A stretch of DNA of 64,000 nucleotides from Halomonas sp. Y3 (GTDB lineage Bacteria > Pseudomonadota > Gammaproteobacteria > Pseudomonadales > Halomonadaceae). Location of the stretch: contig NZ_CP099975.1 of NCBI RefSeq assembly GCF_024137965.1, positions 1,674,001-1,738,000 on the forward strand, given 5' to 3'. The notes under the pieces are model-generated. The model made no database searches. It was not told the DNA's origin and was given only the letters and a program-made list of their open reading frames with translations. Numbering within the stretch: position 1 is the stretch's first letter; every line of letters starts with the position of its first letter. The translations under genes were made by a program, and so were the position numbers. Below are positions 1-64,000 of the stretch, piece by piece.

Positions 1-1
1 C

Positions 2-250
2 ACCCTGAAGCTGACCGCCGCCGCTGCCTCCCTGGCCATTCTGGCCGGCTGTGCCTCCACCAGCGCTCTGGAAGAAGTCCGCCAGACCGCCGAGTCCGCA
101 CAGGCCGACGCTGCCGAAGCTCGCAGCATCGCCGTTCAGGCCCAGAACACCGCCAACCAGGCGCAGCGCGACGCCCAGGCGGCTCTGCAGATGTCCGAGC
201 AGAACCGCGACGAAATGAACCGCATGTTCCAGCGCTCCATGCAGAAGTAA
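2..250 (+). CDS. Lpp/OprI-type outer-membrane lipoprotein, 5' truncated
   Basis: The frame is open from the window edge and ends at TAA 248-250; only the first few residues are missing. It shows the end of a signal peptide with a lipobox (LAGC), then about 65 residues of alanine-rich heptads (QAD-AAEAR-IAVQAQ-TANQAQ) ending in a basic residue after RSMQK. This is the alanine-zipper layout of Lpp/OprI murein lipoproteins, which trimerise at the outer membrane; the terminal Lys is the usual attachment point to peptidoglycan. A strong hairpin follows. The nearby L,D-transpeptidase (minus strand) is of the class that makes this link, so a functional pairing is plausible but inferred. Confidence 0.8.
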   Translation, partial: TLKLTAAAASLAILAGCASTSALEEVRQTAESAQADAAEARSIAVQAQNTANQAQRDAQAALQMSEQNRDEMNRMFQRSMQK

Positions 251-298
251 TTCTGCCGGAGTGCCGGCGCTGCCCCGGGCAGCGATGGTTCTGCAATA

Positions 299-330
299 CG
301 AGAAGACCCCGCCACGGCGGGGTCTTCTCG
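299..330. terminator. bidirectional terminator between lpp-like gene and L,D-transpeptidase
   Basis: A perfect 14-bp inverted repeat (299-312 with 317-330, loop CACG) lies between two convergent genes. The stem is GC-rich at the tip and AG/CT-rich at the base. The downstream T-run is short, so the call rests on position and stem strength. Confidence 0.8.
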
Positions 331-359
331 TTATGGGATAAGGCGATCTCGCCAGACGG

Positions 360-1379
360 TTACCGCCCGCCGAGCTCAAGCTCCCCACCGAAGAGGCCAT
401 CCACTTCCGGTTCGACGGGAGTGGGCGCCTCGTCTGCCGTGTGCAGCAGCGAGACGATCAGGCCGTCGGGCTGCTCGATCAGGGTTCGCAGGCGGGCGTA
501 GTCTACCGGCGGCTGCTCGTCGCCGAAGGCGCGGGCCACCACCTCCACGGCGTTGAGCAGCGGCTCGAAGCTCGCCTCGTTCTCCTCCAGGGGCGGGAAG
601 GACTGGGCGTAGAGTACGCCGTCGTCGGACCAGCCGGCCTTGAAGGGCTGGTCGATGATATTGACCCGGGTGCCGCTGGGCACGCGCTCGTAGAGGGACT
701 CGATATCCTCCGGGAACATGCGGATGCAGCCGCGGCTGACGCGCATGCCGACGCCGTCCGGACGGTTGGTGCCGTGGATCAGGTAGCTGGGAATGCCGAG
801 CAGGATGGCGTGGCGACCCAGGGGGTTGTCCGGGCCGGGGGGCACCACGGCGGGGGGCGGCTCGCCCCGGGCGGCGGCCTCGGCACGCATGGAGCGGGGC
901 GGCGACCAGTGGGGGTCCTTCACCTTGACGGTGGTGCGGGTCACCCCCACCGGGGTGGAGAAGCCGTCGCGGCCCACGCTGATCGGGTAGCTCTCCACCA
1001 TGCCGGGAGCAGAGTAGTAGTAGAGCCGCATCTCGGAGAGGTTGATCACGATCCCCTCGCGTTCGGCGTCGGGCAGGATATGCCGGTTGGGGATCGTCAC
1101 CTCGGTGCCCGCGAAGGGGGCCCAGATGCTGACCTCCGGGTTGGCCATGCGGATCTCTTCATAGCCCACGTTATGGGTGCGGGCGAGGTCGACCAGGGTA
1201 TCCCCCTCCTGGACGGTGACCGTATAGCTCTCGCCGATCACGCTGCCCGTCTCGGGAAGCGGGAAGTGGCCGCGGGGCCACTCCCGCTCCTCGGCCAGGG
1301 CGCCGGAGGCGAGCAGGGCGGAGAGCCCCAGGGTGAGGGCGCAGCGGATGGTACGGCTGGCCAGTGTCGTGGTATTCAT
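360..1379 (-). CDS. L,D-transpeptidase (YkuD/ErfK family) with LysM domain
   Basis: Periplasmic enzyme that cross-links peptidoglycan or attaches lipoprotein to it, using a catalytic Cys. The 339-residue product has a signal peptide (about 1-29, ending ALA), a LysM domain (about 50-97; EGDTLVDLARTHNVGYEEI) and a YkuD domain with HGTNRPDGVGMRVSRGCIR, which carries the His and the catalytic Cys of the SxGCxR signature. An upstream in-frame start would add about 90 residues of low-quality sequence. ATG 1377-1379 is preferred because it places the signal peptide at the N-terminus and has AGAGAAG about 10 nt upstream. It resembles E. coli YbiS/ErfK; which paralogue it matches is uncertain. Confidence 0.9.
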   Translation of the reverse strand: MNTTTLASRTIRCALTLGLSALLASGALAEEREWPRGHFPLPETGSVIGESYTVTVQEGDTLVDLARTHNVGYEEIRMANPEVSIWAPFAGTEVTIPNRHILPDAEREGIVINLSEMRLYYYSAPGMVESYPISVGRDGFSTPVGVTRTTVKVKDPHWSPPRSMRAEAAARGEPPPAVVPPGPDNPLGRHAILLGIPSYLIHGTNRPDGVGMRVSRGCIRMFPEDIESLYERVPSGTRVNIIDQPFKAGWSDDGVLYAQSFPPLEENEASFEPLLNAVEVVARAFGDEQPPVDYARLRTLIEQPDGLIVSLLHTADEAPTPVEPEVDGLFGGELELGGR

Positions 1380-1548
1380 CAACGTCGTTCTTCTCTGCAG
1401 GCCGTCGACGGGGTCGACGTCAACCATCACGAAGGGGGCCCGGCGCTCCCTGCCTGGCTCCGCTGAATATCGGGTGCGACGAAACGTCTTGCCGACAGTA
1501 TAGATTGCCCTGAGACGCGGCGGTTCGCCACTCTTTTGGAGACGGCGC

Positions 1549-4500
1549 TCAGGCCGCCTGGGCCTTGCGGTTGAGGGTCTCCAGCAGCTGCTCCACGGCC
1601 TGGAAGCGTGCCTCCTCCTGCGCCATGGCCGCCTGGAAGCGCAGGGTATCGGCACCATCCAGGCGGTAGCGCTCCGGGGAGGTCTGGATCAGCGTCACCA
1701 GGGTCAGCGGGTCGACTCGGGTCTCGCCGCCGAAGATCACCCGGCCGCGTTCGGGGCCCGCCTCCAGCCGGGTGATGCCCAGCCGCTCGGCGCGCTGGCG
1801 CAGCTTCGTCTGGCGCAGCAGGGTCTTCACCGGTGCCGGCAGCAGCCCGAAGCGGTCGATCATCTCCACCTGCAGCTCCTTGAGCTCCCCCTCGTCGGCG
1901 GCGCTGGCGATGCGCTTGTACATCACCAGGCGCTGCTGGACGTCGGGGAGGTAGTCGCCCGGGATCAGCGCCGGCAGGTTGAGGCTGACCTCAACGCCCT
2001 CGTCCAGGGGCGCCTCGATATTGGGCGTCCTGCCGGCGCGAATCGCCGCCACGGCGCGGTCGAGCATCTCCATGTAGAGGCCGTAGCCGATCGCCTCCAT
2101 CTGGCCGCTCTGCTCCTCGCCGAGCAGCTCGCCGGCGCCGCGGATCTCCATGTCGTGGCTCGCCAGGGTGAAGCCGGCGCCCAGATCCTCCGCCTCGCCG
2201 ATCGCCTCCAGGCGCTTGATGGCGTCCCGGGTCATCGCCTTGGGCGGCGGGGTGAGCAGGTAGGCGTAGGCCTGGTGGTGGCTGCGGCCGACCCGGCCGC
2301 GCAGCTGGTGCAGCTGGGCCAGGCCGAACTTGTCGGCGCGCTCGATGATGATGGTGTTGGCGCTGGGTACGTCGATGCCGGTCTCGATGATGGTGGAGCA
2401 GACCAGCACGTTGAAGCGCTTGTGGTAGAAGTCCGACATCACCCTTTCCAGCGCCCGCTCCGGCAGCTGGCCATGAGCCACGCCGACCCGGGCTTCCGGC
2501 ACCAGCTCGCGGATCGTCTCGGCGGCGGTCTCGATGGTCTTGACCTCGTTGTGCAGGAAGTAGACCTGGCCGCCGCGCAGGATCTCGCGCAGCAGCGCCT
2601 CCTTGATCACCGCCTCCTCCCGGCGCTGCACGAAGGTCTTCACCGAGAGACGTCGCGCCGGCGGGGTGGCGATGATGGAGAGGTCGCGGATGCCGCTCAT
2701 GGCCATGTTCAGGGTGCGGGGGATCGGCGTGGCGGTCATGGTGAGGATGTCCACCTCGGCGCGCAGGCTCTTCAGGCGCTCCTTCTGGGCCACCCCGAAG
2801 CGGTGCTCCTCGTCGATGATCAGCAGGCCCATCTTCGGCAGCTTCATGGACTTCGAGAGCAGCTTGTGGGTGCCGATGACGATATCGGCCTGGCCCTCCT
2901 CGATGCGCTTCATGGCCGCCGACTGCCCCTTGCCGGCGGTGAAGCGCGAGACCAGCTCGATGTTCACCGCGGTATCGGCGAAGCGGTCGCGGAAGTTCTC
3001 GTAGTGCTGGCGGGCGAGGAGGGTGGTGGGCACCAGCACCACCACCTGGCGGCCCGAGTGCACGGCGAGGAAGGCGGCGCGCATGGCCACTTCGGTCTTG
3101 CCGAAGCCGACGTCGCCGCAGACCACCCGGTCCATGGGGCGCGGGGCGCTCATGTCGGCGATCACCGCCTCGATGGCGGCGCGCTGGTCCGGGGTCTCCT
3201 CGAAGGGGAAGGCGGCGGCGAAGCGGGCGTACTCGGCGTCGGGCACCGCGCAGGCGAAGCCCTCCCGGGCCTCTCGCCGGGCGTAGATGTCGAGCAGCTC
3301 GGCGGCGGTGTCGCGAATCTTCTCGGCGGCCCGCTTCCTGGCCTTCTCCCACTGGTCGGAGCCGAGACGATGCAGAGGGGCGAGCTCGTCGTCGGCCCCG
3401 GCGTAGCGCGAAATCAGATGCAGGCTCTCCACCGGCACGTAGAGCTTCGCCCCTTCGGCGTACTCCAGGGTCACGAACTCCGCGGCCTGGCCGCCGGCGT
3501 CGAGGGTCTCCAGGCCCCGGTAGCGGCCGACGCCGTGGGTCTGGTGGACCACCGGGGCGCCGGGGCGCAGCTCCGAGAGGTGGCGGATCGCCAGGGCGTC
3601 GGCGTCGGTGGCCTTCTCCCGGCGCCGGCTCTGGCGAACCACCTCGCCGTAGAGCTCGGACTCGGTGATCACGGCGAGGTCCGGCTCGCTGAGCCAGAGA
3701 CCGGCGGCGAGCTCCCCCTCGGTGATGGCATGGCGGGCGTCGCCGGCCAGGAAGTCGGCGAAATCCTCCACGTGGGGCAGGGCGAGGTGCAGTGGGGCCA
3801 GGGCCTCCTCCAGCGCCTCCCGACGCCCCCGGGACTCGGCCACGAAGAGGACGCGGGTCGCGGCGTGCTCGCCCAGAAAGGCCGAGAGAGCCGCCAGGGG
3901 CTCCTTGGCCCGGGCGTTGATACTCATCTCCGGCAGCGGCTGGGTCAGCGGCGCCAGGGCGTGGCGATGGCCGCTCTCCTCGGTCAGCTCGACCCGGGGG
4001 TGGCGCTTGATGGCGCCGAACAGCTCGGCCACCGGCAGGAAGGCGCGGTGGGGGGGCAGCAGCGGCCGGGTGGGGTCGACGCCGAGGTTCTCGAAGCGGC
4101 TCTCGATGGCGCGCCAGTGGTGCTCCGCCGCGGCGTAGGCGTCGGGGAGCAGGGCCACCCGGGTGCCCTCGGCCAGGTGGTCGAAGAGGGTGGCGGTCTC
4201 GTCGAAGAAGAGCGGCAGGTACTGCTCGAGGCCGGGGGAGGGGATCCCCTTGAGCGCATCCACGTAGAGGGGGCACTGGCGCGGGTCCACGTCGAAGAGG
4301 GTCTCGAACCCCTCCCGGAAGCAGGCGATGGCGGAGCGCGACAGCGAATACTCATGGGCGGGCAGCAGCTCGATGCGTTCGACCTTCTCGGCGCTGCGCT
4401 GGGTGTCCGGGTCGAAGGTGCGCAGGGTGTCGATCTCGTCATCGAACAGATCGATGCGCAGCGGCGCCTCCACCCCCATGGGGAAGAGGTCGATGATGGC

Positions 4501-4998
4501 GCCGCGCAGGGCGTACTCGCCGGGTTCGAAGACGGTCTCTACCGCCCGGTAGCCGGCCCGGGAGAGCGCTTCCCGAAAGCGCTCACGGTCGAGGGTCTGG
4601 CCCACCTCCAGGGTCAGCACCCGCCCGGCGATGTACGCCACCGGCGGCAGGCGCTGCATCAGGGTGTTGATGGGCACCAGCACGATGCCGTGCTCGCCGT
4701 CCTGCAGCCGGCGCAGGGTGCGCAGCCGCGCCGAGACGATGTCCTGATGGGGCGAGAAGCTGTCGTAGGGCAGCGTTTCCCAGTCGGGGAAGGGGAGCAC
4801 CGGCCGGCGGCCGTAGAAGGCCAGCTCGCTCTCCAGGCGCAGGGCCTGGGCGGTGTCGGCGGTGATCACCAGCAGGGGGGCGTCCTGGGCCAGGCGCGTC
4901 AGGGCCAGGGCGCTGGCGCTGCCCTGGGGAGCCTGCCAGTAGAGGGTGTCGCGCATACCTTCAGGGCGCGGCGGGTCCAGCGGCGAGAAGTTGGGCAT
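1549..4998 (-). CDS. mfd: transcription-repair coupling factor Mfd
   Basis: ATP-dependent translocase that removes RNA polymerase stalled at DNA lesions and recruits UvrA. The product is 1149 residues, the usual Mfd length. The order is an N-terminal UvrB-like module, a CarD-like RNA-polymerase interaction domain (about 470-580; HQTHGVGRYRGLE), RecG-like helicase motors with Walker A GDVGFGKTE (about 626) and DEEH box (about 727), the motif GRVGRSHHQAYAYLL, and a C-terminal regulatory domain. The start at 4996-4998 (MPNFSPLD) is chosen because the longer open frame upstream reads antisense into gap. It is transcribed divergently from gap. Confidence 0.97.
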   Translation of the reverse strand: MPNFSPLDPPRPEGMRDTLYWQAPQGSASALALTRLAQDAPLLVITADTAQALRLESELAFYGRRPVLPFPDWETLPYDSFSPHQDIVSARLRTLRRLQDGEHGIVLVPINTLMQRLPPVAYIAGRVLTLEVGQTLDRERFREALSRAGYRAVETVFEPGEYALRGAIIDLFPMGVEAPLRIDLFDDEIDTLRTFDPDTQRSAEKVERIELLPAHEYSLSRSAIACFREGFETLFDVDPRQCPLYVDALKGIPSPGLEQYLPLFFDETATLFDHLAEGTRVALLPDAYAAAEHHWRAIESRFENLGVDPTRPLLPPHRAFLPVAELFGAIKRHPRVELTEESGHRHALAPLTQPLPEMSINARAKEPLAALSAFLGEHAATRVLFVAESRGRREALEEALAPLHLALPHVEDFADFLAGDARHAITEGELAAGLWLSEPDLAVITESELYGEVVRQSRRREKATDADALAIRHLSELRPGAPVVHQTHGVGRYRGLETLDAGGQAAEFVTLEYAEGAKLYVPVESLHLISRYAGADDELAPLHRLGSDQWEKARKRAAEKIRDTAAELLDIYARREAREGFACAVPDAEYARFAAAFPFEETPDQRAAIEAVIADMSAPRPMDRVVCGDVGFGKTEVAMRAAFLAVHSGRQVVVLVPTTLLARQHYENFRDRFADTAVNIELVSRFTAGKGQSAAMKRIEEGQADIVIGTHKLLSKSMKLPKMGLLIIDEEHRFGVAQKERLKSLRAEVDILTMTATPIPRTLNMAMSGIRDLSIIATPPARRLSVKTFVQRREEAVIKEALLREILRGGQVYFLHNEVKTIETAAETIRELVPEARVGVAHGQLPERALERVMSDFYHKRFNVLVCSTIIETGIDVPSANTIIIERADKFGLAQLHQLRGRVGRSHHQAYAYLLTPPPKAMTRDAIKRLEAIGEAEDLGAGFTLASHDMEIRGAGELLGEEQSGQMEAIGYGLYMEMLDRAVAAIRAGRTPNIEAPLDEGVEVSLNLPALIPGDYLPDVQQRLVMYKRIASAADEGELKELQVEMIDRFGLLPAPVKTLLRQTKLRQRAERLGITRLEAGPERGRVIFGGETRVDPLTLVTLIQTSPERYRLDGADTLRFQAAMAQEEARFQAVEQLLETLNRKAQAA

Positions 4999-5125
4999 GG
5001 TCACGTCGGTCGGCTTATGGACGGGCTTGGAAAGGAGGCATGATAGCAGATCGCGTCGGGCCTCCGGCCTGTAGTCAAGAGGCGCTTCCTGTAACGTTGC
5101 TACAGCGGCTGCGACCATCCTTCGA

Positions 5126-5153
5126 TTGACCCCGGGGGCTGGCTCCGGATAAT
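5126..5153 (+). promoter_or_regulatory. sigma-70 promoter of gap
   Basis: TTGACC (5126-5131) and GATAAT (5148-5153) are separated by 16 bp, close to the sigma-70 consensus. Transcription would begin around 5160. The in-frame ATG at 5152 overlaps the -10 box, so it cannot be the translation start of this transcript. Confidence 0.7.
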
Positions 5154-5190
5154 GGCCGCGAACTTCCAACCCCCACCAGTGAGGCCGCAC

Positions 5191-6654
5191 GTGAGTCAGC
5201 AACCCTCCGATACCGTCTTCCAGGAATGGCACGACAACCAGGCGCTTGCCGAGCAGATGATCCCGATGATCGGTAGGCTCTACCGTCATAACAACGTGGT
5301 CACCACCCTCTACGGGCGCTCGCTCTTCAATCGCAGCGTGATCCGCATCCTGAAGGACCACCGCTTCGTGCGGAAGGTCGAGGGGACCGAGCTCTCCGTC
5401 CAGGACACCTACCCGCTGGTCCAGGCGATGACCGAGCTCAACCTGGGGCCGGCCCACGTCGACGTGGGCAAGCTGGGGGTAGCCTTCAAGAAGCAGGGCG
5501 GCGGCGACGCCGTGGCCTTCCTGCGCAAGGAGCTGGCCGAGATCGTCGACAAGCAGGACGCTGCCGGCAATAACGGCGAGCCCCAGGACGTGGTGCTCTA
5601 CGGCTTCGGTCGCATCGGCCGCCTGCTGGCCCGGGTGCTGGTGGAGAAGGCCGGCGGCGGCAACCTGCTGCGCCTGCGCGCCATCGTCGTGCGCGGCCGC
5701 GGCGATATCGCCAAGGACCTGGAGAAGCGCGCCAGCCTGCTGCGCCGCGACTCCGTCCACGGCCCCTTCGACGGCACCATCAGCGTCGACGCCGAGGCGC
5801 GCACCATCACCGCCAACGGCAACGTCATCCAGGTGATCTACGCCGACTCTCCCGCCGAGATCGACTACACCGCCTACGGCATCGACAACGCCGTGGTGGT
5901 GGACAACACCGGCATCTGGCGCGACGAGGCCGGCCTCGGCCAGCACCTGCAGTGCAAGGGCGCGGCCAAGGCGCTGCTCACCGCGCCGGGCAAGGGCGAT
6001 ATCAAGAACATCGTCTACGGCATCAACCACGGCGATATCAGCGCCGACGACAGCATTCTCTCCGCGGCCTCCTGTACCACCAATGCCATCGTGCCGGTGC
6101 TCAAGGTGCTCAACGACGAGTTCGGCGTCGAGCACGGCCACGTGGAGACGGTGCACGCCTACACGAATGACCAGAACCTGATCGACAACTACCACAAGGG
6201 TGACCGCCGCGGCCGCAGCGCACCGCTCAACATGGTGCTGACCGAGACCGGCGCCGCCAAGGCCGTCTCCAAGGCGCTGCCGGAGCTGACCGGCAAGCTG
6301 ACCGGCAACGCCATCCGCGTGCCGACCCCCAACGTCTCCATGGCGATCCTCAACCTGCGCCTGGAGAAGGAGACCGACGCCGAGTCCCTCAACGACTTCC
6401 TGCGCCGCATGTCCCTGGACTCTCCCTTCCAGAAGCAGATCGACTTCGTCGACTCCCCGGAGGTGGTCTCCACCGATTTCGTCGGCAACCGCCACGCCGG
6501 TATCGTCGACGCCAAGGCGACCATCGCCAACGGCAAGAACGCCGTCCTCTACGTCTGGTACGACAACGAGTTTGGCTACAGCTGCCAGGTGGTGCGCATC
6601 CTGCAGCACATCTCCAACGTGCACTTCCTCAAGCTGCCCCGCGTCGGCGCCTGA
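5191..6654 (+). CDS. gap: glyceraldehyde-3-phosphate dehydrogenase, long form
   Basis: Oxidises glyceraldehyde-3-phosphate with NAD(P) and phosphate in central carbon metabolism. From GTG 5191 the product is 487 residues, the length I recall for the long Pseudomonas GAPDH. It has an N-terminal extension of about 130 residues, then the Rossmann start VVLYGFGRIGRLLARVL, catalytic Cys295 in SCTTN, and the C-terminal WYDNEFGYSCQVVR signature. GTG 5191 has GTGAGG six bases upstream. The upstream ATG 5152 lies inside the -10 box. A terminator follows. The gene sits between mfd and nqrA. Confidence 0.93.
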   Translation: MSQQPSDTVFQEWHDNQALAEQMIPMIGRLYRHNNVVTTLYGRSLFNRSVIRILKDHRFVRKVEGTELSVQDTYPLVQAMTELNLGPAHVDVGKLGVAFKKQGGGDAVAFLRKELAEIVDKQDAAGNNGEPQDVVLYGFGRIGRLLARVLVEKAGGGNLLRLRAIVVRGRGDIAKDLEKRASLLRRDSVHGPFDGTISVDAEARTITANGNVIQVIYADSPAEIDYTAYGIDNAVVVDNTGIWRDEAGLGQHLQCKGAAKALLTAPGKGDIKNIVYGINHGDISADDSILSAASCTTNAIVPVLKVLNDEFGVEHGHVETVHAYTNDQNLIDNYHKGDRRGRSAPLNMVLTETGAAKAVSKALPELTGKLTGNAIRVPTPNVSMAILNLRLEKETDAESLNDFLRRMSLDSPFQKQIDFVDSPEVVSTDFVGNRHAGIVDAKATIANGKNAVLYVWYDNEFGYSCQVVRILQHISNVHFLKLPRVGA

Positions 6655-6702
6655 GCCCTCGACGGCCGCTCGACGGTGAGCGGCTGACGACGCAGCGAGA
6701 TC

Positions 6703-6736
6703 AACCCCTGCCGGACCTGTCCGGCGGGGGTTTTCG
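6703..6736 (+). terminator. Rho-independent terminator after gap
   Basis: The inverted repeat CCCCTGCCGGA / TCCGGCGGGGG has one T-G wobble, a CCTG loop and a following TTTT. It is a typical intrinsic terminator 50 bp after the gap stop codon. Confidence 0.85.
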
Positions 6737-6812
6737 CATTGGGGCGGGGGAGGCGAGCCGCTGCGACACTGCGTCGCTTGCCATGGATCATCCCTTGCGA
6801 CCTTCGCTCAGG

Positions 6813-6841
6813 TAGTCAGGGCTCGGCCTTGTCTTTATAAT
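6813..6841 (+). promoter_or_regulatory. candidate promoter of the nqr operon
   Basis: TAGTCA (6813-6818) and a perfect TATAAT (6836-6841) have 17-bp spacing. The 314-bp region 6655-6968 otherwise holds the gap terminator and a leader of about 120 nt. That leader contains two TTCGAA palindromes (6911-6916, 6921-6926) exactly 10 bp apart, a possible operator. Confidence 0.5.
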
Positions 6842-6968
6842 ACGGGGGATTTTTCGGGGTGGTTCGGGCAGTGCCCGGGCCTGACTGGTAACGTACTGAA
6901 AGCACAATAATTCGAATCCATTCGAACCCCTTTCCTTCGTATATCCGATCCATCAACTGGGCGAGACT

Positions 6969-8318
6969 ATGATCGAAGTCAAGAAAGGCCTGGATCTCCC
7001 CATCACGGGAGCGCCCGAGCAGCGCATCGAGGATGCGCGCCCGGTGCGTCACGTGGCGATCCTGGGCACCGACTACGTCGGCATGAAGCCGACCATGGAG
7101 GTCAAGGAGGGAGACAAGGTAAAGCTGGGCCAGCTGCTCTTTACCGACAAGAAGATCGATGGCGTGCGCTTCACCGCTCCCGCGGCGGGCGAGGTGGTCG
7201 CCATCAACCGTGGCGAGAAGCGTCGCCTGCTCTCGGTGGTGATCAAGGTCGACGAGACCGAGGAAGCCGTCGAGTTCAAGGCCCACGGCCGTGAGGCGCT
7301 CGAGAGCCTCGAGCGCCAGGCGGTGGTCGACCAGCTGGTCGAGTCAGGCCTCTGGACCGCGCTGCGTACCCGCCCCTACTCGCGCACCCCGGCCGTCGAT
7401 GGCGTCCCCTCCGACATCTTCGTCACCGCCATCGACACCCATCCGCTGGCCGCCGACCCGGCCAAGGTCATCAACGAGCAGCCCCAGGCCTTCGAGGATG
7501 GCCTCAAGGTGCTGGCTCGCCTGACCGAAGGCAAGGTGTTCCTCTGCACCGGCCCCGACAGCAGCGTGCCCGGCGGCAATATCAGCGGCGTCCAGGCCCA
7601 GACCTTTGCCGGTCCGCATCCGGCCGGCCTGGTGGGTACCCATATCCACTACCTGTCGCCCGTGGGCCTGCATAAGCGGGTCTGGCACATCGGCTATCAG
7701 GACGTCATCGCCTTCGGCAAGCTCTTCACCGAGGGCAAGCTGGATATGAATCGCGTCGTCGCCGTGGGTGGCCCCCGCGCCGAGAAGCCCCGCCTGCTGC
7801 GTACCCGCATCGGCGCCAGCACCGAGGAGCTTCTGGCCGGTGAGGTTGTCGAACCCGAGGAGACCCGCGTGATCTCCGGCTCTGTCTTCTCCGGCTTCGC
7901 CTGCGAAGGCAGCCTGCGCTACCTGGGGCGTTTCCACAGCCAGTTCAGCCTCCTCGAAGAGGGCAACAAGCGCCTCTTCATGGGCTGGCTCTCCCCGGGC
8001 AAGAACCGCCACTCGGTGATGGGCATCTACCTGTCCAAGCTCACCGGCCTCAAGGACTACGCGCCGACCACCTCCACCAACGGCTCCGAGCGTGCCATGG
8101 TGCCGGTGGGGGCCTACGAGACCGTGATGCCGCTGGACGTCCTGCCCACCCAGCTGCTGCGCTCCCTGATTGTCGGTGACATCGAGACGGCCATGGATCT
8201 GGGCTGTCTGGAGCTGGATGAAGAGGACCTGGCCTTGTGCACCTACGTCTGCCCCGGCAAGTACGAGTACGGTCCCATCCTGCGTGACAACCTCACCACG
8301 ATCGAGAAAGAGGCCTGA
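6969..8318 (+). CDS. nqrA: Na+-translocating NADH:quinone reductase subunit A
   Basis: Peripheral cytoplasmic subunit of the six-subunit Na+-NQR complex, which couples NADH oxidation by ubiquinone to sodium export. The 449 residues match the family length. The N-terminus ([18 protein letters not shown]) and the barrel-sandwich-like segment ([20 protein letters not shown]) are typical of NqrA. It is the first gene of nqrABCDEF-apbE-nqrM, and its stop shares one base with the start of nqrB. Confidence 0.97.
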
Positions 8319-9544
8319 TGATGGGTATTCGACAGACACTCGACAATCTCGAGCCGCACTTCCACAAGGGCGGCAAGTACGAGAAGTTCTATCCCCTCTA
8401 CGAGGCGGTAGATACGGTCTTCTACTCCCCACCCAGCGTGGCCAAGACCACCGCCCACGTGCGTGACGGCGTGGACCTCAAGCGGATCATGATCACCGTC
8501 TGGATGTGCACCTTCCCGGCGATGTTCTTCGGCATGTGGGCCGCCGGCTGGCAGGCCAACTCCGCCATCGCCGACGGCTATGCCTCCATGGCGGGCTGGC
8601 GCGAGGCGATCATGATGACCCTGGCCTCCGGGCACGATCCGGGTAGCCTGTGGGCCAACTTCGTGCTCGGCGCCACCTACTTCCTGCCGATCTATCTGGT
8701 GACCTTCGCGGTCGGCGGCTTCTGGGAAGTGCTGTTTGCCGTCAAGCGCGGCCACGAGGTCAACGAAGGCTTCTTCGTCACCTCCGTGCTCTACGCCCTG
8801 ATCCTGCCGGCCACCATCCCGCTGTGGCAGGTGGCGCTCGGCATCACCTTCGGCGTGGTGATCGGCAAGGAGATCTTCGGCGGTACCGGCAAGAACTTCC
8901 TCAACCCGGCGCTCACCGGCCGCGCCTTCCTCTACTTCGCGTACCCGGCGCAGATCTCCGGTGATGCGGTATGGGTGGCAGCCGACGGCTACACCGGCGC
9001 GACCGCGCTCTCCATCGCCTTCCAGGACGGCATGGCCGCCCTGACCAGCACCTACAGCTGGTGGGACGCCTTCCTGGGCTTCATCCCGGGCTCCGTGGGT
9101 GAGGTCTCGACCCTGGCCATCTTCATCGGGGCAGCGGTACTGCTCTGGACACGCATCGCCTCCTGGCGAATCATGCTTGGGGTCTTCCTCGGCATGGTAG
9201 CGACCAGCGCGCTCTTCAACCTGATCGGCTCCGACACCAACCCGATGTTCGCCATGCCCTGGTACTGGCACCTGGTGATCGGCGGCTTCGCCTTCGGCAT
9301 GGTGTTCATGGCCACCGACCCGGTGTCTGCCGCCATGACCAACAACGGCCGCCTGCTGTTCGGTGCGCTGATCGGCGTGATGACCGTGCTGATCCGCGTC
9401 GTGAACCCGGCCTTCCCGGAAGGCATCATGCTGGCGATCCTCTTCGCCAACCTGTTCGCGCCGCTCATCGATCACTTCTTTGTTCAGGCCAACATCAAGC
9501 GCCGTAAGCTGCGCACCGGTGCACCGGCCGAGGAGACTGCCTGA
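8318..9544 (+). CDS. nqrB: Na+-NQR subunit B, flavoprotein
   Basis: Integral membrane subunit carrying covalent FMN and riboflavin; part of the sodium path. It has 408 residues with about ten hydrophobic segments. The flavinylation motif DGYTGATAL places FMN on Thr229, equivalent to Thr236 of Vibrio. The start could be 8318 or the adjacent ATG 8321. It overlaps nqrA by one base and nqrC by one base, consistent with translational coupling. Confidence 0.97.
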
Positions 9545-10359
9545 TGGCACAGAGCAACAACTCCATCAAGAAGATCCTGACGGTGGCGTTCGCACTTTGT
9601 ATCGTGTGTTCGGTCATCGTCTCCACCGCCGCGGTGGCGCTGCGTCCCATGCAGCAGCTCAACCAGGAGCTGGACCGCAAGACCAACATCCTGCGTGTGG
9701 CCAACCTCTATGAGCGCGGCATGGACGTGGAGGCGGCCTTCCGGGAAATCACCCCGCGTGTCGTCAACCTCGCGACCGGCGAGTACTCCGATCGTCACGA
9801 CCCGGAGACCTTCGACGGCTTCGAGTCCCGCCGCGATCCGGCCGCCTCCCGCACCCTCTCCGGCGAGCGCGATCCGGCCGGCCTCTCCCGCGTCGAGAAC
9901 TACGCCACCGTCTATCTCGTCGGCGACACCGACAACCCCGACCAGATCATCCTGCCCATTCGCGGCCAGGGCCTGTGGGGTCTGATGCGTGGCTTCCTCG
10001 CCGTGGAAGGCGACGGCAACACCATCGTCGGCATCACCTACTTCGAGCACAGCGAGACCCCCGGGCTCGGCGCCGAGGTCAACAACCCGCGCTGGCAGGC
10101 CCAGTGGGAAGGCAAGCAGGTGTTCGACGGTGAAGGCGAGCTGACCCCGGCCATTCGCGTGGCCAAGGGCAGCGGCAGCGGTGACCACGAGGTCGATGGC
10201 CTCGCCGGTGCCACCCTGACCGCCAATGGCGTCAACAACATGCTGCAGTTCTGGCTGAGTCCGGAAGGCTTCGGCGAGTATCTCGCCAAGTTCCGCAGCG
10301 GCGTCGATCAGGAAGACGCCCAGGACGCCGACGTCGAACTCGAAGCGGAAGGAGCCTGA
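9544..10359 (+). CDS. nqrC: Na+-NQR subunit C, flavoprotein
   Basis: Single-span subunit with a periplasmic FMN-binding domain that passes electrons towards NqrB. It has 271 residues, an N-terminal membrane anchor (about 12-32) and the FMN motif DGLAGATLT with Thr224 as the expected attachment site. The residue three before Thr is Ala, where Ser or Thr is usual. Flavinylation needs ApbE; the local ApbE homologue is degenerate. Confidence 0.96.
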
Positions 10360-10361
10360 TC

Positions 10362-11030
10362 ATGGCGGATGCATCAACCAAGAGCGTCCTTACGGCGCCA
10401 GTCTTCAAGAACAACCCCATCGCGCTGCAGGTGCTCGGCATCTGCTCCGCCCTGGCGGTAACCACCAGCATGAGCGTCTCGCTGGTCATGACCCTGGCGG
10501 TGATCTTCGTGACCGCCTTCTCCAACCTCTTCGTGTCGCTGATCCGGCACCACATTCCCTCGTCCATCCGCATCATCGTGCAGATGACCATCATCGCCTC
10601 TCTGGTGATCGTGGTTGACCAGGTGCTGAAGGCGTTCGCCTACGAGATGTCCAAGCAGCTCTCGGTGTTCGTTGGCCTGATCATCACCAACTGCATCGTG
10701 ATGGGGCGTGCGGAAGGCTTCGCCATGCAGAACGGTCCCAAGATGTCCTTCATCGATGGCATCGGCAACGGCCTGGGCTACGGCTTCATCCTGATGACCG
10801 TGGGCTTCTTCCGCGAGCTGTTCGGCTCCGGCAGCGTCTTCGGCTTCACCGTGCTGGAGACCGTGCAGAACGGTGGCTGGTACGTACCCAACGGCCTGCT
10901 GCTGCTGCCGCCGTCCGCGTTCTTCATCATCGGCCTGATCATCTGGGTGCTGCGCAGCTTCAACCCGGAGCAGATCGAGGAGAACGAGTTCAAGATGAAG
11001 CACAACACCGAACCGAAGGAGGCGGTGTAA
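10362..11030 (+). CDS. nqrD: Na+-NQR subunit D
   Basis: Integral membrane subunit that, with NqrE, binds an iron centre between the two proteins. It has 222 residues with six hydrophobic segments and the conserved stretch [18 protein letters not shown], which includes the conserved membrane Cys. It lies 2 bp after nqrC and directly before nqrE. Confidence 0.96.
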
Positions 11031-11031
11031 C

Positions 11032-11649
11032 ATGGAACACTATCTGAGCCTGTTCGTTGCCTCGGTCTTCGTCGAGAACCTGGCCCTGGCATTCTTCCTC
11101 GGCATGTGCACCTTCCTTGCCGTTTCCAAGAAGGTCTCCGCGGCCTTCGGCCTCGGCATCGCCGTGATCGTGGTGCTGACCATCTCCGTGCCGGTCAACA
11201 ACGTCATCTATAACGTCCTGCTGGCCGAAGGGGCGCTGGCCTGGACCGGCATCAGCGGTGCCGAGAACATCGATCTCTCCTTCCTGGGCCTGCTCAGCTA
11301 CATCGGCGTTATCGCCGCCCTGGTGCAGATCCTCGAGATGTTCCTCGACAAGTACGTGCCCGCGCTCTACAACGCCCTGGGTGTGTTCCTGCCGCTGATC
11401 ACCGTGAACTGTGCCATCCTCGGTGGCGTGCTCTTCATGGTCGAGCGTAACTACAACTTCGGCGAATCCGTGGTCTATGGCCTCGGCTCCGGCGTCGGCT
11501 GGGCGCTGGCCATCACCGCCCTGGCGGGTATCCGCGAAAAACTGAAGTACAGCGACGTTCCCGGCTCTCTCCAGGGCCTGGGCATCACCTTCATCACCGT
11601 GGGTCTGATGTCGCTGGGCTTCATGTCCTTCTCCGGCATCCAGCTCTGA
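11032..11649 (+). CDS. nqrE: Na+-NQR subunit E
   Basis: Membrane partner of NqrD in the inverted-topology pair that holds the Fe centre. It has 205 residues and six hydrophobic segments. [18 protein letters not shown] and [16 protein letters not shown] each carry a conserved Cys. A 72-bp gap with a strong hairpin separates it from nqrF, the only sizeable gap within the six structural genes. Confidence 0.97.
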
Positions 11650-11664
11650 GGCCGCTCGAGTTCA

Positions 11665-11689
11665 CCCGGCGGCGCAGCGCGCCGCCGGG
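11665..11689 (+). other. hairpin between nqrE and nqrF
   Basis: An 11-bp perfect GC-rich stem (11665-11675 with 11679-11689) has the 3-nt loop AGC. There is no T-run, so it is more likely an RNA-processing, stability or attenuation element inside the operon than a full terminator. Confidence 0.55.
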
Positions 11690-11721
11690 CACCAGGCAAC
11701 GTCTAGCAATAGGAAACCGAC

Positions 11722-12954
11722 ATGGTTGATACAACAGTCATCTTGCTCGGTGTGGTCATGTTCACCCTGGTCGTCATCGGTCTGACCCTGGTGATCCTGG
11801 CCGCGCGCAGCAAGCTCGTCAGCACCGGGGACGTGACCATCGAGGTCAACGGCGACCCCGAGCACACCCTGACCACCCAGGCCGGCGGCAAGCTGCTCAA
11901 CACCCTGGCCGCCAACGGCATCTTCCTCTCCTCCGCCTGCGGCGGGGGCGGCTCCTGCGCCCAGTGCAAGTGCCGCGTGGAAGAGGGTGGCGGTGCCATC
12001 CTGCCCACCGAGGAGTCCCACTTCACCATGCGCGAGAAGAAGGAGGGCTGGCGCCTCTCCTGTCAGGTGCCGGTGAAGCAGGACATGAAGGTCGAGGTGC
12101 CCGAGGAGGTCTTCGGCGTCAAGAAGTGGGAGTGCGAGGTCATCGCCAACCCCAACGTCGCCACCTTCATCAAGGAGCTCAACCTCAAGCTGCCCGAGGG
12201 CGAGAACGTCGACTTCCGCGCCGGCGGCTACGTGCAGCTGGTGGCGCCGCCCTACGATATCTCCTTCAAGGATTTCGATATCGAGGAGGAGTACCGGGGC
12301 GACTGGGAGAAGTTCGATCTCTACAAGATCTCCCACAAGAACAACGAGGAAGTCATCCGCGCCTACTCCATGGCGAACTATCCGGAAGAGAAGGGCATCC
12401 TCAAGTTCAATATCCGGATCGCCACGCCGCCGCCCAACACCAACCATCCGCCGGGCCTGATGTCCACCTACGTCTTCAGCCTGAAGCCGGGTGACAAGGT
12501 CACCGTGATGGGTCCCTTCGGCGAGTTCTTCGCCAAGGACACCGATGCCGAGATGGTCTTCGTCGGCGGCGGTGCGGGCATGGCGCCGATGCGCAGCCAC
12601 ATCTTCGATCAGCTCAAGCGCCTCAAGTCCAAGCGCAAGATCTCGTTCTGGTATGGCGCGCGCTCCTGGCGCGAGACCTTCTACAACGACGAGTACGACC
12701 AGCTGGCCGAGGAGTTCCCGAACTTCGAGTGGCACCTGGCGCTCTCCGACCCGATGCCCGAGGACAATTGGGATGGACCCACCGGCTTCATCCACAACGT
12801 CCTCTACGAGAACTACCTCAAGGACCATCCGGCCCCCGAGGATTGCGAGTACTACATGTGCGGGCCGCCCATGATGAACGCTTCCGTCATCAAGATGCTG
12901 CTCGATCTGGGCGTCGAGCCCGAGAACATCCTGCTGGACGACTTTGGCGGATGA
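11722..12954 (+). CDS. nqrF: Na+-NQR subunit F, NADH dehydrogenase component
   Basis: Entry point for electrons: oxidises NADH through FAD and a 2Fe-2S cluster. It has 410 residues with an N-terminal transmembrane helix (about 5-27), a ferredoxin domain with Cys73, Cys79, Cys82 and Cys114 binding the cluster, and a ferredoxin-reductase domain ([11 protein letters not shown] for [15 protein letters not shown] for NADH). The C-terminus LLDDFGG is typical. Its stop overlaps the start of the apbE-like gene (ATGA). Confidence 0.97.
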
Positions 12955-13706
12955 TCTCCCTCGCCGCGAGGCGACACCCGGGGCTGGCCATGCGGCCAGC
13001 CCTCTTTCTATTCGCCCTGCTGACGCCGCTGCTTCTGCTGGCGGGCTGTCGTCAGCAGGGAGAGTGGCACATTTTCGAGGGCGTGGCCCTCGGCAGCGGC
13101 TACCACATCACGCTGAATGGCGACCTGGGCCCGGGCGAGTCCGCCCTGGTCGAGGCCGCCATCCAGGGTGAACTGGCAAGCCTCGACAATGACATCCAGC
13201 TGCTCCAGCACCTGCTGGCTGCCGGATGGCCTATGGTCCTGGGCCCGCCCGGAGCGCAGGTGCCCGATGACCTGCTGTCGCTCTATCGGGCCCGGGCGGT
13301 GGATCACCTGGCCCATGTGCTCGGCGAGTTTGGCGTGGAGCACGCCCTGGTCGAGCTGGGCGGCGTCCAGCGCACCCTGGGCAGGGCGGGGCGCCACCCC
13401 TGGCGGGTGCGACTGCCGCGCACCGGCCTTACGTCGGCTCCCGACGCCGCGCTGCGGCTGGAGGGCGCCGCCCTGGTTACCCGCAGCGCCGCGCGGCGAC
13501 CCGAAGCGGATGCGCCGGGAGAGGCGAGGGTGCTTGCCGTCAGCGTTGTGGCCGAGAGCGCCGAGGCGGCGGACCATCTGGCCCGGGAGCTGCTGGCCTC
13601 TCCCCTGGAGGCGGCCATGGAACAGCCGGCCCGGGTTGTTGTCCTCACGCCACGGGGCATCACACTACATATTGGCGCCGGCCTCGAGCCCCTGCTCGAG
13701 CGCTGA
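12951..13706 (+). CDS. degenerate ApbE-like lipoprotein
   Basis: It sits where nqr operons usually encode ApbE, the FAD:protein FMN transferase that flavinylates NqrB and NqrC. The 251-residue product (238 from ATG 12990) keeps the lipobox LLLAGC, the early [15 protein letters not shown] and a segment resembling the middle of ApbE ([23 protein letters not shown]). Compared with the roughly 340-residue family it lacks about 120 central residues (the FAD-binding AKGYAVD context), the H-x-x-DPxTG motif, and the Mg-ligand Thr: DALAT is replaced by DHLAR. The frame is intact and coupled to nqrF, so it may be a retained non-enzymatic remnant. Catalytic activity is unlikely. Confidence 0.75.
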
Positions 13707-13720
13707 GCGAGGAGAACGAC

Positions 13721-13975
13721 ATGACCATCTGGATTATCGCTTTTGTCTTCATGCTGCTGATCATGGCCGCCATGGCCGTGGGGGTGATCCTCGGGCGCAA
13801 GCCTATCGCCGGCTCCTGCGGCGGCCTCAACCAGCTGGGCCTCAAGGAGGGCTGTGAGGTGTGCGGCGGCAAGGACGAGGTGTGCGAGGAGGAGAATCGC
13901 AAGCGCGGCAGCGCCCGTCGCCGCAGCGACGAGAGCCGCGGCGCCGACCTGGGGTACGATGCCACCCGGCGCTGA
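13721..13975 (+). CDS. nqrM: Na+-NQR maturation protein NqrM
   Basis: Small membrane-anchored protein needed to mature Na+-NQR, probably by delivering iron to the NqrD/NqrE centre. It has 84 residues: one transmembrane helix (about 3-24), then Cys33, Cys45, Cys48 and Cys55 (GSCGG, GCEVCGG, EVCEEE) as in the DUF539/NqrM family, and a basic tail. It is the last gene of the nqr operon. Confidence 0.93.
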   Translation: MTIWIIAFVFMLLIMAAMAVGVILGRKPIAGSCGGLNQLGLKEGCEVCGGKDEVCEEENRKRGSARRRSDESRGADLGYDATRR

Positions 13976-14017
13976 GGCGTAGGAACAAGGGGCAAGGGGC
14001 AAGGCCGCCAGCAAGTA

Positions 14018-14041
14018 GTAGGAGCGCAGATTCTGCGCGAT
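14018..14041 (+). repeat. solitary REP element (type A)
   Basis: A 24-bp GTAG-headed repeat with the palindromic core GCGCAGATTCTGCGC and a GAT tail. It is identical to the A elements of the two arrays near 54 and 59 kb. It lies alone between nqrM and sthA. Confidence 0.85.
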
Positions 14042-14124
14042 GGCTCATGATCCGGGGTAGGGCAGCTGGGGCCCTTGACCCCCGCCCCTCGTAACCGATA
14101 TCGAACAAGGAGACGCGAGGATCA

Positions 14125-15516
<1,392 letters not shown>

Positions 15517-15557
15517 ACCCGCTCTGTCGCCGGCTCCTCTGTACAGAGACACGCTGA

Positions 15558-15590
15558 GACGAACCCCGCGCCCCGCGGGGTTCGTCGTTT
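15558..15590. terminator. terminator after sthA, shared with DUF488 gene
   Basis: A 13-bp inverted repeat (15558-15570 with 15574-15586, loop CCC) is followed by GTTT. It lies between convergent genes. Confidence 0.8.
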
Positions 15591-15603
15591 CAGGGTGCGG
15601 GGC

Positions 15604-16029
15604 TCAGCGTTCCTTCAGCTCATGGGCATAGCAGGGCGGCGAGGCGGTTTCCAGGTCCGCAGCATCCTCCTCCCGCAGCGCCCGCAGCAGCGCCTCCTGG
15701 AGAATCGGCAGGTGGGAGGCCTCGAGGTTCCGCGAGGCGGTGAGCAGGGTGAGTCGGCCGCGGCGGGCATAGCGCATCAGCGGGATCAGCCGGGCAGGGT
15801 CATCGCGCAGCTCGCCGCGATAGCGCACGGCAAAGACGAAGGCGCTGATATCACCCTGGTGGTACTGGCGGCGCAGGGTGGGACTGGGTGAGGCGTCCCG
15901 GTACCACTCGGTCAACGCCAGACTCGCCTCGTTCTTGCCCCGCGGCCAGAGGCGGTCGACCAGCACCCTGGCACCATCGTCCTCCTCGGCCGCCTGATAG
16001 ATGCGCTTGATCACGATAGCGTAGCTCAT
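15604..16029 (-). CDS. DUF488 family protein
   Basis: The 141-residue product matches the DUF488 (YeaO-like) family: an N-terminal IKRIYQAAEEDDGARVLVDRLWPRGK, a central EWYRDASPSPTLRRQY, and a late LTLLTASRNLEASH resembling the region with a conserved Cys/Ser in other members. The biochemical function is unknown. Its start overlaps the end of the upstream peptidase-like gene by 4 bp, so the two are probably co-transcribed. Confidence 0.85.
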   Translation of the reverse strand: MSYAIVIKRIYQAAEEDDGARVLVDRLWPRGKNEASLALTEWYRDASPSPTLRRQYHQGDISAFVFAVRYRGELRDDPARLIPLMRYARRGRLTLLTASRNLEASHLPILQEALLRALREEDAADLETASPPCYAHELKER

Positions 16030-17006
16030 GGGGACGCCTCCTCGATGTCTTCAAGGGCCCGGTGGGCATGGGGCTGCCAGTGACCGGGCAGGGCGGCAGC
16101 GCGCTCCAGAGCCTCCCGGGCGCCGGCGGTATCGCCCTGGCCGCGCCTGGCCAGGCCCAGGTTGAGCCAGGCCACGGCGAGCCCCGGCTCGGCTGCAACC
16201 GCCTGCTCGAAGGCCGCAATGGCGCCCTCGGCGTCACCGCCGGCGTGGCGGGCGTTGCCCAGGCCGAACTGCACCATGCCCTGGCTTGGGAAACGCTCGG
16301 CCAGCGCCTCCCAGGCGGGCAGGGCGGCCTCCACCCCCTGGGTGCGTTCAAAGTCGCTGATCGCTTCCATGGCGCGGTGGGGGCGCGCCCCGACCGGCAG
16401 CTCGCCGGGGGGGAGGGCCACGAAGGCCCAGCGCTCGCTGCGCGCCCAGGTGGCGTCGAAGCGGCGGAAGGACTCGATGCGGCGCGGCTCCTCCCCGCTG
16501 TGGAGAGTGAGCTCGTCACGGTCGAGATCGAAGCCGATGGCCACCGCATAGTGCCACATGGGCCAGGCGGGCAGCGCCAGGTTCTGCATCACCACCGTCG
16601 GATGCCCGGCGGCGAGCTCCAGCAGCAGGGCATCCAGGCGGCCGTCGATCAGGAAGGGAATTCGTCCGTGGCGGCGCACCGTGGCCAGCATCTCAGGCTG
16701 CACGCTGCCGTCGCGGCCGGGCAGGAAGACCTGGGGGATCAGGGTGTCGACATCCACATCGATGCCGCCGTCATTGAGCACCATGGCAAGCGATGCCGGG
16801 CCGCACTGGTAGTCGCGCTGGGCATGGAAGGGGACCTCATCGAGCAGCAGCTGGCGGGGCAGGGACTGCTCGGTGGACTCGGGGAGGCGCGGCGTGGCAG
16901 CACAGCCGGCGACCAGCAGGATCGTCAGCATCAACGCAAGAACGCCCGCGGGGCGGGCGTTCCTGGCAGGTGCTGCCGCCGGCTGCCGGACAGGGCAGTC
17001 GATCAT
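16026..17006 (-). CDS. PA2778-type lipoprotein: C39-like cysteine peptidase with TPR
   Basis: A 326-residue predicted lipoprotein (lipobox LVAGC, Cys35). Residues about 55-200 form a papain-like C39 domain: DYQCGPASLAMVLND gives Cys68, and MWHYAVAIGFD supplies the likely His. Residues about 215-320 hold tetratricopeptide repeats (GLGNARHAGGDAEGAIAAFEQAVAAEPGLAVAWLNLGLA). ATG 17004-17006 has GAGGGGAG five bases upstream. It pairs with the PA2779-type gene 10 bp upstream, a combination known from Pseudomonas. The substrate is unknown. Confidence 0.8.
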   Translation of the reverse strand: MIDCPVRQPAAAPARNARPAGVLALMLTILLVAGCAATPRLPESTEQSLPRQLLLDEVPFHAQRDYQCGPASLAMVLNDGGIDVDVDTLIPQVFLPGRDGSVQPEMLATVRRHGRIPFLIDGRLDALLLELAAGHPTVVMQNLALPAWPMWHYAVAIGFDLDRDELTLHSGEEPRRIESFRRFDATWARSERWAFVALPPGELPVGARPHRAMEAISDFERTQGVEAALPAWEALAERFPSQGMVQFGLGNARHAGGDAEGAIAAFEQAVAAEPGLAVAWLNLGLARRGQGDTAGAREALERAAALPGHWQPHAHRALEDIEEASP

Positions 17007-17016
17007 GGCACTCCCC

Positions 17017-17415
17017 TCAGCGGGTGAAGGGGAAGACGTTGGTCAGGCCGAGGATATCGGTGACCAGCAGGATCACGAAGACCGCAAAGAGGGCGCCTAC
17101 GGCGCTGGCGCCGGCGGGCAGCTGCTCCAGCTGCTCGGCCATCTGGGCGGCCTCGGCGTCGGAGAGCGCCGCGACCCGGGCCTCGACCTCGGCGGGGTCA
17201 ACGCCCTGGGCGACCAGCTGCTCCTGGACGTCGCTGCGGGTCAGGATCTCCTGGATCCGCTCGCGATCGGCCTGGCCGCGCTCGGCGTTCAGGGCCGCCT
17301 GGGTGGTGATCAGGTCGCTGCCGTCGGGGGCCGGAGCGGCGACCGCGGGGAGGCTGCCCAGCATCAGGGCGGCGATCAGCAGCGGGCTCAGGTAGCGGCA
17401 GAGCTTCTTCATCAT
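17017..17415 (-). CDS. PA2779-family small membrane protein
   Basis: The 132-residue product has a signal peptide (about 1-26, ending AVAA), a charged helical middle (ERGQADRERIQEILTRSDVQEQLVAQGVDPAEVEARVAAL, described here as positions about 44-84) and a C-terminal transmembrane helix followed by TNVFPFTR. This layout matches the family named after Pseudomonas PA2779, usually encoded beside a PA2778-type cysteine peptidase as here. Function unknown. The helical region suggests a protein-protein or envelope-anchoring role (inference). Confidence 0.8.
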   Translation of the reverse strand: MMKKLCRYLSPLLIAALMLGSLPAVAAPAPDGSDLITTQAALNAERGQADRERIQEILTRSDVQEQLVAQGVDPAEVEARVAALSDAEAAQMAEQLEQLPAGASAVGALFAVFVILLVTDILGLTNVFPFTR

Positions 17416-17511
17416 GTCGGTGTTCCTTCTTCTTCGAGTGGGCTTCCGGCTCCTTGATGATCCACGCGTCGCTTCCTGGCGAACGGGTGTGCGTCACGAT
17501 GATACCGGCAC

Positions 17512-17541
17512 AGTATAGGATGAAATGGTGTGAGATTTCAT
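17512..17541 (-). promoter_or_regulatory. candidate promoter/operator upstream of the PA2779-type gene
   Basis: On the minus strand TATACT (forward 17512-17517) fits a -10 box. A 7-bp inverted repeat ATGAAAT-N8-ATTTCAT (17520-17541) lies where the -35 region would be. It could be an operator; no factor can be named. Confidence 0.3.
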
Positions 17542-17568
17542 GCCCTTGGCGATCAACGCCTGGGGCTT

Positions 17569-18627
17569 TCACGGGATCCGGTAGGAGGCGGGCATCTCGG
17601 CGAGCAGGCCGCGGCCGCCGGCGAGTGTCAGCGCCAGGTCGTGCAGGCCGTCCCAGGGGTGCAGGGCGCCGGCCCCCTTGATGGCGAGGTCGAGACGCTG
17701 GGCGAAGAGCAGCAGCTTGTGCAGGCGCTTCACCGGCAGGCGAGAGATTGCCTGCTGGTAGGCGGGGCGGCGCTTCTCGAAGATGGCGGGCTTCTGGGCC
17801 TTGCAGGCGTGCTCGAAGCTCTGGCCCTGGTCCAGGTGCTGGTGCAGGGAGAGCAGGGTGCGCAGCTCACGGGTCAGCGCCCAGAGCACGATGGGGGGCT
17901 CCACCCCCTCGCCCCGCAGCCCTGCCATGATGCGGGTCACGCGGATGCGCTCTCCCTTGAGGCAGGCGTCCACCAGGGTAAAGACGTCGAAACGGGCGCT
18001 CTCGGCCACGCCGCCGGCCACGTCACGTGGGGCGACCCTGGCCCCCGGGGGCAGCAGCAGGGCGAGCTTCTGCAGCTCCTGGTCGGCGGCCAGCAGATTG
18101 CCTTCGGTGCGCTCGCCGAGCAGGCGGGCGGCGTCCAGGTCGAGGTTGAGGCCGTACCTTCCCGCACGGTCCCGCAGCCAGAAGCCCAGCCGCGAGAGGT
18201 CCACCGGCCATACCGGGACGAAGAGGCCGGCCTTGTCCAGCGCCTGGAACCAGGCGCTCTTCTGCTGGCGGAAGTCGAGCTTGCCCATGGCGAGCAGCAG
18301 CACGTTGTCGCTGCCCTTCAGCTCCTCGGCATAGGCCTTCAGCGCCTTGGCGCCCTCCTGACCGAGGCTGCTGCCGGCCAGGCGCAGCTCGATCAGTTTG
18401 GCGCTGGCGAACAGCGAGAGGCTGGCGGAGGCCTCGTGGAGGCGCCCCCAGGCGAAGTTGCCCTCCACGTGGAGAATCTCCCGCTCCTCGATGCCCCGAG
18501 CGCGGGCCGCGGCGCGCACGGCGTCGCAGGCCTCCATGTGCTGCAGCGGCTCCTCGCCGGCGACGATCACCACCGGCGGCAGCTTCTTGGCCAGCGCATC
18601 GGCCAGCTTGTCGGGGAAGACTTTCAA
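17569..18627 (-). CDS. holA: DNA polymerase III delta subunit
   Basis: Delta opens the beta sliding clamp within the clamp-loader complex. The 352-residue product has the family N-terminus with the beta-binding region (LPPVVIVAGEEPLQHMEACDAVRAAA; SLSLFASAKLIELRL), an AAA+-like fold without a working ATP site, and the C-terminal collar domain (LHKLLLFAQRLDLAIKGAGALHPWDGLHDLAL). It is the third gene of leuS-lptE-holA, a common gammaproteobacterial operon. Confidence 0.95.
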   Translation of the reverse strand: MKVFPDKLADALAKKLPPVVIVAGEEPLQHMEACDAVRAAARARGIEEREILHVEGNFAWGRLHEASASLSLFASAKLIELRLAGSSLGQEGAKALKAYAEELKGSDNVLLLAMGKLDFRQQKSAWFQALDKAGLFVPVWPVDLSRLGFWLRDRAGRYGLNLDLDAARLLGERTEGNLLAADQELQKLALLLPPGARVAPRDVAGGVAESARFDVFTLVDACLKGERIRVTRIMAGLRGEGVEPPIVLWALTRELRTLLSLHQHLDQGQSFEHACKAQKPAIFEKRRPAYQQAISRLPVKRLHKLLLFAQRLDLAIKGAGALHPWDGLHDLALTLAGGRGLLAEMPASYRIP

Positions 18628-18637
18628 GAGAGCACCT

Positions 18638-19120
18638 TCACAGGGCGCGCAGGCGGTCGAGGAGCTGGCGGACGGCGGCGTCGAGAAGCTCCCGGCGGGC
18701 CTCTTCGCGCAGCTCCTCCTGGTTCAGCAGGTCGGCGTCGCTCACCGTATAGCGGGTGGAGACCTCCAGGCGCTGCTGGTCGAGCAGGTAGGCGCCATCC
18801 CTGGCGCGCTGGACCGAGAAGGGGGCGACGAGGGTCATCTCCTCGTCGCGGGGACCCGAGTCGAGCACGCTGAGGCCGCGGCGGCGGATCTCCGTCTCGC
18901 CCAGATTGAGGCGCAGGGCGGCACCCTCCTGGACCCGGGTGCCGGCGGCCTCCAGGCGCTCCCGGGCGAGGCGGGAGAGCTCGCCGTCCGGGCCGGCCAG
19001 GGCCAGCTCGTCGAGCACCGGGGACGGATCGTCGAAGCCGCGCAGGCGAAAGCCGCAGCCGGCGAGTGCCAGGCCGGCGGTGCCGGCCAGGCCCAGGGTG
19101 AGAAAGGTGCGTCGCTGCAT
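18638..19120 (-). CDS. lptE: LPS-assembly lipoprotein LptE
   Basis: Outer-membrane lipoprotein that plugs the LptD barrel and helps insert lipopolysaccharide. The 160-residue product has a signal peptide with lipobox LALAGC followed directly by GFRLRG, the characteristic LptE start, then the alternating strands (LDELALAGPDGELSR; RYTVSDADLL) and a C-terminal helix. ATG at 19118-19120. It lies 14 bp after leuS and 10 bp before holA. Confidence 0.93.
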   Translation of the reverse strand: MQRRTFLTLGLAGTAGLALAGCGFRLRGFDDPSPVLDELALAGPDGELSRLARERLEAAGTRVQEGAALRLNLGETEIRRRGLSVLDSGPRDEEMTLVAPFSVQRARDGAYLLDQQRLEVSTRYTVSDADLLNQEELREEARRELLDAAVRQLLDRLRAL

Positions 19121-19134
19121 GCCCTTGGCCCTCC

Positions 19135-21723
<2,589 letters not shown>

Positions 21724-21901
21724 CTACGGGTACCTTGCGGGTCAACGGGGCTTGTCCGGCGTCGGGGTCTGGGGCGCTTTGTGCGTCAAGACGTTGAACT
21801 ACCGGCAGGAAGTCGTCTAAATGGTAGGCAAGGATACCCCAGCACGGCCCGGCCCGGCTATGCCCGGTCCTGCCGGCACCCCTCAGGAACAGGAGCAGAT
21901 C

Positions 21902-22417
21902 ATGAGCGATTCCCACCAGCCCCATCAGGAGCACCGCCTGCGCGAAGGCTACGAGCGGATGCTCGAGCGCCTGCGGGAGGGGGCCCACGAGCTCACCTGG
22001 GAGAACCTGCAGAAGGAGCTCGACGAGGCCGTGGAGTTCGAGGCGGAGCTCGAGGAGTTCACCAAGGATGAGCTCTCGCTGCTGCGCGCCTGGGTCGAGC
22101 GCGACCTCAAGAACATGCGCCGCTACCTCAGCGCCGGCGGCGAGAGCGTGGCGACCTGGCTCGGCATCGACCTCTCGGCGCTGTCGCGCAAGGTGAGCGA
22201 GTCGCTGCTCTCCATCGCCGACCGCAGCGTGGTAGAGCGCGAACGCTTCGAGGAGGACCTGGAGGCGGCCCAGGCGGACTACTGCGAGGGCGAGATGGCG
22301 GTGCCCGGCCGCATGGCCTGCGTGCACTGCGATGCCGAGGTGGACCTCCCCGAACTCACCCGCATCGAGCCCTGCCATCAGTGCGGCCACCGCTACTTCC
22401 GGCGGGTATCGCAGTAG
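21902..22417 (+). CDS. zinc-ribbon protein, DUF1451/YbeL-type
   Basis: The 171-residue product has a long helical N-terminal region (YERMLERLREGAHELTWENLQ; EFTKDELSLLRAWVERDL) and a C-terminal four-Cys zinc ribbon (CVHCDAEVDL ... PCHQCGHRYFRR). This is the DUF1451 layout seen in E. coli YbeL, also encoded near leuS. ATG 21902 is chosen over an in-frame ATG 81 bp upstream because AGGAG precedes it at good spacing. Function unknown. Confidence 0.85.
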   Translation: MSDSHQPHQEHRLREGYERMLERLREGAHELTWENLQKELDEAVEFEAELEEFTKDELSLLRAWVERDLKNMRRYLSAGGESVATWLGIDLSALSRKVSESLLSIADRSVVERERFEEDLEAAQADYCEGEMAVPGRMACVHCDAEVDLPELTRIEPCHQCGHRYFRRVSQ

Positions 22418-22431
22418 GGCGCCTCTGGCCG

Positions 22432-23754
22432 TCAAAGCCAGGCGTCGAGCAGGACGATGGCCCCTACCACCAGGGCCGAGAGGGCGGCGGCGTAGCCCAG
22501 GTTGTGGCGCATCATCACGCCGCCGCTGATGCCGTAGCGCCCCTGCAGCGAGAGGTTGATGCCGGAGAGCGGCCCGACGCTGGTGCCCACCGCCCAGGCA
22601 GCCAGTGCCACGAAGGCGAACAGCGTCTGGCGGCTGCCGGGCAGCTCCAGCATGGAGGCGAGCACCGAAACGCCGATGATGGGGTGCAGCCCCGCCACGG
22701 CGCTGGCCACGATGGCCAGGAAGCTCAGCGCCGCCTGGGGAGCGCCGAAGTGCTCGAAGAGGGTCCACTGGCTGCCGGTGGCCGCGTCGATAAAGGCCGA
22801 GAGCCCCTGGGTAAGCAGCCCCGCACAAAGGAATAGCGAGATCTCGCCGCGCATGGCCGGCAGCCGCTCCAGGGCGTGGCCGCGCACCCGACGCAGGGTC
22901 CAGCGCGGCCCCCGGGGCAGGTTGCTGGCCAGGGCCACCGCCGGCAGCAGGAAGGTGATGATGCTGACGATGGAGAGCGAGGGCGTCAGTCGATAGTGAA
23001 AGAGCAGCACCAGGACGGCCATGGCCACCGGCATCATGAGGCTCCCCGGCGAGAGCGAGTAGCCGGGCACCTCGGCGAGTGCAAAACGCCGCGACAGGTC
23101 GGCCAGCGACAGCGCCCCCGCCGCCAGCCCCAGGGGCAGCCCCACGGCGAGCACGCTGCCAAAGCGCATCTCCGGGGCCAGGGTCATCACCACGCCCATG
23201 GAGGCGAAGAAGGGCGACCAGAGGGCGGCGCTGGAGAGGCCGCGATTCAAGGCCAGCAGCTGGGGCAGCGAGAGCTCGCCGTGGCGGCGCAGCCGGTCGC
23301 CCACCATGAAAACCGTGGAGAGGTTGAGCACGGCGCCGAGCAGGTGCACCCCGAGCCAGGTGCCGGCGGTGCCGCGCCGCCCGGTGACGGCGCTGCCCGG
23401 CAGCGGCGCGTGGCCTCGCCGGCTGCCGATCAGGCCGATGAAGCTCACTCCCACCAGCATGGCCACCACATAGCTGTTGCCGTCCAGGATGCCGAGCCAG
23501 GCGATCTCGGCATCCAGAAACAGAGCCGAGGCCAGCAGCAGCGCGAGCCCCAGCCCCGCCAGGGCGCCCGCCTGGCGACGATTCCCTCGCTTGAGGTCAG
23601 GCCACAGCAGCAGCACCGCGAGCCAGAAGGCGAAGCTCACCGCCGGCAGGGCGATCGGCAGCCCGGCCAGGCGCATCACCTGCAGGGCGAGTCCGGCCAG
23701 GATCAGGCCGCCGGCCAGGGCGTGGCGAAGGGAGGGCGGTGGGGCAGGGGGCAA
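22432..23754 (-). CDS. polytopic membrane permease, family unassigned
   Basis: A 440-residue protein with about ten to twelve hydrophobic spans and few charged loops. Two matched motif-like stretches suggest an ion-transporter-superfamily carrier with internal repeats: NLSTVFMVGDRL...SPFFASMGVVMT and GLHPIIGVSVLASML...GTSVGPLSGINL. I cannot name the family or substrate. It lies 39 bp downstream of a LysR gene on the same strand, so the two probably form an operon divergent from leuCDB. Regulated export or uptake of a metabolite linked to that pathway is possible but inferred. Confidence 0.6.
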   Translation of the reverse strand: MPPAPPPSLRHALAGGLILAGLALQVMRLAGLPIALPAVSFAFWLAVLLLWPDLKRGNRRQAGALAGLGLALLLASALFLDAEIAWLGILDGNSYVVAMLVGVSFIGLIGSRRGHAPLPGSAVTGRRGTAGTWLGVHLLGAVLNLSTVFMVGDRLRRHGELSLPQLLALNRGLSSAALWSPFFASMGVVMTLAPEMRFGSVLAVGLPLGLAAGALSLADLSRRFALAEVPGYSLSPGSLMMPVAMAVLVLLFHYRLTPSLSIVSIITFLLPAVALASNLPRGPRWTLRRVRGHALERLPAMRGEISLFLCAGLLTQGLSAFIDAATGSQWTLFEHFGAPQAALSFLAIVASAVAGLHPIIGVSVLASMLELPGSRQTLFAFVALAAWAVGTSVGPLSGINLSLQGRYGISGGVMMRHNLGYAAALSALVVGAIVLLDAWL

Positions 23755-23793
23755 GGTACAGGCTCCAGGCTCAAATGTGAGCAGTCTAACGAC

Positions 23794-24690
23794 TCATCCG
23801 GCGGCTGTCTTCGCCGCCGGCTCCCGGGCCGCCTCCAGGGCCGCGAGCATGGCCCGGGCGGCGTTGGAGAGGGTGCGGCTGCGGTGCACGAGATAGCCCA
23901 GGGGGCGGTGGATGGGCGGATGGTCGATGGTCAGCTCGTGGAGCTCGCCGGCCACCAGACGCTCGGGCAGCAGGCTCCAGCCCAGGCCGATAGCGGTCAT
24001 CATCTTGAGTGTCTCCAGGTAGTTGGTGGAGAGCGCCACCGGCAGGCGCAGCCCCGCCGCGGCGAAGCGCGCCTCGATCAATCCCCGGGTGAAGGTGTGG
24101 GGGCCGGGCAGCACGGCGTCGTGGGCGCACAGCGCCTGCAGGGAGGGGCGCGGCAGCGCGGCGAGGGGATGGTCGGGGGCGCAGACGAAGCAGAGCCGGT
24201 CGACCCAGATCGGCACCACCTCGAGCTGCGGATCCGGATGGGGCGCCAGGGTCACCACGGCGATCTCCAGCTCCCCGTCCAGCACCCCCTGATAGGCCTC
24301 CTCGGAGTCGAGGAAGTGCAGATCCAGGCGCACCCCGGGGTGCGCCCGGGTATAGGCCTTGAGCAGGGGCGGCAGGCGGTGCAGGCCGATATGGTGGCTG
24401 GTGGCCAGCGTCAGGCTGCCGGCCACGTCATGGCTCAGGTTGCCCAGGGCGCGGCGGCTGTCGTCCACCATCACCAGTATCTGCCGGGCCCGGGGCAGCA
24501 GCACCCGGCCCGCCTCGGTCAGGCCGATGGCGCGGCCGATGCGGTCGAAGAGCCGCGCGCCGATCTGGGCTTCGAGGGCGGCGATGCGCTTGCTGACCGC
24601 GGGCTGGGTCAGGTGCAGCTGCTCCGCCGCCCGGGAGAAGCTGCCGCTCTCGGCCACCGCCAGGAAGGCCTGCAGGCTCTGGGTATCCAT
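23794..24690 (-). CDS. LysR-family transcriptional regulator
   Basis: A 298-residue LysR-type regulator. The N-terminal winged helix-turn-helix is FLAVAESGSFSRAAEQLHLTQPAVSKRIAALE (positions about 9-40), followed by the effector-binding domain (GSLTLATSHHIGLHRLPPLL...). It is divergent from leuC, an arrangement I recall for a LysR gene beside leuC in Pseudomonas. It may control leuCDB and/or the permease downstream. The effector is unknown; alpha-isopropylmalate, the usual LeuO-type or leucine-pathway cue, is only a guess. Confidence 0.9.
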   Translation of the reverse strand: MDTQSLQAFLAVAESGSFSRAAEQLHLTQPAVSKRIAALEAQIGARLFDRIGRAIGLTEAGRVLLPRARQILVMVDDSRRALGNLSHDVAGSLTLATSHHIGLHRLPPLLKAYTRAHPGVRLDLHFLDSEEAYQGVLDGELEIAVVTLAPHPDPQLEVVPIWVDRLCFVCAPDHPLAALPRPSLQALCAHDAVLPGPHTFTRGLIEARFAAAGLRLPVALSTNYLETLKMMTAIGLGWSLLPERLVAGELHELTIDHPPIHRPLGYLVHRSRTLSNAARAMLAALEAAREPAAKTAAG

Positions 24691-24724
24691 GGTGCCTCCA
24701 TTGTCCTATTCCCATAAGGAATGC

Positions 24725-24745
24725 AATCCATAAATAACATGAATT
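24725..24745. promoter_or_regulatory. candidate LysR-type operator between LysR gene and leuC
   Basis: The dyad AATCCAT-N7-ATGAATT has six of seven bases paired. It lies in the AT-rich part of the 135-bp divergent region, which also has CCCATAA at 24711 and TTATGGG further right. Spacing and position suit a LysR recognition site. Confidence 0.45.
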
Positions 24746-24825
24746 GATTTTATGGGCGAGCCGCCGGACACTGGGTGAGACCGGACATGACATGAAGGGG
24801 CTTCGAGCCCGGGAGAAACAACGAT

Positions 24826-26253
24826 ATGGCAGGCCAGACACTCTACGACAAGCTGTGGTCGCAGCACCTCGTCAAGGAGCGCGACGACGGTACCGCGCTG
24901 ATCTACATCGACCGCCACATGCTCCACGAGGTCACCTCGCCCCAGGCCTTCGAGGGCCTGCGACTGGCGGGCCGCAAGCCTTGGCGCCTGGACGCCAACC
25001 TGGCGACCACCGACCACAACGTGCCCACCACCCTGGAGGAGCGCGCCCAGGGTAACAAGGGCATCAAGGATCCGGTCTCCCTGATCCAGGTCCAGACCCT
25101 GGATGACAACTGCGACGAGTTCGGCATCACCGAATTCGGCATCAACGACCCGCGCCAGGGCATCGTCCACGTGGTGGGCCCGGAGCAGGGCGCCACCCTG
25201 CCGGGCATGACCGTGGTCTGCGGCGACTCCCACACCGCCACCCACGGGGCCTTCGGGGCGCTGGCCCACGGCATTGGCACCTCCGAGGTGGAGCACGTGC
25301 TGGCCACCCAGTGCCTGCTGACCCAGAAGATGAAGAACATGCAGGTGCGCGTCGAGGGCGATCTCGGCGTGGGCGTCACCGCCAAGGACGTGGTGCTGGC
25401 CATCATCGGCCGGATCGGCACCGCCGGCGGCACCGGCTACGCCATCGAGTTCGCCGGCAGCGCCATCCAGAGCCTCTCCATGGAGGGCCGCATGACGGTC
25501 TGCAACATGGCCATCGAGGCCGGTGCGCGCGTCGGCCTGATCGCCGTGGATGACACCACCATCGACTACGTCGCCAACCGCCCCTACGCCCCCACCGGTG
25601 AGCAGTGGCAGGCGGCCGTGGCCGACTGGCGCGGCCTGGTCTCCGATGCCGACGCCGAGTTCGACCAGGTGGTGGTGCTCGACGCCGCCGAGATCGAGCC
25701 CCAGGTCTCCTGGGGCACCAGCCCCGAGATGGTCACCGGCATCGGCGGCGAGGTCCCCGACCCCGCCGAGCAGACCGACGAGACCCTGCGCAACGGCTAC
25801 ACCCGGGCGCTCGAGTACATGGGCCTGGCCCCCAAGCAGAAGATCACCGATATCCGCCTCGACAAGGTCTTTATCGGCTCCTGCACCAACTCGCGCATCG
25901 AGGATCTTCGCGAAGCGGCCAAGGTGGCCCGCGGCAAGAAGGTCGCCGACACCATCAAGCTCGCCATGGTGGTCCCGGGCTCCGGCCTCGTGAAGCGCCA
26001 GGCGGAAGAGGAGGGGCTCGACCGCATCTTCATCGAGGCGGGCTTCGAGTGGCGCGAGCCCGGCTGCTCCATGTGCCTGGCCATGAATGCCGACAAGCTC
26101 GGCGCCGGCGAGCACTGCGCCTCCACCTCCAACCGCAACTTCGAGGGGCGCCAGGGCTACGGCGGGCGTACCCACCTGGTGAGCCCGGCCATGGCCGCCG
26201 CCGCCGCTATCGCCGGCCATTTCGTTGACGTCCGCACCCTTGAGGAGGCCTGA
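24826..26253 (+). CDS. leuC: 3-isopropylmalate dehydratase large subunit
   Basis: With LeuD, isomerises 2-isopropylmalate to 3-isopropylmalate in leucine synthesis. The 475-residue aconitase-family protein has 4Fe-4S ligands: Cys in [12 protein letters not shown] and the pair in [10 protein letters not shown]. The active-site stretches include [30 protein letters not shown] (positions about 129-158). It is followed by leuD (3-bp gap) and leuB. Confidence 0.98.
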
Positions 26254-26256
26254 GCC

Positions 26257-26904
26257 ATGAAGAAGTTCGAACGCACCGAAGGTCTCGTCGCGCCCCTCGA
26301 CCGGGCCAACGTCGACACCGACCTGATCATTCCCAAGCAGTTCCTGAAGTCGATCAAGCGCACCGGCTTCGGCGTCAACCTCTTCGACGAGCTGCGCTAC
26401 CTCGACGAGGGCTATCCGGGCCAGGACTGCTCCAACCGGCCGCTCAACCCCGATTTCGTGCTCAACCAGCCTCGCTACCAGGGCGCCAGCGTGCTGCTCG
26501 CCCGCCGCAACTTCGGCTGCGGCAGCTCCCGTGAGCACGCCCCCTGGGCGCTGGAGGACTTCGGCTTCCGGGCGGTGATCGCCCCGAGCTTCGCCGATAT
26601 CTTCTACAACAACGCCTTCAAGAACGGCATCCTGCTGATCACCCTCCCCGAGGAGACCGTGGACCGCCTGTTCAAGGAGGTGGAGGCCAGCGAAGGCTAC
26701 GCCCTGGACCTTGACCTGGAGAACCAGCGCCTCACCACGCCCGCCGGCGAAGTCATCGAGTTCGAGGTGGACCCCTTCCGCAAGCACTGCCTGCTCGAGG
26801 GCCTCGACGATATCGGCATCACCCTTAAGGATGAGGAGGCGATCCGCGCCTTCGAGGCCAAGCACCGGGCCGCGCGCCCCTGGCTGTTCCGCGACTCTGC
26901 CTGA
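26257..26904 (+). CDS. leuD: 3-isopropylmalate dehydratase small subunit
   Basis: The 215-residue swivelling-domain partner of LeuC. Key stretches are [17 protein letters not shown] and [34 protein letters not shown] (positions about 86-120), which hold the substrate-binding loop. It lies in leuCDB. Confidence 0.98.
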
Positions 26905-26930
26905 ATAAGGGCCTTAACAAGGAAGACGCA

Positions 26931-28010
26931 ATGACTCAGAAGATTCTGGTACTGCCGGGTGACGGCATCGGCCCCGAGATCACCGCCCAGGCGAGCCGCA
27001 TACTGGCCGCCTGCCAGGCCCGCGGCCTGGATGTGGAAGTGGAAGAGGGGCTGGTCGGCGGCAGCGCCTACGACGCCCACGGCGAGCCGCTGCCCGCCGA
27101 GACCCTCGAGAAGGCCAAGGCCGCCCGCGCCATCCTGCTCGGCGCCGTGGGCGGCCCCCAGTGGGACACGCTCGAGGACTTGAGCAAGCGCCCGGAGAAG
27201 GGGCTGCTCGGCCTGCGCAAGAACCTGGGCCTCTTCGGCAACCTGCGTCCGGCGATCACCTACCCGCAGCTCGCCGAGGCCTCCAGCCTCAAGCCCGAGC
27301 TGGTGGCCGGCCTCGACATCATGATCGTGCGTGAGCTCACCGGCGGCATCTACTTCGGCCAGCCCCGGGGTATCGAGGAGCGCGACGGCCAGCGCGTCGG
27401 CTTCAATACCTATGTCTACTCCGAGAGCGAGATCGAGCGCATCGGCCAGGTCGCCTTCGAGATGGCCCAGAAACGCGGCAAGAAGCTCTGCTCCGTGGAC
27501 AAGGCCAACGTGCTCGAGGTCACCATCCTGTGGCGCGAGGTGATGGAGCGGCTGGCGCCGGAGTACCCGGACGTCGAGCTCTCCCACCTGTACGTCGACA
27601 ACGCCGCCATGCAGCTGGTGCGCGCGCCCAAGCAGTTCGACGTCATGGTCACCGGCAACATGTTCGGCGACATTCTGTCGGACGCCGCCGCCATGCTCAC
27701 CGGCTCCATCGGCATGCTGCCGTCGGCGTCGCTCAACGAGAGCGGCCAGGGCATGTACGAGCCCTGCCACGGCAGCGCCCCGGACATCGCCGGCCAGGGC
27801 ATCGCCAACCCGCTCGCCACCATCCTCTCGGTGGCCATGATGCTGCGCTACTCCCTGGACGAGCCCGCACTCGCCAAGCGCATCGAGGACGCCGTGGGCA
27901 AGGTGCTGGACGACGGCCTGAGAACCGCCGATATTGCCTCCGAGGGTACCCGCACCGTCTCCACCGCCGAGATGGGCGACGCCGTGCTGGCGGCCTTCGA
28001 GTCGCTGTAA
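26931..28010 (+). CDS. leuB: 3-isopropylmalate dehydrogenase
   Basis: NAD-dependent oxidative decarboxylase that forms the leucine precursor 4-methyl-2-oxopentanoate. The 359 residues fit the family. Motifs are [10 protein letters not shown] at the N-terminus, [13 protein letters not shown] for substrate binding, and [26 protein letters not shown] with the metal Asp residues. The region downstream holds an unusual repeat cluster before asd. Confidence 0.98.
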
Positions 28011-28030
28011 GGGACAGCCGTACCCTGCTC

Positions 28031-28090
28031 GGGGTCGCCGCTCGCCGCTCGGGGTGGCACCGCTCCGCTCGGGGTGGCACCGCTCCGCTC
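28031..28090. repeat. 20-bp tandem repeat downstream of leuB
   Basis: Two perfect copies of a 20-bp unit beginning GGGGTGGCACCGC (28051-28070, 28071-28090) are preceded by a degenerate copy (28031-28050). The following hairpin begins with the same GGGGT, as though it continued the series. Confidence 0.75.
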
Positions 28091-28153
28091 GGGGTCAGAC
28101 TCTTAAGTATGCTTTGGTCTGGAAGACCAAAGCATACTTAAGAGTCTGACCCC
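28091..28153. repeat. 63-bp perfect hairpin (REP/MITE-like) between leuB and asd
   Basis: Two 30-bp arms (28091-28120 and 28124-28153) are exact reverse complements around the 3-nt loop GGA. The arms begin and end with GGGGTCAGAC/GTCTGACCCC. The same GGGTC-x-GACCC motif recurs between nagZ and hpt. It could act as a transcription barrier after leuB, but the length and perfection suggest a recently formed mobile or REP-like element. Confidence 0.85.
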
Positions 28154-28181
28154 TGCCTGCTGCCTGCTGCCTGCTGCCTGC
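28154..28181. repeat. 7-bp tandem repeat, four copies
   Basis: Four consecutive copies of TGCCTGC follow the hairpin directly. It is a short tract that could vary in length by slippage, lying about 65 bp upstream of the asd start. Confidence 0.8.
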
Positions 28182-28207
28182 GCCCTGCAGCTCGGCGCTC
28201 GGTTCTG

Positions 28208-28213
28208 TATAAT
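28208..28213 (+). promoter_or_regulatory. -10 box of the asd promoter
   Basis: A perfect TATAAT lies 33 bp before the asd start codon. The -35 region (about 28185-28190) is poor and abuts the heptanucleotide repeats, so copy-number change there could alter promoter spacing context. GGAGG precedes the ATG. Confidence 0.5.
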
Positions 28214-28245
28214 ACTTCCCACATTCGATTTCTGGAGGACTTCAC

Positions 28246-29358
28246 ATGTTGAAAGTCGGTTTCGTCGGTTGGCGCGGCATGGTCGGTTCCGTGCTCATGC
28301 AGCGCATGGTGGAAGATGGGGACTTCAACGGCATCGAGCCGGTCTTCTTCACCACCTCCCAGGTCGGCCAGGCCGGCCCCGACGTCGGCGTGGACGTGCC
28401 TCCGCTGAAGGATGCCACCGCCATCGACGAGCTCAAGGTGCTGGACGTCATCATCACCTGCCAGGGCGGCGACTACACCAAGCAGGTCTATGGCGACCTG
28501 CGCGCCAGCGGCTGGAAGGGCTACTGGATCGACGCCGCTAGCACCCTGCGCATGGAGGATGAGGCCACCATCATCCTCGATCCCGTCAACCGTCATGTCA
28601 TTGACGCCCAGCTGGCCCGCGGCGCCAAGACCTTCGTCGGCGGCAACTGCACCGTCAGCCTGATGCTGATGGGCCTGGGTGGCCTCTTCGAGGCCGACCT
28701 GGTGGAGTGGATGACCTCCATGACCTACCAGGCCGCCTCCGGCTCCGGGGCCAAGCATATGCGTGAGCTGCTGAGCCAGATGGGCGCTCTGCGCGACAGC
28801 GTGGCCGACGAGCTCGCCAACCCGGCCAGCGCCATCCTCGACATCGACCGCAAGGTCACCGCCGCGATGCGCTCGGGCGACTTCCCCACCGAGAACTTCA
28901 CCGCGCCCCTGGCCGGCAGCCTGCTGCCCTGGATCGACACCAAGCTCGACAACGGCCAGAGCCGCGAGGAGTGGAAGGGCAGCGTCGAGACCAACAAGAT
29001 CCTCGGCCTCGACAACAATCCCATTCCCATCGACGGCCTCTGCGTGCGCATCGGCGCGATGCGCTCCCACAGCCAGGCCTTCACCATCAAGCTCAAGCAG
29101 GACGTGCCCATCGACGAGATCGAGGATCGTCTGGCCAAGCACAATGAGTGGGTCAAGTTGGTGCCCAACGACAAGGAAGCGACCATCCGCGACCTGACCC
29201 CGGCCGCCGCCACCGGCACCCTCACCGTGCCGGTGGGCCGCCTGCGCAAGCTGGCCATGGGCGGCGAGTACCTCTCCGCCTTCAGCGTTGGCGACCAGCT
29301 GCTGTGGGGGGCCGCCGAGCCGCTCAAGCGCATGCTCAAGATCCTGCGCGAACAGTAA
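28246..29358 (+). CDS. asd: aspartate-semialdehyde dehydrogenase
   Basis: NADPH-dependent reduction of aspartyl phosphate in lysine, methionine, threonine and diaminopimelate synthesis. The 370-residue enteric-type protein starts [18 protein letters not shown] (NADP loop), with catalytic Cys135 in [10 protein letters not shown] and the substrate-binding region SGAGGYQ-equivalent at [19 protein letters not shown] lies just upstream of ATG. It has its own -10 box and is followed by a strong hairpin. Confidence 0.97.
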
Positions 29359-29389
29359 GGCCCTCGCTGGCTCCAGCCGGCAGGTTGAG

Positions 29390-29418
29390 TGGGGCGCCCC
29401 TCCGGGAGGGGCGCCCCA
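29390..29418 (+). terminator. terminator-like hairpin after asd
   Basis: A 12-bp perfect stem (29390-29401 with 29407-29418) has a CCGGG loop, 31 bp after the asd stop. No clear T-run follows. Confidence 0.6.
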
Positions 29419-29460
29419 ACTGCGTATAGATGATATAAAATGTTCTCATAATGTAAAAAA

Positions 29461-29489
29461 CACCATCAGCATCATGCTGCGGTATGGTG
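29461..29489 (+). other. leader hairpin upstream of fimV
   Basis: CACCATCAGCAT pairs with ATGCTG...ATGGTG (a 4-nt CGGT bulge in the right arm) around a single-base loop. It lies 18-47 nt before the fimV start in an otherwise AT-rich leader. It could influence translation initiation or be an operator dyad. Confidence 0.5.
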
Positions 29490-29507
29490 TGATTCCGGGA
29501 ACATTTC

Positions 29508-31727
29508 ATGACGCACAGGTCGCAACTCGCCGTGACGAAGCTCGCCTTGTCGAAATCCGCTGCTCTGCTGACCCTGATGGTCTATGCCGCCCAGAGCCAG
29601 GCGCTTGGCCTGGGGGAGGCCGAGGTGCGCTCGACCCTCAATGCGCCGCTGCGCGCCACCATCCCGCTCACCGACTCTGCCGGGATCCAGGCCGACCTGC
29701 TCAACGTCTCGGTGGCGGACGAGCGCGCCTTCGCGGCGGCTGGCCTGCCGCGGACGCCGCTGGCGGCAAGCGTCAGACTGGCGGTGGAGCAGCGGCAGGG
29801 GCGGCTGGTGGTGGACCTCACCACCGAGCGTACGGTGCGGGAGCCCTGGCTCGACCTGCTGCTGCGCTTCGACTGGCCGGGTGGCCAGCAGCTCCGGGAG
29901 GTCACCCTGCTGCTCGACCCGCCCGACTATGACCAGATGCCGGCGCTGGTCAGTGGCAGCCGGCGTGCGGCCCCGGCCTCCGTCGCATCAGCGGAGCCAG
30001 CGCCTACCACGAGTCCCACGGCGGCGGGGCCGCAACCGTCCACTACCCCGGCCCAGGCCGGCAACCCGGCCCGAGTCCGTAGCGGTGACACCCTGTGGGG
30101 GGTGGCAGGACGCCTGCGGCCGGATAGCGGCATCAGCATGAACCAGATGATGGTGGCGCTGGTGGAGGCCAACCCCGAGGCCTTCCCGTCGGGCAACATC
30201 AACGCCATGCGCGCCGGCGTCACCCTGGTGGTACCGAGCCGGGAGGCCATTGCCGCGCGCTCCGGTGCCGCGGCCGAGCGTCTTGTCAGCGAGATGCACC
30301 AGGCCTGGGCCAGCCGTGGAAGCGCTGCTCTGGCCGTCGATGAGCCCGCCGCCGCTGCCGAGAGTCCGCGGCTGACGCTGCTGACTGATGCCCAGGTGGC
30401 CGCCGAGGGGGAGGTCGGCGGCGAGGCGGACGGCGAGGCGGAAGAGGGCGACGTCGAGGGCAGCGCCGCGCTGGAGATCGATCCCGACCTGCTTGATGCC
30501 CTCCTGGGTGGCGTGCCCTCTGGTGACGGGGAGCTGGGCAGCGACGAGCGCCTGGTGCGCCTCGAGGCCCGCTGGCTGGAGAGTCAGCAGACCCTCGAGG
30601 CGGTGCAGGAGGAGCGCGATGAGCTTCAGGGCGAGCTGGGCGAGATGCGCCAGCAGCTGGAAGCGCTGCAGGAACAGCTGGCGGCCCTGGCCGCCGGAGG
30701 GGCGGGCGCTGACGGCCCCGGTGCCGGTGGCATCGCCACGCCCGGCAGCGAGGCGGAGGAAACTCCCTGGTGGGGGGCCGTCTACCAGGGCGAGGTGGAT
30801 CGCAACCTGGTGCTGGGCGGCGCCGGCCTGGCCGCGCTGCTGGCGATCTGGCTGGTAGTCCGCCGTCGCCGTCGCGAGGAGGAGGCCGGCGGCGCCACGG
30901 CGGGCGCCGTGCGGGTCGGGGTGCCAGGTGCCCAGCCGCCGGTGTCGCCGCAGGCGTCGTCCGACCCCGGTGCTGCGCCGGTGCACTCCGTCCAGGGGGC
31001 GCTGCCCCAGGCCGAAGCGATCAGCGAGGCCGATATCTTTATTGCCTACGGCCGCTACGACCAGGCCCGGGAGCTGCTCGATACCAGCCTCGCTCGGGAG
31101 CCCGAGCGTGACGACCTGCGGCTCAAGCTGTTGACCGTCCATCTCGAGCAGGGCAATCGGGAGGAGGCCGAGCAGGAGGCGCGGCGCCTCCATGAAGGGG
31201 GGAGCCCGGCGGTGCGCGAGGAGGTCGAGCGCCTGCTGGAGCGCTACGGCGCCGGCCAGCCGACGGCCCCCGAGCCTGGCGCTAGCGAGCCGGACGCCTC
31301 CGAGCCGCACTCGGCCGAGCCTGAGGCCTCCCCGCTGCCCGAGATCGCCACTCGCCGGCTCGACGATGGCCGCGAGATCATCGACTACCGCCCCCCCAGC
31401 CTGGATGATGACCCGGCCCCGCGGGAGGAGACGCCGATGCAGCCCAGCGTCGAGTTCACCTCCCCCCGCCCCGTCGAGGCGCCCGATGAGGAGCCCGAGG
31501 CGCTGCCCCAGGAGTGGGAGGTCGAGGAGGTTTCCTTCCCGCCCCTGGACCCGGATAATGTCCAGTCCTCTTCGAGCGCTGCCCGGGAACAGCTGGCCGA
31601 GGCACGGCGCCTTCTCGAGGCCGGCGAGGCCGAACAGGCCCGGGAGCTGCTCGGCAAGCTGATGCTCAGCGAGGAGCCGGCCATTCACGACGAGGCCGCG
31701 GCGTTGCTGACACGACTGGATACCTGA
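29508..31727 (+). CDS. fimV: FimV-like polar hub/peptidoglycan-binding protein
   Basis: FimV/HubP proteins organise cell poles and, in Pseudomonas, type IV pilus assembly. The 739-residue product has a signal sequence (about 15-33), the FimV N-terminal domain (LGEAEVRSTLNAPLRATIPL), a LysM domain (about 189-244), a coiled coil (about 345-405), one transmembrane helix (about 433-452) and an acidic cytoplasmic part with TPR-like helices (about 505-590) and a C-terminal repeat motif (ARRLLEAGEAEQARELLGKLML). It is shorter than Pseudomonas FimV, mainly in the acidic region. It lies between asd and truA, the conserved location. Confidence 0.92.
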   Translation: MTHRSQLAVTKLALSKSAALLTLMVYAAQSQALGLGEAEVRSTLNAPLRATIPLTDSAGIQADLLNVSVADERAFAAAGLPRTPLAASVRLAVEQRQGRLVVDLTTERTVREPWLDLLLRFDWPGGQQLREVTLLLDPPDYDQMPALVSGSRRAAPASVASAEPAPTTSPTAAGPQPSTTPAQAGNPARVRSGDTLWGVAGRLRPDSGISMNQMMVALVEANPEAFPSGNINAMRAGVTLVVPSREAIAARSGAAAERLVSEMHQAWASRGSAALAVDEPAAAAESPRLTLLTDAQVAAEGEVGGEADGEAEEGDVEGSAALEIDPDLLDALLGGVPSGDGELGSDERLVRLEARWLESQQTLEAVQEERDELQGELGEMRQQLEALQEQLAALAAGGAGADGPGAGGIATPGSEAEETPWWGAVYQGEVDRNLVLGGAGLAALLAIWLVVRRRRREEEAGGATAGAVRVGVPGAQPPVSPQASSDPGAAPVHSVQGALPQAEAISEADIFIAYGRYDQARELLDTSLAREPERDDLRLKLLTVHLEQGNREEAEQEARRLHEGGSPAVREEVERLLERYGAGQPTAPEPGASEPDASEPHSAEPEASPLPEIATRRLDDGREIIDYRPPSLDDDPAPREETPMQPSVEFTSPRPVEAPDEEPEALPQEWEVEEVSFPPLDPDNVQSSSSAAREQLAEARRLLEAGEAEQARELLGKLMLSEEPAIHDEAAALLTRLDT

Positions 31728-31734
31728 TGATCGC

Positions 31735-32655
31735 ATGACCCTATTCCAACCCCTCGACGACCGTACCCCCTTGACCGGACGCCTTGCCATGGGGGTCGAG
31801 TATGACGGCAGCGCCTACTGCGGCTGGCAGTACCTCAAGCATGCCCCCTCGGTGCAGGCCGCCCTGGAGGCGGCGCTGGCCAGGGTGGCCGGGGTGCCGG
31901 TGCGCATCCACGCCAGCGGCCGCACCGACTCCGGGGTGCACGCCACCCGCCAGGTGATCCACTTCGATGCCCCGGTCCCGCGCTCCCAGAAGGCCTGGGT
32001 GTTCGGCGTCAACGCCAACCTGCCCCGGGATATCGCCGTGCGCTGGGTGCGCGAGGTGCCCGACGAGTTCCACTCCCGTTTCAAGGCGCTGGCCCGGCGC
32101 TACCGCTACGTGCTGCTCAACCAGCCCAGCCGCCCGGTGCTGGAGCGGGCCAACGTCACCTGGTGCCGCGACCCCCTGGACGCGGACGCCATGCACCGCG
32201 CGGCCCAGGCGCTGGTGGGGGAGCACGACTTCTCCAGCTTCCGCGCCGCCGGCTGCCAGTCGAAGACCGCCTGGCGCCACCTGCACTTCATCGAGGTGCA
32301 TCGCCACGGGCCCCTGGTAGTGGTGGATGTCCAGGGCAACGCCTTCCTGCACCACATGATCCGCAATATCGTCGGCGCCCTGGTCACCGTGGGGCGCGGC
32401 GAGGCCGGCGACGACTACCTGGCCGAGCTGATGGCGCTGAAGGACCGCACCCGGGCCGACGTCACCGCGCCGGCCTGCGGCCTGCACTTCGTGGACTCCC
32501 TCTACGACGAGCGCTGGGGCCTGCCCGCCGAGCCCCTGGGGCCCAACCTGCTCGCCTTCCTGGGGGAGTGGACCGGCGAGCGGGCGCTGCCCGACTGCCC
32601 CATGGTCGAGTTTCGCCGCGGCCGGCCGGTGGCGGCGCAGGGGGAGGCGTCGTGA
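31735..32655 (+). CDS. truA: tRNA pseudouridine(38-40) synthase
   Basis: Converts uridines 38-40 of the anticodon stem to pseudouridine. The 306-residue product has the family start [14 protein letters not shown] preceded by about 18 extra residues, the catalytic Asp in [12 protein letters not shown], and the core [15 protein letters not shown] and [14 protein letters not shown] later ATG at the MGVEYDG segment is a possible alternative start. Its stop overlaps the trpF start. Confidence 0.96.
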
Positions 32656-33290
32656 TGCAGCGTACTCGCGTGAAACTCTGCGGCCTCACCCGCCCCGAAG
32701 ACGTCGATGCCGCCGTAGCGGCCGGGGCCGATGCGCTGGGCTTCGTGCTCTGGCCCGGCAGCAAGCGCGCCGTGGACGAGGCGCTTCTCGCCGAGCTTGC
32801 CGAGCGGGTGCCCGCCTTCGTCACTCGGGTGGGGCTCTTCGTGGACCAGGACCCGGCGCTGATCGAGCGCTGCGCCACGCATCTGGACCTCCTGCAGTTC
32901 CACGGCGAGGAGCCGCCGGCCCTCTGCGACGGCTTCAGGCGCCCCTGGATCAAGGCGCTGCGCATGCGCGACGACCTCGACCTGTCCGCCGCCGCCGAGG
33001 CCTACCGCGGTGCCCGGGCGCTGCTGCTCGACGCCTACCGCCCCGGGGTGCCGGGCGGTACCGGCGAGACCTTCGACTGGTCGCGAATCCCCGCAGGGCT
33101 GGCAAAACCTGTTATTCTCGCCGGAGGCCTTAACGCCGATAACGTGGCCGAGGCCATCGCCACCGTGGCGCCCTTCGCGGTGGATGTCTCCGGCGGCGTG
33201 GAAGCCGCCCCCGGCATCAAGGATGCCGAGCGCATGGCGGCCTTCATGGCCGCGGCGGGCGAGGGCGATGCCCGGCGCCGTGCCGGCTGA
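32655..33290 (+). CDS. trpF: phosphoribosylanthranilate isomerase
   Basis: Amadori isomerisation of phosphoribosylanthranilate in tryptophan synthesis. The 211-residue TIM barrel has catalytic Cys9 in [11 protein letters not shown], the active-site Asp region [20 protein letters not shown], and the phosphate-binding strands [11 protein letters not shown] and VDVSGGVE. The ATG shares one base with the truA stop. trpB follows after 67 bp. Confidence 0.97.
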
Positions 33291-33357
33291 GCGCCCCCTC
33301 GCTTCGGCCACCGATTTCAATCCCCAAGCCCTTCTGGCGACCTGTGAGGTGTCTTTC

Positions 33358-34572
33358 GTGAGCAAGTTCAGTGACCTGACCCGACTGCCGGATGCCCGCG
33401 GCCACTTTGGCCCCTACGGCGGACGGTTCGTCTCGGAGACCCTGAGCTTCGCCCTGGATGAGCTGGAGAAGACCTATCTGAGTCTTCGCGATGATCCGGA
33501 TTTCCAGGCGGAATTCGACTATGACCTGGCCCACTACGTGGGTCGTCCTTCACCGCTCTACCATGCGGAGCGTTGGTCGAAGCAGCTTGGCGGTGCCCAG
33601 ATCTGGCTCAAGCGCGAGGATCTCAACCACACCGGCGCCCACAAGGTGAACAACACCATCGGCCAGGCGCTGCTGGCCAAGAAGAGCGGCAAGCCCCGGG
33701 TGATCGCCGAGACCGGCGCCGGCCAGCACGGCGTGGCCAGCGCCACCGTGGCGGCCCGCCTGGGGCTCAAGTGCGACGTCTACATGGGCGCCGAGGACAT
33801 CCAGCGCCAGAAGCTCAACGTCTACCGCATGCGCCTCTTGGGTGCCAACGTCATCTCGGTGGAGTCCGGCACCCGCACCCTCAAGGACGCCATGAACGAG
33901 GCGCTGCGCGACTGGGTCACCAATGTCGACGACACCTTCTATATCATCGGCACCGTGGCGGGCCCGCACCCCTATCCGATGCTGGTGCGCGACTTCAACG
34001 CCGTGGTGGGCCGCGAGGCGCGCCGCCAGTCCTTCGAGGAGTTCGGCCGGCTGCCCGACGCCCTGATCGCCTGCGTGGGCGGCGGCTCCAACGCCATGGG
34101 GCTCTTCTACCCCTTCGTGGAGGATGACGAGGTGGTGATGTACGGCGTCGAGGCCGGTGGCGACGGCGTCGAGACCGGCCGCCACGCCGCGCCGCTCTCC
34201 TCCGGGGCGCCGCGCGGCGTGCTCCACGGCAACCGCACCTACCTGATGTCCGACGAGGGTGGCCAGGTCGCCAATACCCACTCGGTCTCCGCGGGCCTGG
34301 ACTACCCGGGGGTGGGCCCCGAACACGCCCTCTGGAAGGACGTGGGGCGGGTCAACTACGTGGCCGCCAACGACAAGGACGTGCTCGAGGCCTTCCGGGA
34401 GCTGACCCACGTGGAGGGCATCATGCCGGCCCTTGAGTCCGCCCACGCCCTGGCCTACGCCAAGGTGCTGGCGCCCACCATGCGCCCCGACCAGAACATC
34501 GTCGTCAACCTCTCGGGCCGCGGCGACAAGGACATCCTGACCGTCGCCAAGCTCGACGGCATCGAGATCTGA
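33358..34572 (+). CDS. trpB: tryptophan synthase beta chain
   Basis: PLP enzyme that joins indole and serine. From GTG 33358 (GAGG nine bases upstream) the product is 404 residues, as expected. The PLP Lys is in HTGAHKVNN, the phosphate loop is GGGSNAMG, and the active-site GAGQHGVA is present. Longer in-frame starts would run into trpF and add non-family sequence. Confidence 0.97.
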
Positions 34573-34576
34573 GGGA

Positions 34577-35395
34577 ATGATGAACCGTATCGACCAACGC
34601 TTCGCCGAGCTCAAGGCCCAGGGTCGCCGCGCGCTGATCCCCTTTATCACCGCCGGTGACCCCGGCCCCGAGCACACCGTGGGCTTCATGCACGCCCTGG
34701 TGGAGGCCGGCGCCGACGTCATCGAGCTGGGCGTGCCCTTCTCCGACCCCATGGCCGACGGCCCGGTGATCCAGAAGGCCTGCGAGCGGGCGCTCAAGCG
34801 CGGCGTGCGCCTCTCCCACCTGTTCGAGATGGTGCGCGAGTTCCGCCAGACCGACAGCACCACCCCGGTGGTGCTGATGGGCTACCTCAACCCCATGGAG
34901 CGCATCGGCCTCGCGGCCTTCGCCGACCAGGCCTCCGAGGCCGGCGTCGATGGCGTGCTGACCGTGGATATGCCGCCGGAGGAGGCCGAGGAGCTCGGCC
35001 CGCTGCTCAAGTCGCGGGACCTGGCCTCCATCTTCCTGGTTGCCCCTACCACTTCCCACGCCCGGGCCGCTACAATATGCGCCCACGGCGAGGGGTATCT
35101 CTACTACGTTTCCCTCAAGGGCGTGACCGGCTCGGCGATCCTCAATGCCCAGGACGTCGCCGACCACCTGGCGCCGCTGCGCGAACTGACCGACCTGCCG
35201 CTCTGCGTCGGCTTCGGCATCCGCGACGGCGCCTCCGCCGCCGAGGTGGGCAAGGTAGCCGACGGCGTGATCGTCGGCTCGGCGCTGGTCAGCCGCATCG
35301 CCGAGAATGCCGAGCGCCCCGAGGCGATCGCCGGCGAACTCAAGGCGGTGCTGGGCGAGATGCGCCAGGCCCTGGACGCCCTGAGTCCCCGCTGA
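34577..35395 (+). CDS. trpA: tryptophan synthase alpha chain
   Basis: Cleaves indole-3-glycerol phosphate to indole, which is channelled to TrpB. The 272-residue barrel has the catalytic Glu in [19 protein letters not shown] and the conserved Asp region [13 protein letters not shown]; the phosphate site is VGFGIRDG. It lies 4 bp after trpB. In Pseudomonas, as I recall, trpBA is elsewhere, so the trpFBA grouping here differs. Confidence 0.97.
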
Positions 35396-35425
35396 TCGCG
35401 GCCCTCGCCACACGACTCGATTCAT

Positions 35426-35447
35426 GCGCCCGGGCTCTCCCGGGCGC
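35426..35447 (+). other. hairpin between trpA and accD
   Basis: A 9-bp perfect GC stem (35426-35434 with 35439-35447, loop CTCT) lies 27 bp before accD. With no T-run it is a weak terminator candidate or part of the accD leader. Confidence 0.45.
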
Positions 35448-35474
35448 CGACCAGATGACGGAACCCTTTCTGAC

Positions 35475-36488
<1,014 letters not shown>

Positions 36489-36492
36489 TCCG

Positions 36493-37764
36493 ATGAGCGA
36501 CGCGCCCCTGCCCACTACCCTGGACGCCTGGCTGGCGCGGCTCGAGGCCGCCCATCCCGTGGGCATCGACCTCGGCCTCGAGCGCGTGGCCGAGGTCGCC
36601 CGGCGGATGGAGCTGCTGGAAGGCCCCATCGCCGAGCGAGTGATCACCGTGGCCGGCACCAACGGCAAGGGGTCCACCGTGGCCCTGCTGGAGGCGCTGG
36701 CCCGGGCCCACGGGCTCTCCACGGCGGCCTACACCTCGCCGCACCTGATCCGCTATAACGAGCGGCTGCGCCTGGACGGTGAGGAGGCCAGTGACGCCAC
36801 CCTGATGGCGGGCTTTGCCGCCGTGGAGCGCGCGCGCCTGGATGGCGAGCCCGTCAGCCTCACCTATTTCGAGGTAGGCACCCTGGGCGCGCTCTGGGCC
36901 ATCGCCCGACGCGCGCCGGACCTGGCCATCCTCGAGGTGGGGCTGGGCGGGCGGCTCGATGCGGTCAACGTCATCGACCCGGACGTGGCGATCGTCACCA
37001 CCGTGGCCCAGGACCATGCCGCCTTCCTCGGCACCGACCTTCAGCAGATCGGTCGTGAGAAGGCGGGCATCCTGCGTCCCGGCCGCCCGGCGGTGCTGGG
37101 CAGCCGCGAGCTGCCCGCCAGCGTACGCCAGGTGGCCGCCGAGCTCGGCGCCCCGGTCCATGCCATCGGCGAAGACTTCGACTGGGACCCGGCTCTCCCC
37201 GATCCCGGCCTGCCCCTGGACAACGCCGCCACGGCGCTGAAGGCGTTCGAGCTTGCCGGCGTCGAGCGCGATGCCGATGCCTGCCGCCGGGCCCTTGCCG
37301 AGGTGCGGCTGCCCGGTCGCATGCAGTGGCTGGGCCAGTGGTGCCTGGACGTGGGCCACAACCCCCATGCGGCGAGCTACCTGGCCGGTCGCCTGGCGGC
37401 ACGCTACTGTGCCGGGCGTACCTGGGCGCTGCTGGCCATGCTCGGCGACAAGGACGCCGACGGCGTGATCGAAGCGCTGGCGCCGGCGGTGGATGCCTGG
37501 GTCACGGCGACCCTGGCCGGGGGGCGGGCGCGCAGCGCCGCCGACCTGGCCGGCCGCCTGATCGGGCAGGGCGCCAGCGTGGCGCATCAGGCGGCGTCGC
37601 CGACGGCCGCGGCGGCCTGGCTGGCCGAGCGGCTCGCCCCCGAGGATCGCGTGCTGGTGTGCGGCTCCTTCTTTACCGTCGGCGAGGTGCTCGAGTGGCT
37701 GGCGCTGTCCGCCCCGGCGCGTCAGACTGAGGCAGACCCCAGCGGCAGTGAGGAAGCCCGATGA
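36493..37764 (+). CDS. folC: bifunctional dihydrofolate/folylpolyglutamate synthase
   Basis: Adds glutamate to dihydropteroate and extends folate polyglutamates. The 423-residue Mur-ligase-like protein has the ATP loop VAGTNGKGSTVA, TAAYTSPHLIRYNERL, EVGLGGRLDAVN, and a C-terminal domain with DVGHNPHAA. It lies 4 bp after accD, and its stop overlaps the dedD start (ATGA). This accD-folC-dedD-cvpA-purF order is widely conserved in gammaproteobacteria. Confidence 0.97.
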   Translation: MSDAPLPTTLDAWLARLEAAHPVGIDLGLERVAEVARRMELLEGPIAERVITVAGTNGKGSTVALLEALARAHGLSTAAYTSPHLIRYNERLRLDGEEASDATLMAGFAAVERARLDGEPVSLTYFEVGTLGALWAIARRAPDLAILEVGLGGRLDAVNVIDPDVAIVTTVAQDHAAFLGTDLQQIGREKAGILRPGRPAVLGSRELPASVRQVAAELGAPVHAIGEDFDWDPALPDPGLPLDNAATALKAFELAGVERDADACRRALAEVRLPGRMQWLGQWCLDVGHNPHAASYLAGRLAARYCAGRTWALLAMLGDKDADGVIEALAPAVDAWVTATLAGGRARSAADLAGRLIGQGASVAHQAASPTAAAAWLAERLAPEDRVLVCGSFFTVGEVLEWLALSAPARQTEADPSGSEEAR

Positions 37765-38456
37765 AGTACGGATGGCGTGAGCGTATCAGCGGTGCGGTGA
37801 TCCTGATCGCCCTGGCGGTGATCTTCGTTCCTCTGCTGTTCAGCGAGCCGGCCCCGCGCAGCGAGCGCCCCCAGCCGGTGCTGACCATCCAGCAGCCCAT
37901 CGAGGTGCCGCGCCAGGAGGTGCCGGAGCCCCGGCCCCCGGCCAGCCTCGCCGAGTTCGGCGAGCCCGTGGCGGCACCCGGTGAGGAGGAGCTGCTCCTC
38001 GAGGAGTCGCCGGTCGAGGAGGTCACCGTCGAGGAAGTGGCCGAAGTGGCCGAACAGGCCGCCGAGCAGCTGGCCCGTGCCGAGGCTCCCGCGGAGCCTT
38101 CGCCCAGCCCGGCGCCCGCGCCGGCCTCCGAGGCCGCGGTGGACCCCATCGCCGAACTGGCCCGGGCCGCCGACCAGCGCCTGGCCGAGAGCGCCAGCCG
38201 CAGTCAGCCGGCGCCGGCCGCCTCCGGCGGCGAGTGGGCGGTCCAGGTGGGCAGCTTCGGGGAGCCGGCCAACGCCGAGCGCCTGCTCCAGCAGCTGCGC
38301 GAGCAGGGCTTCCCGGCCTACAGCCAGCCCCGGGACAACAACCTGACCACCGTCTACGCCGGCCCCTATGACTCCTCGGAGGCGGGCGAGCGGGCCATGA
38401 ACGAGCTCAAGTCCCGGGCCAACCTCCAGGGCCTGCTGGTGCGGGCGAGGAACTGA
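37761..38456 (+). CDS. dedD: SPOR-domain protein (DedD-like)
   Basis: Bitopic inner-membrane protein that binds denuded septal peptidoglycan. The 231-residue product has a short cytoplasmic start, one transmembrane helix (about 11-28; GAVILIALAVIFVPLLF), a Pro/Glu/Ala-rich periplasmic linker and a C-terminal SPOR domain (about 155-230; EWAVQVGSFGEPANAERLLQQL ... VYAGPYDSSEAGERAMNEL). It is coupled to folC by a 4-bp overlap. Confidence 0.92.
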   Translation: MKYGWRERISGAVILIALAVIFVPLLFSEPAPRSERPQPVLTIQQPIEVPRQEVPEPRPPASLAEFGEPVAAPGEEELLLEESPVEEVTVEEVAEVAEQAAEQLARAEAPAEPSPSPAPAPASEAAVDPIAELARAADQRLAESASRSQPAPAASGGEWAVQVGSFGEPANAERLLQQLREQGFPAYSQPRDNNLTTVYAGPYDSSEAGERAMNELKSRANLQGLLVRARN

Positions 38457-38457
38457 G

Positions 38458-39012
38458 ATGGCGCTGACCTGGCTCGACTGGATCTTTATCGGCCTGCTCA
38501 CCGTCACGGCGGTAGCCGGCTTCATGCGCGGGCTGATCCGCGAGGCCCTGGGCCTGGCCGCCTGGGTCATCGCCCTGCTGGCCGCCCGGGTGCTCGCCCA
38601 GCCGGTGGCCGACCTGCTCGCCGGGGTGATCGACAATGCCGACGGCCGCCTGGTGCTCGCCTTCGTGCTGGTCATCTTCGGCGTGGTGCTGCTGTGCGGC
38701 CTGGTGATTCGGCTGGTTCATGCCGCCGTGGAGTGGGTGGGCATGGGCCTCTTCAACCGGGTGATGGGGGCCGCCTTCGGCGCCGCCAAGGGTGCGGCCA
38801 TCCTGGTGCTGGCCACCATCGTGATCGGCCTCACCCCCCTGGCCCAGCTGGAGGCCTGGCAGGAGGCCGAACTGCGCCCCCACTTCGAGCAGCTCCGCGA
38901 CTGGGCGGTCTCCCAGTTCGAGGCCTGGGAAGGGCGCCTTCCCGAGACCGACTCCCTGCGCGAGCTCTCCCTTCCCGGGCGCGATGCGGCGCCCGCCGAT
39001 GAGACTCCCTGA
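38458..39012 (+). CDS. cvpA: CvpA family membrane protein
   Basis: The 184-residue product has four hydrophobic segments (WIFIGLLTVTAVAGFMRGL; WVIALLAARVL; VLAFVLVIFGVVLLCGLVI; AAILVLATIVIGL) typical of CvpA, and a short polar tail. CvpA is linked to colicin V production in E. coli and to envelope-stress or bile tolerance elsewhere; the molecular role is unclear. It is encoded directly before purF, as in most relatives. Confidence 0.93.
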   Translation: MALTWLDWIFIGLLTVTAVAGFMRGLIREALGLAAWVIALLAARVLAQPVADLLAGVIDNADGRLVLAFVLVIFGVVLLCGLVIRLVHAAVEWVGMGLFNRVMGAAFGAAKGAAILVLATIVIGLTPLAQLEAWQEAELRPHFEQLRDWAVSQFEAWEGRLPETDSLRELSLPGRDAAPADETP

Positions 39013-39087
39013 TCGACGACTTCCGGGCGGCCCTGGCGGCCGGCCCGACCCTTCACAGCAAGTTCCAGGCAAGCGAGGTAAGGTGGA

Positions 39088-40605
<1,518 letters not shown>

Positions 40606-40612
40606 GGCCGCC

Positions 40613-41824
40613 ATGGATTCCCACACCCCTTCCGAGCTCGACTGGGCGCTCTCGACCCTGGCGATCCGCGCCGGCCACGAGCGCACCCATGAGCAGGAGC
40701 ACGCCGAGCCGATCTTCCCCACCTCGAGCTTCGTCTACGGCAGCGCCGCCGAGGCGGCGGCCAAGTTCTCCGGCGAGGAGCCGGGGAACATCTACTCGCG
40801 CTTCACCAACCCCACGGTGCGCACCTTCGAGCGCCGCCTGGCGGCGCTGGAGGGCGGCGAGCGCTGCGTGGCCACCAGCTCCGGCATGGCGGCCATCCTC
40901 TCCACCGCCCTGGCGCTGCTCGAGGCCGGCGACGAGATCGTGGCGTCGCGCTCGCTGTTCGGCTCCACGGTGAGCCTGTTCGACAAGTACCTGGGCAAGT
41001 TCGGCATCACCACCCGCTACGTGGAGCTCGCCGATCTCGCCGCCTGGGAGGCGGCCATGACCCCGGCCACCAAGCTGCTGTTCGCCGAGACGCCCTCGAA
41101 CCCGCTCTCCGAGGTGGTGGATATCGCGGCCCTGGCCGAGATCGCCCATCGCCACGGCGCGCTGCTCGCCATCGACAACTGCTTCCTGACCCCGGCGCTG
41201 CAGCGCCCCCTGGACCTCGGCGCGGACCTGGTGATCCACTCCGCCACCAAGTACCTGGACGGCCAGGGCAGGGCGATCGGCGGCGCCGTGGTGGGCCGCG
41301 ACAAGGAGCTCGAGGAGGTCTTCGGGGTGGTGCGCACCTGCGGCCCCTGCCTGAGCCCCTTCAACGCCTGGATCTTCACCAAGGGGCTCGAGACCCTGGC
41401 CCTGCGCATGCGCGCCCACTGCGAGAACGCCCAGGCCCTGGCCGAGTGGCTCGAGGCGCATCCGGCGGTGGCTCGGGTCCACTACAGCGGCCTCGAGAGC
41501 CACCCGCAGCATGGGCTGGCCGCCCGCCAGCAGCGAGGCTTCGGCGCGGTGCTGGGCTTCGAGGTCAAGGGCTCCGAGGTGAAGGGCGACCGCGAGGCGG
41601 CCTGGTCGGTGATCGACGCCACCCGGCTGCTCTCCATCACCGGCAACCTGGGGGATGTGAAGACCACCATCACCCACCCGGCTACCACCACCCACGGCCG
41701 CCTCAGCGATGCCCAGAAGGCCGCCGCCGGCATCTCGGAGGGGCTGATCCGGGTCGCCGTGGGCCTGGAGGCGATCGACGACATCCGCGCCGACCTGGCC
41801 CGGGGCCTCGACGCCCTGGTCTAG
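40613..41824 (+). CDS. metZ: O-succinylhomoserine sulfhydrylase
   Basis: PLP enzyme that makes homocysteine directly from O-succinylhomoserine and sulfide. The 403-residue Cys/Met-metabolism protein has the PLP Lys in IHSATKYLDGQGRAIGGAVVG and the cofactor-phosphate region ATSSGMAAILSTALALL. Specificity is inferred from position after purF, as for metZ in Pseudomonas. It lies 7 bp after purF, with a terminator downstream. Confidence 0.92.
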   Translation: MDSHTPSELDWALSTLAIRAGHERTHEQEHAEPIFPTSSFVYGSAAEAAAKFSGEEPGNIYSRFTNPTVRTFERRLAALEGGERCVATSSGMAAILSTALALLEAGDEIVASRSLFGSTVSLFDKYLGKFGITTRYVELADLAAWEAAMTPATKLLFAETPSNPLSEVVDIAALAEIAHRHGALLAIDNCFLTPALQRPLDLGADLVIHSATKYLDGQGRAIGGAVVGRDKELEEVFGVVRTCGPCLSPFNAWIFTKGLETLALRMRAHCENAQALAEWLEAHPAVARVHYSGLESHPQHGLAARQQRGFGAVLGFEVKGSEVKGDREAAWSVIDATRLLSITGNLGDVKTTITHPATTTHGRLSDAQKAAAGISEGLIRVAVGLEAIDDIRADLARGLDALV

Positions 41825-41862
41825 CCCGCGCGCTTCCCGGCAACGCGTCCCGGGACCTCCCG

Positions 41863-41893
41863 ACGCCCGTCCCGCCCCCGGCGGGGCGGGCGT
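41863..41893 (+). terminator. terminator-like hairpin after metZ
   Basis: A 14-bp stem with one wobble (41863-41876 with 41880-41893, loop CCC) ends the asd-to-metZ gene block. It is followed by a T-containing but not T-only stretch. Confidence 0.7.
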
Positions 41894-42009
41894 TGTCGTT
41901 CGGGAAGCTGATGGTTCTTTCGAACGGTTGGTTCGGCTTTTTTCAGCAGAGTCGAATGGTTAGCTGGGGTAAGCTCTAGCCACATCGAGATCACGAGGAG
42001 TTTACCGCC

Positions 42010-42564
42010 ATGTGGCGCAACACCCGTTCCGGCTGGGGCATCGTCAGCATTACCCTGCACTGGCTCAGCGCCCTGACCATCGTGGGCCTCTTCGCGCTGG
42101 GCTGGTGGATGACCGGGCTCGGGTACTTCGACGCCTGGTACAACCTGGCGCCCTGGTGGCACCGGTCCATCGGCATGCTGCTGCTCTTCGCCACCCTGCT
42201 CAGGCTCGGCTGGCGCCTCGTGAACCCCACGCCGGCGGGGCAGGGCAGCCGCTTCGAGAAGCTGGCCGCCCACCTGGGCCACGTGCTGCTCTACGCGCTG
42301 TTGCTGGTGGTGCTGGTCAGCGGCTACCTGATCTCCACCGCCCGGGGGCGCGGCATCAGCGTCTTCGACTGGTTCGAGGTCCCGGCGCTGATCAGCCGCC
42401 TGCCCAACCAGGAGAGCATCGCCGGCGAGATCCACTGGTATGCCGCCGTGGCGCTGATGGTGCTGGCCGCCGGCCACCTGCTCGCCGCCCTCAAGCATCA
42501 TGTCATCGACCGACACGACACCCTGACCCGCATGCTCAATCCGGCACGCTCGCGCCGCCGCTGA
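42010..42564 (+). CDS. cytochrome b561 family protein
   Basis: A 184-residue inner-membrane di-haem cytochrome with four hydrophobic helices and spaced His residues (TLHWLSALTI; WWHRSIGMLLL; AHLGHVLLYALLL; EIHWYAAVALMV). It probably oxidises ubiquinol or relays electrons; in E. coli CybB can act as a superoxide:quinone oxidoreductase. GAGGAG precedes the ATG. It is paired with yceI 52 bp downstream, a frequent pairing. Confidence 0.92.
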   Translation: MWRNTRSGWGIVSITLHWLSALTIVGLFALGWWMTGLGYFDAWYNLAPWWHRSIGMLLLFATLLRLGWRLVNPTPAGQGSRFEKLAAHLGHVLLYALLLVVLVSGYLISTARGRGISVFDWFEVPALISRLPNQESIAGEIHWYAAVALMVLAAGHLLAALKHHVIDRHDTLTRMLNPARSRRR

Positions 42565-42616
42565 GCCGCGTTCCCCCGCAAGAAGACACCCTGTCACACC
42601 CGCAAGGAGAATGACC

Positions 42617-43201
42617 ATGTTCAAGAAGACCGCTCTCGCCGCCGCCTTCGGTGCCGCTGCCCTGGTGGGCGTCGGCCAGGCCCAGGCCGCCGACTACGTG
42701 GTGGACATCGAGGGCCAGCACGCCTTCGTCCAGTTCAAGATCAACCACCTGGGCTTCTCCTATATCCTCGGCAACTTCGAGTCCTTCGAGGGGCAGTTCC
42801 ACTACGACCCCGAGAACCTGGAGGCCGCAAGCGTTCAGATGGAAGTGGACGTGACGAGCCTCAACTCCAACCACGCCGAGCGTGACCGCCACTTCCTCTC
42901 CGACGACTTCCTGAGCGCCGGCGACTACCCGACCGCCACCTTCATCTCCACCGGTTTCGAGCCCACCGGCGAGGGGGAAGGCACCCTGACCGGCGACCTG
43001 ACCCTCAAGGGCGAGACCCGTGAGATCGAGATGCCGGTCACCCTGATGGGCGAGGGCGAAGACCCCTGGGGCGCCTACCGCGCCGGCTTCGAGGGCAGCA
43101 CCATGCTGACCCTCGGCGACTTCGGCATCGACATGAGCGCCTTCCCGGAAGTGATGCACGAGCTCGAGCTCTACGTCACCTTCGAAGGCATCCGCCAGTA
43201 A
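42617..43201 (+). CDS. YceI family periplasmic lipid-binding protein
   Basis: The 194-residue product has a signal peptide (about 1-23, ending AQA) and a lipocalin-like YceI domain (ADYVVDIEGQHAFVQFKINHLGFSYILGNF) that binds polyisoprenoid or ubiquinone-like molecules. Two ATGs are possible: AAGGAG (42604-42609) lies 1 nt before ATG 42611 but 7 nt before ATG 42617, so the second is preferred. It is probably co-transcribed with the b561 gene. A terminator follows. Confidence 0.93.
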   Translation: MFKKTALAAAFGAAALVGVGQAQAADYVVDIEGQHAFVQFKINHLGFSYILGNFESFEGQFHYDPENLEAASVQMEVDVTSLNSNHAERDRHFLSDDFLSAGDYPTATFISTGFEPTGEGEGTLTGDLTLKGETREIEMPVTLMGEGEDPWGAYRAGFEGSTMLTLGDFGIDMSAFPEVMHELELYVTFEGIRQ

Positions 43202-43246
43202 GGTCGTGACCCTGGTCGGCACCCTCGCTGCCGGCCCAGGCCCCGT

Positions 43247-43274
43247 GAACACCCCCGAGCCCTCGGGGGTGTTC
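43247..43274 (+). terminator. terminator after yceI
   Basis: A 12-bp perfect stem (43247-43258 with 43263-43274) has a GCCC loop, 46 bp after the stop codon. Confidence 0.7.
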
Positions 43275-43328
43275 GCGTCTGCGGGGGCTCGCTAGAATGC
43301 GCGCTCCGCGAACCACCCTGGAGCGAGC

Positions 43329-44681
43329 GTGACGCAACGGTCCGATACCTCTCCCGCCCTCGGCGTGACCCTCTGGCGCCAGACCTGGCCCATGGCCATC
43401 GGCGTGCTGGCGCTGCTCGGCTTCCAGCTGGTGGACAGCGCCTTCATCGCGCGCCTGGGTACCGCGCCCCTGGCCGCCCAGTCCTTCACCTTCCCGCTCA
43501 GCTTCCTGATCATCGGCATCCAGGTGGGCTTGGGGATCGCCATCGCCGCGCTGATCTCCCGGGCCCTGGGGGCCGGGGAGGGGGCGCGCGCCCGGCGCCT
43601 GGGCAGCCTGGTGCTGGCCGCCGGGGCCCTGGTGATCGCCCTCCTGGCGGTGGTGCTGTGGGCGGTCCAGGCGCCGGTGTTCCGCCTGCTGGGAGCCGAC
43701 GGGGCCACCCTGGCGCTGATTCGCGGCTACTGGGCGCCCCAGCTGCTGGCCGCCTGGCTGGGGGCGGCGCTCTACTTCGGCTACAGCCTGTTCCGGGCCC
43801 ACGGCGACACCCGCCTGCCGGGCAAGATGATGGTGGTCACCAGCCTGGTCAACCTGGTGCTCGACCCGCTGCTGATCTTCGGGGTCGGCCCCTGGGAGGG
43901 GCTGGGGCTGCCGGGCGCGGCCTGGGCCACGGTGATGGCCTTCGCCGTGGGGCTGGCGGTGCTGGGGCGCCGTCTCCTGGCCACCGACTGGCTGGCCCGG
44001 GAGGGGCTGGGTGCCGAGCTGCGCGCCTCGGCGCGCCCCTTCGCCGGCATCGCCGGCCCCGCCATGATCAGCCAGCTGATGCCGCCCCTGGCGGCCATGC
44101 TGGCGATTTCCGTGGTGGCAGGCCTTGGCGAGGCCTCGGTGGCCGCCTGGGGGCTGGCCAGCCGCCTGGAGACCCTCTCGCTGATGGTGGTGCTGGCCAT
44201 GACCATGTCGCTGCCGCCCTGGCTGGGGCGCTGCTACGGCGCCGGCGACTGGGACCAGGTGCACCGGCTGATGCGCCTGGCGCTCAGGGTGGTCCTGGTG
44301 TGGCAGCTGGCGCTGGGCCTGCTGATGGCCCTGGCCGCCCCCTGGCTGGCCCTGGCGCTGTCGGGCAACCCCGAGGTGCGCGACGACCTGGCCACCCTGA
44401 TCCGCTTTCTGCTGCCCAGCTACGCGGCCCTCGGCATCTGCATGATCGTGGTCTCGGCGGGCAACGCCCTGGGCTGGCCTCTGCGCGCCATGCTGATGTC
44501 CGGCGCCCGGCTCTTCCTCTTCTACCTGCCCTGCCTCTGGATCGGCGCCCGGCTGGGCGGCCTGGTCGGCCTCGCCGCCGGCGCCGCCGTCGGTAACCTG
44601 CTGGCGGGCCTCGCCGCTTGGCAGGTGCTGCGGCGCATCCTCGCCAGCCCCCGGCGCCGCGCCGCTACCGCCACCCCTTGA
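43329..44681 (+). CDS. MATE family efflux transporter
   Basis: A 450-residue protein with twelve hydrophobic segments in the two-bundle MATE arrangement (MAIGVLALLGFQLVDSAFIARLG; LGAGEGARARRLGSLVLAAGAL; AGPAMISQLMPPLAAMLA). It is predicted to export cationic drugs or metabolites using Na+ or H+. It starts with GTG 43329 after GAGCGAG. Closest in feel to NorM/DinF types, but specificity cannot be read. A 9-bp hairpin at 44709-44730 (loop CCGC) follows. Confidence 0.92.
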   Translation: MTQRSDTSPALGVTLWRQTWPMAIGVLALLGFQLVDSAFIARLGTAPLAAQSFTFPLSFLIIGIQVGLGIAIAALISRALGAGEGARARRLGSLVLAAGALVIALLAVVLWAVQAPVFRLLGADGATLALIRGYWAPQLLAAWLGAALYFGYSLFRAHGDTRLPGKMMVVTSLVNLVLDPLLIFGVGPWEGLGLPGAAWATVMAFAVGLAVLGRRLLATDWLAREGLGAELRASARPFAGIAGPAMISQLMPPLAAMLAISVVAGLGEASVAAWGLASRLETLSLMVVLAMTMSLPPWLGRCYGAGDWDQVHRLMRLALRVVLVWQLALGLLMALAAPWLALALSGNPEVRDDLATLIRFLLPSYAALGICMIVVSAGNALGWPLRAMLMSGARLFLFYLPCLWIGARLGGLVGLAAGAAVGNLLAGLAAWQVLRRILASPRRRAATATP

Positions 44682-44805
44682 TCGCTCCCCCTGGAGCCCT
44701 TGGCCGCTCGCCATGACCCGCGTCATGGCGGCCTGCGCTTCGCCTGCGCGGCGTGGCACCCGGCGGTGGGCTCAGGCATCATGGTAGCCATGCTGAAGGA
44801 GGGCC

Positions 44806-45417
44806 ATGATGGCGCGAGACGAGATGGCGCAAGATGAACTGACCGGCCTGATCCTGGCCGGCGGTCAGGGGCGGCGAATGGGTGGCGTCGACAAGGGGCT
44901 GGTGGCCTTCCGCGGCCGCCCCCTGGTGGCCCACGTCCGGGATCGGCTGGTCGGCCGGGTGGCGGAGCTGCTGATCAACGCCAACCGCAGCGAAGGCGAC
45001 TACGCCCCCCTGGCCGACCGGGTGATCGGTGACGCCGAGGGCGGCTTCCAGGGCCCGCTGATGGGGATCTACAGCGGCCTGTGCGCCGCCCGCACCCCCT
45101 GGCTGGTGGTAGCGCCCTGCGACACCCCCTCGCTGCCCCGGGAGCTGGTCCCGCGGCTGCTGGCCGGGCGCGGCGACGCCGATATCGCCGTGGCCTGGGA
45201 CGGCGAGCGCCTGCACCCGGTGGTGGCGCTGATCCGCACGGCCCTGGCCGACGACCTGGCCGCGGCCCTCGCCGCCGGCGAGCGCAAGATCGACCGCTGG
45301 TATGCCCGCCACCCCTGGTCCCGGGTCGACTTCTCCGACTGCCCGGAGGCCTTCGCCAACCTCAATACCGACGACGACAGGCGCCGCCTCGAGACGGCGC
45401 GGCACGAGGAGCCCTGA
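44806..45417 (+). CDS. mobA: molybdenum cofactor guanylyltransferase
   Basis: Links GMP from GTP to molybdopterin to give the MGD cofactor. The 203-residue product has the nucleotide loop LILAGGQGRRMGGVDKGLV and the GTP/Mg region VVAPCDTPSLP. AAGGAGGG precedes the start; ATG 44806 or 44809 is possible. It is the first gene of mobA-mobB-moeA-moaCD-moaE-moaA. Confidence 0.95.
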   Translation: MMARDEMAQDELTGLILAGGQGRRMGGVDKGLVAFRGRPLVAHVRDRLVGRVAELLINANRSEGDYAPLADRVIGDAEGGFQGPLMGIYSGLCAARTPWLVVAPCDTPSLPRELVPRLLAGRGDADIAVAWDGERLHPVVALIRTALADDLAAALAAGERKIDRWYARHPWSRVDFSDCPEAFANLNTDDDRRRLETARHEEP

Positions 45418-45420
45418 GCC

Positions 45421-46008
45421 ATGAGCGCAAGCGTTCCGACCCGGCTGCCGCTGGACGAGGGGCTGCCGCTGCTGGGCATCGCCGCCTGGAGCGGCACCGG
45501 CAAGACCACCCTGCTCGAGGCCCTGCTGCCGCTGCTCCATGACCGCGGCCTCAGGGTGGCGGTGATCAAGCACGCCCACCACACCTTCGATGTCGACCAG
45601 CCCGGCAAGGACAGCCATCGCCTGCGCCGGGCCGGCGCCGCCCCCATGCTGGTGGCCTCCCGGGAGCGCCTGGCGCTGATGATGGAGACCCCCGGCCAGG
45701 AGGAGCCGGACCTGGCGAAGCTGGTGGCGCTGGTCGCTACCCAGGACCCCGACCTGGTGCTGGTGGAGGGGTTCAAGGCCTGGCCGCTGCCCAAGCTCGA
45801 GCTGCATCGCCCGGCGCTGGGCAAGCCCCTGCGCGTGGCCGAGGACCCCTGGGTGCGCGCCGTGGCCTCGGATGCCCCCCTGACGCTGCCTCACGGGGTC
45901 GAGGCGCTGGACCTCAACGATCGCGAGGCCCTGGCGGACTGGATCGCCGCCTGGCCCGCCCGCTGGCTCGACGAGCGTGCCCCCCGGGCCGAGGAGGCCA
46001 CCCCATGA
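45421..46008 (+). CDS. mobB: molybdopterin-guanine dinucleotide biosynthesis adaptor MobB
   Basis: A 195-residue P-loop GTP-binding protein that assists MobA. Walker A is GIAAWSGTGKTTLLEALLP and the typical KHAHHTFDVDQPGKDSHRLRRAGA follows. VLVEGFKAWPLPKLELHR is the family's conserved Walker-B-like region. It lies 3 bp after mobA and overlaps moeA by 4 bp. Confidence 0.95.
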   Translation: MSASVPTRLPLDEGLPLLGIAAWSGTGKTTLLEALLPLLHDRGLRVAVIKHAHHTFDVDQPGKDSHRLRRAGAAPMLVASRERLALMMETPGQEEPDLAKLVALVATQDPDLVLVEGFKAWPLPKLELHRPALGKPLRVAEDPWVRAVASDAPLTLPHGVEALDLNDREALADWIAAWPARWLDERAPRAEEATP

Positions 46009-47273
46009 CCCTCTCCTGCTTCGAGCTCGGCGAACGCATGCTGACGGTGGAGGAGGCACGGGAGGCGGTGCTCGCCCTGGCCGAGGGCCCGCTGCCCGCC
46101 GAGGCGGTCGCGCTCGCCGCCGCCCACGGCCGCGTGCTGGCCGAGGCGCTGGTCTCGCCCATCGACGTGCCCCAGTGCACCAACGCCGCCATGGACGGCA
46201 TCGCTCTGGCCTGGCCGGCGGCGGGTCCTCCGGCTGAGGGGTTCCTGCGGGTCGCCGAGATCCATGCTGGCCACGCCGCCGCGCTCACCCTGGGGCCCGG
46301 CGAGTGTGCCGGCATCACCACCGGCGCGCCGCTGCCGGCGGGGGCCGACAGCGTGATCATGCGCGAGCAGCTGGCGGAGGAGGAGGGCGCCGACGGCCGC
46401 CTGCGGGTGAGGGTCAATCGCCCCGAGCGAGTGAGGCGCGGCCAGAACGTGCGCCGGGCCGGGGAGGATATCCCCCAGGGCAGCCTGGCCCTGGCCGCCG
46501 GGACCCGGCTCGGTGCCGCCGAGCTTGGCCTGCTCGCCTCCCTGGGGTGCGCCGAGGCGGCGGTGCGCCGCCGGCCCCGGGTGGCGCTCTTCTCCACCGG
46601 TGACGAGGTGACCGCCCCGGGCGCGCCGCTGCCCGCCGCCGGCATCTTCGATGCCAACCGTTTCAGCCTGATGGCGCTGGCCGCCGAGCGCGGCGCCGAG
46701 GTGATCGACCTGGGCATCCTGCCCGACAGCCGCGTCGCCATCGGCGAGGCCCTGGCCCGGGCCGCCGAGGAGGCGGACCTGGTGATCACCAGCGGCGGGG
46801 TCTCGGTAGGCGACGCCGACCATACCCGGGCGGCCCTGGCCGAGCAGGGAGAGCTCGGCTTCTGGAAGATCGCCATCCGTCCCGGCCGCCCCCTGGCCTG
46901 CGGGCGCCTCGGGCCCCGGGGCACGCCCTTCCTGGGGCTGCCGGGCAACCCGGTGGCGGCCATGGTCACCTTCCTGCAGTTTGCCGCGCCCCTGCTGGCC
47001 CGCCTCCAGGGGCGAGAGCCGACGGCCGCGCCGCGCCTGGTGGCGGTGGCCGAGCACGAGCTCGGAAGCCGCCCCGGCCGGGTCGACTATCTGCGCGGGG
47101 TCTACCGCAGCGACGCCGAGGGGCGGCTGCGGGTCGCCGGCATCGGCGCCCAGGGCTCCGGCATCCTCTCCTCCATGGCGCAGGCCAACTGCCTGATCGA
47201 GATCACCGCCGAGCGCGCCGCCGTAGCCGCCGGCGAGGCGGTGACCATCCACCCCCTGTTCCGTTTTCCGTGA
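46005..47273 (+). CDS. moeA: molybdopterin molybdenumtransferase MoeA
   Basis: Inserts molybdate into adenylated molybdopterin. The 422-residue product shows the MoeA N-terminal domain ([11 protein letters not shown]), [16 protein letters not shown], the MoCF-binding domain ([28 protein letters not shown]) and the C-terminal beta domain. [13 protein letters not shown] is a signature stretch. Confidence 0.96.
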
Positions 47274-47283
47274 GGCACCCTTC

Positions 47284-48120
47284 ATGTCACTGACCCATCT
47301 CAACGCCCGCGGCGAGGCCCATATGGTCGACGTTGCCGACAAGCCGGAGAGTCGCCGCGAGTCCAGCGCCTCCGGGCGCATCCAGATGCATCCCGACACC
47401 CTGGCGCTGCTCGCCGAGGGCGGCCTGCCCAAGGGTGACGTCCTGGCCACGGCGCGCATCGCCGGCATCCAGGCCGCCAAGCGCACCCACGAACTGATTC
47501 CCCTCTGCCATGCCCTGGCGCTCTCCAAGGTGGTCATCGACTTTACCCTGGACGAGGCGGCGAGCTGCGTCGAGGTGAGGGCCACCTGCCGGCTCAACGG
47601 CCGCACCGGGGTCGAGATGGAGGCGCTGACCGCGGTCTCCGTGGCCTGTCTGACCCTCTACGACATGTGCAAGGCGGTGGACAAGGAGATGGAGATCGGC
47701 GCCATCCACCTCGACACCAAGACCGGCGGCAAGTCCGGCGACTATCGCCGGGAGGGCGCGGCGGCCGCCGCCGAACCGGTGGTGCGTGCCGTCGACGGCC
47801 CCATCGTCACCGGTGAGGGACAGGCCGGCCAGGTCGCGCTGGGCAGCCGCTGCGACATCGCCGCCCCCTGCGTCCGCGTGAAGTGCCTGGCCGAGCTGCG
47901 CGAGCGCCTGGGCGTCGGCGACGTTTCCATGCCCCTGGGCGACCTCGAACGCACCGACGTGGCCGGCCTGAAGGCGGCCCTCAAGACGCTCGACCCGCGC
48001 TTCTCGCGCCTCGACGAGGGCCGGGTGCTCTGCGCCGTCAACCAGGTGATGGCCAGCGACAGCACGCCGCTCACCGACGACGATGAAGTGGCCTTTTTTC
48101 CCCCCGTGACCGGAGGCTGA
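47284..48120 (+). CDS. MoaC-MoaD fusion protein
   Basis: One 278-residue frame carries two cofactor-synthesis proteins. Residues about 1-158 are MoaC (cyclic pyranopterin monophosphate synthase: [59 protein letters not shown]). Residues about 199-278 are MoaD, the small MPT-synthase subunit ([12 protein letters not shown] ... [30 protein letters not shown]) with the free C-terminal Gly-Gly needed for thiocarboxylation. The Ala-rich linker of about 40 residues has the high third-position GC of coding sequence. No ATG stands at the expected MoaD start, although an internal GTG start cannot be excluded. moaE follows 4 bp downstream. Confidence 0.85.
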
Positions 48121-48124
48121 GGCG

Positions 48125-48574
48125 ATGATTCGAGTACAGCAGGCGCCCTTCGATGCCGGCGCCGAACAGCAGGCCCTGCTCGCCGGGCGCACCGATATCG
48201 GCGCCGTGGTCTGCTTTACCGGCCTGGTCCGCGACTTCAACGAGACGCCGGAGGTCACCGCCCTGACCCTGGAGCACTACCCCGGCATGACCGAGTCGGC
48301 CCTGGAGGCGATCGTGGTCGAGGCCGAGGCGCGCTGGCCCCTGGACGGCGTGCGGGTGATTCATCGGGTTGGACGACTGGCCCCCGGAGACCCTATCGTG
48401 TTGGTAGCGGTGGCCAGCGCCCATCGGCGGGCGGCCTTCGAGGCCTGTGATTTCATCATGGACTACCTCAAGACCCGCGCCCCCTTCTGGAAGAAGGAGC
48501 ACGCTACCGGCGGTGACTACTGGGTCGCCGAGCGCGACTCCGACCACGCCGACGCCAGCCGCTGGGAGGCCTGA
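48125..48574 (+). CDS. moaE: molybdopterin synthase catalytic subunit MoaE
   Basis: Large subunit of MPT synthase; takes sulfur from the MoaD thiocarboxylate. The 149-residue product has GAVVCFTGLVRDFN, ALTLEHYPGMTESALEAI, HRVGRLAPGDPIVLVAVASAHRRAAFEACDFIMDYLKTRAPFWKKE (positions about 81-125), with the catalytic Lys residues in the last stretch. It lies directly after the MoaC-MoaD fusion. Confidence 0.96.
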   Translation: MIRVQQAPFDAGAEQQALLAGRTDIGAVVCFTGLVRDFNETPEVTALTLEHYPGMTESALEAIVVEAEARWPLDGVRVIHRVGRLAPGDPIVLVAVASAHRRAAFEACDFIMDYLKTRAPFWKKEHATGGDYWVAERDSDHADASRWEA

Positions 48575-48616
48575 TCACGCTGCCGCCATTCTCGCCCACC
48601 TGCCCGGAGAGAGACC

Positions 48617-49618
48617 ATGACAACGCTGCCCCCTGAGCTGATCGACGACTTCGGCAGGCGCGTGCGCTATGTGCGAATCTCGGTGACCGATCGCTGCGAC
48701 TTTCGCTGCGTCTACTGCATGAGCGAGGAGATGACCTTCCTGCCCCGGGCCCAGGTGCTGACCCTGGAGGAGCTGGCCCTGGTGGCCCGGGCCTTCGTCG
48801 AGCTGGGGGTGGAGAAGGTGCGCCTGACCGGCGGCGAACCCCTGGTGCGCCGCGATATCGACCGGCTGGTCGGCGAGATCGGCGCGCTGCCCGGGCTCAG
48901 GGACTTCGCCATGACCACCAACGGTGCCGGGCTCGGTCGCTTTGCGGCGAAGCTGCGCGCCGGGGGCCTCGGGCGGCTCAATATCAGCCTGGACTCCCTG
49001 GACCCGGCGCGCTTTCGCCGGCTCACCCGCACCGGGGAGCTTGCCCGGGTCATCGACGGCATTCGCGCCGCCCGGGAGGCGGGCTTCCAGCGCATCAAGC
49101 TCAATGCGGTCATCCTCAAGGGGCGCAACGACGACGAGGTGCTCGACCTGGTCGACTTCGCCCGGCGTGAGCGCCTCGATATCAGCTTTATCGAAGAGAT
49201 GCCCCTGGGGGATGTCTCCGACCATCGCCGGGACGAGACCTTCTGCTCCAGCGACGAGGTCCAGGCGCGGATCGAGGCGCGCTATCCGCTGCTGCCGACC
49301 ACCGAGTCCACCCTGGGCCCCTCGCGCTACTTCCGCATGGCCGACAGCGAGAGCCGCGTCGGTTTTATCTCCCCTCACAGCCACAACTTCTGCGCCAGCT
49401 GCAACCGGGTTCGGGTGACGGTGGAGGGGCGCCTGCTGCTGTGTCTGGGCAACGAGCACTCCGTTGACCTGCGTCGGGTGCTGCGCGCCCACCCCGGGGA
49501 TATCGACGCGCTCAAGCGCGCCATCGTGGCCGCCATGCCCCTCAAGCCCGAGCGCCACCACTTCACCACCGACGGCGACGTTCAGGTGGTCCGCTTCATG
49601 AACATGACCGGCGGTTAA
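48617..49618 (+). CDS. moaA: GTP 3',8-cyclase MoaA
   Basis: Radical SAM enzyme that starts cofactor synthesis from GTP. The 333-residue product has the N-terminal cluster Cys27, Cys31, Cys34 ([10 protein letters not shown]), [11 protein letters not shown] for SAM binding, and the C-terminal cluster motif [20 protein letters not shown]. The terminal Gly-Gly (MTGG) required for activity is present. A terminator follows. Confidence 0.97.
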
Positions 49619-49678
49619 GGGCGACCGCCGGGGCGCTTTCGACGCTTATCCAGCCGCGCTTTGCCTCACCATCGCGAC

Positions 49679-49710
49679 GAAATTCCCGCCCCTCACGGCG
49701 GGAATTTCTT
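49679..49710 (+). terminator. terminator after moaA
   Basis: A perfect 12-bp stem (49679-49690 with 49697-49708, loop CCTCAC) is followed by TTGCT. It closes the cofactor operon 60 bp after moaA. Confidence 0.8.
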
Positions 49711-49793
49711 GCTAATACGTGCATGATGCATATACTTTTGTCAGACACATAGCAGCAATAACCCGTCTCGTTTTCTGGTTCAGGAGGGGACCC

Positions 49794-50084
49794 ATGTCCA
49801 GCGAATCCCTGGAGCGCATCGCGCGCAACAAGAACGTCGCCCGCGCTGCCGCTCGCCAGCTCAGCATGGAGCAGCTGCACAAGCTCTCCGAGGTCATCGA
49901 GGAGGTGATCGAGCTGAAGAAGGATGAGGAGCGCCAGCGTCAGGAAGAGGAGCAGCAAAAGGAACGCAAGCGCAACGAGATTCTCGAGGCGATCAGCGAA
50001 GCGGGCCTCTCGGTGGACGACCTGGTTACCGAACCGCCACGTCGCAAGCGCGGCCGTCCGCCCAAGAACGCCACCAAGGCGTAG
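49794..50084 (+). CDS. small H-NS-like protein with C-terminal AT-hook
   Basis: A 96-residue protein. Residues about 4-77 resemble the H-NS N-terminal and central oligomerisation regions: ARNKNVARAAARQLSMEQLHKLSEVIEEVIELKKDEE aligns with the H-NS helices (positions about 10-46), then a highly charged coiled coil ends GLSVDDLV, like GIDPNELL in H-NS. Instead of the roughly 45-residue H-NS DNA-binding domain, it ends in RRKRGRPPKNATKA, an AT-hook (RGRP core). AGGAGGGG lies 3 nt before the ATG. The 5' region is AT-rich. It is monocistronic, flanked by terminators. A nucleoid-binding role is inferred. Confidence 0.75.
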   Translation: MSSESLERIARNKNVARAAARQLSMEQLHKLSEVIEEVIELKKDEERQRQEEEQQKERKRNEILEAISEAGLSVDDLVTEPPRRKRGRPPKNATKA

Positions 50085-50130
50085 GCTAGAGCCCCGCGCT
50101 CCTTCAGGCCGGCACCGGCCGCACTGCAGC

Positions 50131-50162
50131 AAAAAAGCCGCTCCGGGAGAGCGGCTTTTTTT
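50131..50162. terminator. bidirectional terminator after the H-NS-like gene
   Basis: A 13-bp stem with A6 on the left and T7 on the right (50131-50143 with 50149-50161, loop CGGGA). It serves both converging genes. Confidence 0.95.
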
Positions 50163-50182
50163 GCATGCTTTTCCGGGAAAGC

Positions 50183-51895
50183 CTAGCCGACTTCCCTGGC
50201 ATGGGGGGCCTCCACCGCCATGATCTGCAGGTGGATATCCGGCAGGCGGCGCAGGTGGTCGGCGAACCAGCCGATCAGGCGAGGCTGCAGGGCCAGGCGC
50301 AGCTCCGCCAGGGTCTCGGCGGTGATCGAGGCCAGGGCGTCATCCAGCCAGTCGCTGAAGGCGTCTTCGTCGATGGGGCTCGCCTGGCTGGCGTCCAGCA
50401 TCAGCCGGCCGATCCGGGTCCAGCCCCCCTCGCCGGTGGAGGCCACCGAGAGCGCCAGGTAGAGGCTGCCGTGGCGGGGGCCGTGGCGCTCCGCGGCCAG
50501 GCCCGGCAGCGGCGCCACGGCGTTCTGGCTGACGATGCAGGGCGGCTGGGGGTGGCGGGACTCCAGGGTGAGGCCCTCGCCGTCCAGGCGGATCAGGTCG
50601 CCGTTGACCGGCACCAGGGGCGCCTCGATGCCGAGCGCCTCGGCCAGCTCGCAGTGGGCCTGCTGGTGGCGGGCCTCGCCGTGCACCGGCAGCAGCCGGC
50701 GGGGGCGGACCCAGCCGTAGAAGGTGCGCAGCTCCTCCTGGGCGGGGTGTCCCGAGGCGTGCAGCTCCGGATGGTTGAACTCGTCGAGCAGCGTCACCCC
50801 CAGGCGCCTGAGCCCGTTCTTGAGACGCTCGATCAGTAGCTCGTTGCCGGGAATCGCCTTGGCCGAGAAGATCACGCTGTCGCCGGGGCCCAGCTCCATG
50901 GCGTGGTGGCGCCCCCGGGCCAGGCGGCTGAGCGCCGCCCGGGGCTCCCCCTGGCTGCCGGTGGCGATCACCAGCACCTCCTCCGGCGGCAGGTAGCCGA
51001 GGTCGGCGGTGGGCACCAGGGGCGGGAAGTCGTCCAGGTAGCCCAGGCCCCGGGCCACCGCCACCATGCGCTCCATGGAGCGCCCCATCAGGCTCACCCG
51101 GCGGCCCGCCCGGTGGGCGGCGCGGCCGATGGCCAGCACCCGGGCCAGGTTGCTGGCGAAGCAGGACACCACCACCCGCCCCTGGCAGGCGGCAATGGTG
51201 TGCTCGAGGGCCCGGGCCACCTCGCCCTCGCTGCGGGAGTGGCCGGGCAGGGGAGCATTGGTGGAGTCGCCCACCACCAGGTCCACCGGGCCGATGGCGC
51301 GGAAGGTCGAGGCGGCGATGGGGCGGCCGATCAGCGGCTCGGGGTCGAGCTTCCAGTCGCCGGTATGCAGCACCCGATGCTCGCCGGCGGCCAGCAGCAG
51401 GGCGCAGCTCTCGGGGATGGAGTGGGACACCGGCAGGTAGCGCAGGGTGAAGGGGCCGCTCTCCAGGGCCTCGCCGGGTTCGATGACCTGAATGGCGTCG
51501 GTGGCGAGCCCCCGCTCCACGAACTTGGCGCGCAGCAGGCCCGCGGCCAGGGGCGTGGCGTGGATCGGACAGCCCCACTTCGGCCACAGCCAGGCGGCGG
51601 CGCCGATATGGTCCTCATGGCCGTGGGTGATGATCAGCGCCCGGGGTCGGATGCCGAGGGTGGCCAGCAGCTCGAGATTGGGCACCTGAAGCGGGCTGTC
51701 GGGGAGATCCTGGCGGATCATCATCCCGCAGTCCACGGCCACCCACTCCTCGGCGAAGCCGTAGAGGCTCAGGTTCATGCCGATCTCGCCGCAGCCGCCC
51801 AGGGGGAGGAAGTGCAGGGGAGGGCGGCGGCGGGGGCGAATCTGGACTCTGGGCTGGGGCATGGGGCGCGGCGGGCTCGAAAAGTGTTCCTTCAC
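50183..51895 (-). CDS. RNase J-type metallo-beta-lactamase/beta-CASP hydrolase
   Basis: The 570-residue product has the RNase J layout. The MBL motifs are PLGGCGEIGMNLSLYG, DCGMMIRQ and THGHEDHIGA; the beta-CASP region has VIATGSQGEPRAALSRLARG; then HASGHPAQEELRTFYGWVRPRRLLPVHGEARHQQAH (positions about 385-420) supplies the late metal and substrate residues. A divergent C-terminal domain follows. It is predicted to be an endo/5'-exoribonuclease. GTG 51893-51895 is the longest start; ATG 51860-51862 (MPQPRVQ) is an alternative, and neither has a good ribosome-binding site. Confidence 0.85.
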   Translation of the reverse strand: MKEHFSSPPRPMPQPRVQIRPRRRPPLHFLPLGGCGEIGMNLSLYGFAEEWVAVDCGMMIRQDLPDSPLQVPNLELLATLGIRPRALIITHGHEDHIGAAAWLWPKWGCPIHATPLAAGLLRAKFVERGLATDAIQVIEPGEALESGPFTLRYLPVSHSIPESCALLLAAGEHRVLHTGDWKLDPEPLIGRPIAASTFRAIGPVDLVVGDSTNAPLPGHSRSEGEVARALEHTIAACQGRVVVSCFASNLARVLAIGRAAHRAGRRVSLMGRSMERMVAVARGLGYLDDFPPLVPTADLGYLPPEEVLVIATGSQGEPRAALSRLARGRHHAMELGPGDSVIFSAKAIPGNELLIERLKNGLRRLGVTLLDEFNHPELHASGHPAQEELRTFYGWVRPRRLLPVHGEARHQQAHCELAEALGIEAPLVPVNGDLIRLDGEGLTLESRHPQPPCIVSQNAVAPLPGLAAERHGPRHGSLYLALSVASTGEGGWTRIGRLMLDASQASPIDEDAFSDWLDDALASITAETLAELRLALQPRLIGWFADHLRRLPDIHLQIMAVEAPHAREVG

Positions 51896-52009
51896 TATAC
51901 GGGAAGGCGCCCGGGCGCCACAACGCGGGGCGTGGCGAGGGTGTCGGAAACCGCTGTTTTCGCTACACTAGCGACCCTTCGAATGTCAGCCGCAAACCAG
52001 AGTGCCGTC

Positions 52010-52864
52010 ATGTCACACTACTACCGCCTGGTGGTCTCCTGCCCCGATCGGGTAGGCATCGTCTCCCGCGTCTCCGGCTTTATCGCCGGTCACGGCGGCT
52101 CCATCACCGAGGCGAGCCAGCACTCCGACCTGGAGACCGGCCGCTTCTTCATGCGCTACGAGATCCTCGCCGACTCCATCAACATGCCCCCCGAGGCGCT
52201 GCGCGAGGCCTTCGCGCCCATCGCCGAGGAGTTCGACATGACCTGGGCGCTGACCGACACCCGCCAGCGCCCGCGGGTGGTGCTGATGGTCTCCCGGGAG
52301 TCCCACTGCCTGGTGGACCTGCTCTACCGCTGGACCGCCGGCGAGCTCGACTGCGACATCGCCGCGGTGATCTCCAACCACGAGACCATGCGCGGCCTGG
52401 CCGAGTGGCACGGCATTCCCTACCACCATGTCCCGGTGGACCCCGCCGACAAGCAGCCCGCCTTCGACGAGGTGGCCCGCCTGGTGGAGGAGCTGCGCGC
52501 CGACTGCGTGGTGCTGGCCCGCTACATGCAGATCCTGCCGCCGGCCCTCTGCGAACGCTACGCCGGCCGGGTGATCAATATCCATCACAGCTTCCTGCCC
52601 TCCTTCGCCGGGGCCAAGCCCTATCACCAGGCCTACGAGCGCGGCGTCAAGCTGATCGGCGCCACCTGCCACTACGTCACCGAGGAGCTCGACGCCGGCC
52701 CCATCATCGAGCAGGACATCCACCGGGTCAGCCACTGCCACACCCCGGATGACCTGGTGCGCTTCGGGCGGGACGTGGAGAAGGCGGTGCTGGCCCGGGG
52801 GCTGCGCTGGCACCTGCAGGATCGCGTGCTGATCCACGGCAACAAGACGGTGGTCTTCGCCTGA
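52010..52864 (+). CDS. purU: formyltetrahydrofolate deformylase
   Basis: Hydrolyses 10-formyl-THF to formate and THF. The 284-residue product has an N-terminal ACT domain (about 5-85; LVVSCPDRVGIVSRVSGFIAGHGGSI) and a formyltransferase-like domain with the active-site NIHHSFLPSFAGAKPYHQAYERGVKLIGATCHYVTEELDAGPIIEQD (positions about 197-243). The catalytic Asn, His and Asp are in place. An in-frame ATG lies 27 bp upstream; neither has a strong Shine-Dalgarno. Confidence 0.96.
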   Translation: MSHYYRLVVSCPDRVGIVSRVSGFIAGHGGSITEASQHSDLETGRFFMRYEILADSINMPPEALREAFAPIAEEFDMTWALTDTRQRPRVVLMVSRESHCLVDLLYRWTAGELDCDIAAVISNHETMRGLAEWHGIPYHHVPVDPADKQPAFDEVARLVEELRADCVVLARYMQILPPALCERYAGRVINIHHSFLPSFAGAKPYHQAYERGVKLIGATCHYVTEELDAGPIIEQDIHRVSHCHTPDDLVRFGRDVEKAVLARGLRWHLQDRVLIHGNKTVVFA

Positions 52865-52903
52865 CCCGCCCGTCCGAACGGCCACGTCCAAGGAGGAACG
52901 CCC

Positions 52904-53575
52904 ATGTCCTTCAGTGAAGCGGTGCTCTCGCCCTGGCTGATGGCGCTCTGCGCCCTGGTCTCGTTGCTGCTCTACGGGCTGGCCCTGGCCCAGCGCCCCT
53001 GGCGGGCGCTGCTGGCCGACAGCGCCCTGCAGCACCGCTGGCTGGCGGCCACGGTGGCGGTGCTGCTGATGTGGCAGCTGCGGGCCCAGGCGGTGGATTG
53101 GCTCTCCCTGCACCTGATGTTCACCGCCCTGCTGACGCTTGTCTTCAAGGCACCGCTGGCGCTCACCTCGATCCTGATAGTCAACCTGGCGGCGGTGGTC
53201 ACCGGCCGGGTGGCCTGGCCGCTGCTGGGGGTCAACCTGCTGGTCACCGGCGTGGTGCCGGCGCTGGTGATGGTGCTGATCTGGCGCCTGGTGGACCGCC
53301 GCCTGCCCGACAACCTGATGGTCTTCCTCTTCATCTGCGGCTTCTTCGGCGCGGCGCTCTCGAGCCTGGCCGCGGGGCTAGCCGCCGTGGGGCTGATGGC
53401 GCTGGGCGCCAGCGACGCCCACGCTCTCTACCAGGCCATGGAGTACGCCCGCTTCCTGCCGCTGCTGATGCCCTCCGAGGCCTTTATCACCGGCATGTTG
53501 ATGGCGATCCTGCTGGTCTACCATCCGAGCTGGGTCGCCACCTTCAACGACCATCGCTATATCGATACCAAGTAG
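52904..53575 (+). CDS. CbiM-like energy-coupling-factor permease homologue
   Basis: A 223-residue protein with six to seven hydrophobic segments, resembling proteins annotated as energy-coupling factor permeases (CbiM type): ALTLVFKAPLALTSILIVNLAAVVTGR, DRRLPDNLMVFLFICGFFGAALSSLAAGL, and the end PSEAFITGMLMAILLVYHPSWVATFNDHRYI (positions about 190-220). The N-terminal Met-His metal site of true CbiM is not evident. No ECF ATPase or T-component is encoded nearby. AAGGAGG precedes the ATG. Substrate unknown. Confidence 0.7.
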   Translation: MSFSEAVLSPWLMALCALVSLLLYGLALAQRPWRALLADSALQHRWLAATVAVLLMWQLRAQAVDWLSLHLMFTALLTLVFKAPLALTSILIVNLAAVVTGRVAWPLLGVNLLVTGVVPALVMVLIWRLVDRRLPDNLMVFLFICGFFGAALSSLAAGLAAVGLMALGASDAHALYQAMEYARFLPLLMPSEAFITGMLMAILLVYHPSWVATFNDHRYIDTK

Positions 53576-53590
53576 GCACAGGAAACGACA

Positions 53591-54239
53591 ATCGCGCAGA
53601 ATCTGCGCTCCTACAGGTGGCACCTTCCCCTGTGGGAGCCCGATTTGTCGGCGATAGGCGCCCCCATCCGTTGGCAACATTGCCATCGCGCAGAATCTGC
53701 GCTCCTACAGGTACAGGTGGCACATTTTCCTGTAGGAGCCCGATTTATCGGCGATAGGCGCCCCCATCCGTTGGCAACACTGCCATCGCGCAGAATCTGC
53801 GCTCCTACAGGTGGCACCTTCCCCTGTGGGAGCCCGATTTGTCGGCGATAGGCGCCCCCATCCGTTGGCAACACTGCCATCGCGCAGAATCTGCGCTCCT
53901 ACAGGCGGCACCTTCCCCTGTAGGAGCCCGATTTATCGGCGATAGGCGCCCCCATCCGTTGGCAACATTGCCATCGCGCAGAATCTGCGCTCCTACAGGT
54001 GGCACCTTCCCCTGTGGGAGCCCGATTTATCGGCGATAGGCGCCCCCATCCGTTGGCAACACTGCCATCGCGCAGAATCTGCGCTCCTACAGGTACAGGT
54101 GGCACATTTTCCTGTAGGAGCCCGATTTATCGGCGATAGGCGGCAGGCATGGGGCCCTCATCGCGTAGGAGCCCGATTTATCGGCGATAGGCGGCAGGCA
54201 CGGGTCCCTCATCGCGTAGGGGCCCGATTTATCGGCGAT
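53591..54239. repeat. REP/BIME array 1 (6 type-A and 8 type-B elements)
   Basis: This array fills most of the 675 bp between the CbiM-like gene and dinB. Two 24-bp GTAG/GTGG-headed REP types alternate. Type A (inverted) has core GCGCAGAATCTGCGC and starts at 53591, 53685, 53785, 53879, 53973 and 54067. Type B (forward) has core CCGATTTATCGG or CCGATTTGTCGG and starts at 53632, 53732, 53826, 53920, 54014, 54114, 54165 and 54216. The repeat period is 94 bp, or 100 bp where an extra GTACAG is present. The spacers are also nearly identical. The last two B copies lack A partners. Confidence 0.95.
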
Positions 54240-54250
54240 CGACCTTGTTC

Positions 54251-55315
54251 CTACAACTCCAGCGCCAGCTGCCGCCGCTCGGCCTCGGGGCGCAGGCGGG
54301 CGCCGACGCCGAGCAGGCGCACCGGGCGCCGGCCGCGCTCCCAGGCCTGCTCCAGCAGGCGAGCATAGGCGTCGAGCCCCGGAGCGAGGCCGCGGCTCTC
54401 CAGGGTGGTCAGGCTGAAATCATCGAAGCGCACCTTGACCACCAGGCCCGCCAGGGGGGGGCGGCCGTAGCGGGCCAGGCGCTCCTCCAGGCGCTCGCAG
54501 AGGGGCGCCAGCGCCTCCCGGCAGCTGGCCAGGTCGGGGAGGTCCCGGGCGAAGGTGGTCTCCACGCTGATCGACTTGCGCTCCCGCTCCACCTTCACCG
54601 GGCGCTCGTCGATGCCTCGGGCCAGCTCGAAGAGGCGCCGGCCGAACTTGCCGAACTCCTCCAGCAGCCGCGCCAGGGGAAGTGCGCGCAGCTCCTCGCA
54701 GGTGGTGATGCCCAGCGCCTCCAGGCGCGCCCCCGTGGCCGGGCCGACCCCGTGCAGCTTCTTCACCGGCAGGTCGCACAGGAAGGCCTCCACCCGCTCC
54801 GGGGCGATGACGGTCAGGCCGTCGGGCTTCTCCCAGTCGCTGGCGATCTTGGCCAGGAACTTGCTCGGCGCCGCGCCCACCGAGAGGGTGATGCCGGTGC
54901 GCGCCAGGCACTCCGCCTTGAGCCAGCGCGCCATCCAGGTGGCGCTGCCCGAGAAGCGCTCCACGCCGGTCACGTCGAGATAGGCCTCGTCCAGGGAGAG
55001 GGGCTCCACCAGCGGGGTCAGTTCATGGAAGATCGCCTGGATCCGTTGGGAGACCTCGCGGTACTTGGCGAAGTCGCCGGGGAGCAGGACCAGCTGGGGG
55101 CAGAGGCGCAGCGCCCGGGCCGTGGGCATCGCCGAGTGGATGCCGTAGGCCCGGGCGGGGTAGTTGCAGGTGGCGATCACCCCGCGCCGCTCGGGGCTGC
55201 CGCCGATGGCCAGGGGCCGCTCGGCCAGCGCCGGGTTGTCGCGCATCTCCACCGCCGCATAGAAGCAGTCGCAGTCGGCGTGGAGAATCTTCCGCTCAGG
55301 CGAGGGCCTGACCAT
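54251..55315 (-). CDS. dinB: DNA polymerase IV
   Basis: SOS-induced Y-family translesion polymerase. The 354-residue product has catalytic carboxylates in [16 protein letters not shown] and [10 protein letters not shown], the [22 protein letters not shown] motif (positions about 147-168), helix-hairpin-helix [18 protein letters not shown], and a C-terminal little finger. Its start overlaps the lexA end by 20 bp, making a lexA-dinB operon under LexA control. Confidence 0.96.
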
Positions 55316-55943
55316 TGCCGCCGCGGATGACGCCCACGCCGATGCCCTCGATCTCCAGCGCCTGGTGGCGCAGGTCCACCTCGATAGGCGGAAAATCGGC
55401 GTTCTCGGCGATCAGGGTCACATGGTGGCCGCTGCGCTGGAAGCGCTTCACGGTGACCTCCTCCTCCAGGCGCGCCACCACGATCTGGCCGTCCCTGACC
55501 CGCTCGGTGCGGTGCACGGCGAGCAGGTCCCCCTCGAGGATGCCGATATCCTTCATGGAGAGGCCGCGCACCTTGAGCAGGTAGTCCGCCCTGGGGGTGA
55601 AGTACTCCGGGGGCAGGGGGCAGTAGCGGTCGATATGCTCGGCGGCCAGTATCGGGCTGCCCGCGGCCACCTCGCCGATGATCGGCAGGCCCTGGCTCGG
55701 GGGCGTGCCCTCGCTCTCCTCCTGCTCCTGGGCGGGCAGGCGGATGCCCCGGGAGGTGCCGGCGATCATGCGGATCACCCCCTTGCGCTCCAGGGCGCGC
55801 AGGTGCTCCTCGGCGGCGTTGGGGGAGCGGAAGCCCAGGGCGCGGGCGATCTCGGCCCGGGTGGGCGGATAGCCCATCTCGTGGATGGTCTTGACGATGA
55901 AGTCATAGACGTTCTGCTGGCGCTGAGTGAGGGGGCGTGCCAT
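55296..55943 (-). CDS. lexA: SOS repressor LexA
   Basis: The 215-residue repressor has an N-terminal winged helix ([31 protein letters not shown], positions about 8-38), the self-cleavage site Ala94-Gly95 (EVAAGSP), and catalytic Ser129 (GLSMKD) and Lys166 (VTVKRF). ATG 55941-55943 (MARPLTQRQ) is the family start; a longer frame upstream is not. Two LexA-box-like sites overlap its promoter, indicating autoregulation. Confidence 0.97.
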
Positions 55944-55986
55944 GCGACCTCCGGCTGTCGGTTGTGGCGAACGGGGTTCGCGTGCT

Positions 55987-56019
55987 GTGTCCAAGTATAC
56001 AGCATGTTGTTCTGTACAG
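55987..56019 (-). promoter_or_regulatory. tandem LexA boxes over the lexA promoter
   Basis: On the minus strand CTGT-N8-ACAT (56004-56019) and CTGT-N8-ACAC (55987-56002) each differ at one position from CTGT-N8-ACAG. They are one base apart. TATACT, within the second box, is a plausible -10, with TTACTG 17 bp upstream as -35. Repression of lexA-dinB is expected. Confidence 0.65.
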
Positions 56020-56088
56020 TAATCCTGGGGGAAAGGGGGCGCTCCGGGGCCAGCCGTCGCGTCTGCCTCCACGGGCGTTAAAAGAGGT

Positions 56089-56097
56089 GTTTGAAAC
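56089..56097 (-). promoter_or_regulatory. PsrA-like operator, distal
   Basis: GTTTGAAAC on the plus strand (GTTTCAAAC on the minus) lies in the lexA-psrA divergent region. Read on the minus strand, the flanking bases (CGTTTCAAACACC...CTTTT) match the proximal site in inverted orientation. Confidence 0.4.
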
Positions 56098-56154
56098 GTG
56101 AGGCCGGGGCCGCGCATTGAGCCGAGGGGCACGGCTGGCGTACAATCGGGCCAC

Positions 56155-56176
56155 GTTTGAAACAGATGTTTATAAT
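56155..56176 (+). promoter_or_regulatory. PsrA-like operator overlapping the psrA -10 box
   Basis: GTTTGAAAC (56155-56163) and GAAAC-N4-GTTTA (56159-56172) fit the GAAAC-N4-GTTTC type site reported for PsrA with one mismatch. TATAAT (56171-56176) overlaps its right end, so binding would block the promoter and give autorepression. Confidence 0.55.
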
Positions 56177-56191
56177 CAGGAAGGCTCCCCC

Positions 56192-56854
56192 ATGGCCCAG
56201 CCGGACACCGTTACCCGCATTCTCGATACCGCCGAGGTGCTGTTTGCCGAGCGCGGCTTCGCCGAAACCTCGCTGCGCACCATCACCAGCAAGGCCAAGG
56301 TCAACCTGGCCGCGGTGAACTACCACTTCGGCTCCAAGAAGTCGCTGATCCAGGCGGTCTTTGCCCGCTATCTGGACCCCTTTACCGAGCGCTTCCACCG
56401 CGCCCTGGACGAGCTGGAGCACGCCTACGGGGGCAAGGTCATTCCCCTGGAGGTGCTCCTGGAGACCATGGCGCGCACCGTGCTGGAGGTGCCGGCCGAG
56501 CGCAACAGCCTCAAGGTGTTCATGAAGCTTTTGGGGCTCGCCTACAGCCAGGCCCAGGGCCACCTGCGGCGCTATATTCAGGAGGAGTATGGCAGCGTCT
56601 TCACCCGCTTCACCGAGCTGGTACGCCAGGCCACCCCGGAGCTGCCCGACCACGAGCGCTTCTGGCGCCTGCACTTCATGCTCGGTACCGTGATCTTCAC
56701 CCTCTCCGGCCTTGACGCCCTGCGTGACATCGCCGAAAAGGACTATGGGGAGCATGTCACGGTGCGCGACCTGATCCGCCGGCTGCGCCCGGTGGTGGTG
56801 TCCGCCATGCAGGCGCCGCTGCCGGAGCCCGCTCTCCAGGCCGGCCAGGCCTGA
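56192..56854 (+). CDS. psrA: TetR-family regulator, PsrA-like
   Basis: In Pseudomonas PsrA senses long-chain fatty acids and controls rpoS and beta-oxidation genes. The 220-residue product has the TetR helix-turn-helix ([41 protein letters not shown], positions about 9-49) and the wholly helical ligand domain. It is divergent from lexA, as in Pseudomonas, and GAAAC-type operators lie upstream. ATG 56192 gives the family N-terminus. The orthology to PsrA is inferred from the neighbourhood, helix sequence and operator. Confidence 0.85.
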
Positions 56855-56964
56855 TCTCTCTGCCGCCTGGACGGGCAGCTCGGTGAGGCTGGCGGGTGCG
56901 GGTCGTCTGTCACTATCGCTCGCTTTGCCCTAGAATCTGGCTCCTTTCACGGTGAGGAAGCGAC

Positions 56965-57975
56965 ATGACCCAGAGCCTCGGCCCGGTGATGCTTGACCTG
57001 GAAGGCACGGCGCTGACCGCGGAGGAGCGCCGGCTGCTCAAGCGGCCCGAAGTGGGTGGCGTGATCCTGTTCGCCCGCAATACCGAGTCTGCCGAACAGG
57101 TGCGCGCCCTCGCCGGCGAGATCCGTCGCCTGCGCCCCGAGCTGCTGCTGGCCGTCGACCAGGAGGGCGGCCGGGTGCAGCGGCTGCGCGAGGGCGTGAC
57201 TCGGCTGCCCCCCATGGGTCGCCTGGGCGCCGGCTTCGCCGATAGGCCCGAGGTGGTCCAACGGCTCTGCCAGGACGCCGGCTGGCTGCTGGGCATGGAG
57301 ATGGCGGCCTGCGGCCTGGACCTCAGCTTCGCCCCGGTGCTCGACGTCGACGACGGCACCTCCAGCGTGATCGGCGACCGCAGCTTCTCCGCCGACCCCG
57401 AGGCCGTGGCGACCCTGGCCGGCGCCTTCGTCAACGGCCTCCACGAGGCGGGCATGGTGGCGGTGGGCAAGCACTTCCCCGGCCACGGCGGGGTGGCGGC
57501 GGATTCCCACCATGAGCTCCCGGTGGACCCGCGGCCCCTTGAGGCCCTGCGCGAGCGCGACCTTTTGCCCTTCACCCGCCTGGCCGCCCGGCTCGACGGC
57601 GTGATGCCGGCCCACGTGGTCTATGCCGACTTCGACCCGCGCCCCGCCGGCTTCTCCCCGGCCTGGCTCGGCATGCTGCGCCAGAGCCTCGGCTTCAAGG
57701 GCGTGATCTTCTCCGACGACCTGAGCATGGCCGGTGCCGCCAGCGCCGGCACCCCCGCCGAGCGGGCCCTGGCCGCCCTCAACGCCGGCTGCGACATGCT
57801 GCTGGTCTGCAACGACCGCGCCGTCGCCCTCGAGGTGCTGGACGCCTGCCGCGACCGCCCCGGCGCCAGCCGCCTCGCCAAGCTGCGCTACGGCCGCGCC
57901 CGCCCGGAGCTCGGCTGCCTCGCCGCGCTCTCCCGCTGGCGGCGCGTCCACGCCCACCTCGAATCCCTGGGATAA
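56965..57975 (+). CDS. nagZ: beta-N-acetylhexosaminidase
   Basis: Cytoplasmic glycoside hydrolase family 3 enzyme that releases GlcNAc from anhydromuropeptides during cell-wall recycling. The 336-residue product shows GPVMLDLEGTALTAEERRLL, DQEGGRVQRLREGVTRLP, and the catalytic loop KHFPGHGGVAADSHHELP with the Asp/His pair. The C-terminal part has FSDDLSMAGA. It follows psrA by 110 bp, as in Pseudomonas. Confidence 0.96.
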   Translation: MTQSLGPVMLDLEGTALTAEERRLLKRPEVGGVILFARNTESAEQVRALAGEIRRLRPELLLAVDQEGGRVQRLREGVTRLPPMGRLGAGFADRPEVVQRLCQDAGWLLGMEMAACGLDLSFAPVLDVDDGTSSVIGDRSFSADPEAVATLAGAFVNGLHEAGMVAVGKHFPGHGGVAADSHHELPVDPRPLEALRERDLLPFTRLAARLDGVMPAHVVYADFDPRPAGFSPAWLGMLRQSLGFKGVIFSDDLSMAGAASAGTPAERALAALNAGCDMLLVCNDRAVALEVLDACRDRPGASRLAKLRYGRARPELGCLAALSRWRRVHAHLESLG

Positions 57976-57981
57976 CCCCCA

Positions 57982-58018
57982 GGGTCCGACCCCAAAGTTC
58001 CCTGAGGGGTCTGACCCC
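57982..58018. repeat. paired GGGTC-x-GACCC palindromes between nagZ and hpt
   Basis: GGGTCCGACCC (57982-57992) and GGGGTCTGACCCC (58006-58018) are odd palindromes separated by 13 bp. Each is followed by an A-rich stretch (CAAAG, CGAAAG). They share the GGGGTC-GAC ends of the 63-bp hairpin at 28091, suggesting one dispersed family. Confidence 0.6.
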
Positions 58019-58047
58019 GAAAGCCACTTAACCTGCGAGACACCACC

Positions 58048-58623
58048 ATGTCCCGACTCGACCACGATGCCCACCCCCTTGCCGAGATGCGCGAGGTGAT
58101 GGAGAACGCCGACTGCCTGATCTCCCAGGGGGCGGTGGAGCGCGCCCTGGATCGCATGGCCGACGAGATCAGCCGCGACCTGGGCGACAAGCTGCCGGTC
58201 TTCTACTGCGTGATGAACGGCGGCCTGATCACCACCGGCCACCTGCTGCCGCGCCTCGGCTTCCCCCTGGAGGTGGACTACCTCCACGCCACCCGATACC
58301 GCGGCAAGACCCGCGGCGGCGAGCTCTTCTGGCGGGTCTCGCCGGAGGTGCCCATGGCCGGGCGCCACGTGGTGATCGTCGACGATATCCTCGACGAGGG
58401 CGCCACCCTCGCCGCCATCCTCGACTACTGCCGGGAGGCCGGCGCGGCCAGCGTCTCCACCGCGGTGCTGGTGGACAAGCAGCACGACCGCAAGGCGGTG
58501 CCCGGCCTTCGGGCCGACTACTGCAGCCTGGAGGTGGCCGACCGCTACGTCTTCGGCTTCGGCATGGACTACAAGGGGTACTGGCGCAACGCCCCGGGGA
58601 TCTTCGCCCCGAAGGGGATGTGA
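58048..58623 (+). CDS. hpt: hypoxanthine-guanine phosphoribosyltransferase
   Basis: Purine salvage enzyme converting hypoxanthine or guanine and PRPP to IMP or GMP. The 191-residue product has the PRPP loop HVVIVDDILDEGATLAAI, the early flexible loop region (VMNGGLITTGHLL; YLHATRYRGKTRGG) and the base-binding end DRYVFGFGMDYKGYWRNAPGI. It lies just before the second REP array. Confidence 0.93.
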   Translation: MSRLDHDAHPLAEMREVMENADCLISQGAVERALDRMADEISRDLGDKLPVFYCVMNGGLITTGHLLPRLGFPLEVDYLHATRYRGKTRGGELFWRVSPEVPMAGRHVVIVDDILDEGATLAAILDYCREAGAASVSTAVLVDKQHDRKAVPGLRADYCSLEVADRYVFGFGMDYKGYWRNAPGIFAPKGM

Positions 58624-58652
58624 TCGCGCGGATTTCTTGTGGGAGGGGCCAA

Positions 58653-59028
58653 ATCGCCGATAAATCGGGCTCCTACGGGGTGAGGGGCTGTGCCTGCCGC
58701 TGATCGCCGATAAATCGGGCTCCTACAGGGGAAGATGCCACCTGTACCTGTAGGAGCGCAGATTCTGCTAGGAGCGCAGATTCTGCGCGATGGCAATGGC
58801 AGTGTTGCCAATGGATGGGGTCGTCAATCGCCGGATACATCGGGCTCCTACAGGGGAAGATGCCACCTGTACCTGTAGGAGCGCAGATTCTGCGCGATGG
58901 CAATGGCAGTGTTGCCAACAGATGGGGTCGTCAATCGCCGATAAATCGGGCTCCTACAGGTGGATGTGCCGCCTGTAGGAGCGCAGATTCTGCGCGATGG
59001 CCGGAGGATCGCCGATAGTTGGGTTCCT
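58653..59028. repeat. REP/BIME array 2, inverted relative to array 1
   Basis: This array fills most of the 412 bp between hpt and the acyl-CoA synthetase gene. Inverted type-B elements start at 58653, 58703, 58827 (variant with one extra base), 58934 and 59008 (degenerate). Forward type-A elements lie at 58769, 58875 and 58975; a truncated A copy (58750-58768) directly precedes the first. Read on the minus strand, the A-spacer-B-spacer unit matches array 1, including the GTACAGGTGGCA spacer. Confidence 0.93.
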
Positions 59029-59035
59029 GGAGGCC

Positions 59036-60727
59036 TTACGCCAGCCCCAGCTCGTGGGTCGCTTCCTCGCGCATCTTGAACTTCTGGATCTTGCCGGTGA
59101 CGGTCATCGGGAACTCGTCGACGAACTTCACGTAGCGCGGCACCTTGTAGTGGGCGATCTTGCCCTTGCAGAACGCCTTGAGCCCGTCGGCGTCGAGCTG
59201 CTGGCCGTCGGCGAGCTTCACCCAGGCCATCACCTCTTCGCCGTACTTCTCGTCGGGCACGCCGATCACCTGGACGTCCGAGATCGCCGGGTGGGTGTAG
59301 AGGAAGTCCTCGATCTCGCGGGGATAGATGTTCTCGCCGCCGCGGATGATCATGTCCTTGATGCGCCCCACGATCGCCACATAGCCCTCGTCATCCATGG
59401 TGGCCAGGTCGCCGGTGTGCATCCAGCCGGCGCTGTCGATGGCCTTGTCGGTGGCCTCCTCGTTGTTCCAGTAGCCCAGCATCACGCTGTAGCCCCGGGT
59501 GCAGAGCTCGCCGGTCTCGCCGCGTGCCACCACGGCGCCGGTCTCCGGGCTCACCAGCTTCACCTCCAGGTGGGGGTGGATGGTGCCCACGGTGGTGACG
59601 CGCTTCTCCAGGGGGGCGTCGGTCTGGGTCTGGAAGCTCACCGGGCTGGTCTCGGTCATCCCGTAGCAGATGGTGACGTCCTTCATGTTCATCCGCTCGA
59701 TCACCTTGCGCATCACCTCGATGGGGCAGATGGAGCCCGCCATGATGCCGGTGCGCAGGTGGGAGAGGTCGAAGCGCTCGAAGTCAGGCAGCTCCAGCTC
59801 GGCGATGAACATGGTGGGCACGCCGTAGAGGGCGGTGGCCTTCTCCTCGGAGACCGCGCGCAGGGTCGCCTCGGGGTCGAAGCCGTCCCCCGGGTAGATC
59901 ATGGTGGCGCCGTGGGTCACGCAGCCCAGGTTGCCCATCACCATGCCGAAGCAGTGGTAGAGCGGCACCGGGATCACCATGCGGTCCTCTTCGGTGAGCG
60001 CCATGGTGCGCGCCACGAAGAAGCCGTTGTTGAGGATGTTGTGGTGGGAGAGGGTGGCGCCCTTGGGCGCGCCGGTGGTGCCCGAGGTGTACTGGATATT
60101 GATCGGGTCGTCGAACTGCAGGGTCGCCTGCACCTCGGCCAGGTGCTCGGCGGAGACCTCATCGGCGTGGGCCAGCATCGACTGCCAGCTGAACATGCCG
60201 GTCAGGGCGCGGTCGGCGTCCAGGCAGACCACCCGCTTGAGCTCGGGGAGCTTGGCGCTCTTGAAGGTGCCGGGGCCGCCTTCGCGCAGCTCGGGGGCCA
60301 GCTCCGCCAGGGTGGCCACATAGTCGGAGCTCTTGAACTTGCCCTGCAGGATCAGCGTGGAGGCGCCGGACTGCTTGAGGGCGTACTCCAGCTCGTGGGT
60401 GCGGTAGCTAGGGTTGATGTTGACCAGCACGGCGCCGATCTTCGCCGTGGCGAACTGGGTGATGGTCCACTCGGCGCAGTTGGGCGACCAGATGCCGACC
60501 CGGTCGCTCTTCTTCACGCCGAGGGCCAGCAGGGCGCGGGCGGCCTGGTCCACGGCGGCCTGCAGCTCGGCCCAGGTGTAGCGCAGCCCCTGGTGGAGGC
60601 TCAGCAGGGCCTCGCGGTCGGGGAAGCGGGCCACCGTCTCATCGAAGCAGTCGCCGATGGTCTGCCCCTTGAGGGGGGTGTCGCTGATACCGCTGACGTA
60701 GCTGATCGGGGTGTGTTGGCGTGTCAT
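59036..60727 (-). CDS. fatty-acid/acyl-CoA synthetase (AMP-binding)
   Basis: Activates a carboxylic acid to its CoA ester through an acyl-adenylate. The 563-residue product has the P-loop-like [28 protein letters not shown], the hinge [23 protein letters not shown] (positions about 450-472) and the C-terminal catalytic Lys in [15 protein letters not shown]. It resembles medium/long-chain ligases found with leucine/isovalerate (liu) or acyclic-terpene (atu) catabolism. It lies 74 bp downstream of the LiuR-type regulator on the same strand, suggesting co-transcription. Chain specificity is not determined. Confidence 0.9.
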
Positions 60728-60801
60728 GTGTGCGTCTCGCGTTTGTTGCAGAAATTGTTGGGCGGTGTGACAACACGATCATGATCCTGGCGGCGCGGGG
60801 C

Positions 60802-61251
60802 TCAGTGCCTGGGCGGCTCGGCGCCGAGCCCGGAGAGCACCTCCCGGGCGCGGCTCTCCACGTCGTCGAGCTCCTTGTGCATCAGCCGGATATCCTCCAG
60901 CTGGCGCTCCAGGTTGGCCCGCTTGTCGGCCAGGATCTCGAGAAGACGCTGCAGCTGGCGGGCGTTACCGTCGGGCATGGCGTCATACATCATCACCACC
61001 TCGCGGATCTCCGCCAGCGAGAAGCCCAGGCGCTTGCCGCGCAGGGTCAGCTTCAGACGCACCCGATCCTTCTCATGGTAGATGCGGGTCTGGCCGCGGC
61101 GCTCCGGGGCCAGCAGCCCTTCCTGCTCGTAGAAGCGGATGGTGCGCGGCGTCACCTCGAACATCTTGGCCAGCTCGCCGATGCCGTAGGTGCGGCGCTG
61201 GCGGGGCAGGCCGCCGGTCGGAGCGGCGGCGTTCGCAGTGCGCTGAGTCAT
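60802..61251 (-). CDS. liuR: MerR-family regulator, LiuR-type
   Basis: The 149-residue product has a MerR helix-turn-helix (YGIGELAKMFEVTPRTIRFYEQEGLLAPERRGQTRIYHEKDR, positions about 22-63) and a C-terminal dimerisation coiled coil without metal-binding Cys, as in LiuR, the regulator of branched-chain amino-acid catabolism. A perfect 16-bp palindrome of the LiuR type lies 70 bp upstream, in front of divergent acyl-CoA dehydrogenase genes. The symbol is a best guess from motif and context. Confidence 0.8.
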   Translation of the reverse strand: MTQRTANAAAPTGGLPRQRRTYGIGELAKMFEVTPRTIRFYEQEGLLAPERRGQTRIYHEKDRVRLKLTLRGKRLGFSLAEIREVVMMYDAMPDGNARQLQRLLEILADKRANLERQLEDIRLMHKELDDVESRAREVLSGLGAEPPRH

Positions 61252-61321
61252 GAGCGTCTTCCTTTGTTGTGTGGGCGGGTCGGGGCGCAGACCGCCCGCC
61301 TGACGGCAACACTAGCCGAGG

Positions 61322-61337
61322 TTTACGTTAACGTAAA
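61322..61337. promoter_or_regulatory. LiuR-type operator palindrome
   Basis: TTTACGTTAACGTAAA is a perfect 16-bp palindrome in the 263-bp divergent region between the MerR gene and the acyl-CoA dehydrogenase. It matches the ACGT-based site reported for LiuR. Either or both directions could be controlled. The rest of the region (61338-61514) shows a CAACAAC-rich stretch and no clear promoter. Confidence 0.75.
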
Positions 61338-61514
61338 GTGCTTGTTCGACCATGGGCTGATGTGGGATAAACCAAGCAAGTGCTAGGTTGGGGCTGATCC
61401 CGGCTGCAGCCGTTCGCCTCAACCGGCAGAATCAACAAGCGCACATCAGCATCAACAACAACACCAACAGCCCCGCTGCGGCGGGCAAGCGATACGCAAG
61501 ACGAGGATACCGCC

Positions 61515-62681
61515 ATGGATTTCGCCCTGACCGATGACCAGAAGGCGCTGGTGCAGGCCGCCGCCGACTTCTCCAAGGCCGAGCTGGCCGACCACGCCGC
61601 CGAGTGGGACGCCGAGTCCCACTTCCCGCTGGACGTGATCCGCCGCGCCGGCGAGACCGGCTTTCTGGGCATCTACACCCCCGAGGAGCAGGGCGGACTG
61701 GGCCTCTCGCGTCTCGACGCCTCCCTGATCTTCGAGCAGCTCGCCCATGGCTGCGTGGCGACCACCGCTTATCTTACCATCCACAACATGGTGACCTGGA
61801 TGATCGCCTCCTGGGGCGATGACGCCCTGCGCGAGGCCTGGGTGCCCCAGATGATCAGCGGCGAGGTGCTGGGCTCCTACTGCCTCACCGAGCCCGGCGC
61901 CGGCTCCGACGCCGCCAACCTGCGCACCAAGGCCGTTCGCGACGGCGACGACTATGTGATCAGCGGCTCCAAGATGTTTATCTCCGGCGCCGGTGCCACC
62001 GAGGTGCTGGTGGTGATGGCGCGTACCGGCGAGCCCGACAGCGGTGCCGGCGGCGTCTCCGCTATCGTGGTGCCCGCCGATGCTGCCGGCATCGAGTATG
62101 GCAAGAATGAGGAGAAGATGGGCTGGAAGAGCCAGCCCACCCGGCTGGTCAGCTTCGATTCCGTGCGGGTGCCGGTCGCCAACCGCCTGGGCGCCGAGGG
62201 GGAGGGCTTCAAGCTCGCCATGAAGGGGCTCGACGGCGGGCGCCTCAATATCGCCAGCTGCTCGCTGGGGGCCGCCCAGCACGCCCTGACCCTGGCTCGG
62301 GACTACATGGCCGAGCGCAAGCAGTTCGGCCGCGAGCTCAGCCAGTTCCAGGCCCTGCAGTTCAAGCTCGCCGACATGGCCACCGAGCTCATGGCCGCCC
62401 GGCTGATGGTTCGCCAGGCCGCCTGGCGCCTCGACCAGAGCGACCCCGAGGCCCCGGCCCACTGCGCCATGGCCAAGCGCTTCGCTACCGATGTAGGCTT
62501 TCAGGTCTGCAACGAGGCCCTGCAGCTCCACGGCGGCTATGGTTATATCCGCGAGTACCCCCTGGAGCGGCTGGTGCGCGATACCCGCGTCCACCAGATC
62601 CTCGAAGGCACCAACGAGATCATGCGCCTGATCGCCGGTCGCCGCCTGCTGGCCGACGGCGTGATCGAGTCGCTGCAATAA
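61515..62681 (+). CDS. acyl-CoA dehydrogenase, probably isobutyryl-CoA dehydrogenase
   Basis: FAD flavoenzyme; alpha,beta-dehydrogenation of a short branched acyl-CoA. The 388-residue product has CLTEPGAGSDAANLRTKA, the FAD region GERKQFGRELSQFQALQFKLADMA-like stretch (about 267-292), LHGGYGYIREYPLERLVRD, and catalytic Glu364 in LEGTNEIMRLIAGR. Isobutyryl-CoA is inferred as substrate from the next two genes (3-hydroxyisobutyryl-CoA hydrolase, mmsB), which complete the valine route. A LiuR-type box lies upstream. Confidence 0.88.
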   Translation: MDFALTDDQKALVQAAADFSKAELADHAAEWDAESHFPLDVIRRAGETGFLGIYTPEEQGGLGLSRLDASLIFEQLAHGCVATTAYLTIHNMVTWMIASWGDDALREAWVPQMISGEVLGSYCLTEPGAGSDAANLRTKAVRDGDDYVISGSKMFISGAGATEVLVVMARTGEPDSGAGGVSAIVVPADAAGIEYGKNEEKMGWKSQPTRLVSFDSVRVPVANRLGAEGEGFKLAMKGLDGGRLNIASCSLGAAQHALTLARDYMAERKQFGRELSQFQALQFKLADMATELMAARLMVRQAAWRLDQSDPEAPAHCAMAKRFATDVGFQVCNEALQLHGGYGYIREYPLERLVRDTRVHQILEGTNEIMRLIAGRRLLADGVIESLQ

Positions 62682-62693
62682 GGAGCACAACCG

Positions 62694-63848
62694 ATGACGG
62701 ATCTTCCCGTACGCTTCGACGAGCTGCCCACCGCCTGCGGCGGGCGCGTCGGCGTGGCCACCCTCAACGCCCCCAAGTCCCTCAACGCGCTCTCGCTTGA
62801 GATGGTGCACCAGCTCGAGGCCAAGCTGGACGCCTGGGCGGTGGATCGCAGCATCGTGGCGGTGTGGCTCGAGGGCAGCGGCGACAAGGCCTTCTGCGCT
62901 GGGGGCGACGTGGTGGCCCTCTACCGCTCGCTCACCGAGGAGAGCGAGAATCGCGGCGCCGGCCGCGACAGCCTGCTGGCCGAGACCTACTTCACCGCGG
63001 AATACCATCTCGACCACCGCATCCACACCTACCCCAAGCCGCTGCTGGTGTGGGGCGACGGCATCGTCATGGGCGGCGGCCTCGGCCTGATGGCCGGCGG
63101 CTTCCAGCGCATCGTCACCGAGACCACCCGCATCGCCATGCCCGAGATCACCATCGGGCTCTACCCGGACATCGGTGCCAGCTGGTTCCTCAACCGCATG
63201 CCACCGGGGGTGGGCGCCTACCTGGGGCTCACCGGCGCCCAGCTCAACGCCCGGGACGCCCTGGATCTCGGCCTCGCCGACCGCTTCATCCCCCGGGATC
63301 GCCGCGGCCTGGTGCTCGCCGCCCTCACCGAGGCGGACTACGGCGACCGCAGCGGCGCCGCCCTGCGCGCCGGCGTCCAGGCCGCCCTGGACCGCCACGA
63401 AGACCGCACCACCGCCCCGGTGGGGCAGGTGTGGCCGCATATCGACCATCTCCAGGCCCTGGTCGGCGCCGTGGACGCCCCCACCGCGGTGGCGCGCATC
63501 CTCGCCGACGCGGCCGACGACAAGTGGCTCGCCGCCAACCGGGCGCGCCTGGCCGACGGCTGCCCGATGAGCGCCCACCTGGTGTGGCGCATGCTGCAGC
63601 GCCACGCCCACACCAGCCTCGCCGACGCCTTCCGCGACGAGCTGGTGCTCTCGGTGCAGTGCTGCCGCCACGGCGACTTCGTCGAGGGCGTCCGCGCCCT
63701 GCTGATCGACAAGGACAAGAGCCCCCGGTGGAGCCACCCCGACGCCGCAAGCGTCCCGGAAGAGGCCGTCCAGGCGCTCTTCGTCTCCCCCTGGTCCTCG
63801 GAGGAGCACCCCCTGCGCGACCTCGGCCTCGGCCACCGCGTCGGCTAG
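62694..63848 (+). CDS. 3-hydroxyisobutyryl-CoA hydrolase (crotonase family)
   Basis: Releases 3-hydroxyisobutyrate from its CoA ester in valine catabolism. The 384-residue length exceeds simple enoyl-CoA hydratases and fits HIBCH. Motifs are [47 protein letters not shown] and [21 protein letters not shown], with the hydrolase-type Glu/Asp pair. It lies 12 bp after the acyl-CoA dehydrogenase and 26 bp before mmsB. Confidence 0.92.
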
Positions 63849-63874
63849 TTCAAACAATCACAAGGAGCACCACC

Positions 63875-64000
63875 ATGAATATCGCCTTTATCGGCCTCGG
63901 CAATATGGGCGCGCCCATGGCCAGCAACCTGGTCAAGGCCGGGCATAGCGTCACCGTCTTCGACCTGGTGGAGAGCGCCATGCAGGCGCTGGAGAGCGAG
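63875..64000 (+). CDS. mmsB: 3-hydroxyisobutyrate dehydrogenase, 3' end beyond window
   Basis: Only the first 42 residues are present: the NAD-binding start [29 protein letters not shown] of the beta-hydroxyacid dehydrogenase family (described as positions 2-30). Context after the isobutyryl-CoA dehydrogenase and hydrolase genes supports 3-hydroxyisobutyrate dehydrogenase. AAGGAG lies 8 nt upstream. Confidence 0.85.

Follow-up and report, generated by a model that had tools for sequence, protein, structure and literature searches.

A MoaC-MoaD fusion gene in the Moco cluster of Halomonas and its near-universal presence in sampled Halomonadaceae genomes

The gene moaCD of Halomonas sp. Y3 joins MoaC to a MoaD-type domain in one open reading frame, and this fusion is real and near-universal in the genomes sampled from its family, Halomonadaceae. 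In the synthesis of the molybdenum cofactor (Moco), MoaC produces the earliest stable intermediate, cPMP, and MoaD is the small sulfur carrier of the step that follows. The gene lies in a 64,000-nucleotide stretch of Y3 DNA, herein called the window. Its product, MoaCD, is very probably one uncut bifunctional polypeptide in which MoaD is flexibly tethered to MoaC.

Results

Translation of moaCD gives 278 codons from the ATG at 47284 to the stop at 48118-48120, with no internal stop (Table 1). Pfam recognizes both MoaC (PF01967; residues 14-149, 188.5 bits, cut-off 27) and ThiS (PF02597; residues 221-278, 46.2 bits, cut-off 22.5), which bears out the reading of MoaC and MoaD in a single frame made in the first-pass annotation. 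The TIGR00581 model of MoaC also scores above its cut-off (207.8 bits, cut-off 141.5) and is covered from end to end (1-148 of 148). Residues K50, H76, E111, E113, D127 and K130 are invariant in 25 fused sequences and align with E. coli MoaC, the active site of which we take to be Lys51, His77, Glu112, Glu114, Asp128 and Lys131; K51A and Asp128Ala variants of MoaC appear in PDB titles. At the other end, the frame closes with PPVTGG followed by the stop, so that the MoaD part does keep a free Gly-Gly as had been claimed; this pair is invariant in 25 fused sequences, a set chosen as ending in GG. The linker had been described as Ala-rich and about 40 residues long: the length holds (39 residues, 158-196), whereas only its first part is Ala-rich.

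The MoaD half falls below the cut-off of the NCBIfam moaD model (TIGR01682), which aligns over residues 197-278 with 47.5 bits (51.0 for the domain alone; cut-off 66.15). Four fused relatives were scored with the same model; one passes (L062, 71.5) and the other three fail (57.8, 59.2 and 55.4). We therefore name the domain MoaD-type by context and fold and not by that model, and a pathway reconstruction using the NCBIfam moaD model alone would call moaD missing here. A search of the genome with the ThiS-family profile returns two domains over the cut-off, that of MoaCD and a true ThiS (TIGR01683, 75.8 bits, cut-off 37.45), with a third match below it (19.6 bits, cut-off 22.5); among the matches over the cut-off there is no second recognizable MoaD. 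MoeB is encoded in the genome (NF004281, 297 bits, cut-off 266). The adjacent moaE and the genomic moeB are consistent with the MoaD-type domain acting as a MoeB-activated sulfur carrier for MoaE.

An AlphaFold2 monomer model of MoaCD, built from ten fused sequences and of moderate confidence (mean pLDDT 68.7, pTM 0.46), predicts two separate folded domains, with pLDDT below 50 at residues 1-22, 74-76, 150-192 and 276-278. Foldseek matches the MoaD part to E. coli MoaD (1fm0_D; TM by target 0.85, rmsd 2.0), and the best PDB match of the MoaC part, by sequence as well as by Foldseek, is E. coli MoaC (4pyd). The sequence search of the PDB gave 12 sequences, none covering both domains, and the same holds for the MoaC and MoaD structures among the best 50 Foldseek matches.

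The fusion was followed through the genus and the family of the window. All 90 genomes searched from the genus match, 89 of them as one uninterrupted full-length frame; in the family, 267 of 275 genomes match, and both domains lie in one open frame in 265 of these. The 265 include one genome whose match begins at residue 11 (G106) and five with two matches each, in which translation confirmed a single frame (G094, G102, G103, G150 and G183). The frame is broken in the two others, both incomplete assemblies (G069, 76% complete; G266, 74% complete). An open frame in 89/90 genus and 265/267 family genomes is neither chance nor sequencing error, and the suggestion that two genes had been joined by a sequencing or assembly error, for which there is next to no chance, is thereby refuted. 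The first-pass annotation had named a hidden stop in the linker and separate genes in relatives as findings that would tell against a fusion; the linker frame is open, and the family relatives are fused as well. Eight family genomes have no match (G138-G141, G163, G171, G243 and G274); four of them are 66-88% complete and four 95-99%, and the latter may lack Moco synthesis.

A scan of named contigs returned 80 loci, 79 of them readable, of which nine are fused and the other 70 separate. The nine belong to Halomonas, Billgrantia, Litchfieldella, Vreelandella, Modicisalibacter and Kushneria, and the MoaC domain of one of them (Halomonas sp. LBP4) is identical to that from a genome of the window's genus. 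Among plasmid records (the best 20 of 102 and the best 20 of 66), none is annotated as fused, a result that reflects annotation only, which several of the records lack. In one genome (G129, L054 1501-2865, minus strand), MobB, MoaC and MoaD share a stop-free frame of 455 aa, a possible triple fusion, although translation may still begin at an ATG where MoaC starts. A frame reported as equal in length to that of G129 is present in G130 (C1:720307-721092); G128, of the same genus, has a 265-aa frame only.

In the window, moaCD sits in a cluster ordered mobA-mobB-moeA-moaCD-moaE-moaA, all on one strand (Table 1). Among the nine named fused loci, a search by a rough sequence pattern recognized moaE downstream in seven and moeA upstream in five. 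In two Vreelandella loci (L073, L075) and in Halomonas sp. SpR8 (L076), neither moeA nor moaA is recognized within 3 kb on each side; the wider cluster is thus seemingly not fixed. A 1.83-Mb record of Halomonas sp. PA16-9 listed as a plasmid (L061) has a moeA-like stretch in two frames adjoining moaA, without moaCD and moaE between them. At the gathering threshold, the window shows no match to an RNA family, the Moco riboswitch included. A scan of 44500-49800 gave a single promoter-like site, which lies past moaA (0.2 expected), and a single terminator-like site, which lies inside moaE (1.0 expected).

Table 1. The Moco cluster of the window, the parts of moaCD and the neighbouring genes (dN/dS from 30 of the 90 genus genomes)
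Feature	Position	Strand	Evidence and remarks
MatE-family transporter	43329..44681	+	ordinary-looking cluster neighbour
mobA	44806..45417	+	TIGR02665 221.9 bits, cut-off 151.85
mobB	45421..46008	+	TIGR00176 146.8 bits, cut-off 76.2
moeA	46005..47273	+	NF007960 467 bits, cut-off 440; ends 10 bases before moaCD
moaCD, fused MoaC-MoaD gene	47284..48120	+	278 aa; single open frame; Pfam MoaC and ThiS; fusion conserved
MoaC domain, residues 1-157	47284..47754	+	NF006870 MoaC 234.3 bits, cut-off 162; dN/dS 0.14
Variable Ala-rich linker part, residues 158-172	47755..47799	+	dN/dS 0.99; length differs among relatives; pLDDT <50
Conserved linker part, residues 173-196 (PIVTGE...RCDIAAPC)	47800..47871	+	dN/dS 0.29
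MoaD-type domain, residues 197-278, end PPVTGG	47872..48117	+	Pfam ThiS above cut-off; Foldseek 1fm0_D; dN/dS 0.20
moaE, MPT synthase catalytic subunit	48125..48574	+	Pfam MoaE; NF007959 197.8 bits, cut-off 175; 4 bases past moaCD
moaA, GTP 3',8-cyclase	48617..49618	+	TIGR02666 374.2 bits, cut-off 284.05
H-NS N-terminal domain protein	49719..50084	+	ordinary-looking cluster neighbour
RNase J-like metallo-beta-lactamase protein	50183..51895	-	ordinary-looking cluster neighbour

Defining how far the fusion extends beyond the family relied on samples of the order, class and phylum. In the order sample (390 genomes, including 18 of the family), the full-length uninterrupted matches outside the family, among those listed, are three genomes of a single genus (G425, G346 and G484), and their fusion was confirmed by translation. 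Among the matches listed for the class sample (274 genomes), two genomes have a full-length uninterrupted match, both from the window's family; for the phylum sample (398 genomes) there are nine, again all from the family. Rarity outside the family is a statement on the sampled matches listed, which might miss a fusion split into two matches, and to this extent all three samples agree with the earlier impression that MoaC-MoaD is not a common pairing.

A MoaC tree built from 126 rows places the trio from outside the family with two deep genera of the family (support 99/97) and requires three changes to account for the fused rows. A tree constrained to keep all fused rows in one group is, however, not rejected (AU p 0.338). 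The data are thus compatible with one origin of the fusion, with transfer and with several origins. Sixteen relatives from the order with separate genes (L149-L164) were compared, with the moaD starts read from the printed junctions. In 15 of the 16, the moaD start and the moaC stop overlap or are no more than a few bases apart, with the form ATGA in nine. A junction this tight offers an explanation of the fused form: the moaC stop would have been lost, with an indel bringing moaD into frame where the frames differ, and we infer that the fusion arose in this way. In the sixteenth relative (G639, L154), the moaD start lies about 20 bases past the moaC stop, in the same frame and with one TAA between; this locus is one step from fusion, and the genome search reports an open frame running through its TAA.

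Linkers were compared in 57 distinct fused sequences, chosen as open frames ending in GG. Their lengths range from 18 to 83 residues, with 26 different values. None of the 1,984 linker codons is an in-frame stop, while the other two frames hold 34 and 61 stops, against about 42 expected from base composition; as the 57 were preselected as open, the unselected support for an open linker is the count of 265/267 genomes. Within the genus, the two parts of the linker evolve differently (Table 1): residues 158-172 drift neutrally and residues 173-196, the 24 residues beside MoaD, are constrained. The genus has the conserved stretch, PIVTGE...RCDIxxPC, in common with its near genera, but distant fused genera lack it. 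Its synonymous codons are variable, so that the constraint looks to act at the protein level. The sequence of the linker thus behaves like that of a coding region, one predicted to be mostly disordered and constrained in part. No PDB relative of the linker was found at E up to 10. In G150, the linker owes its length of 83 residues to 10.6 copies of a 15-base unit (L043 1326-1484; 98% matches), which keep the frame.

A start codon within the linker could in principle release MoaD as a separate product, and initiation at a GTG had been raised in the first-pass annotation. GTG is indeed a frequent codon there: many linkers contain it, in some cases preceded by a Shine-Dalgarno-like match, and one linker column is GTG in 19 of 38 close relatives. 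In the window this column reads CTG, and no Shine-Dalgarno-like match precedes the GTGs that are in frame within or beside the linker (residues 166, 167 and 199). In the relatives such matches lie mostly 0-1 bases upstream of the GTG, closer than the usual spacing, although a start at that column may still work in them; in a few relatives a different GTG follows GAGG at a distance of 11 bases, an arrangement absent from the window. Moreover, 16 of the 57 linkers are without any ATG, GTG or TTG, and an internal start would tolerate stops or frameshifts upstream of it, of which 265 of the 267 genomes have none. With no Shine-Dalgarno-like match at its GTGs and no conserved start, internal initiation is rejected for the window gene, and separate synthesis of MoaD from the linker is very improbable.

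Discussion

As one uncut polypeptide, MoaCD would join two parts of the Moco pathway. MoaC would assemble as the usual hexamer and turn the MoaA product into cPMP, and that hexamer would carry up to six MoaD domains, each on a flexible tether some 40 residues long. Tethers of this length would be long enough for MoaD to reach MoeB, where adenylation and then thiocarboxylation would take place. The tethered C-termini would then insert into MoaE, and MPT synthase would thus be built on a MoaC core. The fusion was probably retained because MoaD now has no start of its own, and not necessarily for any benefit from channelling.

Other readings of the same gene have to be weighed against the uncut tether. 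The fusion may be an adaptive scaffold, in which the tether would concentrate MPT synthase where cPMP has just been made, a benefit that would keep the two domains joined. In favour of such a scaffold are the 265 fused genomes among the 267 that match in the family, the constraint seen on part of the linker within the genus and the position of moaE directly after moaCD in the window; we nevertheless consider it unlikely. Neutral drift in the other part of the linker and lengths of 18-83 residues demand little geometry, and the conserved part is absent from the distant fused genera. MoaE, not MoaD, is the cPMP-binding subunit, and the part that is tethered here is MoaD. In addition, the accessible part of PMC5694649 describes cPMP as the least oxygen-sensitive intermediate, and this stability would weaken the need for protected transfer. 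Linker drift and cPMP stability thus speak against a strict channel, and channelling is a possibility that we do not favour.

Slightly less probable again is that the fusion is made and then cut in the linker into free MoaC and MoaD, by analogy with what has been proposed for JAMM-cleaved MoaD-MoaE. Such a cut could fall in the conserved stretch that precedes MoaD, and DR0402 cleaves a MoaD-MoaE fusion, as cited in the accessible part of PMC11237513; this stretch is, however, absent in several fused genera, and because MoaD is C-terminal in MoaCD, its Gly-Gly is already free and cutting would not be needed. An uncut MoaCD is accordingly the reading that we retain, and the constraint on part of the linker in the genus leaves room within it for a docking role. 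Under that proposal, PIVTGE...RCDIxxPC would keep MoaE or MoeB docked to the hexamer of MoaC, giving a standing MoaC-MoaD-MoaE assembly that does the first two pathway steps together in Halomonas, an idea that we regard as a long shot. The family offers a natural tether between successive steps of the Moco pathway, and, as it has cultivable members, the value of tethering is directly testable.

The closest known counterparts of moaCD are the separate moaC-moaD genes of its relatives (L149-L164), which have homologous domains in the same order but make two proteins, with a stop between them and no linker. The MoaC/MoaB, MoaC/MOSC and MoaC/MobA families (NF002947, NF011069 and NF011070) place another Moco-pathway domain after MoaC; MoaCD matches them in the MoaC part, the partner differs, and MoaCD does not reach their cut-offs (196.2 of 285, 189 of 457 and 121.2 of 606 bits, respectively). 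Archaeal MoaC-MoaE, MoaC-MoaB and MoaC-MoaC fusions exist, in which MoaC is joined to a pathway partner or to itself, and the accessible part of PMC11237513, which describes them, names no MoaC-MoaD pair. Fusions involving MoaD are known as MoaD-MoaE (accessible parts of PMC1779556 and PMC11237513) and MoaD-MoeB (accessible part of PMC11237513). The MoaD C-terminus is internal in MoaD-MoaE and is said there to need cutting (same part of PMC11237513), whereas in MoaCD it is free. The fusion text in the accessible part of PMC6147048 concerns molybdoproteins, not synthesis enzymes. No description of a MoaC-MoaD fusion was found in the literature searched, which was covered mainly at abstract level, with subscription journals thinly represented. 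Judged by domain content, moaCD would therefore belong to a kind already known, that of Moco-pathway fusions, and its MoaC-MoaD pairing appears to be new.
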